Assembly (NCBI GenBank): GCA_900317375.1
Contig: ONGJ01000006.1
Location: 1-48,098 of the forward strand
Direction: 5' to 3'
DNA length: 48,098 nucleotides
Source of the DNA: an uncultured Eubacteriales bacterium
GTDB lineage: Bacteria > Bacillota > Clostridia > Oscillospirales > Oscillospiraceae
Below are positions 1 through 48,098 of the stretch, piece by piece. A model generated the notes under the pieces. It was not told the origin of the DNA and made no database searches. It saw only the letters and a program-made list of their open reading frames with translations. The position numbers and the translations under genes were made by a program. Each line of letters opens with the position of its first letter. Positions within the stretch are counted from its first letter, which is position 1.

Positions 1-524
1 CGCATCGAGGTACGCAGCTTGGCGTCCAGGTTGCTCAGCGGCTCGTCCAGCAGGAAGACGGCCGGGTTGCGGACCATGGCACGGCCCAGGGCCACGCGCT
101 GGCGCTGGCCGCCGGAAAGCGCCTTGGGCTTGCGCTCGAGCAGGTGCTCCAGATCGAGGATCTTGGCAGCTTCGTGCACACGCTTGTCGATCTCGTCCTT
201 CGGGACATTGCGCAGCGTCAGACCGAAGGCGATGTTCTTGTAGACGCTCATATGCGGATACAGGGCGTAGTTCTGGAACACCATGGCGATATCGCGGTCT
301 TTCGGGGGGACCTTGTTGACCAGGCGGTCACCGATGTAAAGCTCACCGCTGGAGATGGACTCGAGACCGGCGATCATACGCAGCGTGGTGGACTTGCCGC
401 AGCCGGAGGGGCCGACGAGAATGATAAATTCTTTATCTGCAATCTCGAGGTTCAGTTTGGGGACAACGGGCTTGTCGGCACCGTCATAGATTTTTACGAC
501 ATCTCTGAAGCTGATACTTGCCAT
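1..524 (-). CDS. Sugar ABC importer ATPase (MsmK/UgpC/MalK type), 3' end outside window
   Basis: The first 174 residues of an ABC ATPase of the carbohydrate uptake CUT1 type are visible. Walker A (GPSGCGKST, residues 38-46), Q-loop Gln84 (VFQNYALYP), signature LSGGQ (136-140) and Walker B ending LLDE (about 158-161) are all intact and in order. The C-terminal regulatory domain lies beyond position 1. The start at 524 is chosen because GGGAGGAAG lies just upstream. Clostridia often use one shared ATPase for several CUT1 importers. The importer at 3483-6843 has no ATPase of its own, so this is a plausible partner, which is inference. No other gene lies between the start and the divergent gene at 719. 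Confidence 0.93.
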
Positions 525-576
525 GATGCTTCCTCCCAATTCTATATTGTGCGTTCCGCACGTTTTCCATGACTGT

Positions 577-605
577 AGGATACCATGCCGGAGGGAAAAG
601 AACAA
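577..605 (-). promoter_or_regulatory. Probable promoter of the ABC ATPase gene
   Basis: On the minus strand a TTGTTC box (600-605) is followed after 17 bp by TATCCT (577-582), about 50 bp before the start codon at 524. Spacing is ideal and both boxes are moderate matches to sigma-A. Confidence 0.45.
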
Positions 606-654
606 GTCTATTTTTTTGATAAAAGGATAAAATTTTGATCTATTCGCTTCCCGC

Positions 655-683
655 TTGTTGTTCTTACGGGGCTGTGCTATAAT
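655..683 (+). promoter_or_regulatory. Promoter of the ParB-like/BMP fusion gene
   Basis: TTGTTG (655-660), a 17-bp spacer and a perfect TATAAT (678-683) preceded by an extended -10 TG. It lies 35 bp before the start codon at 719. Confidence 0.75.
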
Positions 684-718
684 AAGGCCGCAATTCGGAA
701 AGAGAAAGGACATACGCA

Positions 719-2584
719 ATGGCCGATGTATCATATCAGCAGGCCCGCAAAATCGGCCTGAAGGAAGTAAAAATCCGCAGCGCCAGGCAGGAGGAGCCGT
801 ATATCGCCGTCCTGGAGAAACAGCTTCCGCACCTGAGTTCGCTGCACGAGGTAAGCCTGGGCACGATGCGCATCGACATCGATCAGATTGTCGGCACGCG
901 CAGCGAGACCAGGCAGAAGGCCTTTTCGGCCTCTTTTTATCCGCTTCTGGAGGAAAGCAGCGAGTTTGCCGCCAAGTGGTCCGCGCTTGCGGCATCCCAT
1001 CTGAAAGAGGGCATCCGCGACCCGATCATCGCTATCGAGTATCTGAACCGCTATTACGTGGTGGAGGGGCACAAGCGCGTGTCGGTCCTCCGCTATTTCG
1101 GTGCGGTGTCGCTGCCGGCAGAGGTCAGGCGGGTGATCCCGCCCCGCAGCGAGGAGCCGAAAATCATCGCCTATTATGAGTTCCTGGATTTCTACAGGCT
1201 CACCAAAACCAACTATCTCTGCTTTGACAGACCCGGGGAATACCCTGCGCTGACGCAGCTGCTCTGCGGTGACAACAGAGAGACCTGGAACGAGGACCGG
1301 CAGAGAAGCCTGATGTCGGACGTGACCCGCTTCCGCAAGGCCTTTCGGACAAGTCCGCTGTTCGGGAAGATGACGCAGGACGAGGCGCTGCTCGGCTATC
1401 TGAAGGTCTTCGGCTACGCCCATCTGCAGGGACGCACGCCGACGGAGCTGAAGGCGGACCTCGCGGCGGTCGGGTCGGAGCTGCTGAGCATTGAGAGCAA
1501 TACAGCCCCGGCGCTGATGGCGGACCCGACCGAGCAGCCGCGGGACCTGCTGACCTGGATCACCCACCTGCCGACACGGACGCTGAAGGCGGCTTTCCTG
1601 CATGACGGGGACGTTGACAGCTCCGCCTGGACGCGCTCGCATGAACTGGGACGGCAGTATCTGCAGCAGATCTTCGGCGACAGGGTGCAGACCCAGAGCT
1701 GCTTTCACATGAATGCCGAGAACTTCCTGGCCACCGCGCAGGCGCTGGCGCAGGACGGCGTACAGGTGATCTTCTCCACGTCCCCGAAGCTTCAGGCACC
1801 CACGCTGACGGCGGCGGGCGCGCTGCCGGAGGTCAAGTTCCTCAACTGCTCGCTGGATGTCAGCCACCCCATCATGCGCTGCTATTACGGCAGAATGTAT
1901 GAGGCCAACTTCCTGACCGGCGTGGTGGCCGGCGCCATGAGCCCCGACGGGCAGATCCCCTATATCATCCGCTATCCGGTGTACAGCACGCTGGCGTCCA
2001 TCAATGCCTTTGCCCTGGGCGCGAGGATGGTCAACCCCCGTGCCCTCATCCTGCTTCAGGATTCTCAGCAGCCTGAGACCGAGCTGAGCAGCCTGTGCAC
2101 CTACACCGGTGTTGCCGTCATCTCCGGCAAGGACAGCGAAGGCTCGGACGACCTCGACCGGGACACCGTGGTGTCGCTGGTGCGCAACGGAAAGCGGGAG
2201 GATATGATCTCGTCCTTCTGGGGCTGGGGCGAACTCTACCACCGGATCCTCGAGTCTGTGCTGGACGGCTCGTGGGACAGCCTGAACAAGACCAGCGAAG
2301 CCGGACAGGGCATCAACTACTGGTGGGGCCTCTCCGGCAACGCGGTCGAGGTGAAGTGTGAACCCGGGCTTCCCGACAGCCTGAAGCGCCTGGTGATGCT
2401 GCTGCGCGAGCAGATCGCACAGGGTTCGCTGAGGCCCTTCGAAGGGCCGGTTTACGACCAGCGCGGTCTGCTGCGCATCGTCCATAAGGAAACCGCGACC
2501 CTGGAGCAGATCCTGCATATGGACTGGCTGGCGGACAACGTCGTCGGCTCCGCCGATGAACTGAGAAGTGCAAACCTGAAATAG
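719..2584 (+). CDS. ParB-like domain fused to a BMP/PnrA-type ligand-binding domain, cytosolic
   Basis: A 621-residue protein without signal peptide or membrane segment. Residues about 45-145 resemble the ParB/Spo0J N-terminal fold, with the core [15 protein letters not shown] (about 113-127). Residues about 285-600 match the basic membrane protein (BMP, PnrA, Med) periplasmic-binding fold, which in transporters binds nucleosides. The middle part (150-280) is not recognised. Without an export signal the ligand domain should act inside the cell, so a sensing or regulatory role is more likely than transport; this is inference. It has its own promoter and ends at a strong terminator shared with the converging DUF624 gene. 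The start is supported by AGAAAGGA about 8 nt upstream. Confidence 0.8.
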
Positions 2585-2587
2585 AAA

Positions 2588-2616
2588 ACGGCGCCTCAGC
2601 GGCGCCGTCTTTTTTT
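2588..2616 (+). terminator. Rho-independent terminator, overlaps the end of the converging gene
   Basis: ACGGCGCC (2588-2595), loop TCAGC and GGCGCCGT (2601-2608) are followed by CTTTTTTT. The second arm and T-run double as the last codons of the minus-strand DUF624 gene. A short TTTT also follows the hairpin on the minus strand, so it may work both ways. Confidence 0.9.
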
Positions 2617-3405
2617 GCCTTTCTTTTCCGGTGTCTGGGGACCGAAGAGGTCGTCCCGCCGGTTCCAGTTGGGGTCGGAATAGCTGCTCTCCTGGACCAT
2701 GAGGTCCTCCTCCATATGCTCCTCATCCGTGAACACCGCGCCTTCGGCAATGCTGCTTTTGGGCTTGAGCTGTTCGGGACTCATCTTGCGGAAGGCCTGC
2801 TTGAAAAAGAAGCTGGTCAGATACGCAACAATGCCGAAGCCGCAGACTGCCCAGATGTAGATGGCCATCTGAAAGGCGTCCGGCTTCATAAAGACGGTGA
2901 CATACACGAAGAGGATGATGAGCGCAAGGCTCAGCACCGTCCAGGGGAGGGCGGCCACACTCAGCAGCCAGGCGTTGCGCAGGGTGTAGCGGACCTCGTT
3001 CCGATACCGCGCCTGCAGCGGGAAAATATAGATGAAACCGAACAGAAACACCAGCACCAGCGCATAGAAGGTCGTCTGGTAGATCCTGGCATAGGCCCCG
3101 CCCAGACTGTGGCTGACCCAGTAATAGGCATACAGAAAGGCGATCATCAGCAGGCAGATGAGCCAGAGGACCGTTGCCTGCTTGAAATTCTGCCGGAAAG
3201 CCTGCCAGAATTCCCAGATGATCATGCCCTCGTCGCGCTCATCATCGTAAATCAGCTCCTGCATGCAGTGATACAGCGCCGTCAGCGAGGCGCCGATCGT
3301 GATCACAGGCAGGGAAAACAGACAGAACATGATGTTGCAGATGATGATGTCGGCCAGCTTGCCCAGCGCGACCATCAGCGGGCTGTTCAGATCAAAAAGT
3401 CTCAT
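2596..3405 (-). CDS. DUF624 (YesL-like) membrane protein
   Basis: A 269-residue protein with about five or six hydrophobic segments (near residues 15-45, 75-95, 110-135, 150-180 and 185-210) and a charged C-terminal tail. Sequence and gene context fit the DUF624/YesL family, typically encoded beside CUT1 sugar importers in Firmicutes; its biochemical role is unknown. The start at 3405 is chosen over an upstream extension because GGAGG sits 5 nt before it. A terminator (3426-3460) separates it from the upstream permeases, so it is expressed by read-through or from its own promoter. The last residues, KKGKKRRRR, are encoded by the terminator hairpin and T-run of the facing gene. Confidence 0.85.
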   Translation of the reverse strand: MRLFDLNSPLMVALGKLADIIICNIMFCLFSLPVITIGASLTALYHCMQELIYDDERDEGMIIWEFWQAFRQNFKQATVLWLICLLMIAFLYAYYWVSHSLGGAYARIYQTTFYALVLVFLFGFIYIFPLQARYRNEVRYTLRNAWLLSVAALPWTVLSLALIILFVYVTVFMKPDAFQMAIYIWAVCGFGIVAYLTSFFFKQAFRKMSPEQLKPKSSIAEGAVFTDEEHMEEDLMVQESSYSDPNWNRRDDLFGPQTPEKKGKKRRRR

Positions 3406-3425
3406 ACATACCTCCGGCTGTCGTC

Positions 3426-3460
3426 CGGAAAAAGAAGGGGTGCCGCGGAAACGGCACCCC
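3426..3460 (-). terminator. Terminator after the sugar permease genes
   Basis: On the minus strand a 9-bp stem GGGGTGCCG/CGGCACCCC (3437-3460) with loop TTTCCG is followed by TTCTTTTT. It lies 20 bp after the permease stop and before the DUF624 gene. Confidence 0.85.
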
Positions 3461-3482
3461 ATCAGGCTTTTTCAGGGGAAGT

Positions 3483-4343
3483 TTACTTGATGGCGCCTTC
3501 GACCATGCCGTTCATGATCTGCTTCTGCGCGATCAGGAAGATGATGATCATCGGGGCCATCGCCAGCAGCGCGGCCGTCAGGATCATATCCCAGGATTTC
3601 ACGAAGGAGCCGACGAAGGCCTGCACGGCCACCGGCAGCGTCTTGTTCGGGTTGCTCTGGCCCAGCAGGATGGAGGGCAGCAGATAGTCGTTCCAGATCC
3701 ACATGCCGTTGAGGATCGTCACGGTGACGATGGTGGGCTTCAGCAGCGGGAAGATGATGCGGAAGAAGGTTCCCTCCGGCGAGCAGCCGTCAATCGCGGC
3801 GGCCTCCTCCAGCTCATAGGGGATGCCTTTGATGAAGCCGGTGAGGATGAACACCGTCATGGCGCCGCCGAAACCGCAGTAGGCAAAGATCAGGCCCGGC
3901 AGGGTGCCGTTCATGCCCAGACCGACAAACTTGCCGACCTCGCGGAAGGTGGCGATCAGCGGGAGCATGACGACCTGGAAGGGGATGATCATGGACGAGA
4001 TGAAGATCATGTAGATCGCCGTCGACCATTTGGCCTTGTTGCGGCAGATGACCCAGGCGGCCATGCCGCCGAACACCGCCAGCAGGAACAGCGAGATGAT
4101 CGTCACCAGCGCCGAGGAACCGAAGGCACGCCAGAACACGAAGTTCTTGTTGTTGACGACCGCATTCACGTTTGAGACGAACTGGCTGAAGCTGGCGCCC
4201 GCGGCCGAGATCGGGTCCTGGACAATGGCAGCCTGATTCTTAAAGGAGTTCAGCAGCACCAGGAAGAAGGGGAACAGAATGTAAATCGCGAGGAGGATCG
4301 CAATGATCATCAGGATGACCACGCGGGATGTCTTCATTTTCAT
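3483..4343 (-). CDS. CUT1 sugar ABC importer permease, MalG/GanQ type
   Basis: A 286-residue inner-membrane permease with about six membrane segments. The EAA loop that docks the ATPase is at about residue 180 (EEAAAIDGCSPEGTFFRI). It pairs with the MalF-type permease upstream: the two genes overlap as TAATG, which indicates translational coupling. Together with the lipoprotein at 5503-6843 it forms an importer missing only its ATPase. The substrate is unknown from the permease itself; the facing amylosucrase and fructokinase genes suggest sucrose or a related oligosaccharide. Confidence 0.93.
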   Translation of the reverse strand: MKMKTSRVVILMIIAILLAIYILFPFFLVLLNSFKNQAAIVQDPISAAGASFSQFVSNVNAVVNNKNFVFWRAFGSSALVTIISLFLLAVFGGMAAWVICRNKAKWSTAIYMIFISSMIIPFQVVMLPLIATFREVGKFVGLGMNGTLPGLIFAYCGFGGAMTVFILTGFIKGIPYELEEAAAIDGCSPEGTFFRIIFPLLKPTIVTVTILNGMWIWNDYLLPSILLGQSNPNKTLPVAVQAFVGSFVKSWDMILTAALLAMAPMIIIFLIAQKQIMNGMVEGAIK

Positions 4344-5422
4344 TACATTTCGACCTCCCTCTTATTCGAGATACGCACCTGAATCAGCGAGACGCAGGCC
4401 AGGATGATGAAGAAGAGAATGGCCTTGGCCTGGGCATAGCCGTACATGTCGCGCGCGAACGCCGTGTTGTAGATGTTCAGCGCGATCATCTGGGTGCCGT
4501 TGGAAAGACGCTGGCCCATGAAGTCGCGCACCGTGCCGACGCCGTTGGTCAGGGCAAGGTTGACATCGAACTGTTTGAACGCCGAGGTCAGGGTCAGGAA
4601 GGTGCAGATGGTGAAGGTGGCGGCGATCATGGGGATCTTGATCTGAAACAGCGTCGTCATGTCGCTGGCGCCGTCAATCTGGGCCGCCTCAAGAACATCC
4701 TTCGGCACCGTGGCCAGACCGTTGATGTAGATCAGCATGATATAGCCGGCATACTGCCAGACATAGACCACGATGATCGCGATAAAGGCAGTGTTGGTGC
4801 TCGCCAGCGCCGAGTGGGGCGATTTCAGAATCGTCGTCAGCACATTGGAGAAAATGAACTGCCAGATGTAGCCGAGAACGATGCCGCCGATCAGGTTCGG
4901 CAGGAAGTAGGCGGCGCGGAAGAAACCGACACCCTTCAGCTTGGTCGTGCAGAGCAGGGCCAGCAGGAAAGCCACCAGGTTCACCAGAAGCATGTTGATC
5001 ACCACGAACAGGATGGTGAGCAGCAGCGACCAGATGAAGGCCGCCTCTTTAAACATGGCAGCGTAGTTTTCAAAACCAACCATGCGGGTGTAGGTGACGC
5101 CGTTCCAGTCGGTAAAGGAATAGAACACACCGACAAACATCGGCACGATCACCGTCACGGCAAAGGTGAACAGCAGGGGAAACAGGAAGATGATGTTGAT
5201 GATCGTCCTGTGATGCATGACCGTCGGAATGTAGTACAGACCGGCGAGGATCAACAGGGCACCGAGAACCAGGAACAGGCCGCGAAGGGCAATTTTCGTG
5301 CCCAGATCGACGACCACATAGGTTTTGGTGATGTCCATCCAGAGGGCAGCGGCCAGAAGGACAAGGCCCAGTATCAGGAGCACCAGTGACAGAGTCTTTC
5401 TGCCCGTGGTATTTTCATTCAT
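4343..5422 (-). CDS. CUT1 sugar ABC importer permease, MalF/GanP type
   Basis: A 359-residue permease. Two extra hydrophobic segments (about 11-29 and 45-65) precede the six-helix core, as in many MalF-type subunits. The EAA loop lies near residue 245 (EAAQIDGASDMTTLF). The gene is second in the operon, after the solute-binding protein, and overlaps the MalG-type gene by one base. An 80-bp gap holding a strong stem-loop separates it from the binding-protein gene. Confidence 0.93.
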   Translation of the reverse strand: MNENTTGRKTLSLVLLILGLVLLAAALWMDITKTYVVVDLGTKIALRGLFLVLGALLILAGLYYIPTVMHHRTIINIIFLFPLLFTFAVTVIVPMFVGVFYSFTDWNGVTYTRMVGFENYAAMFKEAAFIWSLLLTILFVVINMLLVNLVAFLLALLCTTKLKGVGFFRAAYFLPNLIGGIVLGYIWQFIFSNVLTTILKSPHSALASTNTAFIAIIVVYVWQYAGYIMLIYINGLATVPKDVLEAAQIDGASDMTTLFQIKIPMIAATFTICTFLTLTSAFKQFDVNLALTNGVGTVRDFMGQRLSNGTQMIALNIYNTAFARDMYGYAQAKAILFFIILACVSLIQVRISNKREVEM

Positions 5423-5455
5423 ATCGCAGAACGCCCCTTTTCTTCAAACAGATGA

Positions 5456-5478
5456 GGGCGGCGGCTCAGCCGCCGCCC
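5456..5478 (-). other. Intercistronic stem-loop between binding protein and permeases
   Basis: A perfect 10-bp GC stem, GGGCGGCGGC/GCCGCCGCCC, with a 3-nt loop and no T-run on the minus strand. It probably shields the upstream binding-protein message from 3' decay or causes partial termination, which would let the binding protein be made in excess over the permeases, as known for malE-malF. Confidence 0.7.
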
Positions 5479-5502
5479 CCGGAAAGATGGTTCAGGATTG
5501 GA

Positions 5503-6843
5503 TCAGCCGTTGATGCACTGGGGAATGGTCTTCACCATGTCGTCAATGAAGCCCTGGGTGTTGATATCGCCCTTGGCATAGTCCTGGAAGATGGCGCCGG
5601 TGAAGTCCTGCGCGAGGTTGGAGGGCTGGCCCATCCAGTGCCAGGAAGAGGTCTTGCCCGCAGCGGTGTACTCAGAGATGGGGCCGGCAAACGGGTCGTT
5701 GGCAATGGCGGTGCAGCTCTTGAAGGGGCTGACGCAGCCGGCCTGCTCGACCATGATCTTCTGGCCGTCGGGACCGGCGAGCCAGTTCAGGAACTCCTCA
5801 GCCTCAGCCACATTGCCGTCCTTGTAGACAGCCCAGTGGGACGGGGCGTTGGTCAGGATGGTGTCGATGCCTTCGATAAAGGCATAGGGGACGTAGCCGC
5901 ACTCGAAGTTGCCGGCAGAAGCATACTGATCCTTATAGTCGTTGGTCAGGGACGAGCCGATCCAGGAGCCCTGGGTGACGAAGGCGTACTTGCCGCTGGC
6001 AAAGCCGGAGACCTGCATATCATAGTTGCCGGAGACCAGCAGAGCGGGATCGGAGTACTGGTTGAACAGGCCGACCATCTCGGCAAACGGGGTGAAGCGG
6101 TCGAGATCCAGCTTGCCGCCGTCCATCAGCATGTCAAAGTACGTGGTGTCGTCGCGGGCAAGGCCGGCGTCCAGATAGTTGCCGAACAGGTGCTGGCCGG
6201 TAGACCAGTAAAGCTCGGTGGCGTTGGCGCAGTAGCCGATGACGGCGGTGATGCCGAGTTCGTCCTTCTTGGCGTCGATCGCCTCGAAGGCGGCCTTCAT
6301 GGATTCGGGTCCGGTGATGCTCTTCGGGTCAACGCCGGCCTTCTCCAGAATGGACTTGTTGTAGGCAAGGCCGATGGCCTCGGTGGTGTAGGGGAAGCCT
6401 ACCAGAGCGCCGCTCTCATCCACAAAGCCGGCCTCGGTGTCCTTCGCCCAGGGCTGATCGGACATGTCAACGACCATGCCGGTCCAGTTGGCCAGGTCGG
6501 GCTTGCCTTCGAAGACGAAGATGTCGGGCATGTTGCCGGCCTGATAGTACTGCTTCAGCGTGGCCTGCAGGTCAACGCCGCCGCCGAGAGACTCGACCTC
6601 GACATGCTTGCCGGTGGCCGCTTCATAGGCCTTGGCAGCCTCTTCGAGCGGGGTCGCGATCTCGATTTTGCCGTTAAACAGGCGGACGCCTTTTCCGGCG
6701 GACGCGGCGGGAGCCGCGCTCTCGGTGCTTTCAGCGGGCGCAGCGCTGGCAGCGGGTGCGGCAGCCTGCTCGGTGGAGACGCCGCAGGCGCCCAGAGCAA
6801 GAACCATGACCACAGCCAGAAGCAGAGCAAGGTACTTCTTCAT
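5503..6843 (-). CDS. Sugar-binding lipoprotein of the CUT1 importer
   Basis: A 446-residue extracellular solute-binding protein of family 1. It starts with a lipoprotein signal peptide whose lipobox LGAC places the lipidated cysteine at residue 20. An Ala/Ser/Pro/Glu-rich linker (about 24-48) follows, then the binding domain with the family feature of a Trp/Tyr-rich C-terminal half. It is first in the operon, under a strong promoter. The facing sucrose enzymes make sucrose or a glucosyl-fructoside the best guess for the ligand. GTGAGGAAAAG upstream supports the start. Confidence 0.93.
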   Translation of the reverse strand: MKKYLALLLAVVMVLALGACGVSTEQAAAPAASAAPAESTESAAPAASAGKGVRLFNGKIEIATPLEEAAKAYEAATGKHVEVESLGGGVDLQATLKQYYQAGNMPDIFVFEGKPDLANWTGMVVDMSDQPWAKDTEAGFVDESGALVGFPYTTEAIGLAYNKSILEKAGVDPKSITGPESMKAAFEAIDAKKDELGITAVIGYCANATELYWSTGQHLFGNYLDAGLARDDTTYFDMLMDGGKLDLDRFTPFAEMVGLFNQYSDPALLVSGNYDMQVSGFASGKYAFVTQGSWIGSSLTNDYKDQYASAGNFECGYVPYAFIEGIDTILTNAPSHWAVYKDGNVAEAEEFLNWLAGPDGQKIMVEQAGCVSPFKSCTAIANDPFAGPISEYTAAGKTSSWHWMGQPSNLAQDFTGAIFQDYAKGDINTQGFIDDMVKTIPQCING

Positions 6844-6875
6844 TTCTTTTCCTCACTTTTAAAATTAAATTTGCT

Positions 6876-6893
6876 ATTGGTTGCTGACCCAAT
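6876..6893. promoter_or_regulatory. Possible operator (imperfect palindrome) near the importer start site
   Basis: ATTGG at 6876-6880 and CCAAT at 6889-6893 form an 18-bp imperfect palindrome just downstream of the importer -10 box, about +5 to +22. The position would suit a LacI-type repressor. No regulator gene is adjacent, so this is tentative. Confidence 0.3.
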
Positions 6894-6904
6894 AACTTGC
6901 CAAA

Positions 6905-6933
6905 ATTATAGCATTTTAGTAAATATAAAGCAA
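6905..6933 (-). promoter_or_regulatory. Promoter of the sugar importer operon
   Basis: On the minus strand TTGCTT (6928-6933), a 17-bp spacer and TATAAT (6905-6910) with an extended -10 TGC, in an AT-rich block 60 bp before the binding-protein start. Confidence 0.8.
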
Positions 6934-7034
6934 ACTATTTTTCACCTGCCTTTTCAAACTGGGCGATTTATACAAAATGTTCCAGTGGGAATTGTGCTAA
7001 TTGACAAGCAGGCTTCCGCAGGCCCCCGAGAACC

Positions 7035-7063
7035 TTGCAATCCCGGGGGCTTTGCTGTAAAAT
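7035..7063 (+). promoter_or_regulatory. Promoter of the amylosucrase-fructokinase genes
   Basis: TTGCAA (7035-7040), a 17-bp spacer and TAAAAT (7058-7063), 55 bp before the start at 7118. The -35 box sits in the loop of a hairpin with arms GCCCCCG/CGGGGGC (7022-7050), which could matter for regulation. Confidence 0.6.
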
Positions 7064-7117
7064 GACTGCAATGACGGCGCTGACCAGCCGATCGGAAACG
7101 GGAGAGGATCATAAGGA

Positions 7118-8977
7118 ATGCAGAAACAGAAAGGGAAAAAAGAGTTTCAGGAGCGCTTTGACCGGCATGCCGAAGAGCTGCGCGGGCTGTATCTGGAGCT
7201 CTATCACGGTGACGGGCAGGCCTGGGAGTATTTCTGCGGCATGCTCTTTCGCTGCTTTCAGGAGCGGCCCGAGGCCCTGAAAAAGATGGACCGCGCGCGG
7301 GAGAGCGATGCCGAGTGGTACCGGGGTCACCATCTGCTGGGGACCCTGATGTATGCCGATGCCTTTGCGGGCACGCTGCAGGGCGTGCGGGAAAAGCTGG
7401 ATTATCTGACGGAGTGCGGCATCAACTATCTGCATTTGATGCCCCTGCTGATGAGCCCGGCCGGGCGCAGCGACGGCGGCTATGCGGTTTCGGATTTCCG
7501 CCGGGTCCAGCCGGAGCTGGGCACGATGGAGGATCTGGAGGCCCTGGCATCCGACTGCCACAGCCGCGGCATCTCGGTCTGCCTGGACTTCGTGATGAAC
7601 CATACCAGCGAGGACCACGAATGGGCGCAGAAAGCCCGCGCCGGTGACCCCGAGGCACAGCGGCGCTATTTCTTCTATGACGACTGGACGATCCCCAACG
7701 CCTTTGAAAAAACCGTGCCCCAGGTTTTCCCGACGACGGCGCCGGGAAACTTCCTCTGGTGCGACGAGGCCCACAAGGTCGTCATGACGACCTTTTATCC
7801 CTACCAGTGGGACCTGAACTACGCAAACCCCGTCGTATTCAACGACATGACCGAGAACATGCTGTTTCTCTGCAACCGGGGCATCGACGTGATCCGCCTC
7901 GATGCGGTGCCGTATATCTGGAAGGAGGCCGGGACCAACTGCCGCAACCTGCCGCAGGTGCATAAGCTGGTACGGATGATGCGCATGGTCTGCGAGATCG
8001 TCTGCCCGGGCACGCTGCTGCTGGGCGAGGTGGTGATGGAGCCTTCCAAGGTCGTGCCCTATTTCGGCACCGTGGACAGACCCGAGTGCCATCTTTTATA
8101 CAACGTCACGACCATGGCCAGCATCTGGCACACCGTGGCCACCCGTGATGTCCGCCTGCTGCGGCACCAGCTCGGCCAGGTCTTCGCGCTGCCGAGGGAA
8201 TACACCTTCCTCAACTATCTGCGCTGCCATGACGACATCGGCTGGGGGCTGGACTATCCCTTCCTGTGGCAGTTCGGCATGGGTGAGGTGCCGCACAAGA
8301 GGTACCTTAACGACTATCTGACCGGGCGCTTTCCGGGCAGCCCGGCCAGGGGAGAGCTCTATAATGACGACCCGCGCCTCGGCGATGCCCGCCTCTGCGG
8401 GACGACGGCCTCGCTCTGCGGCATCGAGAGCGCGCGGCAGGAAGAGACATACGAAAAGCTGGACCGGGCGCTGCGCCTGGACCTGACGCTGCACGCCTGC
8501 ATGTTCACGCTCAGCGGCATCCCGGTCCTTTACGCGGGCGACGAGATCGGACAGGAAAACGACTACGGCTATCACGACGACCCCATGAAGGCGGCCGACA
8601 GCCGCTATCTGCACCGCGGAAGGATGGACTGGACCGCGGCGGAAAAGAGGGCCGATCCGGAAACGCCCGAGGGCCGCCTGTTTCAGAGCCTGCGGCAGAT
8701 GGAGAAAGCGCGCGAAGAGCACCGCGTCTTTGACGGGCAGGCGGACGTATGGCTGCTCGACACCCGGGACGACAGCGTCCTCGGCATCGGCCGCTACCGG
8801 GAGGGGGAGAAGCTGCTGGCCCTGTTCAACTTTGCCGACAGCGAACGGACCGTCTCGCTGCCGGACGAGCTGGGCGAGTACCGCGACCTGCTGGACGGAG
8901 GCCCTGCGGATAAAAACTGCCTGCGCCTTCCGGCCGGCGGATTCCTCTGGCTGATCTGCGATTTTACGACGGACTGA
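7118..8977 (+). CDS. Amylosucrase-like GH13 enzyme (sucrose glucosyltransferase/hydrolase)
   Basis: A 619-residue glycoside hydrolase family 13 protein with the length and layout of amylosucrase (GH13_4). It should split sucrose, moving glucose to an alpha-1,4-glucan or water and releasing fructose. Conserved regions: DFVMNH (157-162); nucleophile Asp262 in IRLDAVPYIWKEAGT; acid/base Glu304 in LLGEVVME; NYLRCHDDIGW (366-376) with His371-Asp372. The stretch RLDAVPYIWKEAGTNCRNLPQ is typical of amylosucrases and sucrose hydrolases. No signal peptide, so cytoplasmic. The fructokinase gene follows 81 bp later and would use the released fructose. Polymerase versus hydrolase activity cannot be told from sequence. 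Confidence 0.88.
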   Translation: MQKQKGKKEFQERFDRHAEELRGLYLELYHGDGQAWEYFCGMLFRCFQERPEALKKMDRARESDAEWYRGHHLLGTLMYADAFAGTLQGVREKLDYLTECGINYLHLMPLLMSPAGRSDGGYAVSDFRRVQPELGTMEDLEALASDCHSRGISVCLDFVMNHTSEDHEWAQKARAGDPEAQRRYFFYDDWTIPNAFEKTVPQVFPTTAPGNFLWCDEAHKVVMTTFYPYQWDLNYANPVVFNDMTENMLFLCNRGIDVIRLDAVPYIWKEAGTNCRNLPQVHKLVRMMRMVCEIVCPGTLLLGEVVMEPSKVVPYFGTVDRPECHLLYNVTTMASIWHTVATRDVRLLRHQLGQVFALPREYTFLNYLRCHDDIGWGLDYPFLWQFGMGEVPHKRYLNDYLTGRFPGSPARGELYNDDPRLGDARLCGTTASLCGIESARQEETYEKLDRALRLDLTLHACMFTLSGIPVLYAGDEIGQENDYGYHDDPMKAADSRYLHRGRMDWTAAEKRADPETPEGRLFQSLRQMEKAREEHRVFDGQADVWLLDTRDDSVLGIGRYREGEKLLALFNFADSERTVSLPDELGEYRDLLDGGPADKNCLRLPAGGFLWLICDFTTD

Positions 8978-8993
8978 ATTGCCGGCGGACAGA

Positions 8994-9034
8994 CCGCTCT
9001 GCCAATTGTGAGCGGCCGCGCTTTTATATTTTTT
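8994..9034 (+). terminator. Weak hairpin between amylosucrase and fructokinase
   Basis: CCGCTC (8994-8999) and GAGCGG (9010-9015) with a 10-nt loop are followed by a T-rich run ending at about 9038. The stem is short, so partial termination or attenuation is more likely than a full stop. Confidence 0.35.
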
Positions 9035-9058
9035 TTGACTGACAAAAGGAGAGCGAAA

Positions 9059-10018
9059 ATGAAGAAACGCTTTGATGTGGTCGCGCTGGGCGAGCTGCTC
9101 ATCGACTTTACCGAGAACGGAACCAGCGCCCAGGGTAACCCCCTCATGGAGGCAAACCCCGGCGGCGCGCCCTGCAACGTGCTCGCCATGCTGGAAAAGC
9201 TTGGGAAGAACTGCGCCTTCATCGGCAAGGTGGGCGACGACCTGTTCGGGAAAATGCTGCGGGATGAAATCGTCCGGGCGGGCATCTGTGACGACGCTCT
9301 GCTGACGGACTCCGAGGCGCGCACGACCCTCGCCTTTGTCAAGACCTTCCCGAACGGCGACCGCGACTTTTCCTTCTACCGCAACCCGGGCGCCGACATG
9401 ATGCTGCGGGAGGACGAGCTTCCGCTGGCAATGCTGCAGGACACGCGGATCTTCCACTTCGGCACCCTGTCCATGACCCATCCCGCCGTGCGCCGGGCGA
9501 CAAAGACGGCTGTCCTGACGGCGAAGGAAGCGGGCGCCGTCATCTCGTTCGACCCGAACCTGCGCCCGCCACTCTGGGCAAACCTCGAGGAAGCGAAGGC
9601 GCAGATCGCCTGGGGCCTCTCCCAGTGCGACATCCTGAAGATCGCCGACAACGAGCTGCTGTTCATGACGGGCGAGGAGGACTTCGACCGCGGCGCCGCC
9701 ATGCTGAGAGAACAGTACCCCAATATCAGAATCCTGAATGTCACGGCGGGGGGCGACGGCAGCTGGTCCTGGTGCGCCGAGCATCAGGCCTTTGAACCGG
9801 CCAGCACACGGGGCGGCGTCATTGAGACCACCGGCGCCGGGGACACATTCTGCGCCTGCGTGCTCAACGACGTGCTCGAGCACGGCATCGACAACCGGGA
9901 GGAGACCGACCTGCACCGCATGCTGCGCTTTGCGAACATGGCGGCCTGGATCGTCACCACCCGCAAGGGCGCCATCCGCTCGATGCCCGAAAGGACAGAG
10001 GTCGAGACCCTGCTGTAA
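9059..10018 (+). CDS. Fructokinase, PfkB/ribokinase family
   Basis: A 319-residue sugar kinase. The N-terminal signature is NPGGAPCNV (about 33-41). The C-terminal ATP/anion-hole motif TTGAGDTFCA holds the catalytic Asp262. This subgroup phosphorylates fructose with ATP to fructose 6-phosphate, which matches the fructose released by the amylosucrase upstream. The start at 9059 is preferred to one 17 codons earlier because AAAAGGAGA lies 6 nt before it. A strong terminator follows. Confidence 0.9.
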   Translation: MKKRFDVVALGELLIDFTENGTSAQGNPLMEANPGGAPCNVLAMLEKLGKNCAFIGKVGDDLFGKMLRDEIVRAGICDDALLTDSEARTTLAFVKTFPNGDRDFSFYRNPGADMMLREDELPLAMLQDTRIFHFGTLSMTHPAVRRATKTAVLTAKEAGAVISFDPNLRPPLWANLEEAKAQIAWGLSQCDILKIADNELLFMTGEEDFDRGAAMLREQYPNIRILNVTAGGDGSWSWCAEHQAFEPASTRGGVIETTGAGDTFCACVLNDVLEHGIDNREETDLHRMLRFANMAAWIVTTRKGAIRSMPERTEVETLL

Positions 10019-10037
10019 TCACAAGCGAAGAGATCAG

Positions 10038-10078
10038 GGAGCTGCGCAAAATTTTCCATTTTGCTGCAGCTCCTTTTT
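10038..10078 (+). terminator. Terminator after fructokinase
   Basis: GGAGCTGC (10038-10045) pairs with GCAGCTCC (10066-10073), with an inner GCAAAA/TTTTGC extension, followed by TTTTT. Confidence 0.9.
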
Positions 10079-10111
10079 CCATCCTGTTTTGCCTTTTCGT
10101 TTTCCAAATGG

Positions 10112-10141
10112 ACCGCCTGCGCTGTTTTCACTACCGCTTAG
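10112..10141 (+). promoter_or_regulatory. Predicted LytTR operator upstream of the TIR operon
   Basis: Two 9-bp direct repeats, ACCGCCTGC (10112-10120) and ACCGCTTAG (10133-10141), are separated by 12 bp. They end 10 bp before the -35 box. The same repeats, spacer and distance occur upstream of the LytTR operon (16580-16609). LytTR proteins are known to bind 9-bp direct repeats with about 12 bp between them; the right repeat matches the published LytTR consensus at 8 of 9 positions. Confidence 0.75.
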
Positions 10142-10151
10142 GCCGAATGGC

Positions 10152-10180
10152 TTGCAACACATCCGGCTTCCATGTACAAT
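10152..10180 (+). promoter_or_regulatory. Promoter of the TIR operon
   Basis: TTGCAA (10152-10157), a 17-bp spacer and TACAAT (10175-10180). Transcription would begin near 10187, about 45 nt before the small gene at 10233. Confidence 0.75.
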
Positions 10181-10232
10181 CAGATTCACATGAACCCGGA
10201 CACCGGAGTCACGAGGAATCAGGAGGGCACGC

Positions 10233-10412
10233 ATGTGGATTCCCTTCTTCCGGGGCTTCATACTCACGGGCGTTATGAATGTCCTGTCTCCAAAGGAGAG
10301 CCGCTTCCTCTATCCGCTTCCCGCCAGACCAAACCGGCTTCTGCCGGCAGCAGCCGTCATTCTGATCCCGGCCGATATCTTTCTGTTCGGCCCGGGAATC
10401 TGTTATCCCTGA
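10233..10412 (+). CDS. Small hydrophobic protein of 59 residues, first gene of the TIR operon
   Basis: The gene has AGGAGG 6 nt before its ATG, the best ribosome site in the region. It sits at the expected distance from the LytTR-type promoter. The product starts MWIPFFRGFIL and has two hydrophobic stretches (about 5-18 and 37-56) separated by a basic, Pro-rich segment, so it is probably membrane-bound. No Cys-rich or leader motif is seen and I recognise no family. It ends 36 nt before the TIR gene. If it were not a gene the TIR message would carry a leader of about 260 nt. Confidence 0.5.
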   Translation: MWIPFFRGFILTGVMNVLSPKESRFLYPLPARPNRLLPAAAVILIPADIFLFGPGICYP

Positions 10413-10448
10413 ACGGGACAACACGCAGCAGCAAGAGAAAGGAAACCC

Positions 10449-13103
10449 ATGAACCGGACAGACATATACCCTTCCGGAACACCGGCAGAGAACGCCTATA
10501 CCTATTTTGCCTTTATCAGCTATAAGAGCGCGGACGAAAAATGGGCGCGCTGGCTCAAGCGGAATCTTCAGCGCTACCGCTTGCCGGTCGGAACGCAAAG
10601 AAAGCATCCCCATGTACAGAAACGCTGCAGCCCGGTCTTCCTGGACAAGACCAATCTGACGCCGGGCCTGCTGGACAGCGGCCTCGCGGAAGAGGTGCAG
10701 GCGGCCCGGTACCTGATCGTGATCTGCTCCAGGAAAGCGGCGGAGAATTCCAGGTATCTGGACGATGAGCTGCGCTATTTTCTGGAGGGCAGCGGCGATC
10801 TCAGCCGCGTCATTCCCTTCATCGTGGACGAGAGCCGAAACCCGGCGGAGGAGTGCTTCCCCGCCTACCTGGCGGAGCTGAGCAGGAAAAAGAACATCGC
10901 GGGCGTCAGCATCTATGACGACGGGCCGCGCAGTGCCCTCCTGCGCGTCATTGCGGCCATGCTGGGCATCAAGCGCGAGGAACTGGAAAGCGACGACAGG
11001 CGGCGCAGAAGAAGACATCGCCTGATCGCCGCGGGGCTGGCACTCATTCTGCTTGCCGGCAGCGCGGTATGCTGGGACTACTTCCGGGTGAAAACGGCGT
11101 ACTATACGGATTATACCGAGGTATACGGCGCTCCGAAGGGACTCGGGGAGCTGAAAAAAGCGGATCTGAAGGGCATGAACGCCCATGTCGCATTGGTTTC
11201 CAGCCGCGGAAAAGTCCGCGAACTGCGGATTGAGAATTCCGCGGGAAGGCTTGTCTCGCGGGAGAACACGGGCAGCCCGGGTCCCTTTTCGAAAGCGGAA
11301 TATGAATACGCGGGGGAAAAGCTGGCCAGCGTCAGCCAGTACAGCGAAAACGGACATCTGACCTGCGAACTGCATTATATCAGCCCGAACACCATCGACC
11401 TGGTGCGGAACCCGGAGGCGGAGGAGGGCAATGTGTTCTCCGCGGCGGCGCCTCTGCCGTCGCACAGCACCGGCGCGATTCCGGGCGACGGGAAGGGCGA
11501 AAACTACAAAAGTAAAGTCATTCGATATCTCGTGATATACGATGCTTCCGGGTTTACGGAGGAGATCCGCTACTGCGCGGACGCGTATAACCATTTTGCC
11601 GCGGATGCGGACGGGATCAGCGGGATCCGCTATGAACGGGATGAGCAGGGCCGGGTCACTCGACTGAACTGGCTCAGCTTTACCGCATCTGAGAGCAGAG
11701 ACGCGGGAAAAGCGGAAAACTACGAGGTGATCGGAAAGCGCGGCGGCGAAGCGGGAAGGGCATATCTGTATGACGGCAGCGGCGACTGTACCGAGCTGCA
11801 TATCCTGGACGCGGAGGGACAGCCGATCACGGACGAAGCGTACGGAGCGGTTACGGTTTATCAGTATGAAAACCACAACGAGCTTCGAAGGACCTGCCGT
11901 GACGCCGAGGGCGGACTGTTTCTGAATGAAGAGGGGTATGCGGTAAGGGAGTCCCGGTATGACGACCGGGGAAACCGGATACGGGTCAGCTGTTTCGGCA
12001 CGGAGGGTGAGCCGGTTCTCTGTGCGGAAGGCTATGCCGCCGAGGAAACGGAATTTGATGAGCAGGGGAATCCGATCATGGTCCGTTATTTCGGCACGAA
12101 GGGCGAACCGGTTCTGAGTGTCAGCGGCTATGCCGGCTATCGCTGCAGCTATGACGGAGACGGTAATCAGACCGGTGTGGATTACTTCGGCACGGAGGGC
12201 GAGCCTGTGCTGAGCACGGACGGCTATGCCGGATGGTATGCCGCCTATGACGCGCGGGGAAACCGGGTCAGGGCCGGCTACCGGGGGACGGACGGCGAGG
12301 CGATTCTCAGCCGGGAAGGCTATGCCGGCTGGGAGGCCGAATACAACGGGCACGGAAACGAAGTCAGGGTTGCGTACTTCGGCACGGAGGGCGAGCCTGC
12401 TGCCAATATCGACGGCTATGCGGGATGGGAGGCGGCCTTTGACGAGCGCGGCAACGAGGTGAAGGTCCGCTTTTTCGGCACGGACGGCGGGCCTGTGCTG
12501 CAGGCCTACGGCATTGCCGGCTACGAAGCCGCCTACGACGAGCGCGGGAACCGGATAAAAGTCAGCTATTTTGGGACCGAAGGAGAGCCTGTTTTCATTG
12601 TGTTCGGCTATGCCGGTTTTGAACGCGTGTATGACGGGCAGGGGAACGAAATCCGCTGCAGCTTCTTCGACACGGACGGGGAACCCGTCCTGGAGCAGCA
12701 CGGTACGGCCGGATGGGAAGCTTTATACGACGCGCGCGGCCGCGAGATCCGGCGAAGCTATTTCGGGACTTCCGGAGAGCCCGTTCTGTACGGGGACGAC
12801 CGCTATACGGGGCACGCGTCCGTGTACGATGAGCGCGGCAACGAGATCCGGCGCAGCTATTTCGGCCCGGACGGGGAGCCTGTTCTGGTGAATAACGGAT
12901 ACTGCGGATGGGAGTCCGTTTTTGATGAGCGCGGGAATGAAATCCGCTGCAGCTTCTTTGGTACGGAGGGGGAGCCTGTTCTTCACGCGAAGGGCTATGC
13001 GGGCTGGAATTCCGTCTGGGACGATTACGGACATGAAATCGAGCGATGTTATTTCGGCCTGGAGGGTGAGCCGCTCTCCATCAATCAGGAAATGAAAGAA
13101 TGA
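10449..13103 (+). CDS. TIR-domain transmembrane protein with twelve 32-residue extracellular repeats
   Basis: An 884-residue receptor-like protein. Residues about 18-160 form a TIR-like domain (YFAFISYKSADEKWARWL at the start). Glu107 in SRYLDDELRYF lies where NADase TIR domains carry their catalytic Glu. The run RRRRRRH (184-190) precedes one membrane helix (about 191-209), which predicts TIR inside and the rest outside. Residues 210-495 are unrecognised. Residues 496-880 are twelve tandem repeats of about 32 residues with the pattern GYAGWEA.YDERGNEIR.SYFGTEGEPVL, related to YD/RHS-type repeats. It is followed 16 bp later by a secreted protein gene. Whether the TIR cleaves NAD or only signals is unknown. 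Confidence 0.8.
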   Translation: MNRTDIYPSGTPAENAYTYFAFISYKSADEKWARWLKRNLQRYRLPVGTQRKHPHVQKRCSPVFLDKTNLTPGLLDSGLAEEVQAARYLIVICSRKAAENSRYLDDELRYFLEGSGDLSRVIPFIVDESRNPAEECFPAYLAELSRKKNIAGVSIYDDGPRSALLRVIAAMLGIKREELESDDRRRRRRHRLIAAGLALILLAGSAVCWDYFRVKTAYYTDYTEVYGAPKGLGELKKADLKGMNAHVALVSSRGKVRELRIENSAGRLVSRENTGSPGPFSKAEYEYAGEKLASVSQYSENGHLTCELHYISPNTIDLVRNPEAEEGNVFSAAAPLPSHSTGAIPGDGKGENYKSKVIRYLVIYDASGFTEEIRYCADAYNHFAADADGISGIRYERDEQGRVTRLNWLSFTASESRDAGKAENYEVIGKRGGEAGRAYLYDGSGDCTELHILDAEGQPITDEAYGAVTVYQYENHNELRRTCRDAEGGLFLNEEGYAVRESRYDDRGNRIRVSCFGTEGEPVLCAEGYAAEETEFDEQGNPIMVRYFGTKGEPVLSVSGYAGYRCSYDGDGNQTGVDYFGTEGEPVLSTDGYAGWYAAYDARGNRVRAGYRGTDGEAILSREGYAGWEAEYNGHGNEVRVAYFGTEGEPAANIDGYAGWEAAFDERGNEVKVRFFGTDGGPVLQAYGIAGYEAAYDERGNRIKVSYFGTEGEPVFIVFGYAGFERVYDGQGNEIRCSFFDTDGEPVLEQHGTAGWEALYDARGREIRRSYFGTSGEPVLYGDDRYTGHASVYDERGNEIRRSYFGPDGEPVLVNNGYCGWESVFDERGNEIRCSFFGTEGEPVLHAKGYAGWNSVWDDYGHEIERCYFGLEGEPLSINQEMKE
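11934..13088 (+). repeat. Twelve tandem 96-bp coding repeats
   Basis: Twelve in-frame units of 96 bp (unit nine has one extra codon) encode the extracellular repeats of the TIR protein. Unit landmarks are GYAGW, YDERGN and FGTEGEPVL. DNA copies have diverged but keep blocks such as those around TTCGGCACGGAGGG. Such arrays can change copy number by recombination. Confidence 0.9.
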
Positions 13104-13119
13104 AAGTGAGATGTTCAAC

Positions 13120-14553
13120 ATGAAAAAAGCGCTTACACTCATGCTGGCGGTCTGCATCTGCCTGCTGTTGGCCGCTCCGGCCTCCGCGGCGGCCGACAGC
13201 TCCCCCTTTGCAGGAGACTGGAAGTTCTATGCCCAGGAAGGCGACGCCCCGATGAGCCATGAAGAGATCCTTGCCATGGCGGCAATGGGCCTTGATATGA
13301 CAAGCGGACTGATTACCTCGTTCCGCGGCGACGGGACCATGACCATGAATGTCTTCGGCGAGAGGGTCGACGGCACCTGGACGGACAGCGGCGACGGCAG
13401 CGGTTTCTTCACCGTGGAGGGCGAAACCTATCCCATGAGCGTGCGTGACGGCTTCCTGCGGATGGACATGGTGACCGCCATCGGCGTGTTTGAGCCCTCT
13501 GATATGAGCGCCGAGAATTCAACGGCCGGTTTTCCGCCGCTGCTGGAGGAGTATGCCAATCAGATTGAACAGCAGGTTGAGACGGTCATGCCGAAAGAGG
13601 AGACCGTTGTTTCTCCCCTGATCGGCGAATGGCGCTTCTACTCCATGGAAAGCGGCGATCCTGACCGGAATATCCCGCACGCTGCACTGCCGGGACTGAG
13701 AGACGAAGGACGTGACTACGCGGGCAAATATACCCTTACCTTCATGGACGATGGGTGGTTTAAGTTCTGCAATTTCTATGGATTCGAACAGAACAACTGG
13801 ACGGACGGCAAAGACGGCGCGGTTACCATTGATGCCGACGGGAAGTCCTGGGACTGCACGATTGAGGATGGCCTTCTGGTGCTTCGCAGCGGGGACAACG
13901 TCATGCGCTATGAAAGGACCGTTCCCATCGGGTCGACCGGATACTATGTCGCGGTTCCTGCGGACTATGTTCCGGGTGAGGTCACCGAAGAGGACCGGCG
14001 GGATGACATGGTCGCCTATTACCGCAGCGATAAGCACCTGATGGACTTTGATATCTATCAGTTTGCGAAAGATGGCCGGATCCTGGAAGAGTACGCGGAG
14101 AAAGAGGCAAAGGAATTCGGAGCAGACTGGATCGACACCGTCGTATTCAACGGCATACCCCTCGTGTTCTATATTTCCCAGGAACAGTATGACGGCGCCG
14201 AATACCGGGTCGCGAACTTCCTGTTCGATGCCGGAAACGACTTCGGCGAGATCGTTTTCTGGCTGGATGGACCGAACGATGGAGAAGAGGCTGCGGAGCT
14301 GACCGAACAGATTCTCTCCAGCATTTTCTACAGGAAGCCGGATCCGGAAGATGTAAACGGCATGATCGTGATGAAACTGGAAGGGGAGTATTTTCCCGAC
14401 CGCTATCAGGTCCTGGGGGAGGACGGCGAAATGTATGAGGGCGAGTATCTGTTCGGCTTTGAGGATTTGGAGCCGGGAACCGCGGTGATCCTTTCCTGGC
14501 GGAACGGAAAGTGGTCCATCGAACTGGAAGACCCCTGGGCTGCGTTTGGTTAA
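13120..14553 (+). CDS. Secreted protein with two lipocalin-like repeats and a C-terminal domain
   Basis: A 477-residue exported protein: signal peptide 1-23 (cleavage after APASA), then two similar domains, about 28-125 starting PFAGDWKFYAQE and about 163-265 starting PLIGEWRFYSME. These resemble the small beta-barrel, lipocalin-like domains common in Clostridial secreted proteins. Residues about 275-415 form a third domain, and an acidic tail follows. No catalytic motif is visible. The start at 13120 fits the GTGAG ribosome site 9 nt upstream better than the ATG at 13111. It is 16 bp after the TIR gene, so it shares the operon and may be a ligand or partner of the repeat region; this is inference. 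Confidence 0.8.
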   Translation: MKKALTLMLAVCICLLLAAPASAAADSSPFAGDWKFYAQEGDAPMSHEEILAMAAMGLDMTSGLITSFRGDGTMTMNVFGERVDGTWTDSGDGSGFFTVEGETYPMSVRDGFLRMDMVTAIGVFEPSDMSAENSTAGFPPLLEEYANQIEQQVETVMPKEETVVSPLIGEWRFYSMESGDPDRNIPHAALPGLRDEGRDYAGKYTLTFMDDGWFKFCNFYGFEQNNWTDGKDGAVTIDADGKSWDCTIEDGLLVLRSGDNVMRYERTVPIGSTGYYVAVPADYVPGEVTEEDRRDDMVAYYRSDKHLMDFDIYQFAKDGRILEEYAEKEAKEFGADWIDTVVFNGIPLVFYISQEQYDGAEYRVANFLFDAGNDFGEIVFWLDGPNDGEEAAELTEQILSSIFYRKPDPEDVNGMIVMKLEGEYFPDRYQVLGEDGEMYEGEYLFGFEDLEPGTAVILSWRNGKWSIELEDPWAAFG

Positions 14554-14630
14554 GAACCGGAAGGAAAGAAGAACAGGTCAGTATCATGCAGCCTCCGGGC
14601 TGAGCGAAAAAACGGAAATACAAGCACAGC

Positions 14631-14660
14631 AAAGCCGCCGGCAAACCTGCCGGCGGCTTT
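14631..14660. terminator. Bidirectional hairpin between the two LytTR-controlled operons
   Basis: A perfect 12-bp stem AAAGCCGCCGGC/GCCGGCGGCTTT with a 6-nt loop lies between the converging genes at 14553 and 14687. U-tracts are only TTT on each side, but the position fits a shared terminator. Confidence 0.7.
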
Positions 14661-14686
14661 GAAACATGATCATGATTTCCTTTGTG

Positions 14687-14890
14687 TTATCTGTCCTCTT
14701 CCTGCTTCGCGGGCTTTGTTTCTTCGGTTTCCTTTGCTTTGTTCTTCTCCATGCCCGAGAGGACGGCCATGGCGCCGCCGGCCACGACGAAAATGAGCCA
14801 GCTGTGCTGGAACGTGTCCAACCAGCCCCAGATAAAGAAAATAACCAGGGCGACCGTCGGGATAATTCTCATCCACATTTTTGTATCCAT
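14687..14890 (-). CDS. Small two-helix membrane protein, 67 residues
   Basis: Two hydrophobic helices (about 8-24 and 30-46) and a strongly charged Lys/Glu tail (49-67). AAAGGAGTAA about 7 nt upstream supports the start. It is last in the LytTR operon, 122 bp after the GG-leader peptide gene, with a small hairpin (14929-14945) between them. No family recognised. Small membrane proteins beside bacteriocin-like peptides often give immunity or aid export, which is only a suggestion here. Confidence 0.75.
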   Translation of the reverse strand: MDTKMWMRIIPTVALVIFFIWGWLDTFQHSWLIFVVAGGAMAVLSGMEKNKAKETEETKPAKQEEDR

Positions 14891-14928
14891 AAGCAGTTAC
14901 TCCTTTTGTTCTTGCCGACCGGCATACG

Positions 14929-14945
14929 ATGCCGGGCTTCGATTT
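14929..14945 (-). other. Small intercistronic hairpin
   Basis: CCGGCAT/ATGCCGG with a 3-nt loop between the GG-leader peptide gene and the small membrane protein gene. There is no T-run, so mRNA processing or translation tuning is likelier than termination. Confidence 0.4.
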
Positions 14946-15012
14946 CTGTTAATCTCTTCTGGCGGCAGCGGTTCCCGGAAAGACGCCGTCACAGAAAAAT
15001 CTCATCTGTCCC

Positions 15013-15333
15013 TTATTGGACAAGGGGCCACCAGGAGGGGTACTGGATGCCGGGATAATGCGCGGCCTCCATGGCACGGATGATCTCGATGGTTTCGGCG
15101 TCGGAGAAATACTGATCCATGCCGCACTTCGGGCAGGTCCAGAAGGGATCACCGTAGGGGCTGTTGATCCTGTTCATGGCAACGCTGCCGGTGCAGCAGG
15201 GGCAAGTGGCCTCATCGGCGCCGCCGACACCGCCGGAGACCTGTGCAGCGTCCTCGTCCGAGAGAGGTGTGATGCCCTCATCCATCTTTGCCTTGTACTG
15301 CTTGAGAAGGTCTGTGAATTTGTTGTTTTCCAT
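15013..15333 (-). CDS. Double-glycine leader peptide with zinc-ribbon-like core, 106 residues
   Basis: The N-terminal 35 residues end in PLSDEDAAQVSGG, the classic double-glycine leader pattern (LSxxELxxVxGG) cleaved by C39-type peptidase/ABC exporters. The remainder has CPCC (44-47) and CPKC (67-70), spaced like a zinc ribbon, then an acidic helix and a Trp/Pro-rich end. AAGGAGA lies 7 nt before the start. The gene follows LytTR and DUF3021 in one operon. A relative with the same leader and a shorter zinc-ribbon core is at 24674-24859. No exporter with a C39 domain is in the window. It could be a peptide signal, a bacteriocin or a RiPP precursor. Confidence 0.75.
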   Translation of the reverse strand: MENNKFTDLLKQYKAKMDEGITPLSDEDAAQVSGGVGGADEATCPCCTGSVAMNRINSPYGDPFWTCPKCGMDQYFSDAETIEIIRAMEAAHYPGIQYPSWWPLVQ

Positions 15334-15372
15334 GTTCGTTCTCCTTCGGTTTTGATTTTGTATGTTGACAGA

Positions 15373-15834
15373 TTAAGATTCTGTTCCGTCCGTATGCGAT
15401 GTTTCCCGATTGGCGTTCAGCTCATTCAGTTCTCTGACCTCGGCCCTGTACCGCAGGAACATGATCAGCCAGATCAGAAAGAAGCCGACCGTCTGCACAC
15501 CCGTCATGATCAAAAGCTCGACCGGTTTTGTCACCCAGCCCAGAAAGAGTGCCAGGGGAGGAAAGCAGACGACGACGATCAGATAGTGCAGGAAAGTTGC
15601 TTTCAAAAGGGACCAGTTCTCAATTTCATAGAACGCCGTGCCGCCCATGCAGAGAAAGCCGAAAATACCGGACAGGAAAAGGTCCAGCGTCAGTGCGCCT
15701 GCCGCGCTGCCGACGCGCTGGACCAACAGGTCTGAGACAAGCCTGTCGTTCCCGGTGGCCCAGGAGATAACGAGCGAGACCAGAATGCCGAGAGGAAAGC
15801 CGATTGCCCCTCTCCGCAGAAATTTCATCAGCAT
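15373..15834 (-). CDS. DUF3021 family membrane protein
   Basis: A 153-residue protein with four hydrophobic segments (about 8-27, 45-65, 77-98 and 106-127) and a hydrophilic tail, as in DUF3021. It overlaps the LytTR gene: ATG codons at 15834 and 15828 are both in frame, and AAGGGG is about 6 nt before the first. In Streptococcus and other Firmicutes, membrane proteins encoded beside a lone LytTR protein hold the regulator inactive (LytTR regulatory systems such as HdrRM and BrsRM). By analogy this is the likely membrane antagonist or sensor. Confidence 0.85.
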   Translation of the reverse strand: MLMKFLRRGAIGFPLGILVSLVISWATGNDRLVSDLLVQRVGSAAGALTLDLFLSGIFGFLCMGGTAFYEIENWSLLKATFLHYLIVVVCFPPLALFLGWVTKPVELLIMTGVQTVGFFLIWLIMFLRYRAEVRELNELNANRETSHTDGTES

Positions 15835-16298
15835 GCCGAAGCCCCCTTTCCCTTCAGACGACGGCGGATTTCCGGAATGCAGCGGCGGGAAGCCCAGGTC
15901 TCCATCCCGCCCTCCAGCTCAAGTCGCAGGGTGCCGCTGATGGTGAAGTCGTAGCGTGCGACCTTGCGCAGGTTCACAATCTCATAGCGGGATATTCGAA
16001 CGAAGCAACGGCTGTCGAGCTGCTCTTCCAGACTCTGCAGGGTCCGGCGCGAGAGCCAGCAGCCGTCCGCGGTCAAAATACGGACGGATTTGCCGTCCAC
16101 CGAAGCCAGGATGATCTCGGACTCTGCCAACGTTTTCAAATTGCCCCTGCCGTCCAGAACCGTCAGGGTATGACCGCTCCCGCCGGCGATTCTCTCCATC
16201 AGGGCGGCGACCTCGGCGTCCTGTTCGGAGGCACGCACCGTGATCTCAATACCGGATAGTGCAGAGTCCGGCTCAAAGCGAATACGGATGTTCTTCAT
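15828..16298 (-). CDS. LytTR-domain transcriptional regulator
   Basis: A 156-residue protein without receiver domain. Residues about 60-150 form a LytTR DNA-binding domain, with the family core FVRISRYEIVNLRKV (about 103-117). Residues 1-55 form a small N-terminal domain. It directly follows the stop codon of the Cys-rich gene (TAAATG) and overlaps DUF3021, so it is tightly coupled. Predicted LytTR sites precede its own operon (16580-16609) and the TIR operon (10112-10141), so it probably autoregulates and controls both. Confidence 0.88.
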   Translation of the reverse strand: MKNIRIRFEPDSALSGIEITVRASEQDAEVAALMERIAGGSGHTLTVLDGRGNLKTLAESEIILASVDGKSVRILTADGCWLSRRTLQSLEEQLDSRCFVRISRYEIVNLRKVARYDFTISGTLRLELEGGMETWASRRCIPEIRRRLKGKGASAC

Positions 16299-16499
16299 TT
16301 ATGCCGCACCGCCTTTCCGCATGACGGGATGGATGCAGCTGCCGTCCGTTATGCTGCGATAGCGGCAGTCTGTACATCCGGGCGCCGTTCGATATTTCAG
16401 CTCGCACCAGACCTGGTGAGGCCACCCGGTTTTCGTACGGCATACCCGGCAGCTGTAGAGCGGACAGCCGCTGCGGATGATGCCCTCTGTCTCGTTCAT
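16299..16499 (-). CDS. Cysteine-rich small protein, 66 residues, first gene of the LytTR operon
   Basis: A strong ribosome site (AGGAGG 6 nt upstream) and a promoter at 16541-16569 support this as a real gene. It has seven Cys residues, in CPLYSCRVC, WC, GCTDC and SC, plus several His and Arg, which suggests metal binding. There is no signal peptide or hydrophobic segment. It ends exactly where LytTR begins, so translation is coupled. No family recognised; it might be a redox or metal-sensing cofactor of the regulator. Confidence 0.65.
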   Translation of the reverse strand: MNETEGIIRSGCPLYSCRVCRTKTGWPHQVWCELKYRTAPGCTDCRYRSITDGSCIHPVMRKGGAA

Positions 16500-16540
16500 G
16501 ACGCCCTCCTGCCTGAAACGCTCGTAATCCTCTGGAACGA

Positions 16541-16569
16541 ATCATACTGAAGAAATCGGCCGAGTGCAA
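16541..16569 (-). promoter_or_regulatory. Promoter of the LytTR operon
   Basis: On the minus strand TTGCAC (16564-16569), a 17-bp spacer and TATGAT (16541-16546), about 40 bp before the first start codon at 16499. Box spacing and the distance to the direct repeats match the TIR promoter. Confidence 0.75.
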
Positions 16570-16579
16570 GCGAATTTCC

Positions 16580-16609
16580 CTAAGCGGTCGTTTTTTCAGC
16601 GCAAGCGGT
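16580..16609 (-). promoter_or_regulatory. Predicted LytTR operator upstream of the LytTR operon
   Basis: Read on the minus strand, ACCGCTTGC (16601-16609) and ACCGCTTAG (16580-16588) are separated by 12 bp and end 10 bp before the -35 box. Layout and bases match 10112-10141: TGCGCTG follows the left ACCGCY block in both, and ACCGCTTAGG is identical. Confidence 0.75.
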
Positions 16610-16616
16610 ATCAGTA

Positions 16617-16642
16617 TTCCCCCTGCCGAAGGGCAGGGGGAA
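16617..16642. other. Perfect 11-bp hairpin upstream of the LytTR operator
   Basis: TTCCCCCTGCC/GGCAGGGGGAA with a 4-nt loop. There is no T-run on either side. It may end transcription coming from the gene remnant at 16754. Confidence 0.45.
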
Positions 16643-16670
16643 GGGACTGTGAATAACAGCCAAGGAAAGA

Positions 16671-16704
16671 GGGCTGAGATCCCGCAAGAAAGGGATCTCA
16701 GCCC
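16671..16704 (-). terminator. Terminator left behind the aldo/keto reductase remnant
   Basis: A perfect 13-bp stem GGGCTGAGATCCC/GGGATCTCAGCCC with an 8-nt loop. On the minus strand it is followed by TCTTTCCTT. It lies 50 bp after the remnant's stop codon. Confidence 0.7.
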
Positions 16705-16753
16705 AACGATTCTGTTCTGTCCGGTTTTGCAGCAGGCGGCCGGCCCGTGCAGC

Positions 16754-16900
16754 TCAGTCTTCCGCCTCCAGAAACTGCACATCGGCGTCGCTCAGGGGGC
16801 TTGCCGCCGCGCGGATATTCATCTGCAGCCGCTCGGGAGAGGTCGTGCTGACGACGGCACCTCCCTCTGCTGCGGCAAATAACATGGATCTGATGAAGAC
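16754..16900 (-). pseudogene. 3' remnant of an aldo/keto reductase-like gene
   Basis: A 48-codon open segment ends in a stop at 16754 and is closed upstream by an in-frame stop at 16901-16903. It encodes GGAVVSTTSPERLQMNIRAA followed by SPLSDADVQFLEA. This looks like the C-terminal end of aldo/keto reductases (a short strand, the SxxPERLxxN helix and the final LSDxDxxFLE helix). The catalytic barrel is missing. The position between a methyltransferase of different base composition and the LytTR locus suggests deletion during gene acquisition. Confidence 0.5.
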
Positions 16901-16992
16901 TCAGGAAAAATCGACGAAACAATTCTTGCTATTTCGACGATATTGTTCTGCGAATATCGGCATGTCATTGTACGAAACAAGAATGCAGGGCC

Positions 16993-17021
16993 TTGACAGG
17001 CGGCCTATCGTTCATTATAAT
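16993..17021 (+). promoter_or_regulatory. Consensus promoter of the methyltransferase gene
   Basis: TTGACA (16993-16998), exactly 17 bp, then TATAAT (17016-17021): a perfect sigma-A consensus, the strongest promoter in the window. Confidence 0.88.
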
Positions 17022-17031
17022 AGGTGAACGA
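17008..17031. promoter_or_regulatory. Palindromic operator over the methyltransferase promoter
   Basis: TCGTTCA (17008-17014) and TGAACGA (17025-17031) form a perfect 7-bp inverted repeat around the -10 box and start site. A dimeric repressor, for example of TetR type, would block transcription here. No such regulator is adjacent. Confidence 0.55.
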
Positions 17032-17062
17032 GAGGTCACCTTTTCTGCGTATGGAGCTTATG

Positions 17063-17929
17063 ATGGGCAGCGACCCGAAAGAGAGAAACCTGGAAGACAG
17101 GTATTATGAACAGGCCGCAGCCTGTGCGAGGGAGCGGAATTATATGAATGAAGTGAATAAAACGCTGTATATCCCTTTGTATGGAAAATCAAAGGTGAGT
17201 CGGCAGGGGATTATTCTGAACGATCCCAGCGCCGAAGAAATCTGGAAAGAGGAGGCATTCCCAATCCATGGGAAGTCAAAATCAAAATGGCTGGCTTACA
17301 ACATGGCCATGAGAGCCCGTGTTTTCGATGACTGGACAGACAGTCAGCTGCAGAAAAACAAAAATGCATTGGTACTTCATATCGGATGCGGGCTGGACAG
17401 CCGTTGCAGGAGGATACAAAACACTTGCGCGCAATGGGTAGACTGCGACCTTCCGGCTGTCATAGAGATTCGCAAAAAGCATTTTCAGGAGAATGAAAGC
17501 TACCATATGCTGGCTTTGGATGCTTCCAGACCGGATCAGATCGGATCGCTTCCGGACTGCGGTACAGCCATTGTTATCCTTGAGGGACTCAGCATGTATC
17601 TTACCAACAGCCAGGTGCGGAGTTTGCTGCAGGCACTTGGCGAAAAGTATCAGGAGCTTCATATCCTGATGGACGTTTATACCGAATTCGGAGTCAGGGC
17701 TTCGAAATATAAAAACCCGGTAAATGACGTTGGCGTCACGGAACTGTATGGGATAGATGAGATCGGGAGCATCATCAATGACCTTCGGATCAGATTCGTA
17801 AAGGAGCACAGCTTTACCCCTGAGGCCTTAGTCAATGAGCTTGCACCGCTGGAAAGGCTGTTCTTTCAGCTGCTGTTTACCGGAAAGACATACAGAAAGA
17901 TATACCGTCTGTATGAGCTTGAAGCATAG
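17063..17929 (+). CDS. Class I SAM methyltransferase, LCM/Ppm1 (TcmP-like) family
   Basis: A 288-residue protein of the leucine carboxyl methyltransferase family, which methylates carboxyl or hydroxyl groups on small molecules in bacteria. Motif I is VLHIGCGLDSRCRR (about 101-114), the acidic motif II is in WVDCDLP (about 123-129), and ILEGLSMYLT (about 169-178) is the family's hallmark. Three in-frame ATGs exist (17051, 17060, 17063). GGAG at 17053-17056 favours 17063, and a GTG at 17024 lies ahead of the expected transcript start. GC content is about 45-48 %, well below the neighbours, so it is probably acquired. Substrate unknown. Confidence 0.83.
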   Translation: MGSDPKERNLEDRYYEQAAACARERNYMNEVNKTLYIPLYGKSKVSRQGIILNDPSAEEIWKEEAFPIHGKSKSKWLAYNMAMRARVFDDWTDSQLQKNKNALVLHIGCGLDSRCRRIQNTCAQWVDCDLPAVIEIRKKHFQENESYHMLALDASRPDQIGSLPDCGTAIVILEGLSMYLTNSQVRSLLQALGEKYQELHILMDVYTEFGVRASKYKNPVNDVGVTELYGIDEIGSIINDLRIRFVKEHSFTPEALVNELAPLERLFFQLLFTGKTYRKIYRLYELEA

Positions 17930-18094
17930 CTTCACTCCTATTTCTGTTTGATGCGGAGGCTTCATAAAAAGAATGTGTGACAGTCGGTGCTCTGACCGCT
18001 TCCCGTTTATCGTCATGATCGCAGGCTGCCGGCTTGCTGCTGAGAGGAATTGGCGGCACAATCAAAGAAATGCGTTTTTCACACCATGCGCAAA

Positions 18095-18139
18095 GCGGCC
18101 GCGGAAGGGGAGTGGTCAATAAGCCCCGTCCGCGGCCGC
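18095..18139. terminator. Bidirectional terminator-like hairpin
   Basis: GCGGCCGCGG (18095-18104) pairs with CCGCGGCCGC (18130-18139) around a 25-nt loop, with CAAA and TTTG at the flanks. It lies between the converging methyltransferase and XRE genes. The remaining bases of 17930-18165 show no gene I can support. Confidence 0.5.
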
Positions 18140-18165
18140 GTTTGTGTTCTGCTGTTGTCATGCCG

Positions 18166-18468
18166 TCACTTTCTGCACGCTTCCCGCAGCATCTTGTCTA
18201 TGGTTTTGCGATCCTCTTTATCTGCTGCGTGGTAGGCTTCCAGGTGACGGGCGTCTTGATCGGTCACCGGGAGCCGGTAGTCCGACAGGCCGAGAAGATA
18301 GTCGGCAGAGCAGCCGAACAGGGCGCAGAGGTTCCGGATTGTTTTGTCATCCAGACTGCGGCGTCCGTTCTCATACATGGAGACGGCTGTGTTGCCTACA
18401 CCCAGGGCCTGCCCCACTTCCTGCTGGGTCATGTTTTTCTGTCTGCGCAGCTGGCGGATTCTGTTCAT
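18166..18468 (-). CDS. XRE-family helix-turn-helix regulator, 100 residues
   Basis: A Cro/C1-type DNA-binding domain fills residues about 4-60: MTQQEVGQALGVGNTAVSMYENGRR is a clear HTH_3 motif, and FGCSADYLLGLSD follows as is usual. A short helical tail ends the protein. The start at 18468 is supported by AGAGG 7 nt upstream; a longer reading frame passes through its promoter and is not used. No metabolic neighbour identifies a target. The MATE gene upstream is on the same strand but has its own terminator. Confidence 0.87.
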   Translation of the reverse strand: MNRIRQLRRQKNMTQQEVGQALGVGNTAVSMYENGRRSLDDKTIRNLCALFGCSADYLLGLSDYRLPVTDQDARHLEAYHAADKEDRKTIDKMLREACRK

Positions 18469-18531
18469 GGATGTGCCTCTTTCAAAAGTAAAAAGATGGT
18501 TGTGAATCAGGTATATGTTTCTGTGCTTATA

Positions 18532-18561
18532 TTTATACAGCCTTTTCTTTGATATTGTCAA
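18532..18561 (-). promoter_or_regulatory. Promoter of the XRE regulator
   Basis: On the minus strand TTGACA (18556-18561), an 18-bp spacer and TATAAA (18532-18537), about 65 bp before the start codon. Confidence 0.75.
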
Positions 18562-18580
18562 GTGAATGTTCCGCAACATC

Positions 18581-18620
18581 AAAACCGACAGGGGGACGGA
18601 TGAAGACCGTTCTCCTGTCG
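18581..18620 (-). terminator. Terminator after the MATE gene
   Basis: On the minus strand CGACAGG (18614-18620) pairs with CCTGTCG (18586-18592), with inner ACGG/CCGT pairs, followed by GTTTTG. Confidence 0.7.
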
Positions 18621-18636
18621 ATTGAAAAAGCGGTTT

Positions 18637-20004
18637 TTACTGTGCGCTCAGGCGTTTTTCCATGCCCTGCAGGGCCGAGCGCAGGAAGAAAGCGCTGGCG
18701 ATCAGCGAGACGATCTCGGCGATGGGAAAGCACCACCAGACATTGTTGACATCCCCGGTCAGCGACAGAAGCCAGGCCGCCGGGATCAGGGCCAGAAGCT
18801 GGCGGAGGATCGAGACAAAGAGAGAATACATGCTGCGGTCCAGCGCCTGACAGGCCGAGCCCGCCACGATGCAGAAGCCCGCGAAGACAAAGCTCCAGCT
18901 GATGCGCCGCAGGGCTTTTACGCCGATCTCGAGCATCGCCTCGGAGGGGTTGAAGATGCTGAGAAGCTGCGCCGGGAAGAGCTGGAACACCAGCAGACCC
19001 AGCAGCAGGGCAGCGGTGGCATACAGGACGCTGAAACCGATGGTGCGGTAGATGCGGTCCTTCTTCCCGGCGCCGTAGTTGTAGCCGATGATCGGGATCA
19101 TCGCGTTGTTCAGACCGAAGACCGGCATGAAGAAAAAGCTCTGAATCTTAAAGTAGACGCCGTAGACGGCGACGGCCGTCGAGGTGAAGGCGCCGAGAAT
19201 GATGTTCATCAGATAGTTCGTGACCGAACCGATGCCCATCATCAGGATAGACGGGAACCCGATCTGATAGATGCGCCGGATGATGCGGCCCACAGGGCGG
19301 ATGGCCTGCAGGGAAAGAGGCACCTCGGTATTCCGCCGCACATGGAAGAGAAAGCCGAAGAAAGCCCCCAGCGCCTGCCCGATGACGGTGGCGATGGCCG
19401 CGCCGGCCGGGCCCATCGCCGGCAGCCCGCACCAGCCGAAGATGAAGAACGGGTCCAGGATGATATTGGTCACCGCGCCGATGATCTGGGTCCACATCGA
19501 GTACTTCGTGAGGCCGGTGGACTGCAGAAAGCGTTCGGCACAGACCTGCAGATAGAGAAACAGCGAGGCGGTCGTCACGATGCGCAGATAGCTGTCGGCA
19601 TAGCTGCGGATGCTCTCCACCTTCGTCTGAGAACGGATGAAGGCATCCGCTCCGAAGATGCCGAACAGGGCCATCAGCACCCAGCAGCAGAAGCAGAGAA
19701 AGATCGCCGTGCCGGCGGTTTTGCCGGCCTCGTCCCGGTCGCCTCTGCCCAGCGCCCGCGAGATCAGGGTGCTGACGCCGACGCCGGTGCCCGTGGCGAG
19801 CCCGATCATGATGTTCTGGGCGGGGAAAGCCAGCGAGAGGGCGGAGAGGCAGTCCTCGGACACCATGGAGACATAGATGCTGTCCACGATGTTGTACATC
19901 GCCTGGACCAGCATCGACAGCATCATGGGAACGGCCAGCTTCAGAATCAGCCGCCCCTCGTTCATTTCTCCCATTCGTCGGGAGACTACAGTATTACCGG
20001 CCAT
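18637..20004 (-). CDS. MATE family efflux transporter
   Basis: A 455-residue protein with twelve hydrophobic segments and the MATE repeat pattern: the first half opens with LILKLAVPMMLSMLVQAMYNIVDSIYVS (positions about 19-46), and the second half carries the related AIRPVGRIIRRIYQIGFPSILMMG region. These antiporters export drugs or cationic metabolites using H+ or Na+. GGAG 6 nt upstream fixes the start. It lies 63 bp after proA with a large hairpin between, so it may be partly co-transcribed with proBA. Substrate not predictable. Confidence 0.9.
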   Translation of the reverse strand: MAGNTVVSRRMGEMNEGRLILKLAVPMMLSMLVQAMYNIVDSIYVSMVSEDCLSALSLAFPAQNIMIGLATGTGVGVSTLISRALGRGDRDEAGKTAGTAIFLCFCCWVLMALFGIFGADAFIRSQTKVESIRSYADSYLRIVTTASLFLYLQVCAERFLQSTGLTKYSMWTQIIGAVTNIILDPFFIFGWCGLPAMGPAGAAIATVIGQALGAFFGFLFHVRRNTEVPLSLQAIRPVGRIIRRIYQIGFPSILMMGIGSVTNYLMNIILGAFTSTAVAVYGVYFKIQSFFFMPVFGLNNAMIPIIGYNYGAGKKDRIYRTIGFSVLYATAALLLGLLVFQLFPAQLLSIFNPSEAMLEIGVKALRRISWSFVFAGFCIVAGSACQALDRSMYSLFVSILRQLLALIPAAWLLSLTGDVNNVWWCFPIAEIVSLIASAFFLRSALQGMEKRLSAQ

Positions 20005-20027
20005 GTTTGCTCCATACAGTAAGAATG

Positions 20028-20063
20028 CTTGCTCTCCCCGGCCATAAGGCGGGGGAGAGCAAG
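20028..20063 (-). terminator. Large hairpin after proA
   Basis: CTTGCTCTCCCCG (20028-20040) pairs with the GGGGAGAGCAAG block ending at 20063, around a loop of about 9 nt. The T-run on the minus strand is poor, so read-through into the MATE gene is possible. Confidence 0.55.
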
Positions 20064-20067
20064 GTTG

Positions 20068-21324
20068 TCAGCGGATCTGCCCGCTTCCCTTCACCACGTA
20101 TTTGTACGTGTTCAGCTCTTCCAGACCCATCGGTCCGCGGGCGTGCAGCTTCTGCGTCGAGATCCCCATCTCACAGCCCAGCCCGAACTCGCCGCCGTCG
20201 GTAAAGCGCGTCGAGCAGTTGACATAAACTGCCGCCGCATCCACGAGGGCGGTGAACTTCGCGGCGTTTTCGTCGCTGCCGGTCAGGATGGCCTCGCTGT
20301 GCCCGGTGGAATGGCGGGCGATATGGGCGATGGCCTCGTCCACGCCGTCCACAATGCCCACGGCCAGGATATAGTCCAGAAACTCGGTGTCAAAGTCCTT
20401 CTCACCCGCGGGCGTGCCGGGGATGATCCCGGCCGCCGTTTTGTCAAGACGCAGCTCGACGGGGACAAGACCCTTTTCCCGGCGGTCGTCAACGAGGCGC
20501 TTTTTCAGGCGGGGCAGAAAGTCCGCCGCGATGTCCCGGTGCACCAGCAGGACCTCTTCCGCGTTGCAGACGGAGGGACGGCTGGCCTTGGCGTTCTCGA
20601 TGATGTCCAGCGCCCGGTCCAGATCCGCCGTCTTGTCCACAAAGATGTGGCAGATGCCCGTGCCGGTCTGGATGCAGGGGACCTTCGCGTTCTCAAGGCA
20701 GCGGCGGATCAGACCCGCGCCGCCGCGGGGGATCAGCAGGTCTATGAGACCGACCGCCTGCATCAGCTCGTCCGCGCTCTTATGATCCGTATCCTCCACA
20801 AAGCCGACCAGCTCGGAGGGCAGCCCGGCGTCCTCGAGGCCGTGGTGAATGGCCTGAACAATGGCCCGGTTCGAGTGGAAGGATTCTTTCCCGCCGCGCA
20901 GGATCACCGCGTTGCCCGATTTCAGGGCCAGCACGGCCGCGTCCGAGGTGACGTTCGGGCGGCTCTCATAGATGATGGCGATCACGCCGAGCGGGGCCGA
21001 GGTTTTCTCGATCACCAGGCCGTTCGGCCGTTCGACCCGGCGCAGCACCTTCCCCTCGGGGTCGGGCAGCGCCGCGACCTCGCGCACGCCCTGGGCCATG
21101 CCGGCGATGCGCTCTTCCGTCAGCGTGAGCCGGTCCATCATGACCTCGCCGTACTTGCTTTTCGCAGCCTCGATGTCCTCGCGGTTCGCCGCCAGGATGG
21201 CGTCCTGCTCCGCGGCCAGACGCCGGGCGATGGCCTCCAGCGCGGCGTTTTTCTTTTCCGTTGCGTTTGTCAGGGCCGGCAGGGCGGCTCTGGTTTCCCG
21301 CAGAATGGCCTGTGTGTTTTTCAT
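20068..21324 (-). CDS. proA: Gamma-glutamyl phosphate reductase
   Basis: A 418-residue enzyme that reduces gamma-glutamyl phosphate with NADPH to glutamate semialdehyde, the second step of proline synthesis. It shows the aldehyde-dehydrogenase fold: YESRPNVTSDAA (about 119-130), GGKESFHSN (about 144-152) and the catalytic Cys253 in SRPSVCNAEE. Length is normal. The start overlaps the proB stop as ATGA, so the two are translationally coupled. Confidence 0.97.
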   Translation of the reverse strand: MKNTQAILRETRAALPALTNATEKKNAALEAIARRLAAEQDAILAANREDIEAAKSKYGEVMMDRLTLTEERIAGMAQGVREVAALPDPEGKVLRRVERPNGLVIEKTSAPLGVIAIIYESRPNVTSDAAVLALKSGNAVILRGGKESFHSNRAIVQAIHHGLEDAGLPSELVGFVEDTDHKSADELMQAVGLIDLLIPRGGAGLIRRCLENAKVPCIQTGTGICHIFVDKTADLDRALDIIENAKASRPSVCNAEEVLLVHRDIAADFLPRLKKRLVDDRREKGLVPVELRLDKTAAGIIPGTPAGEKDFDTEFLDYILAVGIVDGVDEAIAHIARHSTGHSEAILTGSDENAAKFTALVDAAAVYVNCSTRFTDGGEFGLGCEMGISTQKLHARGPMGLEELNTYKYVVKGSGQIR

Positions 21325-22094
21325 GTGTTTTTCCTCCCGATAAAGCGTGTTCCGGTCGACTTGCCGTCCAGAATGTCATAAAGCACATTCGGCCGGGCAC
21401 CGTTCAGGATAATCATATCCGTGCCCGCCTCCATGCAGACCTTTGCCGCCGAAAGCTTGGTCGCCATGCCGCCGGTGGAGAGGGCAGTGCCATGTCCGCC
21501 CGCCGAGGCAAGCATCTCGGCCGTGATAGAGCGCACCTCGGGGATCAGCACGGCGTTTTTTTCGTGCCGCGGATCGGCGGTATAGAGACCGTCAATGTCG
21601 GTCAGCACGATCAGCAGGTCCGCCTTTACGCTGACCGCCACCAGCGCACTGAGGGTGTCGTTGTCGCCGACGCCGATCTCGTCGGTGGCGACGCTGTCGT
21701 TCTCATTGATGATGGGCAGCGCCCCGAGCTCCAGCAGGCGCTGCAGGGTGTTTGCAAAATTCCGGTGCCGCGCCTCGTCGCGCAGGTCCTCGCCGGTCAG
21801 CAGGATCTGGGCCACGGTGTGGTTGTACTCAGAAAACAGCTTGTCATAGACATACATCAGTTCACACTGACCGACCGCAGCGGCGGCCTGCTTTGTGGGC
21901 ATGTCCTGCGGCCTGCATGTCAGGTTCAGCTTGCCGACACCCATGCCGATGGCGCCGGAGGAGACGAGGATGATCTCGTGCCCGGCGTTTTTTGCATCGC
22001 TGAGCACCTTGCAGAGGGTCTCCACGTGTCGGATATTCAGATGCCCCGAGGGGTGCGTCAGCGTGGACGTGCCGACCTTGACGGTAATTCGCAT
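21321..22094 (-). CDS. proB: Glutamate 5-kinase (short form without PUA domain)
   Basis: A 257-residue amino-acid kinase that phosphorylates glutamate for proline synthesis. It has VKVGTSTLT at the start, VSSGAIGMG (about 44-52) and the NENDSV loop (about 144-149). The C-terminal PUA domain of the E. coli enzyme is absent, as in many Firmicutes. Two in-frame ATGs exist at 22100 and 22094; AGAAGGA lies 6 nt before the second and touches the first, so 22094 is chosen. It is followed by proA with a 4-nt overlap. Confidence 0.96.
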   Translation of the reverse strand: MRITVKVGTSTLTHPSGHLNIRHVETLCKVLSDAKNAGHEIILVSSGAIGMGVGKLNLTCRPQDMPTKQAAAAVGQCELMYVYDKLFSEYNHTVAQILLTGEDLRDEARHRNFANTLQRLLELGALPIINENDSVATDEIGVGDNDTLSALVAVSVKADLLIVLTDIDGLYTADPRHEKNAVLIPEVRSITAEMLASAGGHGTALSTGGMATKLSAAKVCMEAGTDMIILNGARPNVLYDILDGKSTGTRFIGRKNT

Positions 22095-22124
22095 GCGCAT
22101 TCCTTCTTCCGTTCAGATTCTTGC

Positions 22125-22153
22125 AGTCTACTATAAAAACACTGCTGCGTCAA
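22125..22153 (-). promoter_or_regulatory. Promoter of proBA
   Basis: On the minus strand TTGACG (22148-22153), a 17-bp spacer and TAGACT (22125-22130), about 30 bp before proB. It is back to back with the rimI promoter. Confidence 0.6.
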
Positions 22154-22176
22154 GCCTCGGGGGCAGCATTGCATGA

Positions 22177-22205
22177 TTGACGAAAACCGAAAACAAATCT
22201 ATAAT
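22177..22205 (+). promoter_or_regulatory. Promoter of rimI-tsaD-radC, apparently giving a leaderless message
   Basis: TTGACG (22177-22182), a 17-bp spacer and TATAAT (22200-22205). Only 7 bp separate the -10 box from the ATG at 22213, so transcription should start on or within a base or two of the start codon. Confidence 0.75.
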
Positions 22206-22212
22206 AGGATCC

Positions 22213-22665
22213 ATGACTGAGAACGTGACAATCTGTACGGCGGAAGATCTGCCGGGCCTTGCCGTCATCGAGGATGCCTGCTTTTCCCGCCCCCTGACCG
22301 GGGGACAGCTGCGCTCGCTCGTCCTGTCCGACAACACGGTCTTTCTCGGCGCCCGGGAGGGAGGGCGCCTTGTGGGTTCCGTCTGGGTGCAGACGGTGCT
22401 GGACGAGGGCTACATCGGCAATGTGGCCGTACTGCCCGCCTTCCGCAGGCGGGGCATCGCCGACGCGCTGCTGCAGGCGCTGGACGGGCTGGCAAATGCG
22501 CGCGGTCTGCGCTTCCTGACGCTGGAGGTCCGCGAGGGAAACCTTGCGGCGCGGCGCCTGTATGAAAAAAACGGCTACCTCCCGGCCGGTTTCCGGCACG
22601 GCTATTATTCCGCTCCGAAGGAAGACGCGGTACTGATGACAAAGGAGTATGAACACGCCGAATGA
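22213..22665 (+). CDS. rimI: GNAT acetyltransferase, RimI-like
   Basis: A 150-residue GNAT protein with the acetyl-CoA loop RRRGIADALL (about 85-94) and the RimI-like ending ARRLYEKNGYLPAGFRHGYY. RimI acetylates the N terminus of ribosomal protein S18; the neighbour tsaD is its usual genomic partner in Firmicutes. The start at 22213 coincides with the predicted transcript start, and no good ribosome site is present. A TTG 12 codons upstream falls inside the -35 box and is rejected. It overlaps tsaD by 4 nt. Confidence 0.88.
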   Translation: MTENVTICTAEDLPGLAVIEDACFSRPLTGGQLRSLVLSDNTVFLGAREGGRLVGSVWVQTVLDEGYIGNVAVLPAFRRRGIADALLQALDGLANARGLRFLTLEVREGNLAARRLYEKNGYLPAGFRHGYYSAPKEDAVLMTKEYEHAE

Positions 22666-23696
22666 ATATTCTTGCTTTTGAATCCACCTGCGACGAGACA
22701 GCCGTGGCCGTGGTCCGGGACGGGAGGGAAAGCCTCAGCAATCAGGTTTTCTCGCAGGCCGATCTGCATGCCGTCTACGGCGGGGTCGTCCCTGAAATCG
22801 CCTCCCGCAGCCACGTGGAGGCCATCTCGCTGCTCTCTGAGCGCGCGCTGCAGGAGGCCGGCATCACGAGGGGCGAGATCGATGCGGTCGCCGTCGCCTA
22901 TGCGCCCGGCCTGATCGGCGCGGTGCTCGTGGGGGTCAACTTTGCCAAGGCGGCCGCCTCGGTGCTCCATGTCCCGCTGATTCCCGTCCACCATATCCGC
23001 GGGCACATCGCGGCCAATTACCTCGCCTTTCCGGAGCTGGAGCCGCCCTTCGTCTGCCTTGCCATCTCCGGCGGCAATACCCTGATCGCGGACGTGCGCG
23101 ATTATACGGATCTGCGCATCCTGGGCGCAACCCGGGACGATGCCGCGGGCGAGTGCTTCGACAAGACCGCCCGCGTCCTCGGCCTGCCCTATCCGGGCGG
23201 AAAGCCGATCGACGAGCTCTCCCGGACGGGAGACGACAGCCGCTATGTCTTTCCCCAGGCGCACGTGGAAGGGCACCCCTATGACATGAGCTTTTCGGGC
23301 CTCAAGACCGCAGTCATCAACCTGGCCCACCACGCCGAACAGACCGGTGAAGAGCTGGACCGGGCCTCCCTCGCCGCTTCCTTTACCAGGGCCGTCAGCG
23401 ACAGCCTCGTCCCGCGCGCCATGCGCGCGGTTGCGGAGCTGGGCTACGGAAAGCTGGTGGTTGCCGGTGGCGTCGCGGCAAACTCCCGCATCCGGCGCGA
23501 CTTTCAGACGGCGGCAGAAAAGCAGCACATCGCCCTCTACATTCCGCCTCTGCGCCTCTGCGGCGACAACGCCGCCATGATCGGCGCCCAGGGCTATTAC
23601 GAGTATCTTGCGGGCGTCCGTGCCGGCAGCGGCCTCAACGCCTACGCCAGTCTTGACCTGTCCCGCAGCTACGGAGAGGAGATGGTAAATCCGTGA
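22662..23696 (+). CDS. tsaD: tRNA threonylcarbamoyladenosine transferase TsaD
   Basis: A 344-residue ASKHA-fold protein that transfers threonylcarbamoyl to A37 of ANN-decoding tRNAs, working with TsaB and TsaE (encoded at 41309-42016 and 40879-41328). It begins ILAFESTCDETAVAVV. The metal-binding HIRGH (His111, His115) is intact, and GGVAANSRIR (about 268-277) is the nucleotide-binding end motif. ATGA and GTGA overlaps link it with rimI and radC. Confidence 0.97.
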   Translation: MNILAFESTCDETAVAVVRDGRESLSNQVFSQADLHAVYGGVVPEIASRSHVEAISLLSERALQEAGITRGEIDAVAVAYAPGLIGAVLVGVNFAKAAASVLHVPLIPVHHIRGHIAANYLAFPELEPPFVCLAISGGNTLIADVRDYTDLRILGATRDDAAGECFDKTARVLGLPYPGGKPIDELSRTGDDSRYVFPQAHVEGHPYDMSFSGLKTAVINLAHHAEQTGEELDRASLAASFTRAVSDSLVPRAMRAVAELGYGKLVVAGGVAANSRIRRDFQTAAEKQHIALYIPPLRLCGDNAAMIGAQGYYEYLAGVRAGSGLNAYASLDLSRSYGEEMVNP

Positions 23697-24388
23697 GCAG
23701 CCGGGAGGAGGAACTGAAGAAACAGCGCAGCGGCCACCGCGAGCGCGTCCGCAGACGCTTTCTGGACGAAGGCCTCGACGGCTTCAAGGATTATGAGGCG
23801 CTGGAGATGCTGCTGTTCTACGCCGTTCCGCGGCAGGACACCAAGGTCATCGCCAAACGGCTGATCGATCAGTTCGGCAGCCTGCAGGCCGTGTTCCATA
23901 CACCGCCCGAGAGGCTGATGCAGGAGGCCGGTCTGACCGAGGCCACCGCCGCCCTGATCGCGATGCTGCCGCAGCTTGCCCGGAAGATCGAGGAACAGCA
24001 GGCACAGGAGAACGCCCGGATCCGCAGCACCCTGGACGCCGGCCGCGATGTGATCGCCATGTTCCGGGGCCGTCAGGACGAGAGTGTGCGCATTCTCTGC
24101 CTGAACGCCTCCGGCAAGGTCGTCAGGCGCGCCAGGATTGCCGAGGGCGACGTGAACGCGGTGCACTTTCCGATCCGAAAGCTGGTGGAGGAAGCCCTTG
24201 CCTGCAAGGCGGTGTCGGTGATCCTGGCCCACAACCATCCCGGCGGCACGATGGCGCCCTCACAGGAGGACCTGGACGCGACAAAGGCAGCCAAAGCGGC
24301 GCTGGAGACCGTCGGCATCCGCCTGCTGGACCATCTGATCGTCTCCGGCGACAACTACTGCTCGCTGCGCGAAGAGGGGTATCTGTAA
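23693..24388 (+). CDS. radC: RadC/JAB-MPN domain protein
   Basis: A 231-residue protein: an N-terminal helix-hairpin-helix-like part (about 25-100) and a C-terminal JAMM domain. The metal motif is complete: His180, His182 in AHNHPGG, then Ser190 and Asp193. Its function is unsettled; the old DNA-repair role is doubtful. The GTG start overlaps the tsaD stop (GTGA). It ends the rimI-tsaD-radC operon. Confidence 0.93.
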   Translation: MSSREEELKKQRSGHRERVRRRFLDEGLDGFKDYEALEMLLFYAVPRQDTKVIAKRLIDQFGSLQAVFHTPPERLMQEAGLTEATAALIAMLPQLARKIEEQQAQENARIRSTLDAGRDVIAMFRGRQDESVRILCLNASGKVVRRARIAEGDVNAVHFPIRKLVEEALACKAVSVILAHNHPGGTMAPSQEDLDATKAAKAALETVGIRLLDHLIVSGDNYCSLREEGYL

Positions 24389-24406
24389 GGGCGGAACTGT
24401 TGTTAT

Positions 24407-24430
24407 GGAAACCAAATATGTTTCTTTTTT
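24407..24430 (+). terminator. Weak terminator after radC
   Basis: GGAAAC (24407-24412) and GTTTC (24420-24424) with a 7-nt loop, followed by TTTTTT. The stem is short. The rest of 24431-24640 is AT-rich, with small inverted repeats but no gene visible. Confidence 0.5.
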
Positions 24431-24673
24431 GTAAACAACCGGCTTCCACGGACCCGGTGTGAAACAAATAACAGCACGTTTTCGGCCGTTTTCTCCGAAC
24501 AGGCTGTCGAAAACTCTGTTCAAAATGTCAATAACTTTTCTTCATGGATGGTTTTTTCCTTCATTATGTAACCTGCGGCACCCGCGTGTGACACAAGTGT
24601 GACAGAAGAAATGATAAAATCAATCGAAACCGTAAGTTGGGGAATCTATGCCATTTTACAGGAGGAACAGACA

Positions 24674-24859
24674 ATGAGCGAAGTCATAAAAAAGGTCAGC
24701 GATGAAGAACTGAATCTCGTCAGCGGCGGACGGGGCGGCTCGGGAGAGAGTATCTGTGAAGTCCAGTGCCCGGGATGCGGACATGTTTACAAAATCAAGG
24801 ACCAGACCGTGAAAATCAACTGCAGCTGCGGCACAAGCTTCTATCCCACTGCGCGGTAA
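24674..24859 (+). CDS. Double-glycine leader peptide with zinc-ribbon-like core, 61 residues
   Basis: AGGAGG 8 nt before the ATG fixes the start. Residues 1-19 form a short leader, MSEVIKKVSDEELNLVSGG, that matches the LSxxELxxVxGG double-glycine pattern. The core after Gly19 has C28, C32, C35 (CPGC) and C50, C52 (CSC) around an aromatic/Lys strand, like a zinc ribbon. It shares the leader (SDE, VSGG, then a second GG) and the Cys pairs with the peptide at 15013-15333. It stands alone between radC and tRNA-Thr. No exporter is near. Two GTGTGACA direct repeats lie about 80 bp upstream. Confidence 0.75.
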   Translation: MSEVIKKVSDEELNLVSGGRGGSGESICEVQCPGCGHVYKIKDQTVKINCSCGTSFYPTAR

Positions 24860-24880
24860 ACAGCGCCGCCGAGAAAACTG

Positions 24881-24909
24881 TTGACGAATCCGGCGACTTG
24901 TGGTAGTAT
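24881..24909 (+). promoter_or_regulatory. Promoter of tRNA-Thr
   Basis: TTGACG (24881-24886), a 17-bp spacer and TAGTAT (24904-24909), placed about 24 bp before the tRNA. Confidence 0.65.
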
Positions 24910-24932
24910 AACGTGGCCTTCAGGGCAGGTGT

Positions 24933-25008
24933 GCTGGATTAGCTCAGCCGGTAGAGCGCCTGATTCGTAATCATGAGGTCGGGGGTTCGAGCCCCCCATC
25001 CAGCTCCA
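24933..25008 (+). tRNA. tRNA-Thr (anticodon CGT), CCA encoded
   Basis: The acceptor stem GCTGGAT pairs with ATCCAGC. The D-arm, the anticodon loop TTCGTAA with CGT at 24966-24968, and the T-arm GGGGGTTCGAGCCCCCC are canonical, and CCA is encoded at 25006-25008. The anticodon stem CCTGA/TCATG has one mismatch (C28 opposite U42). Positions 24957-24982 recur exactly at 30700-30725. Confidence 0.95.
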
Positions 25009-25015
25009 GCAAACG

Positions 25016-25047
25016 AGAGTGGAAACAGCTTGTTTCTGCTCTTTTTT
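25016..25047 (+). terminator. Terminator after tRNA-Thr
   Basis: A stem of about 12 bp, AGAG..GGAAACA pairing with TGTTTCT..CTCT, with a 3-nt loop and a TTTTTT run. Confidence 0.85.
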
Positions 25048-25125
25048 GCTTTTGTGTGCGGCAGCGTGTGTAAAATGACGGACATTCGCATGCGGCGATT
25101 GGGAAGATGGGAAGGAGCGGACGAT

Positions 25126-25971
25126 ATGAAAACAACGGTGCTTTTCGGAGCGGGTCAGTTTGGGGCGATGATTGCGCGCCTGATGGGGACAGACTATGCC
25201 GTATCCTGCTTTGCGGACAACTATGAAGGAAAATGGGGGACAAGGCTCGCCGGCATCCCGGTGCTTTCACCGGAGGAGAGCCTGAAGCCCGCACCGGACT
25301 GCGTGTGCCTCTGCGTCATGGATGAGGAGCGGGCCGGACAGATGGAGGCGCAGATCCGGAAGCTCGGCTTTGACGGACCGATCCTGCACCCGAATGCGCT
25401 GAAAACCTTTGACGCCCGGGCTGCCGTGATGCGGCTGCTGGCCGAACAGATGCATGAGGAAAACATCCCGGGCGCGGCGGCGGAGTTTGGCGTCTTCCGC
25501 GGCGACTTTGCCGCGTGCATCAATGCAGCGTTCCCGGACCGGACGATCCATCTGTTCGACACCTTTGCGGGCTTTCCGGAGGAGGACGTGAAGATCGAAC
25601 GGGAGCAGGGCTTTTCCAGGGCCAGAGTCGGGGACTTTGGCGAAACCGCGCAGGAGATCGTCGAAAAACGCCTGCCGCATCCGGAAAAGGCGGTTTTTCA
25701 CGCGGGGGTTTTCCCCGGGACCTTCTCAGACTGCAGGGAAGAGACCTTTGCCTTCGTCTCGGTCGATGCGGATCTGTATGCCCCCACGGCTGCGGCGCTG
25801 CCGCTTTTCTGGGACCGCATCTCTCCGGGCGGCGTACTGCTGGTCCACGACGTCAACGGCACCCAGTTTGTCGGCGCCGGCAGGGCGGTGCGGGAATTCT
25901 GCAGGGAAAAGGGCCTGCTGCCGATGCCGGTCTGCGACCTGCACGGCAGCGTGATTCTGCGCAGACCGTAA
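25126..25971 (+). CDS. TylF/MycF-like methyltransferase with N-terminal Rossmann-like part
   Basis: A 281-residue protein. Residues 1-100 form a small nucleotide-binding-like domain (VLFGAGQFGAMIARLM at the start) of the type found on sugar-modifying enzymes. Residues about 105-275 match the macrocin O-methyltransferase (TylF) family: AEFGVFRGDFAACI, then IHLFDTFAGFPEEDV and VSVDADLYAPT with the metal-binding Asp residues, and LLVHDVNG. Such enzymes methylate sugar hydroxyls on polysaccharides or metabolites. The start at 25126 has AAGGAG upstream; a longer frame would run back through the tRNA. The nearby GT39-like protein suggests cell-surface glycans. Confidence 0.82.
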   Translation: MKTTVLFGAGQFGAMIARLMGTDYAVSCFADNYEGKWGTRLAGIPVLSPEESLKPAPDCVCLCVMDEERAGQMEAQIRKLGFDGPILHPNALKTFDARAAVMRLLAEQMHEENIPGAAAEFGVFRGDFAACINAAFPDRTIHLFDTFAGFPEEDVKIEREQGFSRARVGDFGETAQEIVEKRLPHPEKAVFHAGVFPGTFSDCREETFAFVSVDADLYAPTAAALPLFWDRISPGGVLLVHDVNGTQFVGAGRAVREFCREKGLLPMPVCDLHGSVILRRP

Positions 25972-25986
25972 AAAAGAAAAAATACG

Positions 25987-26013
25987 CAGAGCCGGGATGC
26001 ACTCCCGGCTCTG
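25987..26013 (-). terminator. Terminator after the GGDEF/EAL gene
   Basis: An 11-bp stem CAGAGCCGGGA/TCCCGGCTCTG with a 5-nt loop. On the minus strand it is followed by TATTTTTTCTTTTTT; on the plus strand the T-run is poorer. It probably serves both converging genes. Confidence 0.85.
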
Positions 26014-26033
26014 AAGGCTGATTATGATTCTTT

Positions 26034-29000
26034 TTACGGATGCGGATTCTTCCACTGCAGGAGCTCTTCCGGAGGAAGAGGCCTGGCATAGTAATAGCCC
26101 TGAAAGCTGTGTGCACGGAACTGCCTGAGAATATCCCGCATGCCTGCGGTCTCGACACCCTCGACGCAGACCCTTGCACCGAAGAGAGCCCCAAGGGCGA
26201 CGAGACTCTGCACAAGTCTGCAGGCGGTCTCTTTTTTTTCGATGTCCCACACAAAACTGCGGTCGATCTTGATCGTGTCAAAGGGAATCTCTTTGAGAAT
26301 GTCGACCGAGGAAAAGCCGGTCCCGAAATCGTCCAGCGCGATGCGGATGCCGCTGGATTTCAGCCTGATGACCACGTTTTTCAGAAGCTCCAGATCCAGC
26401 AGCCTGCAGCGCTCGGTCACCTCGAGGCAGACCTGGGACGGCGGGCATCCCTGCTCCTTCAGGATCTGCAGCACCCGATCTGCAAACTCCGGCTTTTCAA
26501 GCTGAGAATAGGACAGATTGACATTGACGACAAAGTCAGGATTCTGCTGCCGCATCTTTTTTGACCCGGCGATCGCCTCGCGGAGGATCCATTCTCCCAG
26601 CTCCGGGAAAAGCGGGTCCGATTCCAGAATCGGAATAAACCGGTCCGGCGGAACCGTGCCGTATCTGCTGCTATTCCAGCGCAGCAGCGCCTCGGCCCCC
26701 ACAAGCCTTTCGGTCCGCGTGTCCACAACAGGCTGGTACAGCAGACAGAAGCCCTCGCATCCGCGCATGATGGAAGCCCGGATCTCGTGCAGCATCTCGA
26801 GGCTCCGCAGACTGTCCCGGCCCGGCTCGCTCCGGAATTCCACAAGATCACCCTGCCTGCGGAGCTTGGATTCCTCATCGGCAAAGTTCAGACAGGAGTA
26901 GACCGTCTGCGGGTCGATGTCAAAGGAATCGACCCTGAGCCCGCCGCTGTGCAGGTCAAGCAGAACCTTCCGCCCGTCTGCCTGGAAATTCTCGTGCAGG
27001 TAAGAGCGGAAATTCTCATAGCCCTCCCGGATCTCACGCATGGACAGGCGGTGACTGATGACGGCAAACTTGGTTCCGTCGATGCGGTACACATGCCCGG
27101 TGTTGCCGACAAACTCATAAACCGTGCGCGCATAGTACTGTAGCACGCGATTTCCGAAGTGATAGCCGTACATCTCATTGATCTGCGAAAAGCGGCTGAT
27201 GCCGAACAGAACCACACAGATCTCCTCGCGGCGCCGGATGCTGCCGTCCAGATCCTCGAAAAAGCCGTACTGATTTCTCAGCCCCGTCAGCGCATCCACA
27301 TGCCCCTGCAGACCGTGATTGCGAATGGACCCGGCAAAATAATCCGGTTCCCCGGAGACATCCCGGATGACCACGCCGCGGCAGGTGCACACTTCGTACT
27401 GCCCGTCGGGGCGCCTCACCCGGTACTGCATGTCGTGCTCGGAGGCGGCCCCGGAGAAAACCTCTTCGATCCCCTTGTGGTATGCCTCGCGGTCCTCCGG
27501 ATGGATATGATTTTCCCAGATGTCGCCCGCCCCGTACATATACTCGGACGGCAGGCCGAAAGCATCCACCGCGCTTTTGGACCAGCGGGAATAGTCATAC
27601 TGCATGTCGCAGAGAAAGACATAGGTCCCCTCCGAGACGATATCGAAAGACCGGAAGAGCGAGTCCAGCATCATCCGGCGCTCTTCGGTGATGATTCTCA
27701 TCCGGGCCTGATCGATAGCGGAAATGCTCTCCTGGAGAAGCTTCTGCTCCTTCAGCTCCGCCTTGTCCTCGTACATCCGGGCGTCGGCACGGTTGAAGAC
27801 ATCCGCGACCCTGCGGTCGTTGTACGGTTCATACTCGGCGAGGCCCGAGGCGACGACAGGGCGTGCCCCGAGGCGGTTGTTCTCCTGTACCTTTTCTTTC
27901 AGCGCCGCTTGCAGGCTCAGGCGGTTGCGGTAGTCCTGCCCTTTGAGAACCACGACGAATTCGTCGCCGCCGACCCGGAACACCGGGCTGTGGGCGAAGA
28001 CACGGCAGATCAGACGGCAGGCGGCCTTGATGCAGCGATCCCCGGCATTGTGGCCTTCGGTATCGTTGACCAGCTTCAGATCGTTGATATCACAGATTAC
28101 GATGCCGAAGGCGGCGCAGCCCTCGTCGATCATCTGCTGCAGGGTCTTTTCGGTTTCACGGTAGGCCGTCTTGTTCCTTGTGCCGGTCAGAATGTCCAGC
28201 CTGGCCAGCTTGTTTGCCGTGGACAGGGCATCCAGGTGCTCCTTCTCCCGGCGGACCTCCTCCTCGCGGTTTTCGACGCAGATGATAAAGTGCGTCCGAT
28301 CCGAGGAAAAGCTCACCGTCATGCGCGTGTACTGCGTTTTTCTGGTGCCGACGAACATGCGGTAATCCTCGATCAGCTGCCGCCGGTCCTCCAGCAGCGA
28401 GAAAAAGCGGTCCTTATCCAGGAAGAGCTTGATCCGGTCGCGGTCTTCGGGATGAATGAGACGGTCGGCGTTGCGCTGGGCATTGACGAAGAAATCCTCG
28501 CCCTCTTCCAGAATCTCGAGCTCACCGCTTTTGCTGCCTGCGGAAAGCTCGGCATAATGGGACGTGCCGCAGTCAACGTAATAGATCAGGTCATAGTGCG
28601 CCGCAAGCGTTTCGGCAATCTGGGTAAAGGTGACATTCTGATGCTGAAGCTCCTGCCGGGCAAGCTGCGCCCTGACCTCGTCATCGATGTTTTCGATGCA
28701 GATGAGGATATGCTTGCGGTCCCGAGTCAGAATTTCGATATTCCGGATGTATCTGACCGTGCCGTCCACGACCAGACGGTAGGAAACGGAATAGGAGCTC
28801 CGGTTTTGCAGATTCTGCAGCATCGTGTCCTTGTAGTGGAGACGGGTCGCCTTCTCCTGATCATCCGGGTGCACATATCTGCGGATGCTTCTCCGGCTCT
28901 CGGCGAAGAAGTCCTTCCCGGTGGCCGGCACATTCAGCTTTTTGTAATCATCCGTCGAGGAGATCTCGGTATAGGTGCCGGTGTCGACATCCACATAGTA

Positions 29001-29126
29001 GAGCGTGTCATAATGATCGACAAGACCGGCGGAAATCTGCGCGTAAATCGCATCCCGGCGTGCAGACGCCTTCCCATCCTGTTCCGGACTTCCGTCTTTT
29101 ACGATGTTTGCATCCTGGGGTGCCAC
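26034..29126 (-). CDS. Multidomain c-di-GMP enzyme: PAS-PAS-GGDEF-PAS-GGDEF(degenerate)-EAL
   Basis: A 1030-residue cytosolic protein. Two related PAS-like domains (about 25-155 and 166-300) are followed by an intact GGDEF domain (310-470, RVGGDEFVVVL), a third PAS (500-600), a degenerate GGDEF (605-760, IDGTKF in place of GGDEF) and a full EAL phosphodiesterase (775-1025). The EAL residues EALLRW, EVTE, DDFGTGFSS, KIDR, EGVET and QGYYYARPL are all present. It can probably both make and break c-di-GMP, or one domain controls the other. A GTG start at 29126 is chosen because GAGGTGAGG lies just upstream, while longer starts run into the promoter. Confidence 0.88.
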   Translation of the reverse strand: MAPQDANIVKDGSPEQDGKASARRDAIYAQISAGLVDHYDTLYYVDVDTGTYTEISSTDDYKKLNVPATGKDFFAESRRSIRRYVHPDDQEKATRLHYKDTMLQNLQNRSSYSVSYRLVVDGTVRYIRNIEILTRDRKHILICIENIDDEVRAQLARQELQHQNVTFTQIAETLAAHYDLIYYVDCGTSHYAELSAGSKSGELEILEEGEDFFVNAQRNADRLIHPEDRDRIKLFLDKDRFFSLLEDRRQLIEDYRMFVGTRKTQYTRMTVSFSSDRTHFIICVENREEEVRREKEHLDALSTANKLARLDILTGTRNKTAYRETEKTLQQMIDEGCAAFGIVICDINDLKLVNDTEGHNAGDRCIKAACRLICRVFAHSPVFRVGGDEFVVVLKGQDYRNRLSLQAALKEKVQENNRLGARPVVASGLAEYEPYNDRRVADVFNRADARMYEDKAELKEQKLLQESISAIDQARMRIITEERRMMLDSLFRSFDIVSEGTYVFLCDMQYDYSRWSKSAVDAFGLPSEYMYGAGDIWENHIHPEDREAYHKGIEEVFSGAASEHDMQYRVRRPDGQYEVCTCRGVVIRDVSGEPDYFAGSIRNHGLQGHVDALTGLRNQYGFFEDLDGSIRRREEICVVLFGISRFSQINEMYGYHFGNRVLQYYARTVYEFVGNTGHVYRIDGTKFAVISHRLSMREIREGYENFRSYLHENFQADGRKVLLDLHSGGLRVDSFDIDPQTVYSCLNFADEESKLRRQGDLVEFRSEPGRDSLRSLEMLHEIRASIMRGCEGFCLLYQPVVDTRTERLVGAEALLRWNSSRYGTVPPDRFIPILESDPLFPELGEWILREAIAGSKKMRQQNPDFVVNVNLSYSQLEKPEFADRVLQILKEQGCPPSQVCLEVTERCRLLDLELLKNVVIRLKSSGIRIALDDFGTGFSSVDILKEIPFDTIKIDRSFVWDIEKKETACRLVQSLVALGALFGARVCVEGVETAGMRDILRQFRAHSFQGYYYARPLPPEELLQWKNPHP

Positions 29127-29180
29127 GGGCCTCACCTCACAAAAGCAGTCGGTATCGTATATATAATCTACCAATTTACC

Positions 29181-29209
29181 ATTATATCCGCTTAGCCGCC
29201 AAAGCGCAA
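29181..29209 (-). promoter_or_regulatory. Promoter of the GGDEF/EAL gene
   Basis: On the minus strand TTGCGC (29204-29209), a 17-bp spacer and TATAAT (29181-29186). It shows that the open frame upstream of 29126 is not translated. Confidence 0.75.
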
Positions 29210-29240
29210 GAGGCAGGATGCCCGCTGTTTTTCTTTTTGC

Positions 29241-29269
29241 TTGCACTCTTGCCCTGTTTGGGCTAAAAT
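29241..29269 (+). promoter_or_regulatory. Promoter of the thioesterase-glycosyltransferase-thiI genes
   Basis: TTGCAC (29241-29246), a 17-bp spacer and TAAAAT (29264-29269), 30 bp before the start at 29300. Confidence 0.7.
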
Positions 29270-29299
29270 GGGAAAAACATGGATTCGGAGGAATGACAT

Positions 29300-29686
29300 A
29301 TGCTGGAAACCGGCATTCAGGGACGCGCGGAAACCCTTGTCAGCAAGGGGAATACGGCTGCGAGCATGGGCTCGGGCAATCTGGAGGTTTTTGCGACGCC
29401 CTGCATGGTCGCCCTGATGGAAGAGGCCTCGCAGCGCTCGGTGGCGCCCTTTCTCGGGGAGGGCGAGAGCACCGTGGGGACAAAGCTCTGCGTCAGCCAT
29501 GATGCGGCAACGCCTGTGGGCATGAAGGTCTGGGCCGAGAGCACCCTGACAGAGATCGATGGGCGCCGGCTGGTCTTCGAGGTCCGCGCTTTTGATGCGT
29601 GCGGCCCGATCGGACAGGGGACACACGAGCGTTTCATCATCCTCCGGCAGCGCTTCCTGGAAAAGGTCGAGGCAAAAAAAGCCTGA
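29300..29686 (+). CDS. FlK-like hotdog thioesterase
   Basis: A 128-residue single hotdog domain of the fluoroacetyl-CoA thioesterase-like group. Thr33, Glu41 and His67 keep exactly the spacing of the FlK triad (Thr42, Glu50, His76). Fluoroacetate is an unlikely substrate; relatives probably hydrolyse other short or unusual acyl-CoAs. GGAGG 8 nt upstream fixes the start. The GT39-like gene begins 41 bp after it on the same transcript. Confidence 0.83.
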   Translation: MLETGIQGRAETLVSKGNTAASMGSGNLEVFATPCMVALMEEASQRSVAPFLGEGESTVGTKLCVSHDAATPVGMKVWAESTLTEIDGRRLVFEVRAFDACGPIGQGTHERFIILRQRFLEKVEAKKA

Positions 29687-29727
29687 ACGAAACGCGCAGA
29701 TCGACAGGGAAGGGGGCGCCGCGAAAC

Positions 29728-31578
29728 ATGAACAGAACAGTGTTTTTCCTGAGCGCCGCCGCCTTCTGCGTGCTGCTGCTGCGGCCGGTGCAGGCAAGCT
29801 GGGTGATCGCCCCGACGGCGATCGTCATGCTCAGCCTGCTGTTTTTACGGACGGCAGAAGCGGGAGGACGGCTGCCCGGTCCGAAGAAAAAGACCGTACG
29901 GACTGCCGCGCTGCTGGCTGTGCTGTTCGCGGCAGTCTTCCTGATGGTCTGGCTGCGCACCAGAAGGCTTGTATCCCTGCAGTTCTTCGACTGGCGAAAG
30001 GCACTGCCGCTGCTGCTGACGGCGCTTGTGTGCGCGCCTGCCTCTGTCCCCTGGCTCGCCTGCGCGGTCGAAAAGCTCGGCCGGGACCCCGCCGGGCGCC
30101 CTGCCCTGCCGGAGAGCGGACAGCGCCTGAACAGGGAAGAGAAGCGCCTTGTCTTCTGCTGCGCCATCGCGGCGGTCTCCGTCTGCTCGCTCTCGTCGCC
30201 GCTGTATGCCTTCAACACCTGGGTGGATGCCAACTGCTTTATGACGGTGGGCAAGTCGATGCTCTACGGATTGGTGCCCTACCGCGACCTGTACGAACAG
30301 AAGGGCCCTCTGCTCTATGCCCTGTACGCGCTCTGCTATCTCATCTCGCACCGGAGCTTTCTGGGGGCCTGGCTGCTGGAAGCCGCGGCGGCCTTCTGCT
30401 TTCTTCTGTGCGCGTGCAGATGCTTTCTGCTCTTTCACGAAAAGCTCAGCCCGATCTTTCTTTTCCTCACGGCGGCGCTTACATATACGGCCCCGGCCTT
30501 CCTGAAGGGGGGGAGCGCGGAGGAACTCTGCCTGGCGCTTCTGATGCCCGTCTGTTTCTGCGGGCTGCGTGCCGTCCGGCAGGAGAAGGCCCTCTCCCCG
30601 CGCGAATGCCTGCTCATCGGCCTGAGCGCTGGGGCAGTGCTGTGGATCAAGTACAGCCTGCTGGGCTTTTACGTCGGTTTTATCCTGGTGCCCGCATACC
30701 GCCTGATTCGTAATCATGAGGTCGGCCGCCTGCTCCGGCAGCTGGGCATGATCCTGCTGGGCGTGATTGCGGCATCCCTGCCGGTCCTGCTGTACTTTGC
30801 GGTGAACGGAGCGCTGAAGGACCTGTGGACGGCGTATTTCTACAACAATCTCTTCGTCTACGGCAAATCCTCTTCGCCCTTCGGCATTTTCCGGGCGCTG
30901 GGCTCGGGCCTGGCCTCGACGCTGACCTTCAACGACGCCGCCGTTCTGCTCTGCCTCTTTACCGTTGTCAGCCTTTGGCGGGAAGGGGAGCGCAGCCTGG
31001 CGCTGCACCTCTTTTTCTGCTTTGGCTGTGCCTTCGGCCTCATATATGCCGGCGGCATTCAGATGAAGTATTATTCCGAGATCCTCTGCATTTTCATCCC
31101 TGTGGGCCTTTCCGGGCTCTGGCGGACGCCTGCGGGGCTCCGGCCGGCGCCTCTGCAGCGGCAGCGCCTGCAGCGCGTCCTGGTGCCGCTGCTGTTCACG
31201 CTGTCCCTCTTCGGCAGCGAGAACAACGGCATGCTTTTCGTGCGCCGGGCGGACCTGCCGCAGTACCAGTTCAGCGAGACCGTCCTGCAGACCGAGGACC
31301 CGACGCTCTTCAACTACGGCGCGCTGGACGTGGGCCTTTTCACGGTCTGCGACATCGTCCCCAGCACCCGCTATTTCTGCATGCTGAACCTGCCCTCGGA
31401 CGAGATGTTCCGCGAGATGGACCGCTACATGGCCGAAGGCGCAACGGACTTTATCGTGTCCCGCGGCCTTCCGGTGGAGAGCGATCGGTACCGGCTGGTC
31501 CAGACATCCTCCTTCCCGGATGACGGGACGGAATACCCCTTTTATCTCTATCAGAAAGTGAATCAGGAGACGCCATGA
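29728..31578 (+). CDS. GT39/ArnT-like membrane glycosyltransferase (GT-C fold)
   Basis: A 616-residue protein with about twelve membrane helices. The region WVDANCFMTVGKSMLYGLVP followed by YRDLYEQKGPLLY (about 170-202) is the hallmark of Firmicute GT39-like polyprenyl-phosphate-sugar transferases. They move a sugar to a surface acceptor on the outer face of the membrane. A C-terminal soluble part (about 510-610) is present. Residues about 325-333, a cytosolic loop, are encoded by a 26-nt exact copy of the tRNA-Thr anticodon arm. It overlaps thiI by 4 nt (ATGA). Acceptor and sugar are unknown. Confidence 0.78.
   Translation: MNRTVFFLSAAAFCVLLLRPVQASWVIAPTAIVMLSLLFLRTAEAGGRLPGPKKKTVRTAALLAVLFAAVFLMVWLRTRRLVSLQFFDWRKALPLLLTALVCAPASVPWLACAVEKLGRDPAGRPALPESGQRLNREEKRLVFCCAIAAVSVCSLSSPLYAFNTWVDANCFMTVGKSMLYGLVPYRDLYEQKGPLLYALYALCYLISHRSFLGAWLLEAAAAFCFLLCACRCFLLFHEKLSPIFLFLTAALTYTAPAFLKGGSAEELCLALLMPVCFCGLRAVRQEKALSPRECLLIGLSAGAVLWIKYSLLGFYVGFILVPAYRLIRNHEVGRLLRQLGMILLGVIAASLPVLLYFAVNGALKDLWTAYFYNNLFVYGKSSSPFGIFRALGSGLASTLTFNDAAVLLCLFTVVSLWREGERSLALHLFFCFGCAFGLIYAGGIQMKYYSEILCIFIPVGLSGLWRTPAGLRPAPLQRQRLQRVLVPLLFTLSLFGSENNGMLFVRRADLPQYQFSETVLQTEDPTLFNYGALDVGLFTVCDIVPSTRYFCMLNLPSDEMFREMDRYMAEGATDFIVSRGLPVESDRYRLVQTSSFPDDGTEYPFYLYQKVNQETP
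30700..30725 (+). repeat. 26-nt exact copy of the tRNA-Thr anticodon arm inside a coding region
   Basis: Identical to 24957-24982 of tRNA-Thr, including the stem-mismatch base. It covers the anticodon stem-loop, variable loop and first T-stem bases, the segment many tyrosine recombinases use as an attachment core. It stays in frame within the glycosyltransferase gene. Confidence 0.8.
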
Positions 31579-32741
31579 ACGATATTCTACTTTTAAAACT
31601 CGGTGAAATCGTCCTGAAGGGACTGAACCGGCGCAGCTTTGAACAGAAGCTGGTCGGCAACGTGCGCCGCCGCCTGCTGGGCCTCGGCAATTTCCGCGTC
31701 AGCTGCATGCAGTCGACGATCTATGTCGAGCCCGAGGACGACACGGCGGATATGGACGCCGCCTTCGAGGCCATGCAGGACGTCTTCGGCATCGTCAAGA
31801 TCAGCCGGGCGGCCGCCTGTGAAAAGGACAGGGACGCCATCGTGCGCCTGGCCGTCGACTATCTGAAGGAGGACATGCTGCGGGCCAAGAGCTTTAAGGT
31901 CGAGTCCAAGCGCAGCGACAAGCGCTTTCCGATGACCAGCATCCAGCTGAGCCAGTACGTGGGCGGCGAGCTGGCCGAGGCCTTTCCCAACTGCGCCGTG
32001 GACGTACACGACCCCGAACTGGTTGTGAACATCGAGATCCGCGATCTCGCGGCCTATGTCCATGCCGCGCCGGTGGACGGGGCAGGGGGGATGCCGGTCG
32101 GCTGCAACGGCATCGCCGTGTCGCTGCTGTCCGGCGGCATCGACAGCCCGGTGTCGACCTACATGATCGCCAAGCGCGGCGTCCGCCTGATCCCGGTGCA
32201 CTTTTTCTCCTTCCCCTACACCTCGCAGCAGGCCAAGGAGAAGGTGATCGAGCTCGGCAGGATCCTGACCGCCTACTGCGGCAGCATGACGCTCGAGGTG
32301 GTGCCCTTCACGCATATTCAGGAGGAGATCCGCGATAAATGCCCGGAGGAGTTCTTCACCCTGATCATGCGCCGCTTCATGATGCGCATCGCTTCCAGCA
32401 TTGCCGAGCGCACCGGCGCGCGGGCCATCGTGACCGGGGAGAACCTGGGCCAGGTGGCCAGCCAGACCATGGAGGCCATGGCCGTGACCCAGGCCGTGAC
32501 GGCGCTGCCCGTGCTGCAGCCGCTGATCGGCATGGACAAGGAAGAGATCGTGCGCGCCGCGCGGAAGATCGGGACCTTTGATACCTCCATCCTGCCCTAT
32601 GAGGACTGCTGCACGGTGTTTACCCCGCGGCACCCCAAGACCCGGCCGCACACCGAGGAGATCGAGCGGGCAGAGGCAGCGCTGGACGTCGATGCCCTCG
32701 TGCGCGAGGCCCTGGACGGCATCGAACAGATCCGCCTCTGA
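31575..32741 (+). CDS. thiI: tRNA 4-thiouridine synthase / thiamine sulfur-transfer enzyme ThiI
   Basis: A 388-residue enzyme: N-terminal ferredoxin-like and THUMP domains (about 1-165) for tRNA binding, then the PP-loop ATP pyrophosphatase with SGGIDSP (186-192). It adenylates U8 of tRNA for thiolation. The C-terminal rhodanese domain of the E. coli protein is absent, as is normal in Firmicutes, where a cysteine desulfurase supplies sulfur directly. No desulfurase gene is adjacent. The start overlaps the glycosyltransferase stop as ATGA. Confidence 0.95.
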   Translation: MNDILLLKLGEIVLKGLNRRSFEQKLVGNVRRRLLGLGNFRVSCMQSTIYVEPEDDTADMDAAFEAMQDVFGIVKISRAAACEKDRDAIVRLAVDYLKEDMLRAKSFKVESKRSDKRFPMTSIQLSQYVGGELAEAFPNCAVDVHDPELVVNIEIRDLAAYVHAAPVDGAGGMPVGCNGIAVSLLSGGIDSPVSTYMIAKRGVRLIPVHFFSFPYTSQQAKEKVIELGRILTAYCGSMTLEVVPFTHIQEEIRDKCPEEFFTLIMRRFMMRIASSIAERTGARAIVTGENLGQVASQTMEAMAVTQAVTALPVLQPLIGMDKEEIVRAARKIGTFDTSILPYEDCCTVFTPRHPKTRPHTEEIERAEAALDVDALVREALDGIEQIRL

Positions 32742-32764
32742 CAGCAGAAAACAGAAGACACAGC

Positions 32765-32798
32765 CCTCACCGCTGAGAAAACGGCGGTGAGGTTTTTT
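32765..32798 (+). terminator. Terminator after thiI
   Basis: CCTCACCGC (32765-32773) pairs with GCGGTGAGG (32784-32792) and is followed by TTTTTT. Confidence 0.92.
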
Positions 32799-32808
32799 GT
32801 ACGCATTT

Positions 32809-32824
32809 TTGTGCACTGTCACAA
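32809..32824. promoter_or_regulatory. Possible operator upstream of the Ldh2-type gene
   Basis: TTGTG (32809-32813) and CACAA (32820-32824) form a palindrome with a 6-bp centre. It recalls CRP/Rex-type half-sites, but the spacing is 2 bp short of the usual Rex or CRP site. Confidence 0.3.
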
Positions 32825-32863
32825 ATATGACAGCAAAAAGCCGCGAAAACCGATTGCCTTTTG

Positions 32864-32869
32864 TATAAT
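32864..32869 (+). promoter_or_regulatory. -10 box of the 2-hydroxyacid oxidation operon
   Basis: TATAAT at 32864-32869, 45 bp before the start at 32914. No good -35 box lies 16-18 bp upstream, which suggests an activator-dependent promoter. Confidence 0.5.
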
Positions 32870-32913
32870 ATTATGATACTCTTAAACAAATAAGCAATTC
32901 GGAGGTAGTGAAC

Positions 32914-33972
32914 ATGATGCATCTAAGCTATGAGGAACAGCTTACCCTTGTGAAACGCCTGGCGATGGCGCAGGGCGTGTCGGAGAGCGACGCCGCCTCG
33001 CTGGCCGCCGTCGTCACCCACTCGGACTTCACCGGCACCTACTCTCACGGTCTGTCCCGCCTCTGCATCTATCTTCGCCAGTATATGGCGGGCGCCCTTG
33101 TGGCGCAGCCTGACTTCCGCTGTGTGAAGGATGCGGATGCCTCCCTCGCCTTCGACTGCGGCGGCGGCTCTGGCATTGTGGCGGTCAACCGCGTGTATGA
33201 CGCGGTGCTCGAGCGTGCCCGCAAGTTCGGTGTTGCGGCGGGCGTGGGCCGCAACAGCGCGAACATCGGCTGCGGCGGCTATTACGGCCACCGCATGGCC
33301 GAGGATAACGTCATCGGCATCGTCGTGAGCAACACCTACCCCTGCATGGCTCCCTACGGCGGCGCCGACCGACTCATCGGCACGAACCCCATCATTATGG
33401 GCTGCCCCACGACCGACCCGAACCGGCCCATCGTGATCGACATCTCCACCAGCGGGGTGGCCATCGGCAAGGTCCAGGCCTACCGCCGCGAGAACAAGGA
33501 GATGCCGCCCGACTGGGCCAACGACTATGACGGCAGTCCGACCACGGATCCGCATGTGGCCTACTGCGTGCGTCCCATGGGCGGGCACAAGGGCTACGGC
33601 CTTGCCGTGTTCGTCGACATGTTCGGCGGCGTGCTGTCCGATGCCCTGACGAGTCCGGAGATCCCCTTTGTGGAGGATATGCAGCCGGAGAAGACCGGCT
33701 TTGCCGTGATTCTGCTGGACATCGCGCACTTCATCGACGTGGAGCGCTTCAAGGAGCATGCAGCTCTGTATGCGAGCCTGCTGAAGAACAGCCGGACAGC
33801 CACCGGCGTGAAGGAGATCTTCATGCCCGGCGAGATCGAAGCCCGCCTGATCGAAGAGCGCAAGGTCAGCGGCAACGACTATTCCGACGCCCTCGAGGAA
33901 GAGCTGACGGACCTCGCGCGGCAGAGCGGCGCCATCGGCCCCGCGGGCATGCTGCGGGATCTGCTGACCTGA
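32914..33972 (+). CDS. Ldh2/MdhB-family NAD(P)-dependent 2-hydroxyacid dehydrogenase
   Basis: A 352-residue protein of the malate/L-lactate/ureidoglycolate dehydrogenase family, unrelated to classical LDH. Family marks are HSDFTGTYSHGLSRL (about 35-49), where SHG carries the catalytic His, GVGRNSANIGCGGYY (about 109-123) and GHKGYGLA (about 220-227). It oxidises an (S)-2-hydroxyacid with NAD(P); the exact substrate is not clear. The start at 32914 is preferred because GGAGG is 8 nt upstream. It is first in an operon with a flavin-linked hydroxyacid oxidase and an ETF, so a pair of stereospecific enzymes may interconvert D- and L-acids through the keto acid. Confidence 0.85.
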   Translation: MMHLSYEEQLTLVKRLAMAQGVSESDAASLAAVVTHSDFTGTYSHGLSRLCIYLRQYMAGALVAQPDFRCVKDADASLAFDCGGGSGIVAVNRVYDAVLERARKFGVAAGVGRNSANIGCGGYYGHRMAEDNVIGIVVSNTYPCMAPYGGADRLIGTNPIIMGCPTTDPNRPIVIDISTSGVAIGKVQAYRRENKEMPPDWANDYDGSPTTDPHVAYCVRPMGGHKGYGLAVFVDMFGGVLSDALTSPEIPFVEDMQPEKTGFAVILLDIAHFIDVERFKEHAALYASLLKNSRTATGVKEIFMPGEIEARLIEERKVSGNDYSDALEEELTDLARQSGAIGPAGMLRDLLT

Positions 33973-34019
33973 GCTATGAAGCTCGAGCCCCGCATTATCT
34001 GACACAGGAGGGTTTTCCC

Positions 34020-35459
34020 ATGCCTGCTTATAACAAAATCACCTCTGCTGCCGCGGAAGAGCTGCGTGCCTGCGTTTCCACGGGGCGCTTCTTCTTCGGC
34101 GGCGAGGCGGACCCCAACTACACCCATGACGAGATGCCCATCTACGGCAGGTTCATGCCCGAGGCCGCCGTGGATGTCGAGACGACGGAAGAGGTATCGG
34201 CCATCATGAAGATCTGCTCGCGGTATAAAATCCCCGTGACCTGCCGCGGCGCGGGCACGGGCCTGGTGGGCGGCTGCGTGCCGCTGTACGGAGGGCTCGT
34301 GCTGTGCACCCGCCGCATGAACCGGATCCTCGGCTACGACATGGAAAACCTCGTCGTCCGCCTTCAGCCGGGCGTCCTCCTGAAGGACCTGGCGGCCGAC
34401 GCCCTGAGCCGCGGCCTCCTGTATCCGCCCGACCCGGGCGAGAAGACGGCCACCGTCGGCGGCAACATCTCGACAAATGCCGGCGGCATGCGCGCGGTGA
34501 AGTACGGCGTCACGCGGGACTATGTCCTGGCCATGACGGTGGTGCTGGCGGACGGCCGCATCCTCGAGCTGGGCAAGCCGGTCAGCAAGTCCAGCTCCGG
34601 CTACAGCCTCCTGCACCTGATGATCGGCTCGGAGGGCACCCTCGGCATCATCACCGAGATGGCCCTGAAGCTCGTGCCGAACCCCCAGTGCGACGTGTCC
34701 TGCCTGGTGCCCTTCCGGGACGTGGAGAGCTGCATTCACTTCGTCCCGAAGGTCAGGCTCGCAAATCTGGACCCCCAGTCCATCGAGTTCATGGACGCGG
34801 ACATCGTGAGCTCGTCGGCCGCCTTCACCGGCAGCCCGATTTTCCCCGAGCGCGTGGCGAACACCGCGGTGGGCGCATCGGTACTTGTGACCTTTGTGGG
34901 GACGGAGCCGGACGAGCTGGACCGAAGGATGATAAAACTGGGGGAGATTGCCAAAGAAGCCGGGGCGCTGGATGTGCTTGTGGTGGCGACCCCTTCAAAT
35001 AAAAAGGCGGCCTGGTCCGCGCGGTCCAGCTTTCTCACCGCCATCGAGGCCGACACCCGGCTCATCGACGAGATGGACGTGGTGGTGCCGGTGGACAGGA
35101 TCCCGGCATTTCTCCTCTACATCCGTTCCCTCGGGGAACAGACCGGCATCCGCATCCGCAATTTCGGCCACGCCGGCGACGGCAACCTGCACATCTACTG
35201 CTGCTCCAACGACCTGGAGGAGGACGAGTTCAAACGCCGGGTGAAGATCATCATGGACGCGGCCTACCGGCGGTGTGCCGAGCTGGAGGGCCAGGTCTCG
35301 GGCGAACACGCCATCGGCCACGCCAAGATGGCCTACCTGCGCGAGAGCGTCGGGGAGGACGTCTTCGCCCTGATGGGCGGGATCAAGAAGGTCTTTGACC
35401 CCGACATGCTCCTCAACCCGGGCAAGGTCTGCGATAGGGAAAGGAGGACATCATGCTGA
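34020..35459 (+). CDS. FAD-linked 2-hydroxyacid dehydrogenase, GlcD/LctD-like
   Basis: A 479-residue flavoprotein: an FAD-binding PCMH domain (about 45-225) with CRGAGTGLVGGCVP (about 75-88) and TVGGNISTNAGG (about 145-156), then a C-terminal FAD-oxidase domain with RNFGHAGDGNLH (about 378-389) and GEHAIGHAK. It oxidises D-lactate, glycolate or a similar acid and passes electrons to the EtfAB encoded next. LctD of Acetobacterium woodii has the same partner arrangement. It overlaps etfB by 7 nt. A gap of 47 bp follows the Ldh2-type gene. Confidence 0.88.
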   Translation: MPAYNKITSAAAEELRACVSTGRFFFGGEADPNYTHDEMPIYGRFMPEAAVDVETTEEVSAIMKICSRYKIPVTCRGAGTGLVGGCVPLYGGLVLCTRRMNRILGYDMENLVVRLQPGVLLKDLAADALSRGLLYPPDPGEKTATVGGNISTNAGGMRAVKYGVTRDYVLAMTVVLADGRILELGKPVSKSSSGYSLLHLMIGSEGTLGIITEMALKLVPNPQCDVSCLVPFRDVESCIHFVPKVRLANLDPQSIEFMDADIVSSSAAFTGSPIFPERVANTAVGASVLVTFVGTEPDELDRRMIKLGEIAKEAGALDVLVVATPSNKKAAWSARSSFLTAIEADTRLIDEMDVVVPVDRIPAFLLYIRSLGEQTGIRIRNFGHAGDGNLHIYCCSNDLEEDEFKRRVKIIMDAAYRRCAELEGQVSGEHAIGHAKMAYLRESVGEDVFALMGGIKKVFDPDMLLNPGKVCDRERRTSC

Positions 35460-36247
35460 AGATCCTCGTCTGTGTCAAGCAGATTCCCGATGTTGACCTC
35501 GTGAAGATGGACCCCGAGACCGGCAACCTGGTGCGCGCGGGCGTCCCCACCCTCACCAACCCCCTGGACCTGAACGCTCTGGAGGCCGCCGTCCGGACGA
35601 AGGAGCGCTGCGGCGGCAGGATTACCCTGATCACCATGGGGCCCCCCGCGGCGGAAGAGACCCTGCGCGAGTGCCTGGCCGTGGGAGGGGACGAGGCCGT
35701 CCTCATCACAGGCCGCCCCTTCGGCGGGGCCGATACCCTCTCCACCAGCTATACCATCGTCAAGGCCGCCGAGGCCCTAGGGAAATTCGACCTCATCTTC
35801 TGCGGCAAGGAGAGCCTCGACGGTGCCACGGGCCAGATGGCCTCGCAGCTGGCCGAGCGCTTTGACGCCGCACAGATCTCCTGCTGCCTCACGATCGAGG
35901 ATATCGCCGAGGGCAGGATCCGAGCCGTCCGCGCCCTCGAAACCGGCCGCGAGACCGTCGAGGCGACGCTGCCCTGCCTGCTCACCGTGGAGAAGGACAA
36001 CTTCTACGGCCGCCTGCCGAGCCTCGGCGCCTACCTCGCCGCCAAAACCGCCCCCATCACCGTCTTTGACGAGACAAGCCTCCCCGGCCTTGACCCCGCG
36101 AGGATCGGTGTGCCCGGCTCCGGCACCGTCGTCCCGAAGATCTACCCGCCCGAGCTCCCCGAGCCGGGCCAGATCATCCGCACCGGCAGCGTGAAGACCG
36201 ACGTCGGCCGCCTCGTCTCGCTGCTGGCTGAAAAAGACGTGATTTGA
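35453..36247 (+). CDS. etfB: Electron transfer flavoprotein beta subunit
   Basis: A 264-residue ETF beta subunit of normal length. It opens with KILVCVKQIPDVDLVKMD, and the nucleotide-binding region includes FCGKESLDGATGQMASQLAE (about 114-133). It pairs with EtfA to carry electrons from the GlcD-type enzyme. In LctBCD-type complexes the EtfB flavin bifurcates electrons between NAD and ferredoxin. Whether this one bifurcates cannot be decided from sequence alone. Confidence 0.93.
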   Translation: MLKILVCVKQIPDVDLVKMDPETGNLVRAGVPTLTNPLDLNALEAAVRTKERCGGRITLITMGPPAAEETLRECLAVGGDEAVLITGRPFGGADTLSTSYTIVKAAEALGKFDLIFCGKESLDGATGQMASQLAERFDAAQISCCLTIEDIAEGRIRAVRALETGRETVEATLPCLLTVEKDNFYGRLPSLGAYLAAKTAPITVFDETSLPGLDPARIGVPGSGTVVPKIYPPELPEPGQIIRTGSVKTDVGRLVSLLAEKDVI

Positions 36248-36262
36248 GAGGAGGGACCCGCC

Positions 36263-37276
36263 ATGCCGAAATCCGATTATAAGAATATGTGGGTCTCCGT
36301 CGAGCACGACGGCACATCGGCCGCCTCCGTGGGGCTCGAGCTCTGCTGCGAGCTCCGCCGGCTCTGCGACCGCACCGGCGACAGGCTCTATGCCGTGCTC
36401 ATCGGCCCTCTCCCCGAAGCCGAAATACAGAAAATCGCGGACTGCGGCGTCGACGGCATCCTCACCGTCCGGGGCACCGGCTATGACTTTCCGAACATCG
36501 ACGCCTGGACCAACGCCTTCACCGTCCTGTGCCGCAGATACAGGCCCTCCGCCGTCTTTGTCGGCGGCACCGTCTTCGGCCGGGACTTTGCCCCCCGCTT
36601 CGCCATCCGGCTGAACACCGGCTGCACCTCGGACGCCATGCAGCTCGACTGGGACCCCGAAACCACAGATATTCAGTTCATCGAGCCGGCCGTCGGCGGC
36701 AAGATCATGGCCGTCATCACCGTGCCCGAGCTGCGCCCCCAGATCGGCACCGTCCGTCCGGGCACCTTCCGGTACGCCCCGACGGGGAAAAGGCCCGCCC
36801 TCGAGCGCATCGATGAGCTGATTGACTTTGACCCCGCCGCCATCCGGGTACGCCCGCTGCGCTTTACCCCGGATGAGAACGACCCGGAGCTCGACCTGTC
36901 AGATGCCGACTGCATCGTCTGTGTCGGCAACGGTCTGAAGGATTCGGAACACCTCGAGCGCTACCGCACCCTGGCCCGGCTTCTGGGCGGCAAAATCGGC
37001 TGTACCCGCCCGCTCTATGACCGCGGCATCCTGCCCTACAAACTCCAGATCGGACAGTCCGGTGTGATGGTCAAGACGAAGCTCTACATCAGCTTCGGCG
37101 TCTCCGGTGCCGTCAACCACACCGCCGGTGTGGACGCCGATGTCTTTGTCGCCGTGGACAGGAACCCCGACGCCCAGATCTTCAGCTACTGCGACTACGG
37201 CATCGTCGGCGACATGGACGAGGTCTGTGACGAACTGATCGCCCAACTCCGCGCAAAAATGGCAGCAAGCGTTTAA
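36263..37276 (+). CDS. etfA: Electron transfer flavoprotein alpha subunit
   Basis: A 337-residue ETF alpha subunit. The C-terminal FAD-binding region has GQSGVMVKTKLYISFGVSGAVNHTAG (split at about residues 267-292), matching the GQTGxxVxPxLYIAxGISG pattern. The N-terminal ferredoxin-like extension of A. woodii LctC is absent. The gene ends inside a hairpin that serves as terminator for the facing GGDEF gene. GGAGGGA upstream supports the start; it lies 15 bp after etfB. Confidence 0.93.
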   Translation: MPKSDYKNMWVSVEHDGTSAASVGLELCCELRRLCDRTGDRLYAVLIGPLPEAEIQKIADCGVDGILTVRGTGYDFPNIDAWTNAFTVLCRRYRPSAVFVGGTVFGRDFAPRFAIRLNTGCTSDAMQLDWDPETTDIQFIEPAVGGKIMAVITVPELRPQIGTVRPGTFRYAPTGKRPALERIDELIDFDPAAIRVRPLRFTPDENDPELDLSDADCIVCVGNGLKDSEHLERYRTLARLLGGKIGCTRPLYDRGILPYKLQIGQSGVMVKTKLYISFGVSGAVNHTAGVDADVFVAVDRNPDAQIFSYCDYGIVGDMDEVCDELIAQLRAKMAASV

Positions 37277-37288
37277 AGGCTTGCTGCC
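37252..37288 (-). terminator. Terminator of the membrane GGDEF gene, overlapping the etfA 3' end
   Basis: GGCAGCAAGC (37261-37270) pairs with GCTTGCTGCC (37279-37288) around an 8-nt loop. On the minus strand ATTTTTG follows. The left arm encodes the last residues of EtfA. Confidence 0.8.
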
Positions 37289-37312
37289 ATAAAACTTGAT
37301 ATTTGAAGCCGG

Positions 37313-38770
37313 TCAGCGGCGGCGGTCCTTTCCTCTGGATTGGTAGTAATTTGATTTGGCCTCATACATCCTGCGTTCTGCCAGCTTTGCCAGTTCCGTC
37401 AGCGGCAGCTCCGGATTATCATGAAAACTGGCGCAGCCCCAGGAGAGACTCAGTTCCCTGCCGTGCATCCGGCTCCATGCTTCCAGGCGGGCGGTGAATT
37501 CCTCCTCCGCCTGATTCAGCTGGGCATCGTCCAGAAAAACAACGGCCACAAATTCGTCTCCGCCCGTCCGGTAAACCGACCCGTACGGACCGAAGCATTC
37601 CTGCAGATAGCGGGAAGCGCTGACAAGAAGCTCGTCCCCGGCCTCGTGCCCGAGCTGATCGTTTGCGGCCTTCAGCCCGTTCAGATCGAACACGATATAG
37701 GTCATCTTTTCCCTGCGCGGATCCTGTTCCAGCGCTTTGATGTCGAGCTCGAACGCCCGGCGGTTCAGGAGCCCTGTCAGCTGGTCCGTATTGGCGTTCT
37801 TGTGTTCGTCGATGACCAGACGGGCCATTTTCCAGACCACGAAACAGATGACGCCGGCCGCCAGCAGCAGATACAGGAACATGGTCAGCAAAACCACGGG
37901 AATATCCCGGTTGACATCGGCCTTCCTCTGGGCGACGGCGATGAGATGCCCGTCGGTCTGGCTCAAAACGCAGTAGCAGGGAACGCGGTTGACAACCGCG
38001 CTGAATTTTGCCTGATGATACTGGTCGACCTCTTCATTGCTGATCCCGAGATCCTTCAGGCGGCGCCCGATCTCTTTGGGTTCGGTGCTGCCGACGACTT
38101 CGCCTGTGCCGCTGTCGGCCACAATGATCTCGATCCCTTCATAGGTGGGGAAGTCGGCAATAACCTGAGAGATGCGGTTGGTGCGCAGTTCTTCAAGAAG
38201 CCTGACAGGCTCGATGCCGATCTGGATCATTTTTGACCCGAGGTCGTCCCAGCAGATGGCATACATCATGGATTTGCCTTCTGCGGTATTCGGCGTCACG
38301 TCCTGGCACATGGAGAGGGCCTTGTTCTCAAGCATGGGCTTAAAGAAGGCCATCTGCTCACCCGAGTCGAAGGAGTACCCGTAATAGACCGGTACGGTGC
38401 CGGCATAGATGCTTCCCGACTCGTCGAAGATGTGGATCTCGTCGATGGACATCAGCTTGGCGATGCGAATCTGCTCCGCGATGCTGGTCTCTATCTCCGG
38501 GTTCCTGTCGATGATGTACGCGACCGCTTTGGCCTTTGCAATATAGTTTTCTTTCAGCGACGCGATCAGGGAGGCTTCCTTCTGTTCGTTGTTCTTCAGG
38601 ATGCTTTCAACCTGATCCGCCAGGACGGCGGCGGTTCGATAGGCCTGCTCGCGGGCGCTGTTCGTCAGCACGACATATGCGATGCCCAGAAGAAGGGCGA
38701 TGGAGAAGGCAATGGCGATCACCAGAAACAGGATACTTTTTCTTCGGCTTCTCTTTTGGTCTGTGTTCAA
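37313..38770 (-). CDS. Membrane diguanylate cyclase with extracellular Cache-like sensor
   Basis: A 485-residue protein. One membrane helix (about 13-34), an extracellular sensor of about 255 residues that resembles a double Cache domain, a second helix (about 291-313), and a cytosolic GGDEF domain (about 325-480). The GGDEF motif is at 403-407, so it should make c-di-GMP; no RxxD inhibitory site precedes it. The start is TTG at 38770, preceded by GTGAGGTG; no in-frame ATG lies before the first helix. Confidence 0.87.
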   Translation of the reverse strand: MNTDQKRSRRKSILFLVIAIAFSIALLLGIAYVVLTNSAREQAYRTAAVLADQVESILKNNEQKEASLIASLKENYIAKAKAVAYIIDRNPEIETSIAEQIRIAKLMSIDEIHIFDESGSIYAGTVPVYYGYSFDSGEQMAFFKPMLENKALSMCQDVTPNTAEGKSMMYAICWDDLGSKMIQIGIEPVRLLEELRTNRISQVIADFPTYEGIEIIVADSGTGEVVGSTEPKEIGRRLKDLGISNEEVDQYHQAKFSAVVNRVPCYCVLSQTDGHLIAVAQRKADVNRDIPVVLLTMFLYLLLAAGVICFVVWKMARLVIDEHKNANTDQLTGLLNRRAFELDIKALEQDPRREKMTYIVFDLNGLKAANDQLGHEAGDELLVSASRYLQECFGPYGSVYRTGGDEFVAVVFLDDAQLNQAEEEFTARLEAWSRMHGRELSLSWGCASFHDNPELPLTELAKLAERRMYEAKSNYYQSRGKDRRR

Positions 38771-39021
38771 CAGGTATGCACCTCACTCTGCTGCCGTACG
38801 CCCGTCCGCGCACCGCAGCCAGCAGACCGCGGCTGCCGCAGAATGGCGTACAGCCTTGACTTGCCGTGTCCTGTTCATACCGCGACCCGGTAAGTCAATC
38901 CTAACATATAACACAGACGGGGAATTGTAAGTATGAATAAAATGTAAACATTATACACCAGCGCACGGAATTTCGCTGCCCGCGCCGGCACAGCGGCTTT
39001 CCCTGGTCCCTTTTAAGGCAG
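38771..39021. other. Intergenic stretch without a gene
   Basis: About 250 bp upstream of the membrane GGDEF gene. It holds an AT-rich block (about 38895-38960). A weak minus-strand promoter, TTACAA-N16-TATGTT, is possible near 38900-38930. No open frame with a ribosome site is seen. Confidence 0.5.
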
Positions 39022-39050
39022 GCGGCAGGCCGTCACGGCCTGCCGCTTTT
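39022..39050. terminator. Hairpin after the M15 peptidase gene
   Basis: An 11-bp stem GCGGCAGGCCG/CGGCCTGCCGC with loop TCA lies 28 bp after the minus-strand peptidase gene. The clear TTTT run is on the plus side, so its main direction is uncertain. Confidence 0.6.
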
Positions 39051-39073
39051 GCACACGGTGCTGCCCGGGGTGC

Positions 39074-39745
39074 TTACTGCCAATCGGGGTACCAGGCGGC
39101 GATCCGCTCATCCGGGACCTCGAAATGCTGATAATCCGTTCTGCCCTGCAGATCCCCGCCCCAGATAAACCCGTGTTCGAGGAACAGACGGCAGCACAGA
39201 TCGCCTCTTTCGATTTTATAAGCAAAGGGAGCCTCTCTGTCCAGATAAGGCGCGGCGTTCAGCGGCTGGATGATCCGCTCACCGTCGACAAGCTTCGTGT
39301 ACGGATTGTACAGGGGGTTGATGTCCACGGCCAGCCCGAGGCCGTGCTTTGAGATCTTTGTCGTGTACGGGATGAAGCGGAAATTGAAGCCGGAGGAATT
39401 GTTGTCCTCCATGGAAAGCTCATCATCTGCGGCGTATTCGTCGATGAGCCTGATCCTTTCAATGGGGTAGTCGTTTTCGTATAATGTTTTCAGAATCTCC
39501 AGCACATCCGCGGCGATGTGCCTGTTTACGATCAGCTCGCCTTCGCGGATCTGCCCGCCGAGATCCCTGTGAAGCACGTGAAGGTACCTGAGGTCCTCTC
39601 TGGGAAGGGTGCAGTCGTCCTTGAAGGACTTTCCCCGGATCCGGCAAAACAGCTCATCGCTGATCTCGGAGACAGAAAAGGGGTCTGTCTGTCCCTGCGC
39701 ACCGTCTCCCTCCGGGGCCAAAAGTGTTTTTATGAAGCTGTTCAT
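39074..39745 (-). CDS. M15 family D-Ala-D-Ala carboxypeptidase-like protein (no signal peptide)
   Basis: A 223-residue protein. The C-terminal half matches the M15 peptidase_M15_4 type: NNSSGFNFRFIPYTTKISKH (about 115-134) and GLGLAVDINPLYNPY give zinc ligands His134 and Asp141, and TDYQHFE gives His207. Such enzymes cut peptidoglycan stem peptides. No signal peptide or membrane helix is found, so either export is unusual or it works inside the cell, for example on recycled muropeptides. AAAGGAGA supports the ATG at 39745 over a TTG two codons earlier. Confidence 0.82.
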   Translation of the reverse strand: MNSFIKTLLAPEGDGAQGQTDPFSVSEISDELFCRIRGKSFKDDCTLPREDLRYLHVLHRDLGGQIREGELIVNRHIAADVLEILKTLYENDYPIERIRLIDEYAADDELSMEDNNSSGFNFRFIPYTTKISKHGLGLAVDINPLYNPYTKLVDGERIIQPLNAAPYLDREAPFAYKIERGDLCCRLFLEHGFIWGGDLQGRTDYQHFEVPDERIAAWYPDWQ

Positions 39746-39857
39746 GGGCAATCTCTCCTTTCCGTCGCCGACGGCAGAATTCTACAGGACGGACGGGGCG
39801 CTGTCAAGCCCGGAAAGCGGGGATTGCGCGTGTACATCGGCCGCGCGCTGTTTTCGC

Positions 39858-39886
39858 TTGTCACGCTTTCCTGGCTGTGATAAGAT
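39858..39886 (+). promoter_or_regulatory. Promoter of the aldose-epimerase-like gene
   Basis: TTGTCA (39858-39863), a 17-bp spacer and TAAGAT (39881-39886), about 40 bp before the start at 39925. Confidence 0.6.
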
Positions 39887-39924
39887 AACAGCAGATGACG
39901 ACTGCATTACGGAGGAAGAGAAAC

Positions 39925-40800
39925 ATGCCTGTACTGGAAAACGATGCGCTGAAAATCACCGTTGCCGATCGGGGTGCGGAACCGGTCAGCGTCTGGGACA
40001 AAGAAAACGGCTGTGAGCGGCTCTGGACCGCCGAGCCGGCCGTATGGAACCGGCATGCGCCGATCCTCTTTCCCTTCGTGGGAAGGGTGAAGGAGGGAAA
40101 ATACCGTGTCGGCGGGAAGGAATTCTCCATGCCGACCCAGCACGGCTTTGCCCGTGACATGCGCTTTGCCTGCACAGAGGAAGCGCCGGATCGCGTAACG
40201 CACCGCCTGGCGGCCTGCGCAGAGACGCTGACAGAGTATCCCTTTGACTTTGCGCTCACGGTACAGCACCGGCTCTGCACCGGAAAGGCGCGGCAGCTGG
40301 AGATCCGCTGGACGGTCGAAAACAGAGGGATCGAGACCATGTTCTATGCCATCGGGGGGCATCCCGGCTTCCTGATGCCGAAGGGGACCGCGAAGGAAGA
40401 CTGCTTTCTTCTCTTCCCGGGGCAGGAGACGCTGCAGTATATCAGCGCGAATGCAGCCGGTTTTGCCCTCCCGGAGGAGAAGCACAGCCTTCCGCTCGAG
40501 GACGGGTTCATCCAATACCGTGACGACATTCCCGATACCTGGATCTTCGAAGACGGACAGGTCCCGTGCGTCGGGATCGCCGGACCGGACCGGAAGCCCT
40601 ACGTCGTCCTGCACTGCGCGCAGTTTCCGATGCTGGCGGTCTGGGCCGCTCAAAACGGCCCCTTCATCTGCCTCGAACCCTGGTTCGGCCGTACGGATGA
40701 CGAAGGCTTTACCGGCAGCATCGACCGGAAAAAGGACATCCGGATGCTGCCCGCCGGCGGGAAAGAGCAGTTTGCCTATCAGATCGACTTCCTTTCCTGA
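39925..40800 (+). CDS. Aldose 1-epimerase family protein, LacX-like
   Basis: A 291-residue galactose-mutarotase-like beta-sandwich protein. RHAPILFPFVGRVKEGKY (about 44-61), TQHGFARDMRF (about 71-81) and AIGGHPGF (about 147-154) match the LacX/YeaD subgroup, which acts on sugars or sugar phosphates with unclear preference. GGAGGAAG 8 nt upstream supports the start at 39925. It has its own promoter and no sugar genes adjacent. Confidence 0.87.
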   Translation: MPVLENDALKITVADRGAEPVSVWDKENGCERLWTAEPAVWNRHAPILFPFVGRVKEGKYRVGGKEFSMPTQHGFARDMRFACTEEAPDRVTHRLAACAETLTEYPFDFALTVQHRLCTGKARQLEIRWTVENRGIETMFYAIGGHPGFLMPKGTAKEDCFLLFPGQETLQYISANAAGFALPEEKHSLPLEDGFIQYRDDIPDTWIFEDGQVPCVGIAGPDRKPYVVLHCAQFPMLAVWAAQNGPFICLEPWFGRTDDEGFTGSIDRKKDIRMLPAGGKEQFAYQIDFLS

Positions 40801-40823
40801 CCGGCCCGCCGCAGGCTTGCAAA

Positions 40824-40852
40824 TTGACAAGCAGGCGGAAAGGTGGTACACT
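40824..40852 (+). promoter_or_regulatory. Promoter of tsaE-tsaB(-upp)
   Basis: TTGACA (40824-40829), a 17-bp spacer and TACACT (40847-40852), 26 bp before the start at 40879. Confidence 0.75.
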
Positions 40853-40878
40853 GCATCAGATAAAGATACGGGGAAAGA

Positions 40879-41328
40879 ATGCAGGGAATCATGCTGGAAA
40901 TCATAACCCACAACGAGAGAGAGACCGAGCTTTTCGGCAGACAGCTGGCCGGGCAGCTGAAGGCGCCCGCGGTTCTCTGCCTGTACGGGGAACTCGGTTC
41001 CGGGAAAACCGCCCTGGTGCGCGGGCTTGCGGAAGGGATGGGGCTGAAGTGCACGGTTTCAAGCCCGACCTTCACGATCGTCAACGAATACCCCGGCAAC
41101 CCGGACCTGATCCATTTTGACATGTACCGCCTGCACGGTGCGGACGAGCTGTTTGACATCGGCTGGGAAGACTATCTGCGCCGGGACGCGATCCTTGCGG
41201 TGGAGTGGAGCGAGAACGTGGAGGATGCCTTTGACGGCAGCGAGATCGTCATTCGCTTTGAAAAGCTGTCCGGAACGGATCGCCGGATCACGGCGGAAGG
41301 AGGGCTCTGTGCTGACGCTTGCGTTTGA
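40879..41328 (+). CDS. tsaE: tRNA threonylcarbamoyladenosine biosynthesis ATPase TsaE
   Basis: A 149-residue P-loop ATPase with Walker A GELGSGKT (37-44), the TSPTF-like switch SSPTFTIVNEY (about 61-71) and HFDMYRL. TsaE resets the TsaB-TsaD complex in t6A tRNA modification. An ATG at 40891 (MLEIITHNE) is an alternative start; both have weak ribosome sites. It overlaps tsaB by 20 nt. Confidence 0.95.
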   Translation: MQGIMLEIITHNERETELFGRQLAGQLKAPAVLCLYGELGSGKTALVRGLAEGMGLKCTVSSPTFTIVNEYPGNPDLIHFDMYRLHGADELFDIGWEDYLRRDAILAVEWSENVEDAFDGSEIVIRFEKLSGTDRRITAEGGLCADACV

Positions 41329-42016
41329 ATCCTCTGCAAAGGCCGCCTCTGCGGCGCTCTGCGACGGGGAAAGGCTGATCGCGCTGACCGTGCAGTGCAG
41401 CGGCCTGACCCACAGCCGGACCCTGCTGCCGATGGCGGAGGATCTTTTGAAGAACACGGATGTGAACATGGCGGACATCGACTGCTTCGCCGTCGCGCAG
41501 GGGCCGGGTTCCTTTACCGGTATCCGCATCGGGGTGTCCACGGTCAAGGGGCTTGCCTGGGCGGCGGAGAAACCCTGCATCGGGGTTTCCACCCTGGCCG
41601 CCATGGCCTGGAACGGCGCTGCGGCAGGCGGGCTGGTCTGTGCCGTGATGGACGCGAGACGGTCAGAGGTCTACAACGCGCTCTTCCGGGTGGAAGACGG
41701 CAGGCCGAAGCGCCTCTGTGAAGACCGCGCCCTGTCCCTCTCGCTGCTGGCGGAAGAACTGAAAGCGATGGGCGAGGCGCCCTTCCTCGTCGGGGACGGC
41801 GCCGGCATCACCGGTCAGTTTCTGGAGGAGAGAGCGCTGCCGTTTCGCCCGGCGCCCGAAAACCTGCGCTGGCAGAATGCCTGGGGTGTGGCCATGGAGG
41901 CCTGCGGCAAACCGCTGCTGTCCTCGCAGGAGCTGCTGCCCACCTATCTTCGCCTCTCGCAGGCGGAGCGCGAGCGTCAGGAGAGAATGCTGAAGGCAAA
42001 GCAGAAGGATTCGTAA
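41309..42016 (+). CDS. tsaB: tRNA threonylcarbamoyladenosine biosynthesis protein TsaB
   Basis: A 235-residue ASKHA-fold partner of TsaD. It begins LTLAFESSAKAASAALC and carries AQGPGSFTGIRIGVSTVKGLA (positions about 60-80), the family's signature. The start is a GTG with AAGGAGG 5 nt upstream, inside the end of tsaE. rimI and tsaD, often adjacent to tsaB in Firmicutes, lie 18 kb away. Confidence 0.95.
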   Translation: MLTLAFESSAKAASAALCDGERLIALTVQCSGLTHSRTLLPMAEDLLKNTDVNMADIDCFAVAQGPGSFTGIRIGVSTVKGLAWAAEKPCIGVSTLAAMAWNGAAAGGLVCAVMDARRSEVYNALFRVEDGRPKRLCEDRALSLSLLAEELKAMGEAPFLVGDGAGITGQFLEERALPFRPAPENLRWQNAWGVAMEACGKPLLSSQELLPTYLRLSQAERERQERMLKAKQKDS

Positions 42017-42075
42017 GGTAACCGGCCGCACGGAAGTACGGCGGGATATGCAAAACAGTAAAGGAGTTTTGAACT

Positions 42076-42705
42076 ATGAGCAAAGTCTGTGTATTTGACC
42101 ATCCGCTGATCCAGCACAAGCTGTCCATCCTGCGTGATAAGAACACCAGCGTCAAGGAATTCCGCGAGATCATATCCGAGATCGCCATGCTGATGTGCTA
42201 CGAGGCGACCCGCGACCTTCCCCTGGAAGACGTACAGGTTGAAACTCCTGTTGCCATGGCAAACTGCAAGCGCATCTCGGGCAAGAAGCTGGCTGTTGTC
42301 CCCATCCTCCGTGCCGGCCTCGGCATGGTCGACGGCATGGTCAGCATGATGCCGAACGTCAAGGTCGGGCATATCGGCCTTTTCCGGGATCCGGAAACCC
42401 TGGAACCGGTGAAGTATTATTTCAAGATGCCGCCCGACATCAAGGAGAGAGACGCCATCGTGGTTGACCCGATGCTGGCCACCGGCGGAAGCGCCTCGGC
42501 CGCGATCTCCTTCCTGAAGGAGGCCGGTGTCAGGCACATCAAGCTGATGAGCGTGATCGGTGCGCCCGAGGGCGTGAAGAAGATGCAGGAGGACCATCCG
42601 GATGTCGACATCTTTGTCGCCGCGCTGGATGACCATCTGAACGACCACGGCTACATTGTCCCCGGCCTCGGCGATGCCGGCGACAGAATCTTCGGGACGA
42701 AGTGA
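42076..42705 (+). CDS. upp: Uracil phosphoribosyltransferase
   Basis: A 209-residue enzyme that converts uracil and PRPP to UMP in pyrimidine salvage. [19 protein letters not shown] opens the protein, and the PRPP loop [12 protein letters not shown] (about 130-141) and [10 protein letters not shown] ending are typical. AAAGGAG 8 nt upstream fixes the start. It follows tsaB by 59 bp without a visible terminator. Confidence 0.97.
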
Positions 42706-42749
42706 GAAAGACCGCGCCGGCTGCGGGTGCGGCGGAAGGGTGAGAACAG

Positions 42750-43628
42750 ATGAAGAAAGGCAGAAAGGTGCTTTTGACCGTGTTGGGCGTGCTGCTGCTG
42801 GGCACCGCCCTCGGATTCAGCGCGTTCTTCATCCATCAGACCTTCAGCCGGAACCAAAAGCCGGCGCCCGCACCGACGCCGACCCCGACACCGGTGCAGA
42901 CCCCGGCGCCCACCCCGACCCCCACTCCGACCCCGGAACCGACACCCGAGCCGACCCCGACGCCGGTGCCCTATGACCCGCCGGAAGAGCTGCTGGAACT
43001 GCGAAAGCAGAACCCGCATGTCATCGCCCTGCTGGATATTCCGGGAACCGGCATCCATTACCCGATCCTGCAGAACCCCGACCCCGAGGACGACCCGATC
43101 GAGCCGTATTATCTGAACCATACCATCGACCATCAGGCCGGATACCCCGGTTCGCTTTTCGTGCTGCTCCCGGACGGACAGAACTTTGAGACCTTCAACA
43201 CGGTCATCTACGGCCACAACATGTCCGACGGCAGCATGTTCGGAACGCTCCACAATTATGACGATCCGAACTATATGAAGGATCACCGCGATATTCATAT
43301 CTGGACCATGACGCAGGAGCATGACTATACCGTCTGTGCGATCGTGATCTACGACGACCGCTATATCACCTACACCTATGACGACAATGTCCAGGCCGAC
43401 CGCGCCGCATATCTGCGCTCGCTGCAGAGCGGGACCTGGCTGGACGATGTCGGGGTGAGCACGGACAGCCACCTGATCACCCTGTCCACCTGCATCGGCG
43501 GCATGCCGGAAAACCGGCGTCTGCTGATTGCCGTGGAACAGGAAGACGATGCCTCGAAGACACCCGGTGTTTCGGTGATCCTGCCTTCGGACGATGCGAC
43601 CACCGGCTTTGCCGCACCTGCGGATTAA
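42750..43628 (+). CDS. Class B sortase with a Pro-Thr-rich wall-spanning linker
   Basis: A 292-residue membrane-anchored transpeptidase. Signal anchor about 7-29, then a low-complexity Pro/Thr/Glu linker (38-74), then a sortase domain with VIYGHNM (His156), TLSTC (Cys248) and NRR (Arg256 or Arg257). Class B sortases attach proteins to the wall, and in Clostridia often recognise S/NPxTG-like signals. No candidate substrate with a sorting signal is in the window. Confidence 0.9.
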   Translation: MKKGRKVLLTVLGVLLLGTALGFSAFFIHQTFSRNQKPAPAPTPTPTPVQTPAPTPTPTPTPEPTPEPTPTPVPYDPPEELLELRKQNPHVIALLDIPGTGIHYPILQNPDPEDDPIEPYYLNHTIDHQAGYPGSLFVLLPDGQNFETFNTVIYGHNMSDGSMFGTLHNYDDPNYMKDHRDIHIWTMTQEHDYTVCAIVIYDDRYITYTYDDNVQADRAAYLRSLQSGTWLDDVGVSTDSHLITLSTCIGGMPENRRLLIAVEQEDDASKTPGVSVILPSDDATTGFAAPAD

Positions 43629-43641
43629 GGAATCAGCTTTG

Positions 43642-44922
43642 ATGACAGAGATGGAAAAACCGATAAACGCCTGCTTCAGCGCTGCAGAGATTCTCATCCC
43701 CGACGGATGTGATCTGCAGCGCTGGGCAGTCATAGCCTGTGACCAGTTCACTTCTCAGCCGGACTACTGGCGCCGGGCGGAGGAGATCGCAGCAGGGGTG
43801 CCGTCAGCCATGCACCTCATCCTGCCGGAGTCGGAGCTGGACCGAAACCCCGAGGGGCGGATCCGCACGATACACGAGAATATGCTGCGCTATCTGAACG
43901 AGCGGATTTTCCGGAGCTTTCCGGACTGCTATATCTATACCGAACGGCGCCTGCACAGCGGCTCGCTGCGGCGCGGCCTGATCGGAAAGCTGGACCTGGA
44001 ACGCTATGACTATACCGGGACGGTGAACGCCGCCGTGCGCGCAACCGAGCGCACCGTTGCCGAGCGCATCCCGCCCCGGATGGCCGTGCGCCGCGGCGCC
44101 GCCCTGGAGCTGCCGCACGTGCTGCTGCTGTGCAACGACGACCGGCGGCAGCTGATCGAGCCGGTAGGGGAGCGGAAGGCGAATCTGCCCAGGCTTTACG
44201 CCTTTGACCTCATGCTGGGCGGGGGCCATGTGGAGGGCTGGCTGGTCTCGGGTGACGAGAAGCGGCAGCTTGACGGGCGCATCGCGGCCTATGAGGCGCG
44301 CGAGCAGGAAAAGCACCCGAAGGAGAAGCTTCTCTACGCCGTCGGCGACGGGAATCACTCTCTTGCGACGGCGAAAGCCTGCTTTGAAGAACAGAAAGCC
44401 CGGCATCCCGGGGCCGATTGGACGGCTTCTCCGGCGCGTTATGCCCTCTGTGAGCTGAACAACATCCACGACCCGGTTCAGGTGTTTGAACCGATCCACC
44501 GGATCGTCAAGCGCTGTGATGCAGACCTGCTGATCCGGGACGTGTCGGAGGCATTCCCGGAGGGGGCAGATCGAAACGGCGGCAAAGGCGGCACCGAAAT
44601 ACCCTGGCTGAGCGGCGGCCGAAAAGGCCGCCTGCTGATCCCCGCAGGGACGGAGCTGCCGCTTCAGCCCCTGCAGGATTTCCTGGACCGCTGGCTCAGC
44701 CGGAATGCAGGCGAGCTGGATTATATCCACGGCGAAGAGGCCCTCGCCGCCATGAGCGGCGAGCCGGGCTGCGTCGGCTTCCGTCTTCCGCCCATCCCGA
44801 AGGAGGCGCTCTTTCCCGGGATCCTCTCCGGCGGCGTGCTTCCCCGCAAGACTTTTTCCATGGGCGAGGCCGAAGAAAAGCGCTATTACCTCGAGGCACG
44901 CCGGATTCTGCCATCCGTTTGA
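43642..44922 (+). CDS. DUF1015 family protein
   Basis: A 426-residue cytosolic protein of the DUF1015 family, with VIACDQFTSQPDYW (about 30-43) and the signature GDGNHSLATAK (about 236-246). Function unknown. In Clostridia it often sits near serine or amino-acid metabolism genes. AAGGAA about 10 nt upstream supports the start at 43642; an earlier frame overlaps the sortase gene. Confidence 0.88.
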   Translation: MTEMEKPINACFSAAEILIPDGCDLQRWAVIACDQFTSQPDYWRRAEEIAAGVPSAMHLILPESELDRNPEGRIRTIHENMLRYLNERIFRSFPDCYIYTERRLHSGSLRRGLIGKLDLERYDYTGTVNAAVRATERTVAERIPPRMAVRRGAALELPHVLLLCNDDRRQLIEPVGERKANLPRLYAFDLMLGGGHVEGWLVSGDEKRQLDGRIAAYEAREQEKHPKEKLLYAVGDGNHSLATAKACFEEQKARHPGADWTASPARYALCELNNIHDPVQVFEPIHRIVKRCDADLLIRDVSEAFPEGADRNGGKGGTEIPWLSGGRKGRLLIPAGTELPLQPLQDFLDRWLSRNAGELDYIHGEEALAAMSGEPGCVGFRLPPIPKEALFPGILSGGVLPRKTFSMGEAEEKRYYLEARRILPSV

Positions 44923-44925
44923 CCC

Positions 44926-44953
44926 TTGACTTTGGCACAGGGCATGGTATAAT
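44926..44953 (+). promoter_or_regulatory. Promoter of the his operon
   Basis: TTGACT (44926-44931), a 16-bp spacer and TATAAT (44948-44953), about 58 bp before hisD. Confidence 0.75.
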
Positions 44954-44976
44954 CACCGTGTCCTGAAAATTCAGCA

Positions 44977-45002
44977 CGATAAAGTGATAAATCGATAAAG
45001 TG
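44977..45002 (+). repeat. Direct repeat in the his leader
   Basis: CGATAAAGTG occurs at 44977-44986 and again at 44993-45002, 16 bp apart. The second copy runs into the hisD ribosome site GTGAGG. It could be a protein operator or a translation-control element. Confidence 0.6.
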
Positions 45003-45011
45003 AGGCCCGTT

Positions 45012-46322
45012 ATGACTGACAGAGAATCTGTGATCCGTATTCTGCGCTATGTGGACGTAAGCCCGAAGGAACTGACCAAGCCCCGGGGCAGTCATACCGA
45101 TGTCTCGGAGACCGTGCAGGGGATCCTGGATGCGGTCCGCCGGGAAGGGGATGCCGCACTTTTTCGTTTTACCGAGCGTTTTGACCGGGTGAAGCTGGAT
45201 TCGCTCGCCGTCTCCGATGAGGAATGGGAGAGCGGCCTGAAGCAGGCCGACCCCGCGTTTCTTCGGATCCTGGAAGACGCCAATGAGCGCATCACGCGTT
45301 ATCATGAACAGCAGCGCCGACAGAACTATGCCATCACCGGAAAGGACGGCGTCGTTCTCGGCAAGGTTTTCCGCCCCATTGAAAAGGTCGGCATGTATGT
45401 GCCCAACGGTACGGCGCCCTATCCCTCTACCGTCCTGATGGACATCGTCCCGGCACGGATCGCCGGCTGTGAAGAGATCATCATGGTCAGCCCTCCCGGC
45501 CGCGACGGCCGTCTGCCGCCCTCCATCCTGGCGGCGGCAAGGGTGGCCGGCATTACCCGCATCTTCAAGGTCGGGGGTGCGCAGGCGATCGGGGCGCTGG
45601 CCTACGGCACCGAGAGCATCCCGAAGGTGTACAAGATCATCGGACCGGGAAATGCCTATGTGTCCGAGGCAAAGAAGCAGGTCCACGGTCTCGTGTCCAC
45701 TGATACGGTGGCCGGGCCCAGCGAGGTGCTGATCGTCGCAGAGGGCGACAACGACCCGCGGGTCCTGGCGGCGGACATGCTGGCCCAGGCCGAGCATGAC
45801 CCGGATGCCTCCGCCATGCTGGTGACCGGCAGCACAGCCCTCGCCGAGGCGGTTGCCGCCGAGCTGAAGGAACAGCTGGCCGTTCTGCCGCGCCGGGAGA
45901 TCGCCGAACAGTCCATCCGCAATAACGGGCTGATCATCCTGACGGACGGCCGCATGGAGACGGCGCTGGAGATCGCCAACCTGGTCGCGCCGGAGCATCT
46001 CGAGCTCTGTGTGGACGAACCGATGCAGTATCTGGGCCTTGTCCGCAATGCCGGTTCCATTTTCCTCGGCCGCTGGAGCCCGGAACCGCTGGGCGACTAT
46101 ATGGCCGGACCGAACCATACCCTGCCCACCGGCGGCTCGGCGCGCTTCTCGTCGCCGCTCTCGGTGGACGACTTCATGACCGCCTCCCAGTTTACCTACT
46201 ATACCCGGGAAGCGCTGCAGGACATCGCCCCCTCCATCGTGCGCTTTGCCGCGGAGGAAAGCCTGCAGGGACATGCGCGCAGCATTCTTTCCCGCTTCCC
46301 TGAGAAAGGGGAAACCGTATGA
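45012..46322 (+). CDS. hisD: Histidinol dehydrogenase
   Basis: A 436-residue zinc enzyme that oxidises histidinol to histidine in two NAD-dependent steps. KVGMYVPNGTAPYPSTVLM (about 123-141), IIGPGNAYVSEAKKQV (about 209-224), AEHDPDASA (near 260) for zinc binding, and PNHTLPTGGSARFSSPLSV (split about 372-390) are typical. The start at 45012 fits GTGAGG upstream. It is unusual but not rare for hisD to lead the operon. It overlaps hisC as ATGA. Confidence 0.97.
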   Translation: MTDRESVIRILRYVDVSPKELTKPRGSHTDVSETVQGILDAVRREGDAALFRFTERFDRVKLDSLAVSDEEWESGLKQADPAFLRILEDANERITRYHEQQRRQNYAITGKDGVVLGKVFRPIEKVGMYVPNGTAPYPSTVLMDIVPARIAGCEEIIMVSPPGRDGRLPPSILAAARVAGITRIFKVGGAQAIGALAYGTESIPKVYKIIGPGNAYVSEAKKQVHGLVSTDTVAGPSEVLIVAEGDNDPRVLAADMLAQAEHDPDASAMLVTGSTALAEAVAAELKEQLAVLPRREIAEQSIRNNGLIILTDGRMETALEIANLVAPEHLELCVDEPMQYLGLVRNAGSIFLGRWSPEPLGDYMAGPNHTLPTGGSARFSSPLSVDDFMTASQFTYYTREALQDIAPSIVRFAAEESLQGHARSILSRFPEKGETV

Positions 46323-47395
46323 GTGTTTTCTTTTCCGGGCGCTATGCGCAGCTCGAACCCTATACCCCGGGGGAACAGCCGCAGGACCGCCGCTATATCA
46401 AGCTCAACACCAATGAGTCGCCCTTCCCGCCCTCACCGGGGGTGCTGGAGGCCGTCCGGGAAGAGGCCGGACGCCTGCAGCTGTATTCCGACCCCGAGAG
46501 CCGTACGGTCACCTGTGCGTTGGCCGAACACTACGGTCTGCAGCCGGATCAGGTCCTGGTGGGAAACGGCTCGGACGAGCTGCTGAACTTTGCCTTCATG
46601 GCCTACTGCGATGACGCCTGCCCCGCGCTCTTCCCGGATGTGACCTACGGCTTCTATCCCGTGTTTGCCGGGCTCAACCGGATCCCGATGATCGAGGTCC
46701 CGCTCCGGGAGGACTTTTCCGTCTGCATCGACGACTATCTGGACCTGAAGGGGACGGTCTTCCTGGCAAACCCGAACGCCCCCACAGGCCTCGCGCTCAG
46801 CAGTGCGGAGATCGAGCGCATGCTGAAGGCAAGGCCCTCGTACATGCACGTCATTGACGAGGCCTATGTGGACTTCGGGGCCGAAAGCGTCCTGCCCCTC
46901 ATTCACCGCTTTGAGAACCTGCTGGTGATTCAGACATTTTCCAAATCCCGGTCTCTGGCGGGCGCGAGACTCGGCTTCGCGGCCGGGCAGGCCCCGCTGA
47001 TCCGCGATCTGAACACGCTGAAATACTCCACCAACCCCTACAACGTCAACCGCATGACCTCGGCGGCCGGGACAGCCGCCCTGAAGGAAGACGAATATTA
47101 CCGCCGCAACGCCCGCATCATCATGGAGAACCGGGCATGGACGGCCGGGGAACTGAAGCGGCTTGGCTTCACGGTGACGGACTCCCGCGCAAACTTCCTG
47201 TTTGCAGCCTGTCCGGAGCTGCCGGGCGAGAAGTATTATCTGGCAATGAAAGAGCGGGGCATCCTTGTCCGCTATCTGAAGGGGCCGCGCCTGAAACCGT
47301 TTGTCCGGATCACCGTCGGGACGAAGCAGCAGATGGAGACCTTGATCCGCGAGACGGAAACGCTTTTGAAAACGGAGGCGGCGACACATGCGTAA
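46319..47395 (+). CDS. hisC: Histidinol-phosphate aminotransferase
   Basis: A 358-residue PLP aminotransferase of fold type I. NTNESPFPPSP (about 30-40), NPNAPTG (151-157), DEAYVDF (180-186) and PLP-binding Lys209 in TFSKSRSLAGARLGF are present. It makes histidinol phosphate from imidazole-acetol phosphate and glutamate. It overlaps hisD by 4 nt and hisB by 8 nt. Confidence 0.96.
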   Translation: MSVFFSGRYAQLEPYTPGEQPQDRRYIKLNTNESPFPPSPGVLEAVREEAGRLQLYSDPESRTVTCALAEHYGLQPDQVLVGNGSDELLNFAFMAYCDDACPALFPDVTYGFYPVFAGLNRIPMIEVPLREDFSVCIDDYLDLKGTVFLANPNAPTGLALSSAEIERMLKARPSYMHVIDEAYVDFGAESVLPLIHRFENLLVIQTFSKSRSLAGARLGFAAGQAPLIRDLNTLKYSTNPYNVNRMTSAAGTAALKEDEYYRRNARIIMENRAWTAGELKRLGFTVTDSRANFLFAACPELPGEKYYLAMKERGILVRYLKGPRLKPFVRITVGTKQQMETLIRETETLLKTEAATHA

Positions 47396-47978
47396 AGCAG
47401 AAATCAAACGCAACACCAGCGAAACCAAAATCAGCCTGACGCTGAACCTGGACGGCAGCGGGAAGGCGGAGATCCGCTCCGGCTGCGGCTTTCTCGACCA
47501 CATGCTGACCCTGTTCTCGCGGCACGCACTGGCGGACCTGAGCCTGCAGTGCGAAGGGGATACCCAGGTGGATTACCACCACAGCACCGAGGACATCGCC
47601 ATCTGCCTCGGGCGCGCCGTGAAAGCGGCGCTCGGCGAGGCGCGGGGCATTCAGCGCTACGGCAGCGCAATCCTGCCGATGGACGAAACGCTGATCCTCT
47701 GCGCGCTGGATATCTCTGGCCGCGGCGGCTTCTATCCCGAGCTGAACATCGCCGCCCCAAAGGTGGGCGACTTTGACACCGAGCTCTGCGCCGAGTTCTT
47801 TGCCGCCTTTGCGCGGGAGGCCGGGGTCACCCTGCATCTTCGCCAGCTCGCCGGCGTGAACGCGCACCATATCATCGAGGGCTGCTTCAAGGCTTTTGCA
47901 CGGGCGCTGCGCACGGCGGTTTCCCCGGATGACAGAAACCCGGACGGCATCCCCAGCACAAAAGGGGTACTCGGATGA
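47388..47978 (+). CDS. hisB: Imidazoleglycerol-phosphate dehydratase
   Basis: A 196-residue single-function HisB (no phosphatase domain). It has the metal-binding motifs GFLDHMLTLFSRHA (about 32-45), DYHHSTEDIAI (about 64-74) and VNAHHIIEGCFKAFARAL (about 157-174). It forms imidazole-acetol phosphate. The ATG lies 8 nt before the end of hisC; the stop overlaps hisH as ATGA. Confidence 0.97.
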   Translation: MRKAEIKRNTSETKISLTLNLDGSGKAEIRSGCGFLDHMLTLFSRHALADLSLQCEGDTQVDYHHSTEDIAICLGRAVKAALGEARGIQRYGSAILPMDETLILCALDISGRGGFYPELNIAAPKVGDFDTELCAEFFAAFAREAGVTLHLRQLAGVNAHHIIEGCFKAFARALRTAVSPDDRNPDGIPSTKGVLG

Positions 47979-48098
47979 TTGCGATTGTCGATTACGGTGT
48001 CGGGAATCTGTTTTCCCTGCGCTCGTCGCTCCTCGCCCTCGGCCAGCCGGCCGAGGTGACGGGGGACAGCGGGGTGATCCGCTCAGCCGACCGGGTCA
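47975..48098 (+). CDS. hisH: Imidazole glycerol phosphate synthase glutaminase subunit, 3' end outside window
   Basis: The first 41 codons read MIAIVDYGVGNLFSLRSSLL and onward, the usual N terminus of HisH, a class I glutamine amidotransferase that feeds ammonia to HisF. The start overlaps the hisB stop (ATGA). The catalytic Cys lies beyond the window. Confidence 0.93.
   Translation, partial: MIAIVDYGVGNLFSLRSSLLALGQPAEVTGDSGVIRSADRV

Follow-up and report, generated by a model that had tools for sequence, protein, structure and literature searches.

Two converging operons in the window, which is the whole stretch of 48,098 nucleotides analysed here, are each headed by a pair of 9-bp direct repeats lying 12 bp apart and 10 bp before a -35 box, and these pairs are very probably the operators of one LytTR Regulatory System (LRS), in which the LytTR protein, released from a DUF3021 membrane protein, would activate both its own operon and the converging one (Table 1). 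The anatomy of the locus, the conservation of the operator, its exact spacing and the single LytTR gene argue for this reading. By analogy with the LRS of Streptococcus mutans, the DUF3021 protein would hold the small LytTR protein inactive at rest. A signal would then free the regulator, which would bind the tandem repeats (two copies of the consensus ACCGYTTRTGCC, spaced by two helical turns) and, bound just upstream of the -35 box, would activate both promoters. Promoter 2 would drive the co-transcription of cysP66 and the genes for LytTR, DUF3021, a GG-leader peptide and smp67, thereby giving positive feedback, as LytTR lies inside this operon, while promoter 1 would drive the converging operon, whose last gene encodes a secreted lipocalin-like protein.

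Table 1. Features of the two converging operons (positions in the window; aa, amino acids)
Feature	Position	Strand	Remarks
Operator 1	10112..10141	+	direct repeats 10112-10120 and 10133-10141
Promoter 1	10152..10180	+	-35 TTGCAA 10152-10157; -10 TACAAT 10175-10180
p59, apparent remnant (59 C-terminal residues) of an HExxH membrane-protein family	10233..10412	+	
TIR protein, 884 aa	10449..13103	+	N-terminal TIR_2 domain with a single predicted span and outer repeats (topology and span as read from the sequence)
Secreted lipocalin-like protein, 480 aa	13111..14553	+	PF13648 E 5e-4, just under cut-off
Perfect 14-bp inverted repeat, possible two-way terminator	14630..14661		weak T-runs
smp67, small membrane protein	14687..14890	-	
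GG-leader zinc-ribbon peptide, 106 aa	15013..15333	-	
DUF3021 membrane protein, predicted inhibitor	15373..15834	-	PF11457 87.8 bits, above Pfam cut-off
LytTR regulator, 156 aa	15828..16298	-	PF04397 63 bits, above Pfam cut-off
cysP66, 66 residues, eight invariant Cys/His	16299..16499	-	first gene of the LytTR operon
Promoter 2	16541..16569	-	-35 TTGCAC 16569-16564; -10 TATGAT 16546-16541
Operator 2	16580..16609	-	direct repeats 16609-16601 and 16588-16580

The plus strand at 10112-10180 reads ACCGCCTGC-N12-ACCGCTTAG-N10-TTGCAA-N17-TACAAT, and the minus strand at 16609-16541 reads ACCGCTTGC-N12-ACCGCTTAG-N10-TTGCAC-N17-TATGAT; the common layout that an earlier sequence-only reading had claimed for both operon heads is thus present with the positions, strands and spacings it gave. 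Its estimate of about 33 identical bases in 46 was reproduced exactly by an ungapped comparison (33/46), the next best place in the window reaching 26/46. Such likeness could also stem from a recent duplication of a promoter segment, without selection by any regulator, and the nearest relative, G015, indeed has a third copy of its own operator segment that lacks a -35 box (L052:16684, minus strand, 3.3 kb from the functional-looking one). However, the identity lies in the repeats, their 3' flanks and the -35 box, the spacers being different, and the same positions are fixed in 74 distinct sites from diverged loci (the window, L056 and the best 80 of 97 LytTR loci described below). I therefore reject duplication, a very improbable cause of the similarity.

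When up to three mismatches are allowed, the repeat-promoter pattern matches the window twice, both times exactly, against a mean of 0.12 in 100 shuffles, although this test is moderate, with two of the 100 shuffles also giving two matches. A generic sigma-70 scan lists promoter 1 (9/12) and lacks promoter 2, whose -35 box TTGCAC is weak (3/6 consensus fit), and its total of four sites is not above the 2.7 expected by chance. In the draft genome from which the window comes (G000; 3,084,238 bp in 161 contigs, 94.75% complete), the pattern extended to TTG finds the two window places exactly and one more at three mismatches, while the repeat pair without TTG finds three further places on other contigs, with 1, 2 and 2 mismatches. 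The comparative evidence from relatives is far stronger than these window-shuffle, own-genome and sigma-70 tests. Beyond promoter 2, a short ORF at 16754-16885 (minus strand) resembles aldo/keto reductases at their C-terminal end (below the PF00248 cut-off, E 0.0059) and is likely a gene remnant near the LRS promoter; a perfect sigma-70 consensus, TTGACA-17-TATAAT, is found at 16993-17021 (plus strand) just before a PF04072 (leucine carboxyl methyltransferase) gene.

Judged by its anatomy, the locus is a LytTR Regulatory System, as in S. mutans. The text of PMC6193735 describes these systems (HdrRM, BrsRM and others) as a LytTR regulator with a membrane inhibitor, often DUF3021 or DUF2154, showing positive autoregulation; their 9-bp repeats are in most cases separated by 12 bp and show a strong preference for lying 10 bp before the -35 box, an example from its Table 3 being ACCGCTTGT-12-ACCGCTTAT followed by 10 bp. 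The LytTR protein of the window likewise has PF04397 alone (residues 57-148) and lacks a receiver domain, and the DUF3021 ORF overlaps it by 7 nt, an arrangement that recurs in relatives, with DUF3021 directly downstream of LytTR in 78 of the best 80 of 97 loci. The spacing of the repeats and the -35 box is exact, the repeat letters are nearly those of Table 3, and repeats are found at other target promoters as well, as in the described systems. In contrast to these, a conserved Cys/His-rich gene precedes LytTR here, a second, converging operon is present, and the outputs are mostly surface or secreted proteins, with a GG-leader zinc-ribbon peptide and, in G000, a TIR protein.

The LytTR protein could also be a repressor at these promoters, as its role is predicted and the present data are compatible with repression. 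However, the repeats are located upstream of the -35 box, which is the position of an activator, and the S. mutans LRS regulators covered in PMC6193735 activate through such repeats, so that repression seems very improbable.

A contig scan with a LytTR alignment gave 97 relatives, the best 80 of which were used for all locus counts; these are mainly from rumen and gut Clostridia, some being labelled Coriobacteriaceae, Eggerthellaceae or Atopobiaceae, and at least 8 appear to be contigs of the genus genomes discussed below. (In the LytTR alignment A1, the protein of G087 was omitted, as its match at L058:9693-10145 has one in-frame TAG, and that of G080 was cut at a stop.) In the 700 bp that precede LytTR, or as much of them as a short contig offers, and with TTG required exactly at N10, a site is observed in 21, 45 and 48 of the best 80 of 97 loci at 0, 1 and 2 mismatches, and on the opposite strand in 3, 5 and 6; the same regions gave no site when reversed, nor in 100 mononucleotide shuffles. 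The spacing is strict: at up to one mismatch a repeat period of 21 finds 45 of these 80 loci and periods 16-20 and 22-27 find none, and a gap of 10 bp from repeat to TTG finds 45, gaps of 4, 5, 8, 9 and 11-13 none, and gaps of 6, 7 and 14-17 one to five. In the logo of the 74 distinct sites the repeat is extended to the consensus given above, and a -10 box that is absent from the search pattern appears 17 bp after the -35 box (T83 A83 T67 A70 A50 T85, in %). The relatives thus support a working operator, to which LytTR is predicted to bind.

Thirty-five of the best 80 of 97 loci have no site at one mismatch within 700 bp, among them all 15 whose LytTR is less than 40% identical. At two mismatches, sites are present in 46/58 of these loci at 45% LytTR identity or more, in 2/7 at 40-45% and in 0/15 below 40%, from which it follows that either the operator letters change with the LytTR protein or the diverged systems differ. 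Similar repeat pairs without TTG at N10 are seen at L173:5377, L177:13438 and L184:10890, where LytTR is diverged; those of L173 and L184 are near the end of the DUF3021 gene.

The operator is not restricted to the front of LytTR. At two mismatches and with TTG at N10, the best 80 of 97 loci contain 73 sites, 48 within 700 bp before LytTR and 25 elsewhere, and 16 of the loci have two or more. All but one of the 25 (L135 being without such an ORF) precede an ORF of at least 50 aa with a Shine-Dalgarno start, 92-327 bp from the start of the site; some of the 25, as in L111 and L112, stand at the front of a unit that continues into LytTR. By reading of the proteins, 15 of the 24 ORFs encode secreted or surface proteins (in L109 the secreted protein was used, as the automatic pick was a short spurious frame), 4 encode small membrane proteins like smp67, and 5 are response-regulator/HPt-like, which suggests that surface and secreted proteins are the usual output of this LytTR-operator family. 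LRS operators upstream of response-regulator/HPt-like genes are found at L119:1302, L120:8467, L124:3481, L125:6613 and L127:8645, and in L127 the response regulator is followed by the cysP66 and LytTR genes, an arrangement that suggests a link between LRS and phosphorelay.

Among the 102 genomes of the genus, an operator pattern with relaxed letters, extended to TTG, was counted at up to one mismatch only, since at two mismatches it is hardly cleaner than its reversed control (22 matches versus 15 for the control in a run over 14 genomes). At up to one mismatch the reversed control has one match across all 102 genomes, and the operator is observed in 11/102, at 14 sites. LytTR is matched at E 1e-8 in 18 of the 102, closely (E <1e-40) in 10 including the window genome, and all 10 are among the 11 with an operator. 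In the eleventh, G031, the operator lies at a contig end and is followed by a cut-off cysP66, and all 14 sites thus belong to the locus studied here. With G031 counted as a failure, the co-occurrence of operator and close LytTR gives 5e-13 in Fisher's test, which is no strict probability, as the genomes are kin. In the 8 genomes where LytTR is matched more weakly, the operator is absent at up to one mismatch; two of them, G014 and G074, have two-mismatch sites upstream of their LytTR genes, a level at which the control is nearly as frequent. In G015 the LytTR operon is retained together with a secreted-protein operon that converges on it, and the repeat-promoter heads each of the two; the refuting case named in the sequence-only reading, loss of the repeat pair in relatives with both operons, was thus looked for and not found in this nearest relative.

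A strict window pattern without TTG had been discarded: at two mismatches it matched 21/61 genus genomes, mostly in a chance-like manner, the reversed control being similarly frequent, and among the relatives only the G015 site was at a LytTR locus. A pattern one base longer (period 22), acting as a negative control, matched 5/13 genomes and none at LRS sites.

Another LytTR-type response regulator might bind the sites, with the local LytTR having other targets, as G053 has four LytTR-domain proteins (PF04397), G005 three, and G091 and G082 two each (G090 has none). However, G000, G015, G077, G054, G087 and G080 show the local one alone and have the sites nonetheless, and on this ground I reject the alternative as very improbable. 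The earlier claim that a LytTR gene lies in one of the two operons is correct, and it is the sole PF04397 match in G000, where a second gene could be missing since the genome is a draft.

The operon behind promoter 1 is less uniform. Relatives of the secreted protein are located inside the LRS operon in G091, G082, G054, G087 and G080, whereas in G015 the gene follows a converging operator of its own. The first ORF, p59, had been taken for a peptide gene of its own, a view that I reject: it is the C-terminal piece of a family of HExxH membrane proteins of about 290 residues, aligning at 62.5% identity with residues 230-285 of a protein of 288 residues in L176 and resembling the ends of proteins in L164 and L178 as well. 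All five full-length relatives examined have the HExxH motif, which is missing from p59, as only the C-terminal end of the family is covered. They match no Pfam family over cut-off, and I take these polytopic proteins to be M50-like. As relatives in L134, L141 and L144 are found in gene runs downstream of LRS operators, p59, which has a ribosome site of its own and begins with a Met internal to the family sequence, looks like the remnant of a target gene.

The TIR protein has a TIR_2 domain (PF13676, 42.6 bits against a cut-off of 28) as in other bacterial TIR-domain proteins, from which it differs by the combination with one span and outer repeats. The TIR part is predicted to face the cytoplasm, since an Arg-rich stretch precedes the span, and its stretch SRYLDDEL resembles the glutamate region of TIR NADases. 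Residues 1-174 matched no PDB chain at E 0.01 in phmmer, and PADLOC gave no convincing defence match, the protein being weak against the SAVED-TIR model (E 0.0032).

The full TIR protein is matched in 11/102 genus genomes at E 1e-20, mostly through the TIR half alone, and orthologues extending over most or much of the outer repeats are present in G015 (two copies), G053 and G090. None of these four copies has an operator within 1.5 kb upstream (the orthologue in L066 is preceded, at about 0.7 kb, by a single weak match with 2 + 2 mismatches), none is near LRS genes, and G090 has no LytTR-domain match at all. (In G090 a GG-leader-like short ORF, ELENVSGG, is located at L194:2372-2635, about 3.4 kb upstream of the orthologue.) TIR is thus no conserved member of the regulon, as had been supposed, and its presence here is most likely due to a local capture of the TIR gene by the LytTR switch. 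The same observations, together with the G015 operator that is followed by the secreted protein with no TIR between, could also mean that control by the LRS extends to the LytTR operon and the secreted protein while TIR is a passenger inserted behind the promoter, without a functional tie, which I regard as a real possibility, albeit somewhat short of an even chance. However, the TIR gene is separated by 36 nt from p59 and by 7 nt from the secreted-protein ORF, with all three on the same strand in an operon-like manner, and the four weak plus-strand terminator-like matches between 10412 and 14553 are all inside genes and none in the gaps. As it sits between the promoter and the secreted-protein gene, the TIR gene has probably joined the LRS regulon in this species. 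No LytTR-controlled TIR was found in titles and abstract starts of the open-access literature. The proposed regulon of eight genes is accordingly upheld in that a shared operator/promoter heads both operons, but the membership of p59 and TIR has to be revised.

The link to the GG-leader peptide, also part of the earlier proposal, is real but narrow. The peptide occurs in 4/102 genus genomes (E 1e-5), every time in the LytTR operon, and L24, S25, D26, V32, G34, G35 and the four ribbon cysteines are invariant in the four homologues. Its export is possible given four matches to C39 (PF03412) in G000, all on contigs other than that of the window; of 11 genomes tested, 10 have C39 matches, some of these genomes having the peptide and others lacking it. 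The streptococcal bacteriocins controlled by HdrR and BrsR have GG leaders. A short exported-type peptide gene under LytTR-type repeats is common to both cases (PMC6193735 for the bacteriocin targets), whereas the peptide here is a zinc ribbon and its operon lacks an exporter gene. Between the operons, the inverted repeat at 14630-14661 folds at about -29 kcal/mol on either strand and could end both transcripts; a terminator scan listed 5-pair pieces on the minus strand and not the full 14-bp hairpin.

The first gene of the LytTR operon encodes a protein that may be the sensor of the LRS. A cysP66 profile found the gene in 42 of the best 80 of 97 loci besides the window and L056. On the LytTR strand, 38 of 39 distinct cases end 3-21 nt before LytTR (71 nt in L140), and in L117 it is on the other strand. 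Across 40 aligned members (alignment A5; identical sequences removed, fragment L147 omitted), no variation is seen at C12, C17, C20, H28, C32, C42, C45 and C55, and hardly any at H57. Of 295 genomes drawn from the order, 4 have cysP66, each beside LytTR-DUF3021, three directly before LytTR and one (L197) converging with it. No PDB sequence matched cysP66, its model (pLDDT 83.0, pTM 0.66, a fair model) had no Foldseek match at E 10, and against Pfam the 40 members gave three families with one or two weak matches each and no fitting family. No Cys-rich LRS component was found in titles and abstract starts of the open-access literature, and the main text of PMC6193735 has no occurrence of 'cystein'.

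cysP66 may bind a metal or an Fe-S cluster and sense the signal. Tentatively, and with more doubt than confidence, I propose it as a third, sensory component of a large LRS branch in gut and rumen Clostridia that would gate the release of LytTR by DUF3021 in this way, so that the switch would read metal, redox or oxidant stress and deploy surface proteins in response.

Compared with known LRS, three things are new: the Cys/His-rich gene, the outputs among surface proteins and the probable capture of TIR. In this branch the operator is precisely conserved, the output (surface or secreted proteins) is recognisable, and a strictly conserved Cys/His-rich protein that belongs to no named family is encoded directly before the regulator. 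Few of the signals behind LytTR Regulatory Systems have been identified, and cysP66 is a concrete candidate for the missing sensor. The window also provides a case, open to testing, in which a switch would have captured an unrelated gene and, should cysP66 be the sensor, an immune-like TIR receptor would be tied here to a metal, redox or oxidant stress signal.
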